DNA from: Blumeriella jaapii
Lineage: Eukaryota > Ascomycota > Leotiomycetes > Helotiales > Drepanopezizaceae
Reading direction: 5' to 3'
DNA length: 64,000 bases
NCBI GenBank assembly: GCA_009599575.1
Contig: VWND01000069.1
Location: 434,001 to 498,000 of the forward strand
This document shows positions 1-64,000 of this stretch, piece by piece. The notes under the pieces were generated by a model, which made no database searches, was not told where the DNA came from, and saw nothing but the letters and a program-made list of their open reading frames with translations. Each line of letters begins with the position of its first letter. Position 1 is the first letter of the stretch. A program made the translations under genes and the position numbers.

Positions 1-981
1 GCGACAGGAGCTGTGTGCTAGTAGTACTCTCCGAGCGGAACAGGTCTGCTTGTTCTCCTGCTTTCTAGTCCTTGTGGACTTCCTTGTTGTTATTCGGATG
101 TTCTGCAGAACTTGGTCTTGCTTTGACCTTGCGGACATGAACAATAAACCAAGCTTGCGGAGCGAGTCAGCGTGGCCGACAGAAACCTCAAGAGCGTTCT
201 CGGGAAGAATGTTTTGTATTCTTGAGTTTGATTATTTCCTGCTGCTCCAGGTCTTTCGTGCAGTATCAGGAAGGACCTCAAAGTATTGGCTGAATTTGAG
301 GAGCTCGCAAGCATTCTGGAGCGGGCCAGAGCAGCTGAGTTTGGTATTGATCAGGTTCTTCTTGCACGAAGTCGCAGAAGGACTGGCCTGTGTTTGGTTT
401 CAAGTTAGCTTTCTGTTGGAACGAATACACTCTGTGGAAACAGGGCATGAATGCTCCAAGCTGTACATATCTTGTCCTGGTATTTGAATGCCTAAAGCGA
501 ATCTTTCTTGCGCTTCTTGATTACAAGACCATCTGGATCTCGTCGTGTGCTTCTCCACCCAAGAAGGCCACTACGGTGCTGCAGACCGAGTAACTTTCAC
601 GCGGTTCTATTCACCTGGAGTCTTTGCCCGAAACGTGCTTCAAGTCTACTGAACAGCTAGCTAGTACAGAAGGGAGGGCTCGCATCGTTGGGGAAAAGCC
701 GCTAGCGAGTAATCGTTCTTTCTCGCCATTTCCGCCTATAAGTACCTACGCGCACTTCTCCTCTCTTGACCTCTTTCTTTCCACCACCACCTACCTACCT
801 CCACTTCGGCAGCACACGCTCTCACCATCGATTTCAACCTTGCTGCTGTCTACGTCTCCGTTATCAGATCGTCCATTCGTCACACTTGCGCTTTCAGGCG
901 TCCGACACCCTGAACGTATGCAACCCTCGCACCACACCGCACATCAACCTCCCCTTCTCTCACCACATCAGTTGACTTACA
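1..981. other. Intergenic / 5' leader, no gene recognised
   Basis: I see no supported gene here. Open frames at 50-487 (+) and 90-314 (-) overlap each other and show no recognisable domain. The last 250 bases are pyrimidine-rich with a TATA-like TATAAGTA at 737-744, fitting a promoter and leader for the gene starting at 982. Confidence 0.5.
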
Positions 982-3395
982 ATGTCAATCAACTCTAACG
1001 CTGCTGGGAAGTCTACGCAGTCGTCATCGAACTCTCGCCCTCCTTCGGGTTTGATGAAGGCACTCGACATCATTGGCAGGACTAGAGGCAGCTCAGCAAC
1101 CCCAGCCCCGTTCCTCCATTCCCCAACTCCACAAAGCAACCCTAGATCAGTGGTTGATGACTTGAACGCCATGAGTCTCAGTCAAGATCTAAACAATATG
1201 AATTCAGGCGGACGCATCTTGAACGACAGCTCAACCGCAAGCCGTCGGTCCCCAGGTGCGCAAAATGGCCGAGATCAACCAAGCAACATGACCTCCAGCA
1301 TGCAAAGCCGCCCTCCATCAGGTAGCCGTCTGAACCCCAATGTTCCACCGTTCCAATTCGGCAGCCAGGTCAAACAAAGCCAAGCACCGTTTGCATCCTC
1401 TTCAGGTCAGGTAGGTCATGCCTATTCATTCTGCTGCAGACCGCGAATTACCATTGCTAATCACATCACAGCACAACCAAGCCCACCAGAACCAGGGACA
1501 ATCCGCAGTCATGAGCCAAGGGGTAAGTCGCGCTTAACAATCGATCTTTGACTCCGGCTAATTAATTCATAGATCGAGGTTGCGAACGAAGTCACCATAC
1601 GCTTCCAAACCAAGGTCGCAGATCTTATTAAGAAGATCGACGGCAGTGTCGACATCAACCCGGCCAAGCAGGCGACGTTGATCAAAGAGGTACAAGCCAT
1701 CAGCCAAGAGTACAACAGCCAGCAACGTTTGCTACAAGCGAACTTCGATCGAGTTTCCCACGAAAGAGATATGCACCTCAATCAGCTGAACAACGTTGCT
1801 ACAAACCTCTCGAGAGCCTACGCCGATCGTGATCGTTTCGGCAAGGAGAGAGACGACCTCCAGCGATCGTCCGCAGAGTCGATTTTAAAGTACAAATCCA
1901 GCATTGAACGATTAAATAAGCTGGTGCAACATTGGGTTAACAAGAACGTTTCCGCTTTGAAGGATGTTGAGAACAAAGATACGCAGCTTGGAGGCTCCGC
2001 TGCTCTTTGGCACGTCTCGAACTCTGCTAGCCAGGTAGAGTCACAGACTGGTACTTCGAACTTACCAGTCAGTCGAGGAAACAGCTACAAGAATGATACC
2101 AGCAGCATCAAGATGACGGGTAATTCAATGACATCTCCGTTAATACCAAACATCACGGGTCTTATTGGCAATGGGTTCGGGGCCTCGACGGCCGAGTTGG
2201 CCGCACTTGGTTACATCCACCCTGAAACTGGAATTTCGACCAATCCAGCCAATCCAGCCAATTCAGCCAACCAAACCCTTCGACATTCCGCACTGCGTCG
2301 TTACCCCCAAAACTTGCTGACTGAGAGGGCCCAACAAGCAATCCCCGAGTCCCTTACCTTAGCGGTGGTATCAAAGCACCACCACACCGGACCAGGCTCG
2401 CGAGCAGGCTCACCACCAGGTGGCACTCTGCCTTATGGTCCTCCCTCGACAAGTATTGCTGCTATGGCTGCTATGGCCTCGTCCATGGTAAAGTCCCAGT
2501 CGAGAACTCAGGCTCTGGTCCTGCACGCAAATCAAGATGACCCGTCGGTCTTCTACCAGCAGGAGTTTTCCGAGCTCTATGCCATGGCCGAAGGCTGGGT
2601 TGGCACACACAGTCATGTTCCAAACCGAGAGAACGACCACAACATTGCCAAATCCAACCAGAGCCTTTGGGCATTCATGATGAACTGTACCTATCCAGGA
2701 CAACGCCAAGACTCCCACACCCACACCATGACTCTTCTCAGCGATGAGAGCTCCAGAAAACTGTTCATCATGAGAATGATCATTTCTTACATCGCCGAGG
2801 AGGTCCTATCCCTGAGTCCCTACAAGATGTTCAGCAAGGAAGTCGATGCTGAACTTGAAAACGTCAAGGCTAAGATTGCAGAGCGAGGTAAGCAGATCCT
2901 CGCCCATGGTACCTGCTGTGCTGATATTTCTTCACAGGTCTAGCTATCGCAGCCCGTCAAGCCCTCGTTGATCAGCGCGCCAAAGCGATCCAGCACGTGG
3001 TCTCCAGTCCGGACTTCGAACGTTTCCGAAAAGCTCAACTTGCTACCCATAGCAAGGCTCTTCGTGATATCCTTGGGCCCCTGTTGGATGACTACTCGCT
3101 TCGCACCGCTGCCGGTAGTGACCTGGGCGCCATCGTCCTGAAGGCATGGGACATCTCGGTGAGTATGAATTCATCCCATCTTACCTTCCAGATCCAGTTC
3201 CCCGAGACATCGCAGAAATTTAACGCCTCGACCATGGTCTCGAAGGACAAGACCTACATCGCTCCCATGACGTTGCAGGTCAGACAAGTTCGGCTCAAGC
3301 TGGTCGTCACGCCTATCGTTACCATGCGTGATGATCGTGGCACCACTATCCGCGCGAAGAACCTGCACCGAGCCACCGTGTTGACGATGGCTTAG
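982..3395 (+). CDS. Fungal coiled-coil protein of unknown function
   Basis: Four exons (982-1410, 1472-1522, 1573-2887, 2938-3395) join in frame to about 750 residues. All introns are GT-AG, 50-61 bp. The first 160 residues are Ser/Pro/Asn-rich and look disordered. A charged coiled coil follows (about residues 165-290, rich in Glu, Arg, Gln and Leu), then a Ser/Thr/Ala-rich linker. The folded-looking C-terminal domain (about 500-750) contains AWDIS and MRDDRG blocks. I recall this layout from uncharacterised proteins of filamentous ascomycetes but know no function, so none is assigned. A possible 33-bp intron at 3159-3191 was not used: it is too short and removes residues that fit the domain. 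The start follows a CT-rich leader and a TATA-like box about 240 bp upstream. Confidence 0.75.
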
Positions 3396-4168
3396 CTCCG
3401 TCTGACCCGGCCAGAGAATTGACCGCGTTGCTGCCCCTTCCGGGTCACCAATACGATCGCAGTCACCATTATCTCCTGCACGGCTTACATCATCCTCTTC
3501 TGTGGCTGCAGGTCGTTTCGGAGGGATAGCGACACGAGCGATTCTTCCGATTTTCAATGTTCTATGATGCTAGTTTGCTAATTTCCGCCTGCAAAATCAC
3601 CTTGATCAGCGATCTCCCACAAGGGCTCGATCTTCCACAAGGGCTCCCTTTCTTAGCCTGTTATTATGGGCATCTGAATCTTACTCGCATCACTTGGCTC
3701 GCAGCGACCAGCCTCTTCTTTCAGTGGTATGTCTCGCGACTCTTCGGTTGGCACCCGAGCAGTTGTCGTTTCTATCGCTCTACTGCAGATTGGCATACTC
3801 AGGTGTGATTTGCCTCTCAACAGGCTAGTTGCTCAGCGTGGGTCGCTTGCGGATGGTCGCCTGGGTCTTACTAGAAGGTCTTCTCGTCTATTATAGGATC
3901 CAAAACAAAAATTCTATCCATGACTGCAGCTGAGAATAGCGGATGTGAATCGTTGCGAGTGATGTGTGGTTGGCAGGTCTGGCGTTGCTTTGTTTACAAT
4001 TGTGATAATTACTCCCGAGCTCTCCGTTCCCGGTGGCGAATGTGCCAACCCCAAAAGGTATTTGCTTTTTTCAAATGGTTCTAAGTCAATGAGCCAATGC
4101 CGGAAGTCGGATCCTCTGAGCTCCAAGTGATGTTCTACCTTAGTCTAGACCACTTGTCATAACCCCCC
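3396..4168. other. Intergenic
   Basis: 3' region of the coiled-coil gene and upstream region of the dehydrogenase. The 83-codon frame at 3557-3808 has no features of a real gene. GATCTTCCACAAGGGCTC-like words are repeated near 3617-3650, a small local duplication. Confidence 0.4.
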
Positions 4169-4198
4169 TGACGTCAGAGTCTGAAGTCTTCTATATAG
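4169..4198 (+). promoter_or_regulatory. CRE palindrome plus TATA box upstream of the SDR gene
   Basis: TGACGTCA, a perfect CRE/ATF site, lies at 4169-4176. TATATAG lies at 4192-4198, 62 bp before the ATG at 4260. The spacing fits a core promoter controlled by an Atf1/CREB-type bZIP factor. The binding is inferred from motif identity only. Confidence 0.5.
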
Positions 4199-4259
4199 TC
4201 CTGCTTTCGCTAATCTTGGACTTAATTAAAATCGCAACTTGCCTTCATCACGAGCATCG

Positions 4260-5048
4260 ATGAAAATGGAGCCCCAAACCCTAGCTTTCAAATGTGCGCT
4301 GGTCACAGGTGGTGGTGGCGGCATCGGCCTCGAGATGTCCAAATATCTCGTCTCTCTCGGCAAAACGGTCATAATCGTCGGTCGCACTGAGAAAACACTC
4401 GCCCAAGCAGCCCAAGACCTTGGGCATGGAACGAAATACTACGTACTGGACACCGGCAAGATCCCAGACATCTCAGCGTTCTGCCAGAAAGTCATCAAGG
4501 AGAATCCGCAAGTCGACTGCCTGATCAACAACGCCGGTGTACAACGCCCGCTCGATATCAATGAGTTTGACCTGCAGGGGGCCGACCAAGAAATCGACAT
4601 CAATATCCGCGGCCCGATGCATCTGACGATAGGATTCCTGGAGCACTTCAAGAGCAAGGAGGCAGCTACCATCGTCAATGTATCCAGCGTCCTCGGGTTC
4701 ATCCCCTTCTCCATCATCAACCCGGTGTACAACGGCACGAAGGCGTGGGTACATTTCTGGACCATGAACCTGCGGACCCAGCTCTCCAAAGACGAGAAGG
4801 GGAAGAAGATCAAGGTGGTGGAGGTTGCGCCGCCGACGGTGGCGAATCTGCATCGGGATCGCGAGGATCCGGATGACAACAAGAAGGAGAAGAATCCGGA
4901 TAGTCTGGACGTGGGTGAGTTTATGGAATACGTGAGGAAGGGCTTTGAGGAGGGGACGGAGACGATCGGAGCCGGCAGCAGTGTTGGCGTCGTGGAGAAG
5001 TGGTTTGGGGCGTTTGGGGAAAAGTACAACGAGGCTGCATCGAAGTGA
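4260..5048 (+). CDS. Short-chain dehydrogenase/reductase (DltE-like)
   Basis: A single-exon gene of 262 residues. The Rossmann-fold NAD(P)-binding loop is TGGGGGIG (near residue 13), followed by the structural NNAG motif, the catalytic Ser in VNVSS, and the catalytic pair in YNGTK. These place it in the classical SDR family, most like fungal DltE-type oxidoreductases; the substrate cannot be read from sequence. Only a TTG opens the frame at 4239; ATG at 4260 (or 4266) is the realistic start. The C-terminus is lysine- and glutamate-rich. A CRE and TATA box precede it, suggesting stress or cAMP responsiveness (inference). Confidence 0.85.
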   Translation: MKMEPQTLAFKCALVTGGGGGIGLEMSKYLVSLGKTVIIVGRTEKTLAQAAQDLGHGTKYYVLDTGKIPDISAFCQKVIKENPQVDCLINNAGVQRPLDINEFDLQGADQEIDINIRGPMHLTIGFLEHFKSKEAATIVNVSSVLGFIPFSIINPVYNGTKAWVHFWTMNLRTQLSKDEKGKKIKVVEVAPPTVANLHRDREDPDDNKKEKNPDSLDVGEFMEYVRKGFEEGTETIGAGSSVGVVEKWFGAFGEKYNEAASK

Positions 5049-5099
5049 ACCGGGGGGAGGGGGGGTCTTGATTGGGCCAGATAGGCTTGCATTTCTATC

Positions 5100-5389
5100 C
5101 TTTGGATGAATGTATTGAAAAGAATTGCTTGGGTGAAATTGAACCAGACGACTTGCTCGTGTATCCAGACCCTCGAAATACAATCATGGAAGCCTCACGT
5201 TTGCTATAGAGAATCGTGAACACGTTCGAAGTTGCTTCTCATTTATTCTTTGAACGAAGGTTTCGGAAAGAATTGCTTAAGTGTAATTGAACCAGACGAC
5301 TTGCTGGTGTATCCAGACTTTCGAAATAAAACCATGGAAGCCTTACGTTTGCTATAGAGAATCGTGAACACGTTCGACGTTGCTTCTTA
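5100..5389. repeat. 148-bp tandem duplication downstream of the SDR gene
   Basis: Two head-to-tail copies with a 148-bp period: AGAATTGCTT at 5121 recurs at 5269, and CACGTTCGA at 5221 recurs at 5369. The copies differ at scattered positions, so the duplication is not recent. It may cover the 3' UTR or terminator of the SDR gene. No coding role is seen. Confidence 0.85.
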
Positions 5390-6066
5390 TCCCATATCCC
5401 AAGTCTCGAGACGCGACCACCACACGTCTGGGGAAATCCTTGGCTTGTCTGTCTGTCCCCTCCTCGTTCGGTTTTGCCATTATTCAGACCATTACGTCCC
5501 GTCGATTTCTTGCCTTTGCTTGTTCCAATCAGAGCAGAAAGTTTCCTGATCTATGATACTACGCAGCAGCTACAACCAGCGTACCAATGAAATCGGGAAT
5601 GTAAGCCGAATAAGCCCCAAGTGGAAAAGAAAACACATCCAAGTGCGGCCATGAAGACGAACAGGAACTGTGTGTCGAGAGAGCAGTAAGTAAGCTCTCG
5701 GCGCGAAAGACACAAAGAGGTCGTGATAGACGTTCAGCTGTTAGCGCGAGGTGCATAACCCCAGACTTCGGATTGGCCTTGGCGAGGCTCTCACTCCGAT
5801 CAACTCAACACACCCCTGCACCTCTCGACAACGTCGCGCTGATCCCTCGAGGCGCGTACTCTTCTCACGACCCATACAACAAGAGAGTCGGCGATACACA
5901 GCAGGTACGTCTGCCGACCGCTCGATGCGCCACTTTCACGGTTTGACGCGAGGCTAGAATCACAGCCAGCAGATGGGGAGGATTCGTGACAAGCAACGAT
6001 AACCGTCGGACAGCTGCGCGGGCGTTGCGGCGCATCAAGATCCGAGTAGCAAGTCGAAAGACCGAG
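5390..6066. other. Intergenic / Spt20 leader
   Basis: No gene supported. Overlapping short frames on both strands show no domain. Bases 5750-6066 probably form the 5' UTR of the Spt20 gene. Confidence 0.4.
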
Positions 6067-9009
6067 ATGGCGCCTTCGACGGCGACGGCGACCCAGTCGC
6101 AGACTTCGAAAGTCAAGCGCCCAGTTCCTCCCGGCATCCAGACAAATGGCATACACTCCTCGGCCTCATCCCCCTCCCCCTCCATGTCTGCCAGCAGACT
6201 TCCATCCGCCGCCAAATGCCCGTCAAACTCGGCGACAAGCAACGGAGCAGGCAGCAATTCAGGAGCACGAGCTGCGAATCGGAACAGACGTGATGCGCCT
6301 TCTCAGCTTCTCGGCCGAGGACAAAGAAACAGCAGTGTCGGGTTGCGATTTGCCAGTGCCATGGAGGATTCCGGCAACGGCCAGAATGCCGACCCTCAAC
6401 CATACAGTACGTGTGGTTCGACTTGCAGTATGATGTATGCTAACTTGTCAGTCCTGTCGGACGAGTACATCTTGAAGAAGTACCGCGGCTGCCCCCCTTC
6501 TCTGATCATTCATCTCCATCCAAACCACTTTCGATTCGACCAACAAGAGGGAAGCTTCACATACAAGTCTCCAATGAAGATTGTCATTGAGCACCTACGT
6601 TCTCGAACTGTCCCTCACGACTTGCTCGAGTTCATGCCGGACATGACATACTACGAAGACTGTATGATCGTACAAATACACGATCACAAATCGATTGCCC
6701 CTTCGCAGAATCCGAATCGGCCAAAACCTGGATCGGGGAAGATTGTTCCATTTTCCGTACACAACCACAACCCCTATCTCACCCCATCATCTTATGTCCC
6801 GTTTCCGACCGAGTCTGCGTTGCCAGGCAAGGCTCGGTCAGACGTCGATGGGAAGGACCCCTCGGCACCGAAGGACAAGGAGAACATGCCGGCTCCGGTC
6901 TTACCCAACGGGGCTCATAATCCATCTTCCCCCAAAAAGCCCAAGATACACACGGTTGTCCTCCGACCGACGCCTCTCAGCAGACATACCGAATTCGCAA
7001 TTCGAGCCGCCGAGGCTCTTGCCACCGGCAGCTGGCGGAGCGAGTCTCGCCTTGAAGCCGCAACTGTTCCCCCCACTCCGACTACGGCTTTGCCACTGAC
7101 CCCTCAAACTGGCAGTATGGCCCCACCTGCGAAGCGCTTGAAGAAAAATAGTGTAGACTTGACTACTGGCAACGTCTACAAGTTGGAGTCGTCGATTACT
7201 CTTGCGACTACTGCCCCCCTCAGTCTAGAGCCTGTACACAGTGCCGGAGAAGCAGCCGCCCTGCTTGAATCATTGTCCCACCCAATGCACTCAGATGCGC
7301 CCCCTGCACCCAAGACCCGGAAAAGAACTGTTGCCGAAATGGCTGCAGACGAAGCGCAAGCAGCCGATCAAGAGCGACAAATGCTCATCTTCGATGAAAG
7401 ACTGGTTCCGAGCACTGCCGGGGCACAGGGTGGTGCCAATCCCGTGATTGGCGACGGTCAAGCTGGCGGTGCATCCTTTGAGCCTCGCTTCGAGAGATTC
7501 AAGACTTTAGAAAATATCCGAGCTCAACACGAAGAGAACAAAAAGGCGGAGAAGCAACGACGAGAAGAAGCAGATAGGAAAAGTCGCCAGGAACAAGAAC
7601 GTAACAAGCTACGAGACGAGGCCGAGAAACGGGAACAGGAGCGAGCACGAGCAATATCTTCTAATCAACAGGCGGCTACTCTGGCCACGCAAGAAGCAGC
7701 CCGGAGACGGCAGCTCCAACAGCAACAGCAACAACTCCAACATCAAGCATCACATCCTCAGCAAGGCATGCAAGCTGGGCAAGGCGCTCCCCATCTTCAA
7801 CAGGGCGGTCAGGCCCAGGCTCCCCATGGCCACCCTCAAGCAAATGGCATTGCAGCCCAGCCCCAGCGTTTTCATCAGCAGCAGGTGTCACAGGCCCAAG
7901 CCTCGTCTCCAATCGTCCGCAACGGCACACCTCAGAATCATTCATCCCCCGTGAACAACAACATGGGAGCTGTGCCCATGCAACCCTCTACTTCAAGCAT
8001 GGGTGGTAGCCCTCCTCGTCCGGGTTCCGTTGTTCACCAAAATCACCCCCAAATGGGAGGAGTGTCAGGCGCTCACGGCATGGCCGCTCAGCGCAGTCAA
8101 CAAAGTCACGCCGGGACACCTCGTATGCCAGTATCTACTCCCAACATCCAGTCCACGCCTCTTAATCGGCAAATGAGCCAGACGCCCCGGATGAGTCAAG
8201 GTAGCCCAATGCAAGGGCCGATGGCAACAATGCAGGTTCCGATGATGAACGGGCAGCCAATGCCCGTGAACCCTCAACATGCCCAAGCTATGCAACAGCA
8301 GCAACGTGTGGCTGCCATAATGCGAAGTCAGCAACAGGCACAACAAGCGCAGCAGCATGCCATTCCCGGTGCTCAGATGCAGCAACCTTACAACGCACAA
8401 ATGATGCAGATGGCTCAACGTCAAGGAGGTTTACCGCCAAACATGAACCAGAACATGATGAATGGCCAGCAGACAATGAGCGCAATGCCCCAGATGACAC
8501 TGCAGCAGATGCAGGCACAGGTTCAAATGCAGCAAATGCGTCACCAAGTCCAGGCACAACAAGCACAGGCGCAAGCCATGGGGGGTGCAATGGGAGGGGG
8601 GCAACAGATAAACAACCCCCAGCTCATGCAAGCCCACCTGTTGCGGCAACAGCAGATGGCTCAGCAGCAGCAGCAGCAGCATCTCAATCCTCAGCAACAA
8701 CAACATGCTGCCCAGCACGCCGCCCAGCAGCAAATGTACCAGCAGCAGGTGGTGGCCACTGCACAAGCCATGTACCAGCAGCAGAGACCGAAGCTTGCAG
8801 CGCAATACCCCAATGGCGTCCTCCCTGATGAGATTGAACGAAATCTTAAAGCATCATGTCAACAAAACGCTCAAGCTACTGTTCAGCGACAATTCCAAGC
8901 TCGACGAGCGCAACAGCAGCAGGCGATGATGGCGGCGCAAGCTGCTCAAGCGCAGGGAGGCATGCAACAGAACATGAATGGGATGCAGCACAATGGGATG
9001 GGAATGTGA
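6067..9009 (+). CDS. SPT20: SAGA complex subunit Spt20
   Basis: Two exons (6067-6406, 6452-9009) give 965 residues. The 45-bp intron has a GCTAAC branch site; its length is a multiple of three, so it hides as an insertion in the open frame. The frame continues upstream to a GTG at 5986, but ATG 6067 is the first usable start. The conserved Spt20 domain (about residues 110-210) has the hallmark KYRG.PPSL, HLHP.HFRF and SPM blocks. It is followed by a charged coiled coil and a very long Gln/Met/Ala-rich tail, as in other filamentous fungi. Spt20 holds the SAGA coactivator together and supports TBP and acetyltransferase recruitment. The Gln-rich tail is partly coded by CAG/CAA runs (8660-8760). 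Confidence 0.93.
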   Translation: MAPSTATATQSQTSKVKRPVPPGIQTNGIHSSASSPSPSMSASRLPSAAKCPSNSATSNGAGSNSGARAANRNRRDAPSQLLGRGQRNSSVGLRFASAMEDSGNGQNADPQPYSTCGSTCSMMYANLSVLSDEYILKKYRGCPPSLIIHLHPNHFRFDQQEGSFTYKSPMKIVIEHLRSRTVPHDLLEFMPDMTYYEDCMIVQIHDHKSIAPSQNPNRPKPGSGKIVPFSVHNHNPYLTPSSYVPFPTESALPGKARSDVDGKDPSAPKDKENMPAPVLPNGAHNPSSPKKPKIHTVVLRPTPLSRHTEFAIRAAEALATGSWRSESRLEAATVPPTPTTALPLTPQTGSMAPPAKRLKKNSVDLTTGNVYKLESSITLATTAPLSLEPVHSAGEAAALLESLSHPMHSDAPPAPKTRKRTVAEMAADEAQAADQERQMLIFDERLVPSTAGAQGGANPVIGDGQAGGASFEPRFERFKTLENIRAQHEENKKAEKQRREEADRKSRQEQERNKLRDEAEKREQERARAISSNQQAATLATQEAARRRQLQQQQQQLQHQASHPQQGMQAGQGAPHLQQGGQAQAPHGHPQANGIAAQPQRFHQQQVSQAQASSPIVRNGTPQNHSSPVNNNMGAVPMQPSTSSMGGSPPRPGSVVHQNHPQMGGVSGAHGMAAQRSQQSHAGTPRMPVSTPNIQSTPLNRQMSQTPRMSQGSPMQGPMATMQVPMMNGQPMPVNPQHAQAMQQQQRVAAIMRSQQQAQQAQQHAIPGAQMQQPYNAQMMQMAQRQGGLPPNMNQNMMNGQQTMSAMPQMTLQQMQAQVQMQQMRHQVQAQQAQAQAMGGAMGGGQQINNPQLMQAHLLRQQQMAQQQQQQHLNPQQQQHAAQHAAQQQMYQQQVVATAQAMYQQQRPKLAAQYPNGVLPDEIERNLKASCQQNAQATVQRQFQARRAQQQQAMMAAQAAQAQGGMQQNMNGMQHNGMGM

Positions 9010-9455
9010 GATACGTGCCTGAGCGAGAGGGTGCTTGGCTTAGGGGGCATTAATGATGATAACGACATGGGTTGGATGTGAATGTTTTCACGGAACTGGT
9101 CATTAATGCTTCTGCGTGGAAAGGCGTTCCGGGCAGCGTTGGGAGAGTCTATAGGCTTCAGTCAAAGGAATGGCGTATGTGAAGGTATAGGGAGCGTTTC
9201 TTCATCGGCCATCTACAACAGCCACGACTGGAAGGATTTCAATGGCAACGCAGGCGTATAACAAGGGCTGCTCTTACTAGCAGAGGGGAATCATGGATTG
9301 TATAACTTGAATCTAGTGTGCTTGTTGATGAGGACAAGCAATCTGAAACGAAGTCGGTCTGACACCGCTGTATCCCTGATCTTGTACGTCGTGTAGTACA
9401 CATCTCGTCGTAATCTTTACTCCTACATTTGGACAACATCCAAGCCAATTGCCCC
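9010..9455. other. Convergent 3' region of Spt20 and EMI1 genes
   Basis: About 450 bases between two convergent genes. No additional gene is supported. It probably contains both 3' UTRs and poly(A) sites. Confidence 0.5.
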
Positions 9456-10142
9456 TTACCCCGTAGCGCTATCCGCCATCTCTCTCCTCCTCTCCAGCTC
9501 CCTCCTCCTCCACTCGTCATCGTTTTCAACCTTCTCGAACTTCTCTTTAAACGCCGTGCCCCACTCCACCTTGCTCTCTCTACTCTTCCACACATTCTCA
9601 CTGCTCGCCTTCCCCAATTCCTTTGAATACTTCTTGCGCTCCTTCTCCCTATAGTGCTCCTTCACGGCCGCGGCCTTGGCTTTCTCCGAGTACAAGCGCG
9701 TGCGCATACAGAACCAGAAATCGTCCCAGTCATCCGCGCAGGACCTCAGGGTGCCGTAGCGGTAGAGATCGTTCCAGCGTCCGCCGAGGGAGTTGCAGTA
9801 GTAGAGCTGGTCGAAGGCGGCGCGGCAGGACATGGTGGTGGGGAGGAGCTGGGAGTCGAGGGATTCATGTTCCAACTCGGGGGCCGTGGTGGACTCGACA
9901 CTCGGACCTGAGCGGGAGAGGCGCGTGTACTTTGTTCTGCTGTTGCTGCTGGCTTGTGGCTGGATGTCGCCTTCGAGCTCGCTGAGGAAGGACTTCAGCT
10001 CCTGGTCTGCGAGCTCATCGCGCGCGAGAGCCTTTGCGGGCGTGTCGTCTGGGGGCGTCGACGGTGTCTGGGGAGGTCTCGACATGTTTTCGTGCGTGGG
10101 AGCAGAAGCTGCTGTATCTGTTGCTGACCAGAACCAGCCCAT
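9456..10142 (-). CDS. Emi1-like twin CX9C protein (DUF3128)
   Basis: A single-exon gene of 228 residues. The diagnostic part is the twin CX9C array: Cys106-x9-Cys116 and Cys135-x9-Cys145, with the NSLGGRWNDLYRYG segment between. That pattern is typical of DUF3128/Emi1 proteins imported into the mitochondrial intermembrane space by the Mia40 relay. The N-terminus is polar and disordered. The C-terminal 80 residues are Lys/Glu-rich and helical. Yeast Emi1 is needed for early meiotic induction and has a mitochondrial link; the exact activity is unknown. The gene is divergent from the YME2-like gene, with 269 bp between the two start codons. Confidence 0.85.
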   Translation of the reverse strand: MGWFWSATDTAASAPTHENMSRPPQTPSTPPDDTPAKALARDELADQELKSFLSELEGDIQPQASSNSRTKYTRLSRSGPSVESTTAPELEHESLDSQLLPTTMSCRAAFDQLYYCNSLGGRWNDLYRYGTLRSCADDWDDFWFCMRTRLYSEKAKAAAVKEHYREKERKKYSKELGKASSENVWKSRESKVEWGTAFKEKFEKVENDDEWRRRELERRREMADSATG

Positions 10143-10411
10143 TGTTGCGAGGGAGGGGACAGATGAGGCTGTGATGCTGGGGAAGAAGTCTTGACTTCGC
10201 GACGAAGAGGGACGGTCAACCTTGCGCCAAGGAGCTCTCGTTCAGCCCTGTAGAATATGACGTCGATTGATCGAGAATCCCGAAGTCTACAGTACTTCAA
10301 CACTTCCGTCAACTCACTGTCTGCTATGTACACAACACAAGAGCTCAGGAACCCAGCATCACAAGAATCCTCATCATGAGATCGGCACATCTGCACTGAA
10401 TCAATCCAGCC
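10143..10411. promoter_or_regulatory. Shared divergent promoter of EMI1-like and YME2-like genes
   Basis: Only 269 bp separate the two divergent ATGs, both for mitochondrial proteins, so the segment probably works as a bidirectional promoter. No TATA box is obvious. Confidence 0.5.
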
Positions 10412-12999
10412 ATGCACTCCTCACGGCGCATCTTTGTCAACCCCACCAGTATCCCCGGCCTGGGACCCCATAGACCCGCTCGACGCAACTTCTACAATGC
10501 CGGCTACACTCCCAGGAGAGGATCGAGAAAAGGCGCACAGCTCGGGAAAGGAGGGAGGAGGGAGAGTTCAGATACAGGCGAGGATCAGACAGGACACATA
10601 GCTGCTGGATCCAACGAAGGCATCTTGTTCTTCGACAGTAGGTACTGTACAGCTGTGGAGCTTTGATGGAGCCTGGAAGCCTTCAGCTGACATTCCCAGA
10701 TCTCTTTCCCTTGAAGCTCAACTGGACTCTGCGGCTGCCATGGAAGTCCGAACAGAGTCTCCCGGAACTGCTGGCTCGGTTCAACACGTCTACTCTGGGA
10801 ACCTTCGAGCCCGTAGCTCTCGTCAAACGAGCCATCCCCGACTCGGTGCCGATGAAAGTCACCGAGATCCTGCCAAGACTGAAGGATGGAGGTGCTTTCG
10901 TCAAGTTCTCACATCCAGAGGGCATTACGGCCAAGGAGATTGAAGGCCTCGTGCGGCAGTATTTGAGAGAGAAGCCTGTAAAGCCATGGTTCAACCCCTT
11001 CCGTCGGATCCGTGCAAACTTGGTGGTGGGCAAGCCTTGGCTGGAGGACTTGTACCGCTTTCCCAGCTCGAGGATGAAGGTGGAATTCGTGCCCACCAAT
11101 CCTGGAGGAGAAGCAGCGGAGCTGTCGCAAGAGACACTGTACAGTCTTTTCCGGAAATATGGAAAGCTGGCAGAGATCACGCCCCAGCCGTCCGATTCCA
11201 AGATCCTTCCTAAGTACGCATATCTTGACTTTGCCAGGCTGAGACATGCTATTATGGCAAGAAACTGTATGCATGGACTACAGGTGTTGGAAGCGGGAGG
11301 GGGTGGTGCAGCTGGTACACGACTCCGCCTCTCTTTTGAGCAGAAAAGGAAAGCTCACTGGATCTGGGACTGGCTCATGAGCCATCCTAGAATCGTTGTC
11401 CCGGCCGTTGCGGCACTTGTTGCCACCGTCACGGTTGCTATCTTCGATCCCATACGGACATTCTTCATCAAGGCACATATCGAGCACACATTCAATCTCA
11501 GGGACAACAGGGCATACCAGTGGTTCAAGAGTCAAGCAACGGATATCTTTACGTTCCATCACCGTAGAGCTGAAGAAGCCAGTCTGGGTGTCCTCTGGGG
11601 AGACAGAAAACAGATCATCGACCAACTGCAAACCTGGCTAATGGAGACCGCGGATACCTTTATCGTCGTGCAAGGACCTAGAGGCTCTGGGAAAAAAGAG
11701 TTGATCATAGATCAAGCTTTGAAAGGCCGGAAGAATGTGGTTCTGATAGATTGCAAGCCGATCCAAGAAGCTCGAGGCGACAGCGCAACGATCTCGGCGG
11801 CTGCGTCCTCAGTGGGCTACTGGCCGGTCTTCTCTTGGATGAACAGCATCAGTAGCTTAGTCGATCTCGCAGCTCAAGGCACGATAGGTGTCAAGTCTAG
11901 CTTCAGTGAGACTCTCGATGCCCAACTAAGCAAGATCTGGCAGAATACAGCCGCCGCTCTGAAGCAGGTTGCTCTCCAGAATCGGCACAAGGATGACAAA
12001 GATGCTACACTGTCCGACGATGATTGGCTCGAAGCACATCCGGAATGCCGGCCCGTCGTCGTGATCGACAACTTCCTACACAAGAATGAGGAGAGCAGCG
12101 TGGTCTACGACAAGATCTCGGAATGGGCTGCTGGTCTTACCACGGCCAACATCGCACATGTCGTTTTCCTCACGACCGATATCTCTTACTCGAAGTCTCT
12201 CAGTAAGGCTCTGCCAGACAGAGTGTTCCGTCAGCTTGCTCTGGGTGATATCACGCCCGAGGTCGCCAAACGATTTGTGATCACCCATTTGGACTCTGAC
12301 CAAGATGACCCCTCCGGCAACTCTGTAAAGTTGACTCCAAGCCAGCGATATCACGACCTAGATGAATTAGACGACGCCATCGCCGCAGTCGGCGGCAGAC
12401 TCACTGATCTGGAGTTCCTCGCTCGACGACTCAAGACTGGCCAAACACCCAAACGTGCCATCGCCGAGATGATCGAGCAAAGCGCCTCCGAGATCCTGAA
12501 AATGTACCTCCTGACCGTCGACAAGGCAGAGCGAAAGTGGTCCCCAGAACAAGCGTGGTATCTCATCAAAAGTCTGGCCGAGAACGACAGTCTCCGGTAC
12601 AACGAAATCCTGCTCAGCAACACCTTCGCCTCGTCCCTGATGGCGTCGGCCTCGAGCGGCGAAAGCGTCCTCGAAGCCCTCTCAGCCGCCGAGCTGATAA
12701 CCATCATGTCGTACAAAGGCCGTCCGCAGACGGTCAAAGCCGGCAAGCCCGTCTACGAGGCCGCGTTCAAGCTCCTCACGGAGGACAAGGTGCTGAAGAG
12801 CCGGCTCGACCTCGCCGTTCTCACGGAGCTGACGAAGATCGAGACGAAGAACGTGGATAAGTACGAGAACGAGCTGGCGCTAATTGGGATGCTGCCGAAG
12901 CAGCCGCGCGAGGTCGGGCCGCGGGTGCAGTACCTGCTGGGGAAGCTGGAGGCTAGCCAGCTGAAGGTCGAGGCGTGGAGAGGGAGATGGCTGCGCTGA
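10412..12999 (+). CDS. YME2: Mitochondrial escape protein 2 (Yme2/Rna12)
   Basis: Two exons (10412-10637, 10700-12999) give 841 residues. The 62-bp intron has a GCTGAC branch site and splices to the family block ILFFDNLFPLKL. The order is: Arg/Ser-rich N-terminus consistent with a presequence; conserved LFPLKL region; an RRM-like domain (about 170-290); one transmembrane segment (near IVVPAVAALVATVTVAIF); then a large C-terminal domain with a Walker A-like GPRGSGKK. Yme2 is an inner-membrane protein whose loss raises escape of mitochondrial DNA in yeast; the C-terminal part faces the intermembrane space. No frame breaks are seen. The intron contains a GTACTGTAC word that recurs across the window. 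Confidence 0.92.
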
Positions 13000-13649
13000 A
13001 GAAGGTGCTTATGGATGAGTATTAGTCGGGGTGTGAGGGGTGAGGTGGGATGGGATGAATGATACCTGGAGGAAGGGAGAACGATGTATACCCAGCTCAA
13101 TTTCTGCGATCTGAGCATTTGTAGAGGATACCGTGATCGAATCGTCAGTCTGCCTTGCTGATAGCCATCCTCATCTCGTTTGGCAGGCCGTTCTTTCACC
13201 TGCGTTCTGCGTTCGTCTCATGCAACAGATTGGTCTACCTCAGGTGAATTGGCACTCAAATACAGAGCCAGCAAGATCCCACATCAATCGCACAGGACTT
13301 TCAACAGTGGGATTGCTTCGAAGGCACTGCGCCCGCCCCGTTCCAGGCAGCGTGTTGGCCGTCGTGGAGAACTGCTGGAATAGCGGTGTCGTCTCGTTCC
13401 CATTCCTTTTCCTACAGTACTGTACATAGGTATCCATGTACACAAATACATACGTACGTACAGGTAGGTACATAAATACGCTCGCTGGTCACGGCGGTAA
13501 AGGTGTAGGTAGGAATAGCATTTCGCGAGTCGAAAAAGGAAGGAGGTGAATTAAATCCACCCATCTAGGAATCCCTCTCTCTCTCTCTTTCTCACTCTCA
13601 AACACCTGAAAAGCCGACCAAAAACGCCAGCGTTGTAAGCTGAAGCCGT
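13000..13649. other. Intergenic with GTAC-rich words
   Basis: 3' region of YME2. The stretch near 13415-13470 is rich in GTAC-containing words and (GTAC/GTAG) runs. A CT run lies near 13577-13600. No gene is supported. Confidence 0.4.
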
Positions 13650-13885
13650 ACCATCTCGCCTGTAAAGGGAAAGGAAGGCTTCGATAACGGACCCTTTTAG
13701 TCACACATTTTTAATCATAAATGTTCTCTCGAGGGGTCTTGGGTACAGTATGTAAAAATCCCTAGCTGAGCACGTTGCAAATGCCCCCCGGGAGACTCGA
13801 GCGGCCGGTTTCACTGGTTCCTCCAGACGTTAAGTAATATCATCGTATTATCTTCTTCTTCTTCATCATCATCTCTCTCTGTGTA
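13650..13885 (+). mobile_element. LINE 3'-end fragment, copy 1
   Basis: This segment matches the 3' ends of three other copies in the window (15880-16078, 51625-51817, 61690-61945). Shared blocks in order are CCATC.CGCCTGTA, a CTTTTATAT-like block, TCTCGA..GTCT, AAAATCCC(C)AGCT.AGCACGT, and CCAGACGTTAA. It ends in a degenerate ATC/TTC-rich tail. No coding sequence accompanies it, so it is a strongly 5'-truncated and diverged copy. Confidence 0.75.
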
Positions 13886-14064
13886 GACACCCGGTTAGAG
13901 GCAATGATCTAAACACGCCTTGGACAACGATGATTATGATGATGCTAGTAAAGTGTCTTCCTGTAAAGTATGTGAACGCTTTCCCAAATCGAAAACGAGA
14001 CTGCTTTTAGCCCTGTGCCTGCCTGCCTGGCACAGCAAGGCATCTTGCGGCTTTGCACTCGTCC

Positions 14065-14080
14065 CATGCATCGGTCCATG
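14065..14080. repeat. Left target-site duplication of LINE copy 2
   Basis: CATGCATCGGTCCATG occurs here and again at 16079-16094, exactly bounding the LINE. A perfect 16-bp direct repeat is the expected footprint of target-primed reverse transcription. Confidence 0.85.
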
Positions 14081-16078
14081 AGAAGCGAGGGAAACAGCCG
14101 GCCCTACGGTGGCTGGGGGTCTGGTTTGATCGCAAACTGTCGTTCAAAAAACACGTATCTGAACGGGCCACCAAAGCTCGAAAGCTCGCTTTTCATATAC
14201 GAGGGCTAGCGAAGACGACACGGGGCCCTCCGGCTCATTCACTCCGAAAGGCTGTAATCACCTGCGTTTTCCCGTCCATTTTGTACGAGGCAGAAGCGTG
14301 ATATAATGGTCGCATCAAAACGGTCCGGAACAAAGAAATCAGCACAAAAATGGGCTAGCATTTGGACATAATAGAAAGCACGATTACGCTGGCCGCCAAA
14401 AGCGTTTTGCCAGTATAAAAAACCACTCCGAATATTACACTTTTTCGGAACGCAAGCTTTCCATCAGCGGAAGCGGCTCTGGAAAAAGCCAGACTAAGAT
14501 TCGCGCTACGCTTACGAACAATGGATAAAGATTATCTTTTGGTTAAACGAATGCTTTTATTAATAATCACCCGAGGCCGCGGCAAAAGCATTCGACAAGC
14601 TGCAAAAACGAAGGTCGAGCGCGCGGCGACCTGGTTTTCGCTAATCTCCCGACCCCAACTCCGACCACTTCACTTTTCTCCTGGGTGCCGGACGGATCCC
14701 ATCCTAGAAGTAAATAAAAAAAAGGCCGCGAAAGCTTTTAATAAATAATAGAACGAACTGCCCTCCGATGATATTACGATTTTTTCTAATAGCACGAAAC
14801 GATACTCAAATAAAAACAAATTGATTAGCTACAGTTATATAACTTATCAGAATAAAAAAGTGATCGGCTCGGGCTATAAAGCGATTAATACGGAGTCCTA
14901 CGTTTTCGACGCGGAAATAATAAAGGCCCGCATAAAACTGGCCAAAACACTACGCGCGCAGCCTGCTTATACGTACGACCGTATTTAGCTTTGCATCGAT
15001 TCGACTTCGATGATTTGATGCATACGAGAAAACGCGTTATCGATATCACAATAAGCGTTCCACGAAATACAAAATATAATACTCATATACGACGTCGGAA
15101 TCCGATAAGCCCCAGGATATATAAGCATAATTGGCAATAAAGCAGCGGACAAACTCGCCACTTATAAAAACAGTCAGCCCTAAAACCCGGGCATGCCTTC
15201 CGAACCGACGATCTATGAAATACGTTTTTATTACAAAACGATAAAAAACGACGCCAGAATTAAATAATGGTCTAAACACAAAAACTCTTTTTTTTCGGAA
15301 CTACCAGCGGTGGCAACTCGAATACCGCATTAAAAACCCTCCAGAATTGCATTTATTTCGCCCGGTGCTTCACCGACTTCTGACGTTTCGCTTTTCACAC
15401 AGCGATTTCTATTAGTATTATACCAAATTTAAATACGCAAACGCAAACCTGAAATGCTTCTGCGGCAAACGCAAAACTCTATTATACATCGTAAAATATA
15501 AAAAGTCCCGAAAACGATTCCGTTACTGGCCGCTAAAGCCGGATCATTTACCCATTTCGGATATCGAAGCACTGCGATATCTTAAAAAACTAAACGCGAA
15601 GCAATTCGCGGAACTTTTCCATACCACTGAGTTTTACTCTTTTACCTGCCCTAAGTAAACTCTGGGACAGCGTATTGCCGTCCCAAAGAAAATGTTTCTG
15701 ACATTGTATTACTAACGTTTAAAAGTCTAAGTTGAAAAGTTTTAAATTTCTCGCGCTTTTGCTTTGTTTTGTATAATTTCGCCGATTGGCTTAACCACTG
15801 GTTATACGACCAACAAAAACATTCAGCGTTTTTTGCGTTTTGATTTTATTCGAAATTTACTTTACGAACACAATGAAAAACCATCCCGCCTGTAAGAAAA
15901 AGGCTCAAATAGCGGACCTTTTGTCATACATTTCTTTTATATAACTGCTTTCTCGAAGGTCTCTTCTTATATATAAAAATCCCCAGCTTAGCACGTCTCC
16001 AATGCCCTGCGGAAGGCTTGAGGTAGCGCAGTTTCACTGCCCCCTCCAGACGTTAAACAATATCATCATCATCATCAT
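14081..16078 (+). mobile_element. Degenerate Tad1-like LINE, copy 2 (RT end, RNase H, zinc knuckle, 3' tail)
   Basis: A 5'-truncated non-LTR retrotransposon of about 2 kb. At 14083-14300 one frame reads the C-terminal part of a LINE reverse transcriptase (RWLGVWFDRKLSFKKHV, then SLRKAVITCVFPSILY). At 14770-15160 an RNase H domain is visible with block order Y(D)..S.., IGSGYK, VFDAEI, and PGYISIIGNKAADKLA. Near 15450-15500 a Cys-Gly block (CFCG...KT) recalls the C-terminal CCHC knuckle. The reading is broken by many TAA/TAG stops. Changes such as His to Tyr and Gly to Ser at conserved sites, with high A+T, point to RIP-type C-to-T decay. The 3' end carries an (ATC)n tail and perfect target-site duplications flank it. 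It is inactive. Confidence 0.9.
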
Positions 16079-16094
16079 CATGCATCGGTCCATG
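16079..16094. repeat. Right target-site duplication of LINE copy 2
   Basis: Exact second copy of the 16-bp word at 14065-14080, directly after the ATC tail of the LINE. Confidence 0.85.
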
Positions 16095-16234
16095 CATGGG
16101 GGAATACGCACACAGCGATGCTCCCATCCTATTCTATCCCGTTCTAAGCCCGGAAAACGCCAGAGTCGTGAGATCCCAGTCTCGTAATGCGAAAAGTACC
16201 TAGTGAGAAGCAAGAGATACGAAAAAAAAGAATT

Positions 16235-17350
16235 TCAAGTGGAGATCCGCTCCTCGTAGGCTTCCCATGCCCTCTTCCTGTATCGTTCCGCTTCCCGGAC
16301 GGGATCGCCCGCGTTGATGATGCCGCGCCCGACAATCACTATGTCGCTGCCCATCAGCCCGACGATTTTCTGCGGCGTGTTGTACTGTTGTCCCATCCCG
16401 TCTCCCTTGACGTCCGCGTCGTCGTCCCCATCCTCGGGCGGCAGTTGGCAGCCAGGGGTCATGCTCAGAAACGCATCGTCCTCCCTCGTGTTCAGGCTCT
16501 CCTGCGCGATAAACCCCATCACGAAGTTCCTGTGCTCCCTCGCGCTCTCCACACAGGCATCCGTGTACTCCTTGGTCATGAAGTTGCCCGCCGAGCTCAT
16601 CTGCGCCAGGATCAGCAGTCCCCGATCCATGGGCGCCTCCTCTATGCCGTCCAGCATGTCGTCCCCATCCGGGAGGCCCTCGTGCGTGCGCGGAGAGTTT
16701 GTAGGCTCGAAGTGCTGCGAGATGGTCGTCACCGACACAATGCTCGCCTTGCGTCCCGCGTTGGCGATGGCATTCTGCAAGTTCTCCTCGGCAACAGGCG
16801 TCATCGCCGCATCGTAGCCATCGTCGTCCGATTCCACGCTGCCGTGCCTCGGCGTGCCCACAGAGATGTCCGTCTTGACCAGGTACCGCTTGCGCTCCTT
16901 CCACCTTACGGCCGCGTCGGCGAGGGCGTCGACGGCGGCCTTGCCGGGCACCATGTTCACGTTCGTGATGTGCGACCACTCGATGATCTTGGCGGTGCCC
17001 TCGGCGTACTGCAGCTGCACCGTGTTGCCGATGTCGCCGAACTTGCGGTCCTCGAAGATGAGGAAGCCGTGCTTGCGGGCGAGGCACGCCAGGCGCGCCC
17101 CCGTACCCGTCGTCGTGGTAGTCCCAGTTCGAGACAAGGTCGTAGTGCGTCTTGAGGACGACGATAGAGGGCCCGACGGCGCTGGCGAGGCTGAGGAGCT
17201 GGTTGGTGGTGGAGACGTCGGCGCTGAGGCAGAGGTTGGAGCGTTTCAGCGCCATGAGGCGAAGGAGGTAGGAGGAGAGCGGGTGCTGAGCGGTTTCAGC
17301 TCGCTGGCCGTAGGAGGTTTTGGTGACATGATGGGCGGTTTGCTGGACAT
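16235..17350 (-). CDS. URA3: Orotidine 5'-phosphate decarboxylase, with frame breaks
   Basis: This enzyme decarboxylates OMP to UMP, the last step of de novo pyrimidine synthesis. Recognisable blocks are [27 protein letters not shown], the catalytic [14 protein letters not shown] motif, [24 protein letters not shown] and IVGRGII. The long acidic insert matches the pyr-4 type of Sordariomycetes/Leotiomycetes. Two frame changes are needed. One lies near 17105-17115, where SNWDYHDD passes to GTGARLAC with two bases missing or one extra. The other is near 17330, where the only sensible ATG is out of frame with the conserved TSYGQRAE block, beside an A run. No intron fits either site. Indel errors are likelier than loss of the gene. 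The stop lies about 160 bp from the LINE end. Confidence 0.85.
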
Positions 17351-17636
17351 GTTTGGTGCTGAATTCTTCTGTTGGCTCAGCGTTTTGATCTAGACTGCGA
17401 ATATGAGTGCTTCTTCGCTCTCTGCGTACAGCACTGTACTGTAGGAAGGAGAAAAGTCGTACTGTAAAAACGCAAGCTTTATTATCTGTTGATCTCACTA
17501 TAGGGGGTTGTGCGCACTGCTTTGAGACGTGCAATAGTGTGTTGTATTGCTGGTGTCTAGGGAGCGGATAACAGCTACGTATTGATAAGGGAGTAAATGA
17601 TGATGCACGCCAGGCGCTCATGCCCAGTGCATGAGA

Positions 17637-17663
17637 TCACGTGATAAAATTACACTCACGTGA
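17637..17663. promoter_or_regulatory. Pair of TCACGTGA sites upstream of URA3
   Basis: The 8-bp palindrome TCACGTGA occurs at 17637-17644 and 17656-17663, a centre spacing of 19 bp. CACGTG is the core site of Cbf1/bHLH factors. The pair lies about 300 bp upstream of the probable URA3 start. Confidence 0.5.
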
Positions 17664-18165
17664 CCAAGCCAATACAATGTACCCTCATCATCCAAAACTA
17701 GAGGGGCGCGAGGTCCGTCTACAGTATTGACTCAGGTTCTTGAAAGTTGGCGGGAAATGGGTGATGCGCAGAGAATACGCAAGATCAGTGACGGTGGGTT
17801 ACGCGGTCGTGCCCGGAAGTCTGATCAGAGATTCCAGCAGCTGTGGGATGGCAGGACACAACGGTGTGTTGGGAGGTTGTATGAGGTTTCACAACTCACC
17901 GCTTGCTGATTTCATGATTTGGAAAAGGCCAACTCAATTTTACAATTTGCATTTTTGTGCTACCTTTAAGGTGCTCCCTGCAAAACACATTTTGCAGCGT
18001 TCACCGATTACCCAGTGATATCTGTCTTCGCTCGAAGAAAAAACCGCAAAACCTCAAAAGTCTAGCCGTGAAAAAAAGACCCGTTAATACCCCGCCACGG
18101 ATCATTTTGCTTCCATGACCTGATCCCCAGATGCAAAATAACTAAAGAAATTCGTGAGAAACCAT
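17664..18165. other. Intergenic between URA3 promoter and HSP70 3' end
   Basis: No gene recognised. The short plus-strand frames at 17727-18018 have no features of a gene. An A-rich stretch near 18040-18080 may belong to the HSP70 3' UTR. Confidence 0.4.
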
Positions 18166-20312
18166 CTAGTCAACCTCCTCAACAGTTGGGCCATCATCGC
18201 CGGCTGCACCAGGGCCGCCAGCACCTGGGAAGCCACCTGGTCCACCGGGCATGCCACCGGGCATACCACCGCCCTCACCACCAGCTCCGTAGAATTTCAT
18301 CATGATGGGGTTAGCAACGCCCTCGAGCTCCTTCTGATGCTCCTCGTACTCTTCCTTGGTGGCTTGTTGAGAGTCATCCAACCAGGCAACGGTCTTGTCA
18401 ATCTCGGCCTTGAGTTGCTCCTTGTCGGCAGCGTCAAGCTTCTCATCAACCTTGGGGTCGGAGAGGGTGTTGCGGAGAGAGTAAGCGTATGACTCGAGAC
18501 CGTTCTTGGCGCCAATGCGTCCAGCCTCGGCCTCATCCTCAGCCTTGTATTTCTCAGCCTCGGACAACATACGCTCGATGTCCTCCTTGGAAAGACGGCC
18601 CTTGTCGTTGGTGATCACAATCTTGTTGCTCTTTCCAGTACCCTTCTCGAGGGCTGAGACGTTCATGATTCCGTTGGCATCAAGATCGAAGGTGACCTCA
18701 ATTTGAGGAACACCACGGGGTGCAGGTGGGATACCGGTAAGCTCGAACTTGCCCAGCAGGTTGTTGTCCTTGGTGCGTTGACGCTCACCCTCGAAGACTT
18801 GGATAAGGACACCGGGTTGGTTGTCCGAGAAGGTGGAGAAAACTTCAGACTTCTTGGTGGGGATAGTGGTGTTTCTGGGGATGAGCTTGGTCATTTGGCC
18901 ACCGGCTGTCTCAATACCAAGGGACAATGGCGCAACATCGAGAAGCAGGATCTCGTTGGTGGACTTGGAGGAAGTGTCTCCTGAGAGAATGGCAGCCTGG
19001 ACGGCAGCACCGTAGGCAACAGCCTCATCGGGATTGATGGATTTGTTGGGCTCCTTTCCGTTGAAGTAGTCGGTGATCAACTTTTGGATGCGAGGAATAC
19101 GGGTAGAACCACCGACAAGAACGATCTCGTGGACCTTGGACTTGTCAATCTTGGCATCGGCGAGGACACGGTCGACTGGGGTGGTGTGGAACGGAAGAGG
19201 TCCTGGCAAAGCTCCTCGAATCTGGCACGGGTGATGGAGGTGTAGAAGTCGATTCCCTCGAACAAGGAGTCGATCTCGATCGAGGTTTGGGCAGAAGAGG
19301 AGAGAGTACGCTTTGCACGCTCGCAAGCGGTGCGGAGACGACGGAGAGCACGGGCGTTGGTGGAGAGATCTGTTGATTGTTAGTAAATATTTCCATCCAA
19401 ATGTTGAGCTTGAGCATGATTTGGAGCGAAAATGAAAGTCTAAGACCTCCGCCGGGGGTAGAGGTGAGATAGTAGTAGTAGGGAAGTGGGTTTTCTTTAC
19501 CTTTCTTGTGTTTTCTCTTGAACTCCTGTACGAAGTGGTTGACCAGGCGGTTGTCGAAGTCCTCACCTCCCAGGTGAGTGTCACCAGCGGTGGACTTGAC
19601 CTCGAAAATGCCCTCCTCGATGGTAAGAAGGGACACATCGAAGGTTCCTCCTCCCAGATCGAAGATGAGAACGTTGCGCTCGCCCTCAACCTTCTTATCG
19701 AGACCGTAGGCGATGGCAGCAGCGGTGGGCTCGTTGATAATGCGGAGAACGTTGAGACCAGCGATCAGACCAGCGTCCTTGGTAGCTTGACGTTGCGAAT
19801 CAGTGAAGTATGCCGGGACTGTGACGACCGCGTTGTTGACGGTTCCTCCCAAGTAGGCCTCGGCGGTCTCGCGCATCTTGACTAAGATCATGGACGAAAT
19901 CTCTTCGGGTGTGAATTGCTTCTTCTCGCCCTTGAATTCCACCTCAACGACAGGCTTACCGGCACGGTCGATGACGGTGAAGGGGAAGTGCTTCATGTCG
20001 GCCTGAACCTCAGCATCGGCGAACTTGCGTCCAATGAGGCGCTTGGCGTCGAAGACTGTGTTGTGAGGGTTCATGGCGACTTGGTTCTTTGCGGCATCAC
20101 CGATCAGACGCTCGGTATCTGTGAAGGCGACGAAAGAAGGAGTTGTGCGGTTGCCTTGATCGTTGGCAATGATTTCGATGCGATCATCTCTGAAGATACC
20201 CACGCAGGAGTACGTGGTACCTAGATCGATTCCTATTGAAGGTCCGAAGTCAGCCAAAGTCTCATCGAGATGCTGGAGGCGGGGGAGATGAATTACCAAT
20301 TGCGGGACCCAT
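18166..20312 (-). CDS. Cytosolic Hsp70 (Ssa-type) chaperone, one apparent frame break
   Basis: Three exons (20312-20297, 20232-19501, 19369-18166) code for about 650 residues. The tiny first exon (16 nt) joins to [12 protein letters not shown], the Hsp70 N-terminal signature. [12 protein letters not shown] and [11 protein letters not shown] are the other two Hsp70 signatures. The C-terminus has GGMPGG repeats and ends in EEVD, the TPR-cochaperone tail of cytosolic members. Introns are 64 and 131 bp, both GT-AG. Near 19180-19190, between [13 protein letters not shown] and PVDRVL, one base is missing in a C-rich run; the total exon length (1952) is one short of a multiple of three. An essential, otherwise intact chaperone makes a sequencing indel the best explanation. 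Confidence 0.93.
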
Positions 20313-20470
20313 GGTTGCGGGTTATGTGTGTGTGTAGAGAATTGAGTGCGTATGAATGGGGGAAATCGGAGTTGCTTCGAGAGTAGAGTGAAGACTTGCA
20401 AGTGTAGTGCGTGAAGAATGTGTGTTCGTGGTATGAGGAGGAAAGAAGGTGGGAGGCGTGGTGGATGGAA

Positions 20471-20526
20471 TATTTAATACAAGTCTCTAGTGGGGTGGGT
20501 GGTCCAAGCTCTCTTCTCGAAGCATC
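20471..20526 (-). promoter_or_regulatory. Heat-shock element and TATA box of HSP70
   Basis: TTCTCGAAGCATC at 20514-20526 is an nTTCnnGAAnnTTC-type heat-shock element with one mismatch in the third unit, about 200 bp upstream of the ATG. TATTAAATA (minus strand, 20471-20479) lies between it and the start and fits a TATA box. Control by Hsf1 is inferred. Confidence 0.55.
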
Positions 20527-20529
20527 CAT

Positions 20530-22335
20530 CAAACGAGCGTTCTCGCATATTCCAGTTCACTCGGGCAACGAAAGGAAGGAGTCTGCGGCAGTCCAGGAGC
20601 TTCATGCAATACCCAGGCATTTCGCATGTTATTCCCGGCTCATCTCCATGACGATTCGCTCGACCTCCTTCCATGGAGATCGGTGAATTCGAGAATTCGC
20701 AAGGCATTTGTTTGTGTTGTTGACGTTCGCTTCTGTGACTGGCTCACCGCCCGCATTCTGCCGCCAAGAACCGAACCGAAGGTGATGGAAGCTCTTCTGC
20801 TGATGTACACAGACACCGTCATGCTTGCTTTGGGTTTGCCTCGGCGGGACGGCGGGGAATTATGACGAAAGTCAACAAACTTTGGTTGCATTTGATATTC
20901 ACTACTACACAGACGTAATGTACTTCTCGGGCAACCTCAGACTCGTACCGGTTACTTCTAGAAGCATATCGTACTCCGAGGCGGAAATGGCATGTTACTG
21001 CGATGTGTGTATGCTCAGCATGATGTGCCTGGGTTTGTCGATCGTCATGTCACTACTAGGATTGGATGTTCTACCACTTTCGGTGACATGTTGACTTGGA
21101 ACGGGTCGGACTCAACGCATGTTTCTCTCGAAGCTCGTTTGGCGATTGGTTGTTTGATGTCGGCCCATTTCGATATCATGCTAGATACGGGGTACAGCAC
21201 TTTCTACCCACCGTTGAGTACATCTAAGAGGGCGTGGATGTGCGTTTGAATGTTCCAGTGACCGTACAGTGATTTGGACAAGAATGCATTCCAGCGGTTC
21301 TGGCAGGTCTCAGAAGAAGTGTGATGCGCATTCAAACGTAGCATGATGTAGAAAGCGTTCAACGCGATGCATGGCTTCGTACATGCATCTAGAGAGTTTC
21401 CCATGGCCAATGACAGGCGTTCCGTGTTCCCTATGCCGCCCTGGTGTTTTGCTGGATGCCCACTCATTGAGCAGAAAGTGACGAAACCGAAAAGGATTCT
21501 CGAACTCCCTCTTTGGACACTGATATTCGATGAGGGTGGGTCGAGTCCGATTGAGATTCTAGCTTGCCAACGTCACAATTACAATTCTCAATTTTTCCAA
21601 ATTTCTACTTGCCAAGTATAATCACAAGATTTGGGTGCTCCATTTTCATGCCATATCCTCCAACTCGACATCCCTTGTACTCCGTACGGAGCTGAGTTCG
21701 GAATAGTTCAAGCAACCAAGAGCGGCATTCTTCACCTAATGGAGACGAGGCGGTCAGGAAGGAAAATTATCCAACAATCTATCTGATGGACTGTGCTTCG
21801 AAAGTAATACGTAGCAGAGCAAGAAGCAACTAGACTTTGGGAGCCACATACTGTACCTTGAAAGCTCGGCCTCGCACTCTTCTTTCTATTTGCCCAAAAT
21901 ACGAGAGCTGGGTAAAGACGTCGCTATTGCTTGGAAGTTGGACCACTCGTGACTGTCGACGAGGCTTCTGCCATACAAGTGCACAGAAATGGGACTTGAG
22001 ATTTAGAAATTGCTCAAGCTAAATCACGCATCACAAAAGAAGTAAGACTTTGATCACATCGCCCGACCCAGCTCAGATCCGAACTTTTCTAGCCAACGAG
22101 AGCTTTACGCGGCACTTGCCACTGTCTGCTACAGTACTGTAGGTGCAAAATCTTCTGCGCAAAAACACAATGCAAACGAAAACACGGAGCTGGATGTCTA
22201 AAATTAAATCCCTAGTGGCTGCTCAAGTCTGGAAAGAGAATTTTGCGTCTACCACAATGCAAAGAGTATCTAGAGACTCGAAGACATCGCCGCCGTTACT
22301 CAGGAAATTTCGGACCTCGACCGGAAGGAGTGTGT
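20530..22335. other. Long intergenic stretch, no gene recognised
   Basis: About 1.8 kb between HSP70 and the eS19 gene. Several frames of 60-90 codons exist on both strands, but none has a recognisable domain, good codon pattern or splice support. It probably holds promoters of both flanking genes; an ncRNA cannot be excluded. Confidence 0.4.
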
Positions 22336-22343
22336 TCACGTGA
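22336..22343. promoter_or_regulatory. TCACGTGA site upstream of ribosomal protein eS19 gene
   Basis: Same 8-bp palindrome as upstream of URA3, here 137 bp before the eS19 ATG. Cbf1-type sites are known in ribosomal protein promoters of several ascomycetes; use here is inferred. Confidence 0.45.
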
Positions 22344-22479
22344 TCAGTGTACCGGTTCCGGTCTAGAGTCTCGCCTAACTTTCCTGCACACATTTCGGAT
22401 ATCGGAAAGTCCCACGTCCAGACTTCAACTTTTCCAACGACACAACAACCACCTCTCGAACGACCGACCCACCGCAACC

Positions 22480-23206
22480 ATGCCCAAGGGACTCTCCGTT
22501 CGCGATGTCGATGTGAGTATATTCGAATCTGCCGGCCGAAGATTGGAAAGATGCGCTCGTCATCCGATAACATCTGATGCTGCCTCGATCTCTCGACACA
22601 TACACTTGAGCAGGAGCGAGGGGGTCGCAAGACCTCTGCTGACGGAATAATGCTGATTCGATGAATGCTTCTCAGGCGCAAAAGTTCATTGAGGCCTATG
22701 CTGCTTTCTTGAAGAGACAAGGAAAGCTTCCCATCCCAGGTATGAATGCGCGCCCCTCTCCTGCGCAGATTCTCGCGCTGACACTCCCTTTCCCCAGGTT
22801 GGGTCGACACCGTCAAGACCGGCGCAGCAAAGGAGCTCCCCCCTCAATCCATCGATTGGTTCTACGTCCGCGCTGCCTCGATTGCCCGCCACGTATACCT
22901 CAGAAAAACCGTCGGTGTTGGACGTCTTCGCAAGGTTCACGGCTCCACCCGCAATCGTGGATCCCGCCCATCCCACCACGTCGATGCCTCCGGACAAGTA
23001 GACCGCAAGGCTATGCAAGCTCTCGAGAAGATCGGTGTCTTGGAGCAGGATGAGGAGAAGGGAGGTCGCCGTATCACACAATCCGGACAGCGTGATCTGG
23101 ACCGTATTGCGCTCACCACCTTTGAGGTAAGGAAAAAATGCTGATTTTCTCGGGCACGATAACTAATGTTTGGCAGGCTGATGAGAGCGAGGAAGAGGAA
23201 GAGTAG
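22480..23206 (+). CDS. RPS19: 40S ribosomal protein eS19
   Basis: Four exons (22480-22512, 22676-22739, 22798-23126, 23177-23206) join to 151 residues. The first exon codes only MPKGLSVRDVD. The family core follows: FIEAYAAFLKRQGKLP.PGWVDTVKT, then DWFYVRAASIARHVYLR, the GRLRKVHGS loop, and GRRITQSGQRDLDRIA, ending in an acidic DESEEEEE tail. All introns are GT-AG (163, 58 and 50 bp), with a long first intron next to the start as is common in fungal ribosomal protein genes. The protein belongs to the small-subunit head and is needed for 18S rRNA maturation. The exons are too short to show as one frame, so the gene is easy to miss. Confidence 0.93.
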
Positions 23207-24445
23207 AAACTTGGCATTTCTGGTCGGTTGACCTCGGGTCATGCTGCATGGAAGCACGGTGTACAAGGAATAAAAAAATTCTAGAGCCACAGTGCACCTC
23301 TGATCTCACCCATGTTGTTGACTTCATCTACTAATGTTTCTCTACATACGTGATGTGATGTCTTGTGGCTGATCGGCAGAACTCTGGGGCGAAGAAATCA
23401 TTGATGTAGGTCTTTTGTGTAAGGCTCTGAGATTCCGAAGATGTGGGCTCAAGAGTGATACTGGCAACGTCGAACCGGTGTATAAGTCGTTGGGGATCGT
23501 TGCTTCTTCCATGCTTCAAGGTTAGGAGACGGTTCTCCATTGCCTACCATCTAAATTCAAGGACCCTCAGGGACCTGAGGTCATAGCTCGATCTTCGATG
23601 TTCACCTTCTTTGTTCAATTCAGCAGGTGACGAGTTGGAGTTATCATGAGGAGAACAACCTACGCTTATGACAAACATGTGAGTATGGTATATTACTTCT
23701 CTACCGTTACGCTCGACCTAACCCTAACAAGTCTCTGGGGAATGAAACAAACTCTCGACAAACCCCTCGAAGATAAACCTAGCTTGGAGAAGTGAATCTT
23801 GGGTACCCAAATAAGTCTCGGAGCTATGCATATCTCATCCAGAGGCGGAAAGGCAGAAATCTATCTCGAAAGCCTTGCCTGGTGCAACTCGCCTAGCAAA
23901 GTCTACAAGAGGTGCCTCTCATCTTCTTCCTTCCTTTCCTCCTTCATTCTCAACACTTACTCCCCCCCCCCCGCCAAATATCAACGTCGACTCTCAGGAA
24001 TCTTCAACCTCGACCTGTAGCTTGCAACAAGACTGACAATCTACTGCTCAAGCCAAGGTTGTTCTAGTCATGAACTTGGCTCTTCCTTCTCCTTCAACTT
24101 CAACTTCCAAGCCTGGAAAAGCAACGTGCAATCATCCTTCAGACTTGCTGTGTCTCCTACTTACGTAAGTTGTGTGTCCATCCTCCATCTTTGAGGGTAC
24201 AGTAAGTCGTCTCCGCAAAGGTGAATTGGTCGGTGTTCTAAACGAAAACAGAACTCCAGAACTCCATACAACTTCGCCTTTCTTTCCTACACGTTCACGT
24301 CAACTCTCGTCTCCCCCCCCCACTCACCCCCTCTCACCCCCTCTCACCCCAGGTATTCCTACCACCTTGCATACCCACCAACTTGGGCTCTTTGCTCTCC
24401 TCATCTAGTTCTTTGCCTCTGCTGTTAAGCTCCACAGTCTTGAAG
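23207..24445. other. Intergenic
   Basis: No gene recognised. Pyrimidine-rich runs, including C runs near 23961 and 24311, lie in the last 600 bases and look like promoter/leader of the deaminase-fold gene. Confidence 0.4.
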
Positions 24446-26175
24446 ATGACTCGCCGAACGAAGAAGAAGAGTGGTACCGTTTTAGGCAATGATCGGTCGC
24501 CACTAACTATCAACACTTCCACATTTAAGAACACGAAGAGGAATTTCAAGGTCGCGGCGCGGCCGCCACAACCCTCGGTCGAGATAGACATCTCGGACTC
24601 CTCCGAAGATGAGCTTGCACGTCAAGTCGCGCTGCCTGCCCGACCAGCAAAGAAGACTTCTATCACCGATTCCCGCAAACAAAAGGAGATGCTTAGTACG
24701 CTACAAAACACGGCCGAATACCTCTCCTCGTTAGGAGACGAAAAAGAGATCGAACGAATCATGCAACTTCCTGGTTCTCGGAACAACGAAGCACTTCTGA
24801 AACATCGAGCAACACTTTTGGATTTGCTAGCTAATAAGTCAGAAGTACACCACGAAGTCCCTGAGACGCTTGGCTTATACGATCAATACTTTGCGCATCA
24901 AGGGCCCAACAAGCAACTCTACATCTTGCGCCCCGTCGAGTAAGTTAATCAAGCTGCAACAAACATCCCAAAAACTGCTCATGAAACGTGTACTGATTTT
25001 CCGTCCTCTAGAGTCATCCAAGGCAACACCAACCTTACTCGAGGCAAGGTTGCAGGCTTCATCCGACACAGCGCCTCCGAGTTTCCTCTGAAGTACGCTC
25101 TTCCGGGCTGGGTTCCATGCCACAATGATCACCCTAACGTATTGAATTCCGCCTTCTGGACTGACGAAGCTCAACGTTGGGGAGAATTTCACAATCACAA
25201 GTTCCCAAGCCACCCCTTTGAGCAAAAGCATGGAAAGGCCAAGGGCCATGCAAGCGCCAGCCACGTGGAAGTCCGTCTGATGCTTTGGTTCGCTTGTGAG
25301 AAGTTGAAGCAGCTGCAAGGCTATAATAAGCCCATCAGAGCTCTCTTGGGCGAGGCAAGCAAAGTCCGATCCCGATTGTTACGAGCGTCGATAACTGACT
25401 TCTTGTGTAGTTGTGGCGTTTGCGTGACTATGACGAAACAGATCAAGCCGAGATCTTCCTTACGAGAGAGCCATGCGACGCTTGTAAAGAGATCAAGAAG
25501 CTCATTGAGGAATATACACGCATCTCCTTCGTCATTCACATTATGCCGAACTTGGGCGTGCTCGAGCCTAAGAGAAAATATGGCTGGGTCACATTCGACA
25601 ATTTCGCCCCCAACCCCGAGAACGAGGCTGAGAGCGATGACGAGCCCCGTGGCTTCAGCGAAGACATTCGTCTCGATTCCATCCAAGGCCGCAGCCATAG
25701 AATCGAAGTTGTCGAGCGCGAGAAGACAGTCGAGAGAATTGAGAAGTTCAAGAAGGCCACCGGCGCTCGCAGCTCTGCTAAGACTGCTATAGAAGTCATC
25801 ATCCCAGCCCGAAACAATCCCGCTGAATCTTCATCCGTAGACTCAAGTCCCGCTCCACGCCGTCAGACTAAGAACCCAAGCTCGGTGTCGACTACTACGA
25901 CGTCTATCACCCGCCACATTCGAGGCTTCTCATACCAACCCGCCCACGCCATCGAGTCGGAATCCGAGGACCCAGAGTACCTGCCACCTGATATTCGGCG
26001 TCCCAAGACTTCAAAGAAAGCTGCTCAGTACGGCCTCCCTATGCCCCAGGACAGTCCTTTCTCGGCTCAAGCACGCAAGCAAGCCGAGCTCTTGAGGAAA
26101 CAGAAACAGAAGAGAGCCAGAGATCGGGGACTTTCGGGCTCTAGCTCTACCAGTGCGGCCAAGAAGTCACGCTAG
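24446..26175 (+). CDS. Deaminase-fold protein (HVE / PCxxC), function unknown
   Basis: Three exons (24446-24939, 25012-25354, 25411-26175) give about 533 residues. The central part holds both zinc signatures of the cytidine deaminase fold: His249-Val-Glu251 in a helix start (SHVEVRLMLWFACEKL), then EPCDACKEIKKLIEEY with Cys301 and Cys304, followed by FVIHIMP. Spacing and order fit a deaminase. The N-terminal 160 residues are basic, Ser-rich and partly helical. The C-terminal 180 are Ser/Lys-rich with nuclear-localisation-like basic runs, suggesting a nuclear protein. The second intron is either GC-AG (25355-25410, donor GCAAGC, branch AACTGAC) or GT-AG with a weak donor (25364-25410); both keep frame. 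The substrate (nucleotide or nucleic acid) is unknown. Proteins of this sort occur in filamentous ascomycetes, but I know none characterised. Confidence 0.72.
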
Positions 26176-27874
26176 ACCAGGTTCGAGTGAGGGACTCACG
26201 TTCACGGCGGATACTTCTGGAGATGTCTGAAAATCTCCTCGATGGGACTGAATCTGTTTGTTCCGCTTGGAGGTTCTGCTTAGCTTGGCATCTTCTTCTT
26301 CTTCTGCTTCGTCCTACTTTGCGCAGGCTGCGCTCATCCTGGATGGGGATGGCTCGTTCATGGCTCTGGATCTGGCCTGTTCCGAAATTGGCGTTGTTTC
26401 TCTTCTTCTGCTTTTGCTATGCGAAGGATGGGTTGGGTGGGGGTTGATAGGGTCTCACAGCACTCGCACTGGATGCGGGCGGTGGTTGTGTTTGTCTGCC
26501 CTGGGGGTTCTTCTTTCACCTCGATACATGATCTGATTTGCGCACTCCGCACTCCGCATGGCGCGTGCCATTGCATGGTCTGGTCTGTGATGAAAAGCTC
26601 TTTTAGGTAGAATGAAAAATGGAAGATTTGAAATCACATGCTCTCCCCCCCTCTCTCTCTCTCTCTCCCCTCCCCCTCCCTCTCTCTCTCTCCCTCTCCC
26701 TCTCTCTCTCCCCCTCCTCTCTCTCCCTCTCCCTCTCCCTCTCTCTCTCTCTCCCCCTCTCTCTCTCTTCCAGGTTCAACGCGCCACTCCCCACCAACCA
26801 GTCGGCCACTCTTCCCCATCCTCTTACAGAGAAGAGAAGAGACTCCACTCCCGATCCAGCCTATCCACAGTACAATACAACCGCCCAAGCCACGCAAAGG
26901 CAACCCCATCCCCAACTCTCGGATTCCGCACATACCCACTAACCCACCCACCCACGCATGCAAGCAAGAGCGTCCGCAGCCGGTGTAAACACCTACCTAC
27001 CTACCTACCTACCAAGATATCTAAGAAACCCAGCCAAACGCAAGCAAAAGGGAAGGAAGAAAGAACTGTACATATCATATCATATCACATTGTGAATCAA
27101 ACGCGCTGGTCCTCTCGCAAATGGCTCGAAAGAAAGGCAGGGAGGGGGAGTCGATCTCGCACCCAGCACGCCCGCACGAAATGATCGTCTCTCTTACTTA
27201 ATACTCGTTCGTACACGAGTACCAATACCAATTCCGGCACCTATCCATATCCGGTGGCGGGGTGGTTTGGTAGGCAAGCCGTCTTCAGGACGATCTGGAC
27301 GGGAAACAAGAACGAACGTATTGGATGGATTGCGTTAGGTTTGTACAGTACCTAGGCTAGAACTTGGGGGTTGTTCTAGTTGAGTTTTGCCAGTCTTGTC
27401 TTTTCTCTTGTTTTCCCTGTTTAATTTATGTTTTTCTTTCCTTTTTTCTGGGCGGGGTTTGTGATTTGCTTAGGTTTGAATGGGAGGGAGCTGGGGGGGG
27501 TTTTGATTTTTGGTACTGTACTGTACTGTACGTGCGCTCCATACGGTAGGTACAGTACATACATATAGGTACAGTACATGTGTGCCCTGTCTGCTAAGAA
27601 GCCGCTGGCAAAAGATGCAGTTACGTACAGCGAGAGAAAAGAAGGCATGTCTTCTCGATAAGCCATCGCGGGGTGTTTTTTTGCTCTAGTTCTGTTGTCC
27701 TTCGCCGGCTCGGAAAAATGATGATTGCTAACCACTGTGGCTGTACTTCTTCATCTGGCAGCGTGATGAGCGTTCCCCGGCTCGCTCGCTCAACCATCAG
27801 CCGTAACAGCACACGCGTGCGCAACTCTGTCATCGTCTCATTGCAGACTGTCGAAACGTTCATGCACAGCCCGG
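26176..27874. other. Intergenic with (CT)n tract
   Basis: No gene supported. A polypyrimidine tract dominated by CT and CCCT lies at 26643-26771. Open frames across it on both strands are low-complexity Ser/Leu/Pro or Glu/Arg and are rejected. CCTA/ACCT runs near 26990-27012 and GTACTGTACTGTAC words near 27513-27580 follow. Confidence 0.5.
26643..26771. repeat. (CT)n/(CCCT)n polypyrimidine microsatellite
   Basis: About 130 bases of almost pure C/T on the plus strand, largely CTCTCT and CCCTCT units. Confidence 0.85.
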
Positions 27875-28740
27875 TCATCCATCAGCCGTAACAACACCCA
27901 CGCCCTCTCTCCACCCCATGGGCACCAGGGCCGCAGCAACCGTTGAGATCCCCCTTTCCGTAGCCAACAGGTTGAATTGCGCCGCTGCGTTCCGCGTGTC
28001 CTGGATATCAACCCGGATACCCAGACTGTTGATGAACTGCCGCGTACGGGGAGAGATAGGCCGCATGTCTTTGCCCAAGCCGAGGATGAGGAGATCTGGC
28101 CGCCAGTAAGCACTCGTCCATTCATCCACACCCAAGCACTTCTCCCATCCTCGCCCTACAGGACCTTCCCAAACGTGCGAGGAAGAGAGGACATACCAGG
28201 TTTCGGCCAGACCAGCCCCAGCACGCCCCACGCCTCGTTCGCAACGTCCCATTGCCCCTTTCCATTAACCATCCTCTTCCCTCCTCCCCCGGCCATTCCC
28301 TCCCCGCTCCCAGCTTCCCAAGGCCTCCACGCAAACGCCTCGCCGCCCACAAGCAACACGCCCGTACCCCCGCCCAGCTTCACCCCGCTGTCCAGGTGAA
28401 AGCCGTCCCACAGACACGCATCGATGCTCGTGCTCGGCGCGGGCGTGCCGCCCAGGACGTCCAGGGTGCCGAAGTCCGTCTGCGTCGTTTCCTCCGAGCG
28501 GGGGCCGCGGTCGCGGGAGGCCGGTTTGGGGCTGGAGAGGGCGCGCTTTTGCTGGGGGGATGGGCGTCGTGTGTGCTGGAGTTGGGGTTGTGAAGATGTG
28601 CTGGAGAGGACAGGGCGAGAGGCGCGCGGGAGGTGGGAGAGGCAGCGGATGGAGGAGGACGATTGTGGCGATGGCGGAGGGAGGAGGAAGGCTGCGAGTT
28701 CGCGGATCGTTGGGCGTGAGAGGGGGCGCATGGAGGGCAT
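27875..28740 (-). CDS. NDUFAF3/DUF498-type mitochondrial complex I assembly factor
   Basis: Two exons (28740-28197, 28095-27875) join to 254 residues across a 101-bp GT-AG intron, restoring VWPKP-D-LLILGLGK. The N-terminal 100 residues are rich in Arg, Ser and Pro and poor in acids, consistent with a mitochondrial presequence. The DUF498/Mth938 domain follows, with FGTLDVLGG, the LLILGLGK block, RPISPRTRQFINSLGIRVD, DTRNAAAQFNLLATE and AAALVPMGW. Human NDUFAF3 helps assemble the Q module of complex I with NDUFAF4; the fungal protein is inferred to act likewise in the matrix. No frame break is seen. Confidence 0.85.
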
Positions 28741-29589
28741 TTTGACGGTTGGTTCACGTTGGAATGTGCTTGCGCGGTCGTGGTAGGGCGAATCTTGGAG
28801 GCTTGAAGCTGGAGCTGACTAACTGGAGCTCTCGAGCTGCTGGAATTCTTGGCTCATTAGGTACTGTACAGTAATCGGTAATCACGACGACACGCACATG
28901 CTAGTTGAAGGGCAGGTGGAGGTCTGGTACTGTACTTACTGTGTGTGTATGTGTACAGTTCAAAAAAAGGGGATGTCTTGTTTAGAAAGTTATTGGTGCC
29001 GAGAAAAACATTACGTACCCCGCCAAGGTGGTGCGTGCCTACGTTCTGCCATAGTCCACCAGGCCACAACAATGCTCGAGCAGAAGAGGAGTTTACTTGA
29101 GGGACAACAGAAAGATGGACCGGACCGACTATTTTGCCGGTGCACGAACGCAAAGAGCTCCAGAGAGCCGTTGAAAAGAGATATATAGCATAGATAGATA
29201 CACTCTGGTTTAGATCGCAAGACGGCACTTGGAAGGTTTGAGTTTTTCCAATCCCGAATCTTTAATTTCGAAATAGACTCTAAACAGATTAACAGTGGGC
29301 TGCCTTCTCACGGTTAAGTAGACTTACACAGTACAGTACAGAGTTACATAATGACTCGTAATCGGTATAAGACGCGCTCGTTCTTGCTGGGGAGAAAAGT
29401 AACATGCTCGAAGAATATAAAACGGAGGCTCGTCCGGACTCTTTTTGTTCTTTTCCAACCCCAGATACGGATCACATTCCACCTCTACAGACACTTGCAC
29501 ATTCCGCTTCACTTAATATTTTTTTATATCGTCATTCTTTTACATCAACAGACCTCTCGCTTGTCGATTCATTCCAAGTACCATTCACG
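28741..29589. other. Intergenic / promoter of the small secreted protein gene
   Basis: Contains GTACTGTAC words near 28862 and 28927, one copy of a direct repeat (28983-29077), and a TATAAAA box at 29416-29422, 168 bp before the ATG at 29590. No other gene recognised. Confidence 0.45.
28983..29077 (+). repeat. Dispersed direct repeat, copy A
   Basis: About 95 bp, roughly 75% identical by eye to 30224-30317 in the same orientation. Shared blocks include GGTGCCGAGAAAA, CGCCA.GGTG, GTTCTGCC.TAG and AGGCCAC. The two copies bracket the small secreted protein gene. They may be relics of one mobile element; no terminal inverted repeats are evident. Confidence 0.7.
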
Positions 29590-29864
29590 ATGAAACTCTT
29601 CAACCTTCTCCTTCTTGCTGCAATCAGCTCTGGTGTAATTGCTCAAAGAACAAATTTTTGCAGCAGTAACGCCGAGTGTTCTAACCGGGTAAGTGGCTTT
29701 TGTTCATTAAGAACCAACCAATAATATTAATTAAAATTGGGAAATAGGACCAATGTGGAGATCGCACTCCAAAACGTTGTATAGACGGAGATGCAAATGC
29801 ACGGGAACTGGTGGAGGAAATATTTAGCCCGTTGCATCAGAAAAAAGGGAGGGGGACAACGTGA
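29590..29864 (+). CDS. Small secreted cysteine-containing protein (candidate)
   Basis: Two exons (29590-29688, 29748-29864) joined across a 59-bp GT-AG intron in phase 0 give 71 residues. The first 18-19 residues (MKLFNLLLLAAISSGVIA) form a clear signal peptide, with cleavage expected before Gln-Arg. The mature part has four cysteines in a CxxxxxC...C...C arrangement, two before and two just after the intron. The C-terminal 25 residues are charged and may be poorly folded. A TATAAAA box lies 168 bp upstream. Size, signal and cysteines resemble fungal small secreted proteins, some of which are effectors; no family is recognised and no role is claimed. A later exon replacing the last residues cannot be excluded. 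Confidence 0.5.
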
Positions 29865-30556
29865 GGCCTCGCATTACTACACGAATAATACGGCCGCGGC
29901 CATTTCTGGCGGATGGCCTTTTAATACCTTTCGAATTTTTGATTTCTCGACCAGCCAGAATCCGACCAGCACGCAAATCGTCAAAACCTGGATGATGGGC
30001 TTGTTAAGATGACGAAAGAGCGGAAGCGCGCGCGTACGATATTGTTGTCTCGAGGGAACATTTTCAAACATTGTATTAATACTAGCGCTTGTTTTCAACT
30101 TGTGTCTGCTTCGGAAGTTGGTGATGGGGGTTGTGGTGGTTGTGGTGGTTTTTTTTGAGTTTGGGTTTTATGTGTTGTGAAGTTCGGTAAACCGGCGATG
30201 TACATATTAAGTTACCTTTATTGTAGAAAGCTACTGGTGCCGAGAAAACGTTAAGTACAGTACTCGCCATGGTGATCCGTGCTTAAGTTCTGCCTTAGCC
30301 CACGAGGCCACGACACAGCCCTACCGGTTGTATTAAGGTTGCGGCATATCACGTGGACCTTGGCGCCTCCACCACTGTACAGTTCGTAGACATTGACCAA
30401 TAGAATAAGAAAGCTTCATGGCGCTAAGAGAACGCGAGCTCTTCTCCAAGGCGGTTTTTTTTGCCTCAACTCTGTTTTTGGTATCTAGAAAGCCTTCGCT
30501 TCTTTCACTCCATCTGACACGAGGTCGTGGCTTCGCCGTGCTCGACCAAAATGGGT
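29865..30556. other. Intergenic, with an unassigned small frame on the minus strand
   Basis: A 73-codon minus-strand frame at 29877-30098 contains one strongly hydrophobic segment (PIIQVLTICVLVGFWLV) between basic residues, like a single-pass membrane peptide. No homology is recognised and it is not called as a gene. The second direct repeat copy lies at 30224-30317. Confidence 0.3.
30224..30317 (+). repeat. Dispersed direct repeat, copy B
   Basis: Partner of 28983-29077, same orientation, about 1.24 kb downstream. It contains an inserted GTACAGTAC word relative to copy A. Confidence 0.7.
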
Positions 30557-32898
30557 TCAGAACAGATCTGTCATGGCCCCGTGGGAAGCATCTCCCACCA
30601 GCTTCTGATACTTCGCCAGCACTCCACGGTTGACTTTACTCGGTGGAGGCTTCCACGCCCTCAACCGATTCGCGATTTCCTCGTCGCTCACATCCATTCG
30701 CAGGGTGTTGGTCTCCGCGGAAATCGTCACGACATCGCCGTCCTGGACGACGGCGATGGGCCCACCCACTATCATGCAGTTAATTTAACACCTCCACTTT
30801 CCCCCAAGCCGAGCCACTTACCGACAGCTTCCGGCACAATATGCCCAACGATAAACCCATGACTGGCACCGGAGTACCGGCCATCCGTAATCAACGCCAC
30901 GTTGTTCAGTCCGGCTCCCATGATCGCGGCAGAAGCCTTCAGCTGTTCCGGCATGCCAGGTCCGCCCTTCGGACCCTCGTATCTAACCACCAACACCAGA
31001 TTCTCGCCGTGTGGGATCCGGCCTTCGTCGAGTGCTGCGTTCAGCTCGTGTTCCTTGTTGAACACTCTCGCTTTCCCCGTAAAGGTCAGCCCCTCTTTGC
31101 CAGTGATCTTCGCTACAGCTCCGCCGGGTGCGAGATTGCCTCGTAGGATCTGCAAGTGCCCCGAGGATTTGATAGGGTTGGAAATGGGTCGGATGATGAC
31201 CTGGTCTTGAGGAAGAGAAGGGTAGGCCTCGATGTTCTCAGCGAGGGTTTTCCCGGTGACGGTAGGAATCTTGCCATTCAGCAGGCCGGCTGCGACGAGA
31301 AGTTTCATGACGGACGGGGTGCCTCCGATGTTGTAGAGATCTTCCATGAGGTATTTGCCGCTGGGTGCGAGGTCTGCCAGGAAGGGGATCTTATTGCTGA
31401 CCCGTTGGACATCGTCTAGACTTAATGGCACCTCGGCCGTGCCGGCCATGGCGAGGAAGTGAAGGACACCGTTGGTTGATCCGCTTGACTGGTATCAGCC
31501 AAACGTATGCTAAACCGGTGAAAAGATTTACCCGAGAGCCATTGTCATAACAAGTGCATTCTCAAACGACTCTTTGGTCATCAGATCTCGAGCACGGATG
31601 TTCTTCTCCATGCAGATCTTGATTGCTTCCGCTGCCTTCACACACTCTCGCATCTTGGCTGGCGACTCGGCTGGATTCGAAGACGAGCCCGGGAGAGAGA
31701 GCCCCATGGCTTCGATGGCAGTGGACATCGTATTTGCGGTAAACATACCTCCACATGCTCCCGCACCTGGACACGCATGCCGTTCCAGGTCTTCCATCAC
31801 GTCACTTGGAGTTCGCCCTTCCTCTCCGGGATTCTCGGCGGCCTGTAGTCGGCCGTATGTAAACGCTCCGGCGGCTTCGTAGCACTGAACGGATTTCAAC
31901 AACGTGTCTATCGATTATGGGGGAGCTACCTACAGTGCCCACATTGATGTTTTTGTTCAGGAGCGTGGAGAACCCTTTCTTGATGGTTCCCCCGTAGATC
32001 ATCAGGAAAGGTCTGTTGGGCCAGACTGAGCGCAGCAAATCAAGCGACGGGGGTGACATTACCTGTTGTGTCTAGCGGCGGCCATCACAACTCCAGGCAT
32101 GTTCTTGTCACATCCCGGAATGGAGATGTTGGCGTCATGATGTTGCGCACACTGACCCAGAAGGTTAGTCGCGGCCAGCTTTTGACGGAATTGCACCTCA
32201 AGCAGCACTGACCGTGACTGTCTCTATCGAGTCCGCGATGATTTCTCGTGTCTGAAGCGAGAATCGCATGCCTACCATGCCGTCAACATCAAGTCCAAAG
32301 CGTGGCCCTGCCCTGCCCACCTTCTCCACCCATTGTAATGGCATCTGACACGCCCACGGTGTTGAACTGCCAGCCCAGCATGCCCTGCTTCTGCACCGCA
32401 TCCTTGACTATCTTGCCGAGGTCGTGTACTGAGATGAGGCTGTCAATTGGAGTTTGGAAGCGTCGACATGGCTCGCTTACAGTGCATACTGGGGCGAAGT
32501 CAGTCAATCAATAGACATCTTGGGGTTTCCACCCATGCATGACTTTGCGAGTGACTTACTTGCACGGATTGCCTTCCCACCACACTCGCGATTCTGGCGA
32601 CGTCAAAATGTGCCGTGGCCAGCCGTCGGACCGACCTACCCAACATGCGGCGCCGTCTTCATCATCTCGCGACTCGGCACGCCGGCGGCGTAGAGCATGG
32701 CTTGCGCTCCCGGGAAGTCATGGTCTTGCCGCAGTCAGAACGAGGGGTGCACGAACTGGGAGCCCAGGACGTGATACCTTTGGTGAGCGTCGACGACCAA
32801 CGGTTCAGGGCTTGCTTGCCATCGACGACCGTGTTGGGCGCCAGATGGGGGAAGTCGATGTAATGTGGCTCTTCCGGAACGTGCCCGTCGCGTACCAT
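30557..32898 (-). CDS. Dihydroxy-acid dehydratase (IlvD/Ilv3 family), one apparent frame break
   Basis: The family dehydrates dihydroxy acids to 2-keto acids in valine/isoleucine synthesis. Eleven exons, high to low: 32898-32778, 32724-32640, 32593-32560, 32488-32481, 32428-32321, 32271-32213, 32151-32063, 32012-31934, 31884-31532, 31483-30822, 30768-30557. Introns are 46-71 bp. The three Fe-S cysteine regions are present: [14 protein letters not shown] and [29 protein letters not shown] and [10 protein letters not shown] also match. Exon 4 is only 8 nt. Exon 3 carries a net frame change near GTGTGGTGGG (about 32580): two bases missing or one extra. The N-terminus ([16 protein letters not shown]) does not look like a mitochondrial presequence, so this may be a cytosolic paralogue rather than the housekeeping Ilv3. 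About 606 residues. Confidence 0.88.
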
Positions 32899-33754
32899 GA
32901 TGCGATGTGATGGCGAGGAAGTGGGAAGTGCGGTTGCTGACGCTTCGAGGGAATGTGGATGGGGAATCGCTGCCGTGCAAGTAGAAACGAGGTTGGGTGA
33001 ATGGGGAGGAAGATGGATGGTTTCTTGATCTATGCGCTATCTCGTAGGACTGCATGTACTGTACAGTACGACTTTCTTCACCCACTTCCCCTCGCCGCCC
33101 CTCCCCGCCCCGCCCCGCCCGGGAGATCTACACGGATGCAACGCCTTATGTGTACATTTACTGTGCACAGTCTGTGTACGGACTTAGTCAAGCCTTCAGC
33201 CTTAAGTCTTAAGCCTCGACCTTGCTATACAGTAGTACGTATATATGTACACTACTATGTACACTACTATGTACAGTATATATACAGTACGAGCTCGACC
33301 ACGACCACGCCCACGTCCACCTACTCAGGCACGAAGAGATCCCTCGATAGAAGTTCCACAGCATGTACTCCGTACACTTGTCACCACCAGCATCATCGGT
33401 GTCGGGCCCCCAACTCAGGCCTGAATCATCTGAGGCCCGAATCAATCCCAGACCTTGACGCACGTTCAAGGCGCGTCGGTTCGATTGGTGAGAGCCACCC
33501 CAAGATGACCAGCCCAACAATCTCCTCCCCAAGCCAACGGCGAGCCAGCGACACGCCCCGGGCCGGCCACGTTGATTGCAGGTGCTACAGCACAGCACAG
33601 CACAGTACAGTACGTACTACATCGTGACATCGTCCAAGAGAGAACCCTCGACGAAGCCCGGGGCCCCGCGGTGCCAAAGTGAGCCAGCGCCGCGCCCGCA
33701 TCAGCAGAGAGCAAACGCTTCCCCGGAATCCTGCCAAGGTTGAATGAAAGCTTG
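32899..33754. other. Divergent intergenic region
   Basis: Lies between the dehydratase and hydrolase-phosphatase starts. It has C-rich runs (33090-33120), TACACTACTATG repeats (33247-33270) and several GTACAGTAC words. No gene is supported. Confidence 0.45.
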
Positions 33755-35952
33755 ATGATGGCCTCGCAGTCACTGCCATCGCCATGTCTGCGCTCTCGAT
33801 TTCTGTGCGTTGCTGACGCTGCCGCGAACGATTTGTCCCAAGCCGCACCCCTCCCTCGGCGGTCCAGCTTCGAGCAATTCTGTCAGCAGGTCTCTGGAGG
33901 GAGCATCGGCGCTTGGGAGATGGCTCAGATCATAACCTTATGCTCGGTCCTACCCGGCCTTTGGTGGCTTCGAAGCCGGCGGAGAATATCGGCATCTGTC
34001 ATCGCCGAGTCATCACAGGACGAATCGAAGAACGGACACAGCATCGTCGAGGCTCATGGCAAGTCTTGTGCTCTTGCATGCTGGGGAGGAGCTGTTGTTG
34101 ACTGCTGCCAGATGCCGACATTACGGACCCAGGGCTTCTCAAGAAGCACTCGGAACTGAGATCGTATACCACACGCCGGTTCACGTATCCGAAGCTTCGA
34201 ATCTTCTATCGCAATCATCCACAAGCAGACAAACTCCCTACCGACCCTGCGCCGCTCCCCCTTCTTGTGTGCATCCACGGCCTCGGCGGATCAGTGGCCC
34301 AATTTCATCCACTCTTGACAAGCCTTGTCAACTTAGCACCATGTCTTGCCGTAGACTTGCCCGGTTGCGGTCTCTCCGAGTTCGAGCCAGAGGCTTGGGG
34401 TGCATACACAACCGAAGCATTGGCGGAGTTGCTCGAGGTGGTCATCGAAGACTACAGACAGAAGACACAGGGGGTGGTCCTTATCGGGCACAGCATGGGG
34501 GCGTCCCTGGCGGCGATGCTCGCATCTACTGCCACTGCCCACCCTTTCTCCGAGCATGTGGTTGGGGTCGTGGGAATATGCCCCAAGGCCGACCCTCCGG
34601 CAGAAGAACAAGTGGCAGCTATCAGAAAGCTCCTCTGGGTACCAGGCCCCATCTTCAACCTCTGGCGACGATGGGATCGCCGCGGGGGAGCGGAAAGCGC
34701 CAGTGTCCATCGATTTGTGGGAGCCGATGCCGATGAAGAGACCAAGCGACTCCAGTATCGCTTCAACGAACAAAGCCGGACTCCGGTCTGGAGGCGCATG
34801 GCCAATGGCACACTACCAGTGTTCGAGAACCATGTAGCGAAAGGGGGGCTTCCTGGGAGGAGAACCTGGGCTGGCCTCGAGGTGCCCGTGTTACTTGTAG
34901 CGGGAGAAGCCGACCACATCACCAAATCGAGCGAGATTGAAAAGATTGCCGGCTTCATGGGGAAATCACATCCTGTTCACACCGAGGTCCGCGATGGTAG
35001 CCATGCTGCTGTCGAAACAGCAGTCTCAGTGGATGCGGCAAGTGAGCAACGAAACGAGCTTGGAGGGCGAATGGAAGATCTGGAAGAGACCACAACAGCA
35101 AGCGAGGATGCACATGAAAACCCTTCGACGCCAACGGACGAGCCCTCAGTCATCCCTCCCCAATGCTCCAAGCCAAGGAAAGTTCTCAAGACCACGGTCC
35201 TCCCAGCGCCTGCATCGCACGCCCTCTTGTATCAACCGGCTACCGTGAGAATTCTGGCGGGCCTCGTATCGGACTTTCTTCAAACTCAAGTCTCGCCACG
35301 TCTCTCGCTAGGCTGGCAATTGCAATTCTTGTCTACGTCTGGGAAATGGGACGTCAAGAACTTGGAGAAGTGGAAAAAGGTTACTCCCGTCTCTGAACCA
35401 ATTGGTGGTGTCTTTCGGGCCATGAAGACTTTGCGAGAGGTTGACGAGACTCACTGCCCCGAAGTCTTTGTGAAGGACTGGGGATCTCAGATCAAGGATA
35501 TCGTGGACATTTCCCACGAGAGTCCTGTTTACGATCCGCGAGGTCTAGAGAATGGTGGCGTCCATTATCACAAGTTCCCGACCGTGTCTAAGGTGGGTTT
35601 TTGGTTGCTAGTCGCGCGAACAAGCACTGACTCTCAGATGCAGATCCCTCCCACTGACGAGGAGGTTGCAGCCTTCACTACGGTTGTTGATCGCCTACGC
35701 GAAGAGCAAAGGGCGAGAGCAGAAACAGAAGGCTGGACAGAAGACCATTACATCGGCGTTCACTGCCACTACGGTTTCAATCGCACCGGCTACTTCCTGG
35801 TATGTTACCTTGTTGAGCGGCTGGGGTACGATGTCCAAGTGGCCATCAACGAATTCGCCCGCCAGCGGCCCAAGGGCATCAAGCACGTTCATTTCAGGGA
35901 TCGGTTGTTCCTGAAGTTCTGCCGCGGCTTGAAGAGAGCTCCCACGTTGTGA
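33755..35952 (+). CDS. Alpha/beta hydrolase fused to a CX5R (capping-enzyme-like) phosphatase domain
   Basis: Three exons (33755-34058, 34112-35592, 35638-35952) give about 699 residues. Residues about 150-400 are an alpha/beta hydrolase: oxyanion loop HGLGGS, nucleophile elbow GHSMG (Ser229), acid region GEADHI, and His in DGSHA. A linker of about 80 polar residues follows. The C-terminal domain ends in VHCHYGFNRTGYFLVCYLVE, the HCx5R phosphatase loop (Cys about 638), followed by INEFARQRPKGIKHVHFRDRL. That arrangement is close to the metazoan capping enzyme/DUSP11 RNA triphosphatase group rather than ordinary dual-specificity phosphatases. The first intron is GC-AG with donor GCAAGT (34059-34111); the second is 45 bp. 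The start (33755 or 33758) is uncertain; a hydrophobic segment precedes the first intron. Confidence 0.8.
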
Positions 35953-36796
35953 AAAGATGCTGGCGAGGAGTGTACGAACAGACGCTATATGATAACAGGT
36001 CGCGGCGCGGGATTGGGCAACAGAAGCGGTGTTTTTTTCGGCTTGTTCTCTGGGATTGACCGGTCACTCTGCCAAGTACTCGGGCTCAGTTGTCTCTCGG
36101 GTTCTGGGACTGGGTGTTGTAATCTCTGGCTATCTCGGGAGCTGGGAGTTGGAGACGGTGTTTGGACAGTCTATATCCCCATCAGTTACGGCCAAGTAGA
36201 ACCTGTTTCGGCCCCGTTCTTCCGCTGTTACGCGGCCGCGGAACATGTCTTATCGTAGCCTTGATGAGTTTCCTTTCATGAAAGCATTCTCCCATACCGT
36301 CGCCAGAATGGAATTCTCAGGCTCGGCTATTGCGACGTGCTCGCCACCGTGAAGCCCAGACTTTACTACCATGGGCTCTCCGCAGTCACCACATCTTTGC
36401 TGCTCCAGAAATCCGGGACGGGCTCTTCAATTGGGGAGTCTTGGAACATGAAGTCCCGTTTGTGATGAGATTCTCTGGGGATGGAGATTGCTCACGGTTC
36501 ATAACCGCTGCCACCCAGTTTCACCCAATTAGAAGACACGGTTTGTGGATATGGTTTAATTGCCTTTTCTAGCCTCGTCCCGCCGACAGCCCAGCATCCT
36601 CGTAGTGCTGCGAGCGCCGTCACCAACAACAGTCGAGAACTCGGGATTTCACGCTGCAAAGAATTCGTCGCGATTCGAGTTGGTTCAAACTCACGCGACG
36701 GGATCAACGCTATGGACCGCGAGAACTATTCGACCTGATTCGAGCCGTCCAAGAGCATCTTCGGCTCGGACTGTTGAGTCAAGAGTCGGCCCTGAG
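35953..36796. other. Intergenic
   Basis: No gene recognised. It includes the 3' region of the fusion gene and the promoter of the ArAE-type gene. A purely upstream extension of the latter from 36560 has no ATG in a credible context. Confidence 0.4.
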
Positions 36797-39700
36797 ATGG
36801 CTGACCAGCAGTCTCGGGATGGGAATGAAGAAGGAAGAGGAGAGTTGACATCCCAATCGACGGCGGGAGATGGAACGCGGCGTGATGCTCCGACAGGACT
36901 TCCGATGTCAGCGATGGAAGATCTGGCCACCAGGTCGAGCACGAAAGCTGAGGGCGAAGTGAAGGGGGAGAAGAAGCCATCGAGGATCAAGAGGTTATGG
37001 GGAAAGCTGGAGCTGGACGTAGGGACGGTGCTCATGATGTTCAAGTGAGTGTCCTTGTCCCTGCGTGGGAGGCCAGAAGAAGGAGTGGATGTTGACTACA
37101 TGTAGGGGATCAGTCGCGCCCACAATTGGTGTGTTTGCCCGTGCCTCGCGATATTGGCATTCCCTTCATGGCTATGTTGGGAGAACGGATTGCTGATTGA
37201 AGAGATGTGTAGGCCTCGCGTTCTACCAAGCCGATTCCGTCGCGAGCACCTACTCGTCCCTGGGATATCTCATACCGATCCTGACGGTGCTATGTATCCC
37301 CATCATGCCGCGAGGGAAGTTCTTGCAGACTCTGGTGCTGAACTCGCTGGGGGTTTGCATTGCGGCGGTAGGTCTTCATGTTCTTATGTTTTGGCATCTG
37401 TCTGATGCTAACGTTCCAAGGCGATTTCGCTGCTGGGTATCTGGTCTGGGGTCCAGGCTCGGCAACACTCTACGCCTGCTGGGTCAACTGCGACCTATAA
37501 CTCCTCTCAATCCGCGTTAGTTCTCCCCAGTCTCAATGGTAACAAATGTAACATCCGCTCACGTGGATGTATGCAGCGTCTGCGCCATCTGGCTCTTTTC
37601 GAACATCTGGTTTGTCAATGTGCTCAGAGCGAAGATGCCAGCTCTTCAGTTCCCGGTCATCATGTACAGCATCTTCAGTAACGTGGCCTTCACATTTGGC
37701 CCTCTGATACCCACGGTCGGGGCTTGTCAGACGTTGGTTAAGGAGCTTTTAAAGGGCTTCTCGACGGCGTTTGCGATTTCTCTCGCGTCAATCTGTTCGT
37801 TATCCCCGTGAGCTCGAGGACGGTGATTTTCAGTAAGTCTCGCCTCTACCTCTGGTGTGTAAAGACCGATCACGAGGTGCTGATCTTGGAGACAGAACAG
37901 CAAGCAGGGTACATACAGTTGATGCGAGGCATCCTCAAAGCGCAAGGCGCCTACTTGCGAAGCTTGGAGACTAGCGATATGTTTGCAGCGTCTCCGTCGG
38001 CATCTGGCGATGGTGACGAGCAGCGCGATGAGAAGAAGCGCGGAGAAAAGAAAGACAAGAAAGACGCGTCTCATCCAGCCCAGAACGCGCAGGCCGGAAA
38101 GCTGAAAGGTCTGCTCGCCTCGCTGATCGTGCTCCACGGCAAGATGGATGGTGACATGCCATTCGCGAAACGGGAATTTGCCTGGGGCAAGCTGGACGCC
38201 CACGATCTCGCGGAGATCTTTAATTTGTTCAGGAACATTCTCATTCCGCTTAATGGCATCAGTACGATCACCGACATCTTTGAGCGCATTGCTGTGAAGA
38301 GAGGGTGGGTGTCGGTACCGGGCTCGAAAGTCCATGGGGTGGAGCCGCGAGACACAAGCTACCCGAAGGATGAAGAGGAGGAGAAGAGGGCGTGGAATGA
38401 GATTATGAAAACGCTACACGAGCCATTTGAGGTCGTCACCGCTGCTATGGACGAGGGCTTGCAGCATGCTGGTTAGCGTTAGAGCTGATTCCCCAGCCGA
38501 AAAAGAAGAAAGGCAAGGACGTTGAAGATAAAGGGGAAGAGATCAAGCCTGGGGATCCGAAGTACGCGGAGCATCTGCAAAAGAAGATGACGGATTTCTA
38601 TGCAGGACGAGGCAAGACTCTCAAAGAGTGGGCTCGGCAAAAGGGGTTGGATGAAGGGCACTTGGATGCTGCGCAGCCTTCCGAACCTGGCAGCAGAGTG
38701 GAGGTTGACGAGGAAAAGCACAGCCAGGACAAGCAGCAGCTCTACTTGATTCTCTATCTTGAAAACCTGCTCTATTCAGCCGGCTTAGCGATTCACAAGC
38801 TGGTCGAGTTCGCTGACAAGAAGGTTGCAGACGGCACAATGAAGAAGAACCGCCTTATCACACCCGGTCAGAGACGTCTGAGGAAATGGATCCTAGATAT
38901 CGGCCGCAAAGACAGTCCGCTCGATACCAACACGCCTGACTCTATGGAGGGAGGCTTGAACAGTGTCCATATGGGCTCCGGTTTCAGCCCTAGGAAGGAC
39001 CCCGAACACCTTCCAGCCAAGAACGCCTGGCAGACATTCGGGAACGGCCTCCGCGCCATCCCTCACTTCTTGGGATCTATAGAGTCGGCGTTTGGCTTTC
39101 GGGTTGCGTGCGCCACTCTCACCGTCGGCATCTTGGCGTTTTTACACGACACGCAGACGTTCTTCCTCGAGCAGCGGCTTGTGTGGGCCATGATCATCAT
39201 TGCGATTGGGATGTCGATGACGTCTGGGCAAGCCATCTTTGGCTTCTTTGGACGCATAGCTGGGACGGCGCTGGCAATGGTGTTCTCGCTTGTGATCTGG
39301 TACATTGCGGATGCTCACACGGCGGGAGTCATTGTCTTCCTTTGGCTCTTCATCTTCCTGGAGATGTACTTCTTCCTCAAATTTCCCCGGTTCATCCTGA
39401 TTTGGCTGGTGTGTATTGTGACCCAGGTCTTGATCATTGGGTATGAGCTGCAAACCAACAAGATCGGCCTTGAGGCGACCACTCGGTCGGGCCAGCCGTA
39501 CTACCCGTGAGTTCTCCACCCGTTCCGGGAACCATTCTGACGTTCTTCTAGCATCTACTTGTTGGGACCCTACCGTCTAGCCACAGTCGCAGGTGGCTCC
39601 TTCGTGGCCTTCATCTGGACCGTCTTCCCTTACCCCCTCTCGGACCGAAGCTGGCTGCGCAAAGACCTGGGCTGCACCATCTACTCTCTGGCCAAGTACT

Positions 39701-40684
39701 ACAGCGTCGTGCACTCGACCATCGGCACCAGAATGCACAACCTGGAGGGAGACATGCGCTCCAAATCCTCGCCTGGCAAACAGCTGGAGAAGGTCCGGCG
39801 TCAGATGTTCAACAAGCTGGTGTTGCTGATCCCGTCCGTGAAACAGCACGCCGACTGGCAGAGATGGGAGATTTCTATTGGGGGCGAATTTCCACGGGTA
39901 CGAGGGTCTCCTTACTCTTTCGTCCTGTTTTCTCTCGTCCTGTTTCTCTCGTCCTGTTTCTCTCGTCCTGTTTCTCTCGTCCTGTTTCTCTCGTCCTGTT
40001 TCTCTCGTCCTGTTTCTCTCGTCCTGTTTCTCTCGTCCTGTTTCTCTCGTCCTGTTTCTCTCGTCCTGTTTCTCTCGTGTTCCTTGAATGTGGATGTGAG
40101 CTGAGAACGGAACGCAACAGAAAACCTACGACGCCATCACCCACCGCGCCTCCAACCTGCTAAACTACATCTCCCTCATGTCATACGCCACCCAGACCTG
40201 GTCCGCAGATGACGGTTTCTTCTACCCCAACACGAACCCGACGCAGCGCCGCGAATGGCTGCGCAAGCTCGCGGCGCTCGTCGACTCGGTCAACCCTACC
40301 TCGCACGCCATCACATCCGTGCTGACGCTGCTCTCGGCCTCCGTCACGCAGGGCGCCGCGCTGCCGCCGTACATGCAGCTGCCGGAGAGCTTCGACCTCA
40401 ACACCCGGCTGGAGAAGCTGGACCGCGGCATCTTGGGCATCCGGCACGTCGAGGAGCCGGGTTACTCGGCGTACGCGGTGCTGCAGGTGTGCAGCAGTCT
40501 GGTGGTGGGCGATCTCAGAGGGCTGGTGGAGGATGTGAAGGAGTTGGTGGGGGAGACGGATTTTTCGTTTCATTTGAGGGAGGAGGGGAAGGGGGAGGAG
40601 GGGAGTTTGGCTGGGAGTGGGGAGTGGGAGTGGGGAGTGGGGAGGAGGGTGGGAAAGGGAAGAGGGATTGAAGGGGGGTATTGA
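36797..40684 (+). CDS. ArAE/FUSC-type membrane protein (putative ER transporter), two apparent frame breaks
   Basis: Eight exons (36797-37044, 37106-37128, 37213-37367, 37421-37515, 37577-37832, 37896-39506, 39552-39897, 40121-40684) give about 1099 residues once two single-base gaps are allowed. A polar N-terminus leads into six N-terminal membrane segments (GLAFYQADSVASTYSSLGY, then LQFPVIMYSIFSNVAFTFGPL). A large soluble middle region follows, with KREFAWGKLDAHDLAEIFNLFRNI split by motif. A second membrane block lies near 39090-39480 (FGFRVACATLTVGILAF, MIIIAIGMSMTSGQAIFGFF). This is the fungal ArAE_2/FUSC layout; the substrate is unknown. Frame breaks lie at 37783-37790 (SLA to VNLF, one G missing) and 38470-38476 (HAG to LALELI, one T missing). 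Exon length 3298 is exactly two short of a multiple of three. Confidence 0.82.
39920..40078. repeat. 14-bp minisatellite inside an intron of the ArAE gene
   Basis: About eleven near-perfect copies of GTTTCTCTCGTCCT in tandem. The array occupies most of the 223-bp intron 39898-40120 (donor GTACGA, acceptor CAACAG, phase 0). Because 14 is not a multiple of three, it opens repetitive frames in all phases; these are not coding. Confidence 0.92.
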
Positions 40685-42370
40685 TGCCGTCGGAGGCTTC
40701 GTGATGTTTTCAAGATAAGATGACCTATCTATGGGACATCACCTAATAAACGTAAACTTTTGAGGGGGAAGATCGCTTCCTGTTACAGCATGGGTCGTGA
40801 TTCATTCGCATTCCAAATTCAAAGCATCTTACCAACACCAACGTTTTGGGATTGGTTTTATTTTATTTTTTTCTTCTTCTCTTTTCAGCGTAGCTAGATT
40901 TCAGGAACACCTACCTGCCTACCTCCTGTAAAAGTGCATGAGCTCGGTACTGTGCTGTACCTGCCCTGCCCTGCCCTGCCCTGCCCTGCCCTGCCCTGCC
41001 CTGCCCTGCTCTGCTCTGCTCTGCTCTGCCACTACCACTGCTGTTGGTATCACCAAGATGTGCACGCCCACAAGAGGGTTGAGACTTGCAATATCGGTTG
41101 TATGGCTGGTGTCTACATACATACTGTATGTAACCTGATATGTACAGTACAGTATGTATGTATGTATGTATGTATGTATGTATGTATGTATGTATGTATG
41201 TATGTATGTATGTATGTATGTATGTATGTATGTACAGTAGCTACAGTAAAGTACGAGATCCTGGGAACCTATGGCCCACGCAGCCACGTGACCCGTCTCC
41301 CAACACCGGCAGCTCTTCCCTGTTGCGAGACATACTGTATGTAGCTTGTTGGTAGTAGAATAGAATAGAATAGGATAGGATAGGATGGGATAGGATACTC
41401 GCGACCTGTAGTGTACTGTACTATGCTGTAGCTTTGGCGAAGGGCTGTTATGTCGATCTTGAGGCGGCGCTTTCGCCTTCGTCGTGTTGCATTGTATTGT
41501 ATTGTATTGTATTGTATTGTATTGTATTGTACCCCGTTCGAGGAGACAGACGTTCGTGCAGCGAGGCGGATCGGTGCATGCCATGGCTGGGGTTTCGGGC
41601 TGGGAGGTTGAGGTTGGGGTCATGAGGGTGGTGGCTGTGTGGATGGCTGTGTGGTGTGGTGGGATGTGAGTAAGAATGTATGTACAGTATGTGTCGATAC
41701 CGTTTACTGTTCCGTGGGGCGCGGAACCTGGTGTAAAGGGTTACTCTTTGGCTTTTTGCTACTTGACTCTGGTCTGGTCTGGGTCTGGTCTGGTCTGCTT
41801 AAGATTTCACAGGCGGGGCGAGCGAGGTGGTGGTGGTGGTGATGATGGTGGGGGGGTGGTGGGGAGTGCGCTCTCGTTGATGTTGTGGTTGATTGTAAGG
41901 TACTGTAAGATACAGATAGACAGAATACCTTTCTTTTTGTATATTTGTATGTGAAGTACTGTACAAACATATGCGTATAAGTACTGTATATACATGTGCA
42001 TACAGTACATAAAATATACAAATATACAAACATACAATACGTACTGTACAAAACAACCCCCCCCTCCACACACGTACACATGCAGTACACATACAAATAT
42101 CTCACGCCAAAAAGGAAAAACTCGGTTTGATTACAGTACGATACATTTATTATCAAACGAGGGGTTCTGATTGGTTGGTGATTTTGATTAATTAACTTGG
42201 TTGTTTATCTGTTTTCTTACTCGTTTCCTCACTTTCCTAGCCCGTTTCCTCACTCGTTTCTCGGACCATGAACACCCAAGTTTTGCGAGAAGAGCACCGA
42301 TGAAAAAGATGCAACACTGATCTGGGTGGGAGTATATGCGAAGGGAGGCTTGGCCGTACTTATTACACCA
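40685..42370. repeat. Microsatellite-rich intergenic block
   Basis: No gene supported. The tracts are: (CCTGC)n at 40960-41030, (GTAT)n at 41152-41234, TAGAA/TAGGA units at 41356-41395, (ATTGT)n at 41490-41530, and GGTCT/GGTGGT runs at 41770-41870. GTACTGTAC words are frequent. Frames reading Cys-Met-Tyr-Val repeats arise from the GTAT tract and are rejected. Confidence 0.85.
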
Positions 42371-44195
42371 AGCAAGCAAGCAAGCAAGCAAGCATCGAGC
42401 TCCAGATCCGGCCAGGGTCGGTCGATGGTACAGTTTGTACTGTACTGTACTGTATGTATGTGTGTGTGTATGTATATAGCGTCGGGTCGTGTAGCCAGAT
42501 AGTTCTTCCAGATGGAGGGTTACTACTGTACATACATACATACATACATACATACCTACCTACCTACCTAATACAGTAGGTAGATGGGTACAGTAGGTGC
42601 TGTACAGTACAGTAGATAGTCGATAGGTAAAGGTAGGTACAGTACCTAGTACAGCAGGTGACTTAAGAACCTTTTTTTTCCATTTCGATCTTCGCATCTA
42701 CATGCTCAAGAAAATCTTTAAATACATGTACAGTAGGTACTGTACATGGTCCTGGCAGACTCAGGATGAGCATCAGGAATCGAGGTGTCCAAGGAGTACT
42801 GTACTGTATAGGTATGTACAGTACAGTACAGGTAGGGTGCAAAAAGTCTCTGCGCCCCCCTTGAAGCCAAGATAGTCAGTCAAAAGTACTGTACTGTACT
42901 GTAAGAGGGCGACTCCCACCACCAACCATCACTACTACTGCCGCGTTTCTCGTTTTCCTGATCAACTAGCTCGGCATAGCAAAGCATAGCATAGCAAAGC
43001 AAAGCAAAGCATAACATAGAATAGCATAGAATAGCATAGCATAGCATAACACACCGAAACATATCACCGACACAATACCGTAACCAACAAGATAACGAAT
43101 CCCCCCCCCCCCCCCTCTCCCCCACTCCTCCTTTCCTTGTCCTTGTGCATGCGAAGAAAGAAGGGAATCTACTGTACACACTCTCCATCCGCGTCCGCCC
43201 GGCCCGCTTTTCCATACTGCCTGTCGCTTCCGCCGAAAAAGATTGTACAGTACTGTACTGTACATACAGTACAACATGAAGCCAGACCGATGGATAAGTA
43301 AGGGGATGAAGCCCACGTTTTGGTCGGGGTGGAGTTCACGATGTGTCACGTGATTATACATCCCGCCGCTATCGGATGGTTGGAGTGTCACGTGATTAAG
43401 ACGCGTGTGTTGTATTCTACTGTACAGTACATACTGTATGTAGGATTCGCGACCTCCTACAGTAATTGAGTAGCTAGTAGTCAATGCACACCTTCTAACA
43501 GTGGGTTGCCTTCCCACGATTGTGTATTCTGCGGGCACTCGAATCGTGTGGGGGAAAGCAAGTGTGTGTCCCACTGCATCCAAGTGTCTTATCTCATTCC
43601 ATCGTTCGTTTTTTGAACTTTTGCATTCTTCCTCTTCACGGTGGCGTTGTTTTTTTGGGCGTTACTGTTGGGTGGGTGATGTCCGCGGACAGGCGAAGCT
43701 ACGTAGGTAGGTAGGTAGGTAGGTATGTACAGACAGTACTTGATGTGGTTGGTTTATGCATGCAGAGAAGAAGCAGTCCCCTGGGAAGAGAGAGGACGAA
43801 GGAAGGAGAGGAGAGGAGAGGAGAGGAGAGGAAAAGGTTTTTTATTATACCATGTATATGTACATATACAGTATGTATACGAATTTTGGAGGGCTTTAAG
43901 GATTCGCTTGCTTGCTTGCTGGAAGATGGGTGCTGTACTGTAGGTAGGTATCTTACTGCCTCCCGGGACAGGAGTCTGATCTGGGACAGGAGTCTGGTCT
44001 GGGACGTGATAGAGGGGTGTTATCACGGCAGGAAGGGAATGTTCGTCTCGCCTAGGAAAAAGGGGTAGTGAGGAAGAGTCGCGGAGGCTGTTGGTGCGGA
44101 TTTCGTTGCGGGAATTTTGATTTGTTTTCATCTCGTTCTTGTGCTAGGGAGCAAGCGAGTTGTTTTCGAGTTTCTTCTTTCGCGTTTCTTCTTCA
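42371..44195. repeat. Microsatellite-rich intergenic block, continued
   Basis: (AAGC)n at 42369-42394, (CATA)n then (CCTA)n at 42528-42570, a dense set of GTACTGTAC/TACAGTAC words at 42580-42900, AGCATAGCAAAG units at 42972-43050, a C run near 43101, and (GGAGA)n at 43808-43832. Two TCACGTGA sites lie at 43346-43353 and 43388-43395. No gene is supported. Confidence 0.8.
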
Positions 44196-44512
44196 TTTCT
44201 TCTTCTTCTTTTACTTTTCTCTTCTTCCTCTCTTCTTCTTCTCTTCTCTTCTTCTCTCTTCTCTCTTCTTCTTCTCTTCTTCTTCCTCTCTTCTTCTTCT
44301 CTCTCTTCTTCTTCCTCTCTTCTTCTTCTACTCTTCCTCTCTTCTTCTTCCTCTCTTCTTCTTCCTCTCTTCTTCTTCCTCTCTTCTTCTTCCTCCTCTT
44401 CTTCTTCCTCTCTTCTTCTTCCTCTCTTCTTCTTCTTCTCTCTTCTTCTTCCTCTCTTCTTCTTTCCTCTCTTCTTCTCTCTCTTCTCCTCTTCTCCTCT
44501 TCTTCTTTTTTC
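44196..44512. repeat. Polypyrimidine (CTT/CCT) tract
   Basis: About 317 bases almost purely C and T on the plus strand, in irregular CTTCTTCTTCCTCT units with a few A interruptions. Long frames across it (poly Ser/Leu/Phe; poly Arg/Glu on the other strand) are artefacts. Confidence 0.9.
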
Positions 44513-46166
44513 TCCTGACTGTGAATAGAGATTGCCTTTTCGGAACAAGCACACCTTAGCCCGCCCAGACATGTTGATACGCAAGAAGCATCTATGGCTT
44601 GTGGTAGGGTCATGGAAGTGTGGTGTATGCCTGTCGTGTCTGTATGAGTGGTGTATCTGTATGTACTCTACTCTACTGTACTCTACTCTACAGTGCTGTA
44701 CTCTATTACTGTACTCTACTGTACTACCCTCGACTGTACTATCCTCGACTGTACTGTCTCCTGTCATCTGTACCATCTGTACGGTACCTGCATGCTGTCC
44801 CTCCGGCCCCGGTCGGGGTACGAAAGCTTCCCGAGTCAGGTGCCCGTCGGTCTCTCGTTGCCCGCGCGGCTCCGTGCAAGAGCGGCACCCGTCTAGCCTC
44901 GCGGCTCTGCCAGGCCCCCCACGTCCCGAGCGCGGGCCGGGTGCGGGCCCCACGTGGAAAGATGAGATGAGATGAGCGGAGCAGAGCGGAGCAGAGCAGA
45001 GCAGAGCAGAGCAGCGAGCGGCCATCAACACGGCCGATGCATGATGCAACATGCAACTTGCATCATGCAGTGTGCAGTGTGCAAGATGCAATCTGGGCCG
45101 GGTAAAGCGGCCTCGTCTGCGCTTCGCTTCGCTTCGCTTCTGGTGACTTTGGTCTCCCCTCCCCTTCCCTTCGTCTCTTCTCCTTTTCCTTTCCTTTCCT
45201 TTCTTTTCTCTCTTTTCTCTTCTTTTCCTCTCTTTCGCTCCTTTGCTCCCCTTTCTCCCCCTCCCCCTCCTTTCACCCCCTTTCTCCCTTTCTCACCCTC
45301 TCCCTCTCCCTCTCCCGCTCCCTCCCTCCCCATTGCAGCGACGAGACGAAGACGACGCAAGTCCGGCAAAAGCGAAGTGCCGTGTGTCGTGTGCCGTGTG
45401 CAGGCCCGGCCGATCCAACGGCGGGCTGCATCGCGTCTGGTCGGTGGGACCATTCCGTGCCTGTACGGGACCGACTGGACTGGACTGTGTACCTCTCCTC
45501 TGCCTGCGCTACCAACGGTTCCTGAGCTGCAACATCGCCACCCTCGAGACGACGAACCACCACCACCACCACCATCACCACCATTACCACCATCACCACC
45601 ACTACCACCATCACCACCACCACCACCAACCTCGCGCTCCTCTTGGTACGTGCTCCCATCTCTCATGTCATCTCATCTCTCTTCATCTCTCCTCTCCCCT
45701 CCTCATCTCCCTCCCCTCCTCATCTCCCTCCCCTCCTCATCTCCCTCCCCGCCATCCTCCGCATCCTCATCGGCGATCATGGCCGCCAGCCCTGAAACGC
45801 GAGCGCCCGACGCCGCCATCGACCGCCATCCCTGAACCCGCCCGGGCCAATCTGCCACCAGTCGTCCTGGGGGGACTGCGGATCCCGCCATCACTTCACT
45901 TCACTTCACTTCCTCTCCCCCCCCCCGAGAGAACACGAGAGCTGAACATCACTGACGAAGCCTGTCAGCCTGCCTGCCTTCAGCCTGCCAGATCGATTGC
46001 ACCCATCGAGGGATCGCGGAGAAGCACAGCTCTCGTCTCATCATCATTTCGGCACGATACATCGCCTCAATCATATCCGTACGCGCGACCTCCCCTTGAT
46101 CTCCCTCGACCTCCCTCGACCTCCTCCGCGTCCGCGGTCCACCGTCGACCCGCGTCCCTGAACACG
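44513..46166. other. LCB2 upstream region, polypyrimidine and trinucleotide repeats
   Basis: Contains ACTCTACTGT units (44660-44760), GAGCA and GATGAG units (44960-45015), a second polypyrimidine tract (45150-45340) and a CAC/CCA trinucleotide run (45558-45630). The LCB2 frame runs open back to 45243 only because the region is GC-rich and repetitive. This is probably promoter plus 5' UTR. Confidence 0.55.
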
Positions 46167-48206
46167 ATGCCGCAAAGACTCCCGCGGAATCCGTTTGCCA
46201 GCCCCCCCAACCCGACCGCCGTCTGCCCTCCGGCCGATCGCCCCGACGCCCGGCGGCCCTCGACGTCCAAGGCGAACCGCCTGACCTCCTTCTTCACCTC
46301 GCCGCCCAAGGGCAAGGAGCAGGCGAGCGCGCACGCGGCCCTCCGGCACGCCGTGACGGCCCAGCAGCAGTACCTGCTCCACAACCCGTCGCCCTCCATC
46401 ACGGCGCCGTCGCTGTCGCTCCCCACCATCTCGCTGTCCACGGCCAAGGCCGGCGAGGCCAACATGGACGAGCCGCCGACCACCCTCTTCCAGCCGCCGT
46501 CGGTCGCCGAGGCCCACCGCCAGGCCCGCATCGATGCCCAGTTCGGCCCCTTGGGCGCCCAGAGCCACCGCTACGTGAGCCAGTACGTGGAGGGCACCAC
46601 CATGGAGCATGTGCTCGACGAACCCCCCTACTACTACCTCTTGACCACGTACATCAGCTACCTCGTCCTCATCATCTTCGGCCACGTCCGGGATTTCTTT
46701 GGCAAGCGCTTCCGCCCGGACGACTACAAGCACCTGCAGGCCGCCCACGGCTACGCCGCCCTCAACAGCGACTTCGACAACTTCTACATCCGCCGCCTGA
46801 AGCTGCGCATCGACGACTGCTTCGCGCGCCCCATCACGGGCGTGCCCGGGCGCTACGTCACGTTGATGGATCGCCAGACGGACGACTTCAACAAGAACTA
46901 CCGCTTCACCGGCACCTACACGGAGACGCTCAACATGAGCTCCTACAACTACCTGGGCTTCGCCCAGTCGGAGGGGCCGTGCGCCGACGCCGTCGAGCAG
47001 GCCATCAAGCGCTACGGCATCAGCGCCGCGAGCCCGCGCGCCGACGCCGGCACCTCGGACCTGGCCGTCGAGGTCGAGGAGCGCATCGCCCGCTTCGTCG
47101 GCAAGCCGGCGGCCATGGTCTTCTCCATGGGCTTCGCGACCAACGCCACCTCCTTCCCGGCCCTGGTGGGCAAGGGCTCGCTGATCATCTCGGACGAGCT
47201 CAACCACGCCTCGATCCGCATCGGCGCCCGGCTCTCGGGGGCCATGATCACCTCGTTCAAGCACAACGACATGCCCGATCTCGAGCGCAAGCTCCGCGAG
47301 GCCATCGCCCAGGGCCAGCCCCGCACCCACCGCCCCTGGAAGAAGATCCTGGTCGTCGTCGAGGGCCTGTACTCGATGGAGGGCACCATGTGCGACCTGC
47401 CCGGCCTGCTGGCCCTGAAGCGGCGCTACAAGTACCACCTGTTCGTGGACGAGGCGCACTCCATCGGCGCCCTGGGGCCGCGCGGCCGCGGCGTGTGCGA
47501 CTACTTCAACATCGACCCGGCCGAGGTCGACATCCTCATGGGCACCCTGACCAAGTCGTTCGGCGCCAACGGCGGCTACGTCGCCGCCGAGAAGCACATC
47601 ATCGACAAGCTGCGCGCGACGAACGCCGCCACCATCTACGGCGAGTCGCCGACGCCGCCCGTCCTCATGCAGATCCTCAGCGCGCTCAAGATCATCGCGG
47701 GCGAGAGCTGCCCCGGCCAGGGCGAGGAGCGCCTGCAGCGCATTGCCTTCAACTCGCGCTACCTCCGCCTGGGCCTCAAGCGGCTGGGCTACATCACCTA
47801 CGGCCACGACGATTCCCCCATCATCCCCATCATGCTCTACAACCCGGCCAAGATGCCCGCCTTCTCCCACGAGATGCTCCGCCGCAAGATCGCCGTCGTC
47901 ATCGTCGGCTACCCCGCCACGCCGCTCGTCTCGTCCCGCGCCCGCTTCTGCGTCTCGGCCGCCCACAACAAGGACGACATGGACCGTCTGCTCGCCGCCT
48001 GCGACGAGATTGGGGACGTGCTCCAGCTCAAGTTCTCCACCGGCATCGCCGGCGGCGCCGAGCACCTCCCCGACGGCGTGTCTCGGGAGATGGAGGCCGA
48101 GTGGCGCAAGGCCCACGGGCTCCAAGGCGTCGTCACGCCTCCGCGCTGGTCGTTGCGCGAGGTGATTGCCAACGGCGTGCAGGACGTCAAGCACCCGTTG
48201 CGATGA
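46167..48206 (+). CDS. LCB2: Serine palmitoyltransferase subunit 2
   Basis: A single-exon gene of 679 residues from ATG 46167, the first ATG followed by plausible protein. Serine palmitoyltransferase condenses serine with palmitoyl-CoA, the first step of sphingolipid synthesis, at the ER. The N-terminal 115 residues are Pro/Ser-rich; then VEGTTMEHVLDEPPYYYLLTTYISY leads into one membrane segment. The PLP-enzyme core includes NMSSYNYLGFA, DELNHASIR, EGLYSMEGTM, VDEAHSIGALGPRGRG and GTLTKSFGANGGY, with the PLP lysine near residue 463. GTLTKSFG marks LCB2 rather than LCB1. Third positions are overwhelmingly G or C, unlike most neighbours, which opens a 755-codon antisense frame that is not a gene. 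The enzyme should pair with an LCB1 encoded elsewhere. Confidence 0.95.
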   Translation: MPQRLPRNPFASPPNPTAVCPPADRPDARRPSTSKANRLTSFFTSPPKGKEQASAHAALRHAVTAQQQYLLHNPSPSITAPSLSLPTISLSTAKAGEANMDEPPTTLFQPPSVAEAHRQARIDAQFGPLGAQSHRYVSQYVEGTTMEHVLDEPPYYYLLTTYISYLVLIIFGHVRDFFGKRFRPDDYKHLQAAHGYAALNSDFDNFYIRRLKLRIDDCFARPITGVPGRYVTLMDRQTDDFNKNYRFTGTYTETLNMSSYNYLGFAQSEGPCADAVEQAIKRYGISAASPRADAGTSDLAVEVEERIARFVGKPAAMVFSMGFATNATSFPALVGKGSLIISDELNHASIRIGARLSGAMITSFKHNDMPDLERKLREAIAQGQPRTHRPWKKILVVVEGLYSMEGTMCDLPGLLALKRRYKYHLFVDEAHSIGALGPRGRGVCDYFNIDPAEVDILMGTLTKSFGANGGYVAAEKHIIDKLRATNAATIYGESPTPPVLMQILSALKIIAGESCPGQGEERLQRIAFNSRYLRLGLKRLGYITYGHDDSPIIPIMLYNPAKMPAFSHEMLRRKIAVVIVGYPATPLVSSRARFCVSAAHNKDDMDRLLAACDEIGDVLQLKFSTGIAGGAEHLPDGVSREMEAEWRKAHGLQGVVTPPRWSLREVIANGVQDVKHPLR

Positions 48207-49170
48207 GCCCGCCTCGGCACGCCCGCGCGTCGGACCACGTGCCCTCCCGCGGCCGATACCCGCTCCTTCTTGCACATGATTTTTTTTCTGGCTTCGTTTT
48301 CGTTTCTTCCTTCGGGCATGATACCCTCTGCTGCCCATGTGGCCGTTCCTCGCTCTTTTTCTTCTCTCGTCTGGCCGTCTGGTGGCGACCCCGCCGTGGC
48401 GGTTTCCCTCACGGTCCCTCCCTCGCTCGGCCCCTCTTCCGTGCTTTGTTTTCCTCCCCTTCCGGTCCTTCCGGGGGTTCGTCGGGATCGCGGAAGACGG
48501 GTTGGGTGGGACGAGGGGCGCACGTCGTCACGTCGTCTGATGGTGAAGGGGCATGGATGGCTGTGTGGTGTCTCTGTGTCGGGAAAGGCTGTGGGTGTGG
48601 CGGGGTGTTAGTTCTGTACATACGTAGGTGGGGATGGAAGACGGCTGAGCGGGGTGATGAGGGACTTGCATGGTTTGAGTCGCGTGTATGAATGGATGGA
48701 GGGATTGATGTGTGGGATTGGGAAGCTACCGCTGCGTGTAGATAGATGGGTCGAGTATGACAAGGGGTGTTGGGGGAGCAAGACGTTGTACAATGAGAAG
48801 CGGATCTTCCCAATTCTGAATTTTTAATTTTTTCGTTCCTTTCTTGTTTTGGGGTGGAGGGGTGGAGGGGTGGAAGGCGGGACGGGGGAGCCTGGGCTGT
48901 CCTTGAGTTGTATCTTCTGACCTTTGACCTTGGTCGTTTCAACGACCAACATTTTACAAATGAAACTCGCTCTGAGCAAACGCTCTATTGTACAAGCTGC
49001 AGCTGTGTGTATATGTGTATGTATAGAAGGCTATCATCTATCTATCGCCTCAACACCCACCCACCTGCCTTGTTTCTCTGGACCGTTTATTTCATCTTAT
49101 CTTGCTTATTTTATTTTCATCTGCCTTGCTTGCTTGGTTGCTTCCTTGCTGTATATACTATGGTACTGTA
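48207..49170. other. LCB2 3' region
   Basis: No gene supported. GC-rich, then pyrimidine-rich, passing to a CTTACTTG microsatellite from about 49170. Confidence 0.4.
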
Positions 49171-49735
49171 CTGTGATTACTTGCTTACTTGCTTACTTAC
49201 CTACTTACTTACTTACTTACTGTGTATACTATGGTACTGTACTGTATTGTACTGTATTATGTATACTTACTTACTTGCTTACTTACTTGCTTGCTTACTT
49301 GCTTGCTTACTTGCTTCCTTAATTGCTTACTTAATTGCTTACTTACTTACTTACTTACATGCTTCCTTACTTACTTGTTTACTTGCTTCCTTACTTACTT
49401 GCTTGCTTGCTTACTTGTTTACTTACTCAATTGCTTACTTCCTTACTTACTTGCTTGCTTGCTTAATTGCTTACTTACTTGTTTACTTGCTTCCTTATTT
49501 ACTTGCTTCCTTACTTACTTGTTTACTTGCTTCCTTATTTACTTGCTTGCTTACTTACTTGTTTACTTGCTTCCTTATTTACTTGCTTGCTTACTTACTT
49601 ATTTGCTTACTTACTTAATTACTTACTTACTCAATTGCTTACTTACATACTTTTTGTATATACTATAATGGAACAATACTATATTATATTGTATATATAT
49701 ATACTTACTTTCTTACTTGCTTGCTTGCATTTGGT
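49171..49735. repeat. (CTTACTTG)-type microsatellite array
   Basis: About 560 bases of ACTTACTTGCTT and TTGCTTCCTTACTT variants of a 4-bp CTTA/CTTG unit, interrupted near 49220 and 49650-49700. Leu/Tyr-rich frames through it (LLTYLLTCLL) are artefacts. Confidence 0.92.
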
Positions 49736-50470
49736 TATTTATTCACTCACGTCTTTACTTAATAACTAACGGAGGGACGGATTCACTCACGGATGGAGGG
49801 ATTCACTCACCTAGGGAGGCACGGAGGAATGCGGAGGGACGGAGGCACGGAAGCACGCACTCAGGCAAGCAGGCACGCAGGCACGCAATTCACTCATTCA
49901 GCAGGGCACTCATTCACGCATTCACACAGGCACGCATTCACGCAGTCACGCAGGCACTCAGGCACGCAGGCACGCAGGCACTCAGGCACTCAGGCACTCA
50001 GGCACGCAGGCACTCAGGCACGCAGGGCAAGCAGGCACGCATTCACTCAGGCACTCAGGCACGCATTCACTCAGGCACGCAGGCACTCATTCACTCATTC
50101 ACGCATTCACTCATTCACTCATTCACACATTCACTCAGGCACGCAGGCACGCAATTCACTCATTCACTCATTCACTCATTCACTCATTCACTCATTCACT
50201 CATTCACTCATTCACTCACTCATTCACTCACTTATTTACTCACTCATTTATTAACTTATTTATTCATTCACTTACTCACTTACGACTCACTTACTCACTT
50301 ACTCACTTACTCACTTACTCACTTACTCACTTACTCACTTACTCACTTACTCACTTACTCACTTACTCACTTACTCACTTACTCACTTACTCACTTACTC
50401 ACTTACTCACTTACTCACTTACTCATCCACTCACTCGCTCACTCACTCACTCACTACCTACTCACTACCT
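49736..50470. repeat. Imperfect CACTCATT / GGCACGCA / CACTTACT repeat arrays
   Basis: Three adjoining arrays: GGCACTCAGGCACGCA and CATTCACTCATT units (about 49790-50250), then an 8-bp CACTTACT array of about 18 units (50262-50425). The 359-codon frame of His-Ser-Leu-Thr repeats is produced by the repeats and is not called as a gene. Confidence 0.9.
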
Positions 50471-50946
50471 GCCCACTGACTCACTGTAAATACCAAGGCA
50501 CAATACATTACTATACTATACTGAACTGTACCTACAGCATGTATACATATAATACATATATACATATAAATTTACATATACACACGCACACACACACATA
50601 TACGCACGCCCGCCCACACGCACGCACGCGTATATATATACACACAACACCTCACAACACCTCACAACACCTCACAACACCTCACAGCAGCCACCCATCC
50701 CTCCACCCACTCATCCACCCATCCACCTTCCGCATATCCATACCGTACGTATTGCATCACTTCTGCTTTCTCCCAGCCAACCCACTAATCCACTAATCCA
50801 CTAATCTCGATTATCACGAACAACCCACTTTGGGCTATGGGGGCGGGAGAGACACGGGGGGCACGTGGGGCACGCGGGGGCACGTGGGGTTGGAGGTGTA
50901 TGTGTGTATGTGTGTATGTGTGTGTATATGTGTACAGCCCGCCAGT
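50471..50946. other. Low-complexity intergenic
   Basis: AT/CA-rich dinucleotide and CACAACACCT repeats (50640-50690), (TGTG)n at 50895-50935. No gene supported. Confidence 0.5.
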
Positions 50947-50961
50947 ACCGTACCGTACTCT
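50947..50961. repeat. Left target-site duplication of the composite retroelement
   Basis: ACCGTACCGTACTCT occurs here and again at 51818-51832, exactly after the ATC tail of the element. Confidence 0.8.
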
Positions 50962-51817
50962 TGCCGCCCCTCGGGGTGCGAGGTCGACGACGACCTCGCG
51001 GGCTAGACTCAATACCTGTACGTGGTGCCTGGTACGAACCTTCCGCCCTTTCGATTGCAAGCGCTCTTCTCCTGAGGCAGAAGGGCGTCGTTGCATTCGA
51101 AAGGTGTCGGGAGAGCCAAAATTGAGCAATCGACACGTGGCGACTTCGAAGAGATTTTCCTTACCGGCGATCCGGGCCATTCTTACGACTACGTACACTA
51201 CTACGATTTACCTGACGAGGGCATACCTACTGAGAATTCCAGAAGGATTGTATTGAAGGGAAAAGGCGGAAAATAAGAATCGACAGCCCGACTATCGAAA
51301 ACCCGGTACAGCGCCTTCGAAATAATCGTCTCTACCGATCACAACCGACTCGACAGCATATTTGACGAAGGAAAGGGTATCGGTGGAACACACGCGTTTG
51401 CAAACGCGTACAAAACAAGCGTTCGAGAGACAACTCGGCGCCGTTAACTCGAAGTTCCGAACGTGTTTTCAAAGATTATAAAAAAGCTGCGATACCGCGG
51501 GATCAGAAACCCGGGATATACGTATCAAAAGAGCTTTTCCTCAATCGTGGTTTTTACTCTTTTGATACGTATATATTTTGTAATCTTTGGAACTATTGAA
51601 GGCCTTACTTCACGAACACCATGGAGAACCATCCCGCCTGTAGGGGAAGGGCTCAAATAGCGGGCCTATTGGCCAAACATTTCTTTTATATAACTGCTTT
51701 CTCGAGGGTCTGCTTTTTGTATATAAAAATCCCCAGCTTAGCACGTCCTATGCCCTTCGGGAGGCTGAGGTGGCTCTGCCCCTCCTGACGTTAAACAATA
51801 TCATCATCATCATCATC
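50962..51817 (+). mobile_element. Short composite non-LTR retroelement, LINE copy 3
   Basis: About 856 bp bounded by perfect 15-bp direct repeats. The last 200 bp (from 51618) are the same LINE 3' end as in copy 2, including CCCAGCTTAGCACGTCC, the GACGTTAAACAATATC block and the (ATC)n tail. The first 650 bp do not resemble the RT/RNase H part of copy 2 and I recognise no protein in them. They hold two perfect inverted repeats (51392-51409; 51516-51533 with 51557-51574). There is little RIP-like A+T bias in the 5' part. Best reading: a non-autonomous or chimeric element mobilised through the LINE 3' end. A SINE-like RNA head was looked for, but no clear A and B boxes were found. Confidence 0.7.
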
Positions 51818-51832
51818 ACCGTACCGTACTCT
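51818..51832. repeat. Right target-site duplication of the composite retroelement
   Basis: Exact second copy of the 15-bp word at 50947-50961. Confidence 0.8.
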
Positions 51833-52723
51833 ACCGTACTATTCCATACCGTACCATGCCGTACAGCATAGTAACAAACAACGCCTGCATTACGTGCGAG
51901 CCCAAAAAAGAAACACAGAAAACACAAACTGTACTGTACTGTACTATACTATAGGTAGGTAAAAACCGTCATGTCATTTTCCCCCCCACGTATTTGTAAT
52001 ATATATATATATATACATGTATATATATATGTTACCCCCCCCCCCCTCCTCCAAACCAATCCCCCCCCCCCCCTCCCCCCACCCCCCCCCCCCCCCCCTG
52101 ATCTATGCACGCCCGCACACATACAAACAAACAAGGAAGGACCCGTTTCTCAAACCATCTAACAGGACGTACATACGTACCTCTTACGTGCTGTGCTGTA
52201 CGTACAGTACGTACCTTACAGTACAGTACGTATATACTAAGATGGCAGCCTGATTGACAACAGGTCCATCGATCGCAGAAAGCGTGGGTGGTGTTCACTC
52301 GCTCGCTCGCGCGCTGGGAGGAGGAGTCGTTGGGGGAAGGGACTTGGATTTTGGATGGGAGGCGAGCGAGCGAGCGAGCTGGTACGGACGTCGTCTCTGT
52401 TCTCTGTCTTGGGGCGTAGAGGGAAGAAGAGATTGTGACGTTGCGGTTCTAGACGTGGGTAGGTATGTACAGCGGTTCTAGACGTGGGTAGGTATGTACA
52501 GCGATTCTAGACGTGGGTATGTATGTACATAGGTATGTATGTATGGCTGCAGCAAGTCACGCGTTTTCAGAGGGAGATGGGGTGAAGAGCGCTTCTTGAC
52601 TTTGATGTTATTCGCTTCTCGTGATCACGGCTGTGAATCGAAACCATGATGGAGTGAACCGGCCCTCCCACTCCTCTCGCCCTTACTGGCAGCAGCAAAC
52701 TTCGATAGCTTTCGCTCCCACGA
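51833..52723. repeat. Low-complexity intergenic with C runs and a 29-bp repeat
   Basis: Contains C-rich homopolymer runs (52033-52098), GTAC words (52165-52235), and three tandem copies of a 29-bp unit beginning GCGGTTCTAGACGTGGG at 52443, 52472 and 52501. No gene supported. Confidence 0.75.
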
Positions 52724-53732
52724 CTACAATTTCGGGATGAACATCGGCGTGTCCCGCTTCCACTCCTGGTACGCCTTGCGGTCCCCGTACCGCTTGTCGT
52801 ACTTATCCTCGCTCAGGGGGACGCCACTCACCTTCAGCAGCAGGAAGGTGACGAAGGCTGGGGACACGAAACACAGACCGGCGCCGACGAGACGGCCGGA
52901 GGTGCCGGACAGGTGCATGCCGCGAAGGCCAACGGGGCTGGTGAGGATGCCGGCGGAGGCGATGGCTAGGCCCGTCCCTGGGGGGGTTGTCAGCTACGTG
53001 CCGTCGCTCTCGGAGGGAAGAAGTAGGAGGGGGAGAGAAGGAGATGGATAGGGAGAGAAGAAGACGGGAAGGAGGGGTAAGCGAGGCGGGTAGAAGGGAA
53101 CGAGAGGAAAACCCACAAAGCGTGCTCTCCCCGAAGTAATTCGGATGACGACTCTTGCTCCACAGCCCGCTGGTCAAGAACTCCTCATCATGCTCCTTGC
53201 GCTTCTTCGCCTGTACCCACGCGTTCTTCTGCCTATCAGCCGCCACCTCGAACGCGAAGCCTCCCGCGAAGAGGCCCAGGCCCACGACATCCGTCGCCGT
53301 CAGCCGCGGGAGCGTCGACAGCAGCGTGTGGGGAATCGAGTTCACGGCGAGGATGGGCATCAGGCAGAGGGAGACCCACGTCGCCTGCGCCATCCAAGCG
53401 CCGAAGAACTTTGGCGGCGACTTCTTGATCTCGTCGAAGCGAGAGTCGTGGCCGTCGGCGAGCACGCGCTGGAAGAGGTAGCTCCCGAGGCGGGTCGCCC
53501 AGAGGGACACGGCGGTGCTGAGGACCACCTGTCGCCAGTTGAGACCATTGGGGCCGCCGGTGCCGGTGAAGGCTGCGAGGAGCGAGGGGAAAGCTGGCTT
53601 GAGGGCGTCGACGGGGACGGCTGCTCGCGCGCGGAGGGCTGGAAGGTAGAGGGAGAGTGCTGTGACGGAGAGGTAGGTGAGGGAGCCGGCTAGGTGGGTG
53701 TTAGTGAGAGCAAGAACAGGGCGAGTATTCAT
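52724..53732 (-). CDS. DUF1295 membrane protein (steroid 5-alpha-reductase-like fold)
   Basis: Two exons (53732-53117, 52977-52724) join to 289 residues over a 139-bp GT-AG intron, restoring NYFGESTLW-TGLAIASAG. The protein has five or six predicted membrane segments. It carries the DUF1295/isoprenylcysteine-methyltransferase-like signature SGLWSKSRHPNYFGE, where the Arg-His-Pro-Asn-Tyr cluster would bind a nucleotide cofactor or the substrate in related enzymes. The C-terminus has PLSEDKYDKRYG and a conserved YQEWKRDTPMFIP ending. Related proteins include NADPH-dependent lipid reductases and methyltransferases; the substrate is not known. ATG 53732 gives a hydrophobic N-terminus directly; an ATG at 53762 would add ten residues. 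Confidence 0.85.
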
Positions 53733-54651
53733 GTGTGGTTTTCTGCTTCTTCTCCAACCCAAACGAAAGAACAGGCAGGTATGGAGGCAAAGCGTTGCGA
53801 TGTGTTGGATATCATGATGTGAGAATCATACACAGATCATAGAAGCGCTCGGATTGGGCGAGGATAGATGGTACTGCTACGCCGGCTTGGATGGCAAAGG
53901 CGGTAGCGATCGAAGGTACGAGTGTTCTGGACGACGAGTCAGTTTCATGGAGATGCAAGCATCGCCCGCTGCGCAACACGTCGCCGAGAATGAGGGGTGG
54001 ACGAACCGGAGAAAAGGGTTCTTGTAGTTCGTCGCATGGAGGAGGTACTGTAAGACGGTCATCGTGGCCGTGAACGCGAGGGACCACAGACGTTCAGATG
54101 GATTGGGTGGGAGCCGAAAGAGGGCTGAGGTTGTTGATTGAGAAAACCTACAGTATCTCCCACAGCCGGAGCTGTTTGGAAAGAATGCAGAGTGTTGTAT
54201 TGTACGACGTGCAGTCTGTAAACATATAAGCGCGCGGCATCGAGTGACGACACGATTATGCACCGGAGCCGGCGTGGGCTCGGGCCTCGGAGGTGAGCCA
54301 TATCGCTGCAAAGTACCGTCGCAACACTCGTAACTATTCACATATCCGGGAGCGAGGTTGTTTGCATTCGTGTTGGTGGTCCTCGAGTTGGAAGAGCGTG
54401 CAGACAATCCCAAGCTGGGGCTGGCCAGGTGGAGTCGACACGGCAGGACGCAGCAGATCAAGCACGTCCGCTGCGTATTCAGCGGACGTGCAAGCTTCCA
54501 AAGCTTCCGAAGCCTCCAAAGCCTCCAAAGCCTCCAAAGCCTCTAAAGCCTCTAAAGCCTCCAAAGCTTCCGAAGCTCTCAAAGCTTTCAAAGCCTCCCA
54601 AGCCTCCCAAGCCTGCAAACCCTCCAGACCGCCGTCGACGGCCAGGATCTC
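53733..54651. other. Intergenic with an AAGCCTCCA repeat
   Basis: No gene supported. A 9-bp repeat of the AAGCCTCCA type, about 14 imperfect units, lies at 54490-54620, directly beyond the stop codon of the next gene. Ala/Ser/Lys repeat frames through it are rejected. Confidence 0.6.
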
Positions 54652-55152
54652 TCAGGAAGCCTCGACATGTCCAGCCGTAGCCACGTCCAGGATCTCTCTC
54701 TCCAGGCCCTGCACGAGGATGACCTCGATGCCGGCGTCCTCCAACTGCTTCCTCCCCGTGTTCTCTCCCACAAACTTCTCCGGCTCCTTCACCCCCACAT
54801 AGACCGTCTTGATGGCGCTGCCCAAGCCCAGAATGCGCTGCACACACGGCAGATGGCCACTCAGTCGCTTGAAGCACGGCTCAACCGTAGTATAGAGCAC
54901 CGTCCCCTCCGGCAGCAGGGCGCCGAGCTGCTCTTCGGCGACGTGGTGCGCGTCCGCGAGCTTGATCAAGCAGCATTGCTCGGCGTGCGTGTTGCCGGCG
55001 CATTCGAGCGTGTAGCCGGTGGCAAGAACCGTGTTCGTCTGCGCGTCGACGAGGAGCGCGCCGACGCGGAAGTTGGTTGGCTTCGGCGGTGATTTGCGCG
55101 CCAGGTCGAGGGCGCGTCGCATGTACTCGATAGGCTTTCCTGGGGAAGACAT
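54652..55152 (-). CDS. Riboflavin-pathway pyrimidine deaminase (RIB2 C-terminal type)
   Basis: A single-exon gene of 166 residues. It has the deaminase zinc signatures His56-Ala-Glu58 (GNTHAEQCCLIK) and EPC...LSGHLPC with Cys93 and Cys103. The long spacing between the two cysteines and the RLSG.LPCVQRIL and KTVYVGVKEP blocks are those of fungal DRAP deaminase (the C-terminal domain of yeast Rib2) rather than cytidine or tRNA deaminases. The enzyme deaminates 2,5-diamino-6-ribitylamino-pyrimidinone phosphate in riboflavin synthesis. Here it stands alone, without the pseudouridine synthase domain found in yeast Rib2. Confidence 0.87.
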   Translation of the reverse strand: MSSPGKPIEYMRRALDLARKSPPKPTNFRVGALLVDAQTNTVLATGYTLECAGNTHAEQCCLIKLADAHHVAEEQLGALLPEGTVLYTTVEPCFKRLSGHLPCVQRILGLGSAIKTVYVGVKEPEKFVGENTGRKQLEDAGIEVILVQGLEREILDVATAGHVEAS

Positions 55153-55913
55153 GGCGCCGGGGCAAGTGTTTCAATTGAGTTTCGCTCACGACGGGCGGAC
55201 GAGGAATGCCGGTGGGAGATGACGGGGACTCGAGCATCGACGTATGTCCTGTTTGTCCTGTATGTGCCGGGGCGACGGGATGCCAGATGTCGAGCTGAAG
55301 TTGCTGGCGTTGAGTTGTGAGGGGACTGACAGCATCGCGATCGAGGCCGTGTGAGTTGACACACCTGACGAAAAGATCAGCGAGTAGGCACCACAACCTT
55401 GCACGCCAATCCTGTAACACTCCAACACTCCAACACTCCAACCAACACTTCAACACTTCAACACTTCAACCTTCAACACTCCAATACTTCAACACTCCAA
55501 CGCTCCAGCTTTGCGCGCGCTTCTCTCTCTCTCTCTATCTTTACATCTCTCTCTCTCTCTCCTTCTCGCGCGCGCGCTCTCTCTCTCTTCATCTCTCTCC
55601 ATCTCTCTCCATCTCTCTCCCCCCCTTCCCCCCCTCTCTCGGTCTGCAATTCGACTGTTACGCCTCGCAGAGGTACGAATTCCAAACATCGAGCGAGTCG
55701 AATCCAGTCGAATCCCAAACATCGAGCCAGTCGAATCCAGTTGAATCCCAAACATCGAGCGAGGCGAATCCAGTCGAGCGAGGCGAATCCAGTCGAGTCG
55801 CAACCCGCGATCCTCACGCCCTCGTCCCAGCTGCCGTGGGCTGGCAGAACTCCTGTTGGCAATCCACTGGTCAACCCAGACAGAGCAACATAGATGGAAA
55901 GGCCGATGCCAGC
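55153..55913. other. Intergenic with short tandem repeats
   Basis: CAACACTCCAACACTTCAA repeats (55420-55505), CT runs (55520-55640), and a 24-bp-like repeat around GAATCCAGTCGA (55690-55800). Open frames through these have low complexity. Probably the leader of the WD40 gene. Confidence 0.5.
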
Positions 55914-58900
55914 ATGTCTGACCCGCTGCCCAAGATCCAGGTGACCGACGTCTTCCCTCCCGACGGTGCCGCCAATGCATCCCGCACGCTTGAATCCCCC
56001 TCGACTCCCACGGACGGCGGAGGTTCAGCCAGGCCGCGGTCTGCCACCTCGTCGGAAGGTACGCTCTTGGGTCTTCTTCTTCCCGATGGTCTGATAGATG
56101 CAGCATCCAGTCGCTCAGGTCTGCAAGCTGCCAGGCTTTCTGCTTCTGGCCCTGGGGCTTATTGTGCTGACGAGAGCTCTCGTGATAGGCAACAACCAGA
56201 CCAATGGGATCAAGTCATCGATAAACAACCTGGCCCGAAGTTCTCCAGCCAGAGACGGCAGCAACGGAGCAAACCCACCGCTGCTTGCGACACAGCAGGC
56301 TCGTCCAACCACTGCCATTGATCCGCTCTCTCATGTACGTCCGATCGAGCCCTCATGGGGTGTATCTGCACTCGCTCCGCCGTGCTACGGATCATGCTCA
56401 CTAATGCGCTGCGTAGCATATCTTCCAGAGAACGAATACCGAGAACACAATTCCCCAGAAGCTGCGAAACCCGGGCGCGGGAGGACCGGAGAGTCCAATT
56501 CTAGACATCGGGAATACAACAAGCTCGGAAATACCGCCACCCGGCAGACAGTTGACCCCGGATATCAATCGCTCCGACAGTAACATTGGCAAAGAGAAGA
56601 AGTAAGTGTCTCGGTGGTGCACGAACTACCAGCCAGCGTTGCTTACCCTGAACAATGCGGCTTGCTCATGACACCAAGACAAACTGACACGCGCACACAG
56701 AAAAGGCGTCTCGTTTCTGAGCCGGTTTTCCATCATAGGTGGGAAGAAGAAGGATTATTCTGGGGACGTGGATCACGATGAATCGGAGCAGGGCGACCAG
56801 CGCACAGAAGGCATGAACGCTCATGTCTTCTCCTCTTCTGTAGGCGCGAACGGATTCATCCCCCAGCACAAAGAGCCGCCTCGGTATATCAAGGTTCGGA
56901 CGCGTAACAAGAAAATCAAGGACTTCGATCGCATGTTCTTGGCGCAGGAGTTGAGCGGCATCAAACAACACGCCTTCAGTGATGAGAAGGTACCAGGCTT
57001 AACACCTGCCGACGTTCCGCCCGCAACGCTTGTGCACAAGATACCAAAGTCGGCGAAATCATGCGGGGCCATCTGGGCCACGGAGTTCAGCACATGCGGG
57101 AGATATCTTGCGGCGGCTGGTCAGGACCAAATTGTGCGAGTTTGGGCCGTCATCGAATGCGGATGAAAGAAAAGCGCACGAATATGAAGAGGACGTAAAG
57201 TCGAGCGCATCTGGCGCAGCTAGATTAAGCGCACCGGTGTTCAGGTCAACGCCGATTCGAGAATTCGAGGGACATACCGGAGATGTTTTGGACTTGAGCT
57301 GGAGCAAGAACAACTTTTTGTTATCGTCTTCTATGGACAAGACAGTCAGGCTATGGCACATTTCAAGACAAGAATGCTTATGCACTTTCAAGCATAAAGA
57401 CTTTGGTTCGTTGGCCCCTCTGCCTCTTGGGCACGGTTGTGGCATCCGTGTGTCGCGGCTGTCAAAGATAAAGTAAACATGGACTAACCCTCAGCCAGTC
57501 ACATCCATAGCGTTCCATCCTCGAGACGACCGATTCTTCTTAGCAGGATCCTTGGACTCCATCCTTCGACTCTGGAGCATCCCCGACAAGTCGGTATCCT
57601 TCTGGAAGCAGTTACCGGATCTTATCACCGCTGTCGCATTCACCCCCGATGGCAAGACAGCCATTGCTGGTGTGCTCAGTGGCCTGTGCTTGTTCTATGA
57701 GACATCGGGTCTCAATCCTCAAGGCCAGATTCACGTACGCTCAAGTCGGGGGAAGAACGCCAAAGGATCCAAGATCACTGGTATCCGGACTACGACATAC
57801 CCGCCTAACGATGTCAATGGGGAGGCCAAAGTTCTGGTCACGAGTAACGATTCGAGAGTCAGGCTCTATAACCTGAAAGACAAGACTCTGGAGATGAAGT
57901 TTCGAGGCCACGAAAACACTTGCAGTCAGATCAATGCCAGTTTCAGTGACGATGCGAATTACGTTATCTGCGGCAGCGAGGATAGAAAGTCGTACATCTG
58001 GAACACTGGAACGATCGACTTGGATAGCAACAAAGACAAGCGGCCTGTGGAGTTCTTCGAGGCGCATTCAGCAATGGTCACGGCCACTGCAATTGCTCCA
58101 ACTACCACCCGACAACTACTCAGCCAATCTGGAGATCCAATTTACGACCTCTGCAACCCACCTCCGGTGACTCTTCTCTCCCGCGATGAATCAAACACCT
58201 CCTCCTCCATCCCGCCTCTCGTTGTAGACAAACGCGATTCAGAGCCCGTCAGCGAGCCCGTCAAGAACCCGGCCTACCTCGCTCGCAGCACACACAACGA
58301 CGGCCTCATCATCGTAACAGCTGACTATTTAGGCTCCATCAAAGTCTTTCGCTGCGACTGTGCCTACGAGAAGCGCCGTAACGTCAACTGGGAGACGGGA
58401 TCTACTTTCTCCAAGAAAGTCATCAACCACTCCGGCAGCATCATGACGCGCAACTCGGAGGGGTCGCGCCGTGCCTCGATTTCTCAAAGCTCGCTGGCCA
58501 GCGGGATACCCTCAGATCACATTCTATCATGGCGGAATGGCGTGACGGACACAGCTAGCATCCGGAGCGCAACCCTGACCACCCATTCTGACCGCAGCGT
58601 ATCCCCGGGAAAGTTCAGCCGCAACACGCAGCCTCGGAGCCGATTCATGAGTACAGCGCTCCAAAACCAATACGTATCCTCACCCACAACGAACGCGTCT
58701 CCCAGCGTCTCGACCACAACCAGTCCGCCACAAAGCATCTCTAGCCGCCATAGCCCGCTTTCCAAACCCACCCGACCGCGCGCTCAGCCCCCAACCCCCA
58801 GCTTCACCATTAAGAGAGAGTCTGCAGACGACAACCCGCTCCGAGTAGATGCGGCCGGCAAGTCCTACCAGTTCTGGAACGTGTCCTCGTGGCGGCCGCA

Positions 58901-59153
58901 GCCGCGCAGCAGTAGCAACAACAACAACAACAGCGACCCGGGGAACACGGAGAACGACAACAGCCTGCGGCCGCCGCTCGATGCCAGAAGCAGCGAGGTG
59001 AGCAAGCTGAGCAGCGAGGAGGACGAGGAGCGGGAGAGCGAGGGCGAAAGCCTGAGCTGTGGGAAATGCGGCGGCCGCGATTTCCGGGCGAGGAAGGTGC
59101 AGGGGAGGGGCTTGGTGATGGTTTGTACACGGTGCGGGGGGTACGTGGAGTGA
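55914..59153 (+). CDS. WD40 protein, WDR44/Dgr2-like, with C-terminal zinc ribbon; one apparent frame break
   Basis: Five exons (55914-56058, 56189-56334, 56417-56601, 56701-57405, 57499-59153) give about 945 residues. The N-terminus is Ser/Pro-rich. The central WD40 domain begins at CGAIWATEFSTCGRYLAAAGQDQIVRVW and includes EFEGHTGDVLDLSWS, SSSMDKTVRLWHI, VTSIAFHPRDDRFFLAGSLD and SEDRKSYIWN. That pattern, with the long insert after the first repeat, matches fungal Dgr2/WDR44-like proteins, linked to Rab and membrane trafficking in animals. The C-terminal 180 residues are Ser/Pro-rich, then end in CGKCGG...CTRCGG, a zinc-ribbon-like pair about 20 residues apart. A frame change of one extra or two missing bases lies near 57150-57160 (VWAVI to SNADERKAHE). 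All introns are GT-AG. Confidence 0.82.
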
Positions 59154-61420
59154 AGGTGCCGATGAGTTGATAAGATCGATGGATGAATCGAAGGTGACAA
59201 GACCACGGGAACAGGATTTGTATCACGGTAATCATGCTTGGATTGAAACAGTTGGATCTGACGATGGCGAAGGGGCTTGGATGGATGGACGAACGGATGG
59301 TTGGGTATCTGGGCCAGCAGTGGCGGTGCTTGAAACGAATGGCATTTTGGCATGATGGGTGGGTGGGCTGGTGGGCGGCGCATGTTGTGATATCCCTAGA
59401 TGCTTGCTTGCTTGCTTGACTTTTCATGATGATGAGTGGGTGGGTTCGTGGCGCTGCACCTGCGTTGTATCTCTCTTTTGAGATGGAAGAAGACTTCTTT
59501 TCTTGTCGTTTCTTCTCTTGTGTATCTGTAGGAGAAGGGGAGGTGGAAAGAAAGAAAGAAATAAATAAAAGCAAGGAAAGCGGAAGAGAGATTGTTCGTC
59601 GTTTTGTTCGTCTCTTGTTTGGTTCATTGCTGACTTGCGTTTTTGCTTGCTTGCTTGCTTGCTTGTAGCTGATGGTGTACAGCTCGTGGTTCTCATTCCC
59701 CCCCCCCCCCCCCCCCCCCCCCCCCCACCTTTTCTTCTTCTTCTCAGTGCTAATTTGGTTATTCAACCCTCGATACATCGAGATCGAGCAAGGATCTCGC
59801 TGATCGGCAGAGGGGAAGTTGAACGTCGACGTACTGTAAGACTATCTGGGGGCTTGTAGCAAGTAAAATGGTCCTTGTCTATCCTCGCTCGCTCGCCCAT
59901 CCCCATCTGTGCCTTTGTTTCATCTGTCCTTCTTCTGGCTTGTTCTTGGGAGTGGGCTGTCTTCGGATCATACAGTATACACGGCTATCTGCACTTCTCG
60001 TAGCCATGTGTACAGATATATATATATATGTAAATTATATGTTTGTTTGATTGTTTGTATGTGCATGTATAATACATACACGCATATATCTGCTTTACAC
60101 GCCTGCTTGATGTTTTTTCCTTTTCTTTCCTTCTGTCCTTTCTATGGTACGGTAGCTAGCTAGCTAGCTAGCTTGGTGAAATGAATGAATGGATGGATGG
60201 ATGAGAGCGTTTTGTTGCTTTTATCTCGCTTTGGCTGCTTTCCTTTCCTGCTATACACGCATGTGTACAGGCGGATTTATACAGGCATATTTATACAGGC
60301 ATATGTATATATACTACTGTACTGTTTTACAAAATCACGATTTCACCACCTTACGTACAGTATCTAGGTGTATACATACCTGTTCACATACCTATATACA
60401 TACCTACCTATGTACATACCTACCTACCTACTTACCTACCCACCTACCTACCCACCTAACCGCTTGTGTCAAGAAGCTACAGTTTGTATAACACGGCATG
60501 CCACTTGGGCTAGGTACTGTGTACCTTATATACATACCTACCTACTCTTCCGAGACCGTACAGTACGTGCCCGGGTCTCTCTACACGTCCAGACACAGGC
60601 ACGCATCTGTTTCTAGTTCGTTCCATGGCTTTTCTAGTCCGTGGAAAAGCGAGCGTGGGTACACGATGCCGATTCTTTTTTTAACTATGTAGGTAGGTAG
60701 GTAGGTAGGTAGGTAGGTAGGTACAGTAGGTAGGTAGGAAGGTGAGCAGCTGACAAGCTCGCGCTCCCTTAGCACGGAGGTATGTACAGTACAGTACAGT
60801 ACCTTTGGATCAACATCTCGCGTACATTTGCTCGAAGCTTTCCTTCCCTTGATCCAGCAGGGCTCGCTTAGCTTGGCTGACAGGTCCCAGGAGCGCTCGC
60901 TCGCAGAACGGGAGGCGCTCGCTCGTGCACTGCGCGTTTATGGTACAGTACAGTAAAGTACTGTACTGTACAGTGTAACCGAACTACTGCTTTTCACCAG
61001 CCGCTTCAGTCTCCTTGGCTCTTGACGCGGTAGGGTACTTTGCTGTGTTTGCTGTGTGAGGTTTTGGCGGCTGCTAAATACTACTTGTGTTAATTTAAAG
61101 AGAGGCAGATATGATACGTGCGTGTACGTACTGTAAGATACAATCTCGAAGAGCTATGTACTACTGTACAGTAGTACTACTGACTGTGCGTACAGGAAGT
61201 ACCGTGGGACGTACTTGTTTACTACTTACTTACTTATATACTTACATACTCTTATATATATATACTTACTTACTTACTGTACGACCATCTATAATTAACA
61301 GTGTGTAATACTGTCTGTCCAGAATAGTACAAATATACAATGCCGTGCAGTATATCTGTATATATATAAAAATATATGTACGTACTTACATACATACATA
61401 CATACATACATACCTACCTA
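59154..61420. repeat. Microsatellite-rich intergenic block
   Basis: No gene supported. (GCTT)n at 59402-59420 and 59643-59665, a C29 homopolymer at 59698-59726, (TAGC)n near 60155-60172, ACCTACCTA units 60395-60460, (GTAG)n at 60688-60724, and many GTACTGTAC words at 60780-61200. Confidence 0.8.
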
Positions 61421-61421
61421 T

Positions 61422-61714
61422 CCCAGGTAAAATCCCGGGCAGCGTATTACCATCCCAGGATAAAACCATCAAACATCACCTACCTATCTAACCAACGATT
61501 CAGGAATTCAACAAACCAAAAAAGGATTTCTATTCTTTCTTTCTTTCTTTCTTTCTTTCTTTTTCCAACTGCGCCTTTTTCCCACTTAACTGAACAGTCC
61601 GGTCTGCACGACCCAAAGAAACACCCAGCTTCAACAGCTTCAATATAACAGCCTTGACACTTCCATCTTTCCAAAAGCGGCTTCACGAACACAATGGAGA
61701 ACCATCCCGCGTAG

Positions 61715-61747
<33 letters not shown>

Positions 61748-61945
61748 TCAAAGAACGGACTATTTGTCATCGCACATATCTTTTTCTTTTATATATAATC
61801 GCTTTCTCGAAAGTCTTTCGTATGGAGAAATCCCTAGTTGAGCACCGTCTCTAATGCCCTGCGGAAGGCTTGAGGTCGACCAGTTTCACTGCCCCTTCCA
61901 GACGTTAAAGAATATCATGATCATCATGATCATGATCATCATCAC
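61422..61945 (+). mobile_element. LINE 3'-end fragment, copy 4
   Basis: Two homologous parts. Bases 61422-61467 match copy 2 at 15648-15690 (GGGCAGCGTATTACCATCCC against GGGACAGCGTATTGCCGTCCC). Bases 61680-61945 match the common LINE 3' end, beginning TTCACGAACACAATGG and ending in an ATGATC/ATC tail. A run of 29 A at 61715-61743 sits where other copies have a short A/G stretch. The middle holds a (CTTT)n run (61537-61563). No coding capacity remains and no target-site duplication could be recognised. Confidence 0.75.
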
Positions 61946-62773
61946 CACCTACTCCGCAATTTCCACATCAGGCCTTCATATCTATGAGCTGGATGAACTG
62001 GATGAACCACACTCACACACACACACTCTCTCTCTCTCTCTTTCATGCGGTTCATTCAACGACCAATCTATCTATCTACCTACAATACAGTACATAGCAC
62101 TCTCCCAAGCCATCTACCAACCCATCTACCAACCCATCTACCAACCCAACCCAACCCAACCCAACCCATCTATCTATCTATCCATCTAACTATGGAAGCA
62201 AACATACACGAGTGCATATCGTAGATATCGCAGATATGCTAGAAATCCCGCCATCCCCCCTCCACCACACCGCATCTTTCCTTCACCATCCTCTCTCCAC
62301 CCATCTTATCCTCCCCCCCCCCCCCCCCCCCCCCCCCCCCAAATCGCTACCTCGCAATAGTGGTATATCATTACACGTTTCCCTCAAACGACAACTAGTA
62401 CGTACATCTACACAAGCTACACAACACATTTTCGCCCGCTCACGCTCACGCCCACGCCCACGCCCACGCCCACGCTCACGCTCACGCTTCCATGCTGGCT
62501 CGCTTGGAACATCCAAAGGGGAAATGCCACCCGCCACCCATCGAGCCAAGAAGAGGACAAAACCTCCCTCTCACTCTCCCGCCCTCCGCAGAAAAATAAA
62601 CCCCCAAAGGCAATAACGCCGTCGCAATGAACCCATCCCCACCCATTCTTCCCTCAAAAACGCCTACAAATGCAGAACCGCTTTTGCTTTCCCCCGTTTC
62701 ATCTACCGTCCCTCGTCTATCCCCTCAAAAGGCAACCCCCCCCCCCCCCCAAAAAAAGAACGCGCAAGCCAGC
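61946..62773. other. Intergenic with microsatellites
   Basis: CTATCTAC and CAACCCAAC repeats (62060-62190), C28 homopolymer (62313-62340), CACGCC/CACGCT repeats (62440-62485). It includes the 3' flank of the histidine kinase gene. No gene supported. Confidence 0.5.
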
Positions 62774-64000
62774 CTAGGAAGCCGAACTCACCCGTTGCTC
62801 CTTCTCCCGGTTCGCGACCCAGTTGTCAATGATCTTGCCCACCTCCTTGAACGCCACCGGCTTCGTCATGAACAGGTCGATACCGACGCGCACAGCCTCC
62901 GTCTGGTCCTCGATGCTGCTCCGGCCCGTGAAGGCGATGATGAGCGCCGCCTTGCCGTCGCCCTCACCCGCCCCACCGCCGACGCAGGGCGGGAGCGAGC
63001 CCTTCCGATCATCGCGCAGCGTCACCACAGACCCCTTCCGCCCGTCGTCCTTCGCAGCTCGGCGACGACGGTCCTCGATCGCGCGGATCTGCCGAGTGGC
63101 GCCGAAGCCGTCGAGGACGGGCATCGTGATGTCCATGAAGATGATGTCGTACCCCTCCTTCCGCGCATCGACCTTGTTGACGGCCTGCAGCCCGTCCATG
63201 GCTTCGTGCACAACCCCATAGTTCCTCCTCCGGAGGTAAGTGCTCAGCAGACGGATATTGATCTGGTTGTCATCCACCAGTAGCAGTGCCGGGGAATCGA
63301 CGGGCTTGGATGCCTCCAGCGGTTGGAAGGCGACGGAGATTTTCTTGCTGACGGTATTGAGAAGGGGCAATGCAGGTGTGGTTCTCTCCACACTTGACGT
63401 GCGCGGGGGGATCAGGGGCGAGATTTGCATCTTCTCGCCGAATCTACCCACAGGCGGCTGCCGCTTGTCGCTTGATTCGGCCACGGGAAATGGGAACTCG
63501 GAGTGCTTCTCGGCGATCGCACCCGGGGTAGGGCTTTCCAGAGCCTTGCGGGCGTTGGCGCTATCGGCAGCCATGCGTGTGTTGTCGAGCACTTCTCCCC
63601 CACGAGGACTCATGGTAAGCTCCTCGAACACGCTGCTCAGGTCTGACGATTCGACGGTCTGGGCCTCGGGGCGCGGCGTGGGGATGAACGGGGCCCCGGG
63701 GAGACATGGCGCAATGGCTCTGGCGAGTTTCAGAGGTCCGACGGGCTTGGCGATGAACGAGACGTTGATCTCGGGCGAGGTGCTCATGCTTCGGTCGAAT
63801 CGTGAACTGTGCGACGACAACACGACGATCGAGGGTGAGTGGTGGCGAGAGGGTGATTGCGCAATCAGTTGAGAGATCATGGCGGGCGTGGCTTCGTTCG
63901 AAATGATGATCTCGCACTTCTGGCCGAGGGGGACGATGCGCAAGCCGTACCATTTGACCAGGAACGTGGTGATGGATTTCTTGAGCAAGCGGCTCATGTC
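62774..64000 (-). CDS. Hybrid histidine kinase or phosphorelay regulator, C-terminal part (cut by window end)
   Basis: The reading frame runs off the right edge, so this is the C-terminal 408 or so residues of a longer protein. A pseudo-receiver or linker region (KWYGLRIVPLG, VVLSSHSSRFD, VSFIAKPVGPLKLARAI) comes first, then a Ser/Pro-rich spacer. A complete receiver domain follows: ALLLVDDNQINIRLL with the acidic pair, phosphoacceptor Asp in DIIFMDITMPVLDGF, Thr in IIAFTG, and Lys in DLFMTKPV. Between the phosphoacceptor and the Thr there is an insert of about 45 residues, Arg/Lys/Gly-rich. The layout fits a fungal hybrid histidine kinase whose kinase part lies outside. An Ssk1-type regulator is the alternative; the pseudo-receiver before the receiver favours a hybrid kinase. 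Confidence 0.8.
   Translation of the reverse strand, partial: DMSRLLKKSITTFLVKWYGLRIVPLGQKCEIIISNEATPAMISQLIAQSPSRHHSPSIVVLSSHSSRFDRSMSTSPEINVSFIAKPVGPLKLARAIAPCLPGAPFIPTPRPEAQTVESSDLSSVFEELTMSPRGGEVLDNTRMAADSANARKALESPTPGAIAEKHSEFPFPVAESSDKRQPPVGRFGEKMQISPLIPPRTSSVERTTPALPLLNTVSKKISVAFQPLEASKPVDSPALLLVDDNQINIRLLSTYLRRRNYGVVHEAMDGLQAVNKVDARKEGYDIIFMDITMPVLDGFGATRQIRAIEDRRRRAAKDDGRKGSVVTLRDDRKGSLPPCVGGGAGEGDGKAALIIAFTGRSSIEDQTEAVRVGIDLFMTKPVAFKEVGKIIDNWVANREKEQRVSSAS

Follow-up and report, generated by a model that had tools for sequence, protein, structure and literature searches.

What does a capping-enzyme-like cysteine triphosphatase domain, joined to an alpha/beta hydrolase, do in an ascomycete fungus? 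In the passages of the capping literature cited here, fungi are placed with the metal-dependent type of RNA triphosphatase, and the cysteine RNA triphosphatases are assigned to animals and plants (PMC4791841; PMC2904801). The locus that raises this question lies in a stretch of Blumeriella jaapii DNA of 64,000 nucleotides (hereafter the window), which corresponds to C67:434001-498000 in the 47.37-Mb, 91-contig genome. Coordinates given below are positions in the window and all features of the gene are on the + strand.

The fusion gene is real and occupies positions 33755-35952 (+), with three predicted exons and a product of 697 aa; this length is obtained when ORF 34102-35952 is combined with an upstream exon from 33755 and both introns are removed. 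Position 33755 is a plausible start codon and the probable start of the gene. Exon 1 (33755..34058), proposed from the splice model and hydrophobicity, encodes a variable N-terminal extension (26% mean identity to the window in the 38 of 119 rows with coverage of half its length) and ends after a hydrophobic segment and a basic stretch. The putative intron 1 (34059..34111, 53 nt) comes from the splice model, and its join agrees with the homologues. Its borders are GC-AG, with the donor GCAAGT, i.e. a minor splice class. Exon 2 (34112..35592; ORF and splice model) runs uninterrupted from the hydrolase domain through the linker into the phosphatase domain, of which it encodes the first half. Intron 2 (35593..35643, 51 nt), predicted by the splice model, is in phase and stop-free and is thus invisible in the raw frame; homologues read SK-IPPT at this site. 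Exon 3 (35644..35952; ORF and splice model) encodes the P-loop and the C-terminus, with the stop codon at 35950-35952. Both splice events are predictions from sequence, and the annotated relatives are consistent with them: 7/7 relatives read S-K-I-P-P at the second join and have D-P-G-L-L following the first (eight sequences were compared, minus P0001, which is the unspliced window frame).

Since exon 2 continues from the hydrolase into the middle of the phosphatase domain without a stop codon, the fusion lies in the DNA itself and is no annotation artefact. The opposite explanation, namely that two adjoining genes were merged or that the assembly or annotation is in error, is almost certainly wrong. 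In its favour, 8 of the 195 sequences of at least 500 aa lack the exact pattern HCHYG[FY]NRTG, so that some gene predictions end early (one of the eight, P0022, fits the looser pattern HCX5R[T/S]G). Against it stand the single stop-free exon, on which ground two merged genes were rejected, and the other 187 of the 195 sequences (the window's own included), which carry the P-loop pattern. The claim of a single fusion gene, made in a sequence-only reading of this DNA, therefore holds.

The N-terminal enzyme, an alpha/beta hydrolase domain defined by Pfam, comprises residues 106-496 (34123..35295), equivalent to residues 58-451 of the structure model of the relative P0002, and matched Abhydrolase_6 at 6.3e-21 in the unspliced frame. 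Three catalytic residues are present in all 119 relatives listed: the nucleophile Ser229 within GHSMG (34492..34494), the triad acid Asp369 within GEAD (34912..34914) and the triad histidine His471 within PASHALLY (35218..35220). The sequence-only reading had named HGLGGS, GHSMG and DGSHA as the hydrolase motifs, of which the first two are indeed present. DGSHA was rejected as the source of the catalytic histidine, because it is not conserved: its column holds E, Q or K in 99/119 relatives, H is not among the five commonest letters, and the conserved His471 lies 72 residues beyond it. The motif is located in a low-complexity insert (residues 393-455; 34984..35172) that shows 31% mean identity and corresponds to a region of the P0002 model with pLDDT <50 (337-398); in this model, the hydrolase fold is completed by what follows the disordered insert. 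The fold and the Ser-acid-His triad, seen by Pfam, alignment and structure match, place the domain in the alpha/beta hydrolase superfamily. The VIA-align structure-match rows shown cover the hydrolase (model residues 48-450) and barely probe the phosphatase. Esterases and haloperoxidases (4uhd, 1va4, 1a8q) have the same fold and Ser-Asp-His triad, but identity to them is about 16% and the fusion has its disordered insert between the acid and the histidine; the best solved hydrolase found by sequence search reached only 4.4e-8. The N-terminal half is thus most likely a serine hydrolase of the esterase/haloperoxidase type, with a predicted activity dependent on Ser229-Asp369-His471.

The C-terminal domain (residues 520-697; 35365..35949, interrupted by intron 2) was identified by profile, Pfam and structure match as a capping-enzyme-like cysteine triphosphatase domain. 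In the unspliced frame, the Pfam DSPc match was below the cut-off (2.4e-7, 31.1 bits vs 33.5), and in the genome search it was above it (34.0 bits, seventh place of eight); DSPc was matched in 9/9 family members scanned, with 1.9e-12 as the best value. A profile of nine members compared with solved structures gave a clear ranking, with four mRNA capping enzyme sequences at the top (1.3e-24 to 1.1e-21), followed by the polynucleotide 5'-phosphatase 9h2j/1yn9, which we take to be baculoviral (1.0e-16 and 1.1e-16), PIR1/DUSP11 (5.0e-15 to 5.2e-15), DUSP23 (1.8e-9), CDC14B (4.7e-7), receptor PTPs (from 2.9e-6) and PTEN (from 2.9e-4). The alignment with the capping enzymes covers profile positions 18-177 of 186, including the N-terminal PVAGxFxxLKT stretch. 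In the reverse direction, the triphosphatase domain of 1i9s (presumably the mouse enzyme) picked the fusion gene first in the genome, at 2.7e-10 over the P-loop exon alone, and its other two matches were at 2.0e-5 and 0.0047. Using Foldseek, human RNGTT (2c46) was found at rank 15 with 30% identity, and its three chains are the only phosphatases among the best 50 rows. The cysteine-type RNA triphosphatases (capping enzyme/BVP/PIR1) are thus the group with the best profile similarity, over other DSPs and PTPs. This agrees with the earlier assignment of this half to the capping enzyme/DUSP11 group, for which HCHYGFNRTG and an R-P-x-G-I block (RPKGI), both present, had been cited, and the better match to ordinary tyrosine or lipid phosphatases that would have spoken against it did not appear, as other PTPs and lipid phosphatases score lower.

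The fusion shares with Mce1/RNGTT (1i9s, 2c46) the PVAGxFxxLKT-like stretch, the VDLT/IDIS aspartate, the G-F-N-R-T-G loop and the R-P-x-G-I block. It differs in having HY for TH after the catalytic cysteine and His for Lys after the GI block, and, in place of a guanylyltransferase domain, it has an esterase-like hydrolase plus a probable anchor in the membrane. DUSP11/PIR1 (4jmj) and the baculovirus RNA 5'-phosphatase (1yn9) belong to the same enzyme group and, like the fusion, are not part of a capping enzyme; unlike them, the fusion is joined to a hydrolase and has His at the position of DUSP11 R192.

Conservation of the active site was counted in 205 sequences, i.e. 204 fetched or translated ones (including the window's P0001 and the exon-1 piece P0121) and the spliced window protein. 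The P-loop HCHYGFNRTG (35761..35790) holds Cys636 and Arg642, which are retained in 113/119 and 112/119 relatives, respectively, the remainder being mainly gaps; in 7/119 listed relatives the loop is wholly or partly missing, apparently due to truncated predictions. Among the 205 sequences, 189 (two of them the window's own) have HCX5R[T/S]G, with HYGFN (185) or HYGYN (4) as the loop, and the 16 without it are seven truncated predictions, eight short fragments and P0121. The loop thus reads HC-HY-G-F-N-RTG, compared with HC-TH-G-x-N-RTG in the capping, 1yn9 and PIR1 enzymes. Asp567 (IVDIS; 35506..35508), found as D in 186/189 sequences with a simple pattern, aligns with the aspartate within VDLT in the capping enzyme, which in Mce1 is presumably the important residue D66. 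His676 (35884..35886), conserved in 187/187 readable sequences (two were unreadable), lies opposite an Arg of 1yn9/9h2j and a Lys of the capping enzymes. The motif HCX5R(S/T) is the P-loop signature of cysteine-type RNA triphosphatases, as given in the cited part of PMC2904801. A role in removal of the second phosphate was suggested for R192 of DUSP11, and capping enzymes are described as being without it in the section cited (PMC12058148). The histidine at this position predicts that the fusion would remove the gamma phosphate only, and for the same reason a DUSP11 orthologue in the strict sense was rejected. According to the cited part of another study, the WPD motif is missing from MCE1, the baculovirus enzyme and DUSP11 (PMC9038691). 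The consensus of nine fusion members has no W-P-D, but the same loop holds a near-invariant Glu (E554 of P0002, 49 sequences; E602 of the window protein); as it lies where other PTPs carry the general acid, a different chemistry is possible.

The protein search matched 1749 of 7998 scored candidates at E<=1e-3, and both the hydrolase and DSPc are named in the Pfam column of 111 of the 119 relatives listed (counted by eye, the window's own entry excluded), so the fusion is not a chance event. Among the matches listed, full-length relatives are 54-80% identical, and the best named relative (80%) is from Drepanopeziza brunnea, a helotialean Leotiomycete. Full-length fusions were found in at least six classes of Pezizomycotina (Leotiomycetes, Sordariomycetes, Dothideomycetes, Lecanoromycetes, Sareomycetes and Candelariomycetes), as judged from the best 120 of 1749 and the best 120 of 1811 matches, with class lineages read for one example each. 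The most conserved of six segments is the interdomain linker (residues 497-519; 35296..35364), with 93% mean identity to the window in 119/119 rows, compared with 70% in the hydrolase core and 74% in the phosphatase (117/119 rows), which suggests that there is a reason for the two domains to stay joined. The conservation of the linker is also what speaks for a two-step reaction on one ligand, which the sequence-only reading had put forward and which is conjectural. No relative was revealed on viral or prokaryote contigs, a weak negative because each scan used two peptide patterns only. One sequence, P0142, is filed under a bacterial (Terriglobus roseus) metagenome bin; it shares 59% identity with the Coniosporium copy, comes from a 6.5-kb contig and is probably fungal contamination of that bin.

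The component domains are known and public records already hold the fusion with domain labels, under generic or misleading names. In the literature searched (titles and abstract starts of open-licence papers), the fusion was not described. Compared by description only, the cited parts of the phosphatase surveys of Neurospora crassa (PMC3931568) and Aspergillus fumigatus (PMC4502386) report six DSPs each and name no hydrolase fusion.

The B. jaapii genome has a conventional fungal capping apparatus. A Cet1-type triphosphatase is encoded elsewhere (PF02940, 7.7e-35, two matches together on C73), which bears out the expectation that fungi use another triphosphatase, and a separate guanylyltransferase was found as a single match on C3 (PF01331, 4.4e-48). 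PF02940 was absent among the Pfam matches of the fusion frame, as was PF01331 among those of frame 34102-35949 at E<=1 (a scan without exon 1). An mRNA capping enzyme in the strict sense was thus rejected, as the fusion is without a guanylyltransferase domain; with both activities encoded elsewhere, the protein is not needed for capping and probably does not perform the nuclear capping step. The Cet1-type (triphosphate tunnel) enzyme would catalyse the same reaction on 5'-triphosphate RNA as is proposed for the fusion, but it is metal-dependent and belongs to another superfamily, according to the cited part of PMC4791841. Five relatives (P0042, P0064, P0073, P0099 and P0145) bear the public name 'mRNA-capping enzyme', yet their listed Pfam domains include no guanylyltransferase; given the genome's own Cet1-type enzyme and guanylyltransferase and the metal-dependent type of fungi, this name is misleading, and the capping-enzyme-like domain may explain it. 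A conserved cysteine enzyme of the capping-enzyme group, occurring in at least six fungal classes and here in a genome with the Cet1 type, would mean that the division into metal-dependent and cysteine enzymes describes capping, not gene content.

The location of the protein was considered with the help of its poorly conserved N-terminal extension. A candidate membrane anchor, found by a hydropathy scan, comprises residues 54-71 (WEMAQIITLCSVLPGLWW; 33914..33967) followed by RSRRR, and the P0002 structure model has a helix at its N-terminus (residues 2-25). In the window protein, the maximum of 19-residue hydropathy (KD19) is only 1.33, under the 1.6 cut. Among 74 sequences with long N-extensions, 43 reach at least 1.6 and 31 stay below, and 52 are more positive after the hydrophobic segment than before it; some rows have their hydrophobicity peak in a signal-peptide-like stretch nearer the N-terminus than the 54-71 segment. 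The hydrophobic segment hints at membrane anchoring, and an anchor with both enzymes on the cytosolic side is plausible. Peroxisomal targeting, implied by public names like 'related to peroxisomal serine-active lipase', was rejected: the C-terminus is PTL in 138/205 sequences, which by the usual rule is no PTS1.

Taken together, the reading that we favour, with a probability of about 55%, is that of a membrane-anchored two-enzyme protein in which a serine hydrolase is combined with a metal-independent cysteine 5'-triphosphatase, acting most likely on uncapped RNA. RNA is the most likely substrate because the nearest solved relatives are RNA enzymes. Cys636, in its metal-free P-loop, would attack the gamma phosphate of the 5'-triphosphate, following the established chemistry of cysteine RNA triphosphatases (PMC2904801, in the part cited); a cysteinyl-phosphate would form, phosphate would be released and a 5'-diphosphate would be left. 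Ser229 would cleave an ester or similar bond. The targets may be triphosphate RNAs outside nuclear capping, e.g. RdRP products, Pol III transcripts or mycoviral RNA, and the membrane surface would be the site of action. Searches of the genome gave RdRP matches at three places and Piwi matches at three places (with one in-frame TAG each, which may be intronic, in two RdRP places and one Piwi place), and triphosphate small RNAs could thus be present. If active on RNA, the protein would be a fungal counterpart of DUSP11-type control of triphosphate RNA, and its esterase fusion raises a testable question of coupled chemistry. A bolder extension, which we regard as a long shot, is that filamentous ascomycetes have an additional RNA 5'-end pathway next to Cet1, tethered to a membrane, in which the triphosphatase would yield diphosphates on RdRP-made, Pol III or mycoviral RNAs and the hydrolase would first remove a 5'-linked acyl or other ester group, or dock the enzyme on a membrane substrate, as one machine.

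Several points speak against the favoured reading: phosphatase identity to the human enzyme of only about 30%, HY for TH in the P-loop, the near-invariant Glu, the weak membrane segment of the window protein and of 31 of the 74 long-extension sequences, and the 7/119 relatives with a wholly or partly missing P-loop. As a rival, the capping-enzyme fold may have turned to small molecules, either pyrophosphates or phosphoesters (an inositol pyrophosphate, a nucleotide or a phospholipid headgroup), with the hydrolase taking an acyl or similar group off the same metabolite in a two-step metabolic enzyme. Such coupling is suggested by the 93% conservation of the linker, a membrane anchor would fit a lipid substrate, and weak matches to PTPlike_phytase and related PTP profiles occur in 9/9 members; moreover, AtPFA-DSP1, which is without the WPD acid, cleaves inositol pyrophosphates, as stated in the cited part of PMC9038691. 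RNA triphosphatases, however, are orders of magnitude ahead of the other groups in the profile search, and no neighbouring gene for such a pathway came to light in the other long frames of the window (20 of 22 scanned); we consider this explanation possible but unlikely.

The phosphatase half could instead be a protein phosphatase (an atypical DSP), as the public name 'tyrosine specific protein phosphatase' implies and as the Pfam matches to DSPc and, weakly, Y_phosphatase would allow. This is improbable, as the best solved matches are RNA enzymes and the G-x-N-R-T-G loop differs from the loops that four further DSP-like genes in the genome carry, namely L001, L002, L003 and L006 (those of L004, L005 and L008 were unreadable by pattern). 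Still less probable, and in our view very unlikely, is the idea that the protein serves as a back-up or specialised triphosphatase for capping and supplies the guanylyltransferase with 5'-diphosphate RNA. The predicted gamma-only cleavage (His for DUSP11 R192) would give the right substrate for that enzyme and the closest solved relative is a capping enzyme, but the genome has its Cet1-type enzyme, and the fusion has a probable membrane anchor and no guanylyltransferase domain.

The rest of the window (4230-64000) holds 22 other long frames, of which 20 were scanned and 13 had Pfam matches. These include: a short-chain dehydrogenase, Spt20, RNA12, an OMP decarboxylase fragment, Hsp70, an ILVD-type dehydratase, ArAE_2_N/FUSC transporter pieces, an aminotransferase, DUF1295, a WD40 protein and a response regulator. 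No cluster of genes related to RNA ends was seen among the 20 scanned frames. One of the window's frames, of 282 aa at 24944-25789 (+), has no counterpart among solved structures in a sequence search at E<=1 and matched the SsdA_C deaminase family under the cut-off (23.2 bits vs 27; 1.1e-4). This frame carries SHVEV and CSCGVC, which we take to resemble the zinc-binding HxE and CxxC motifs of deaminases.
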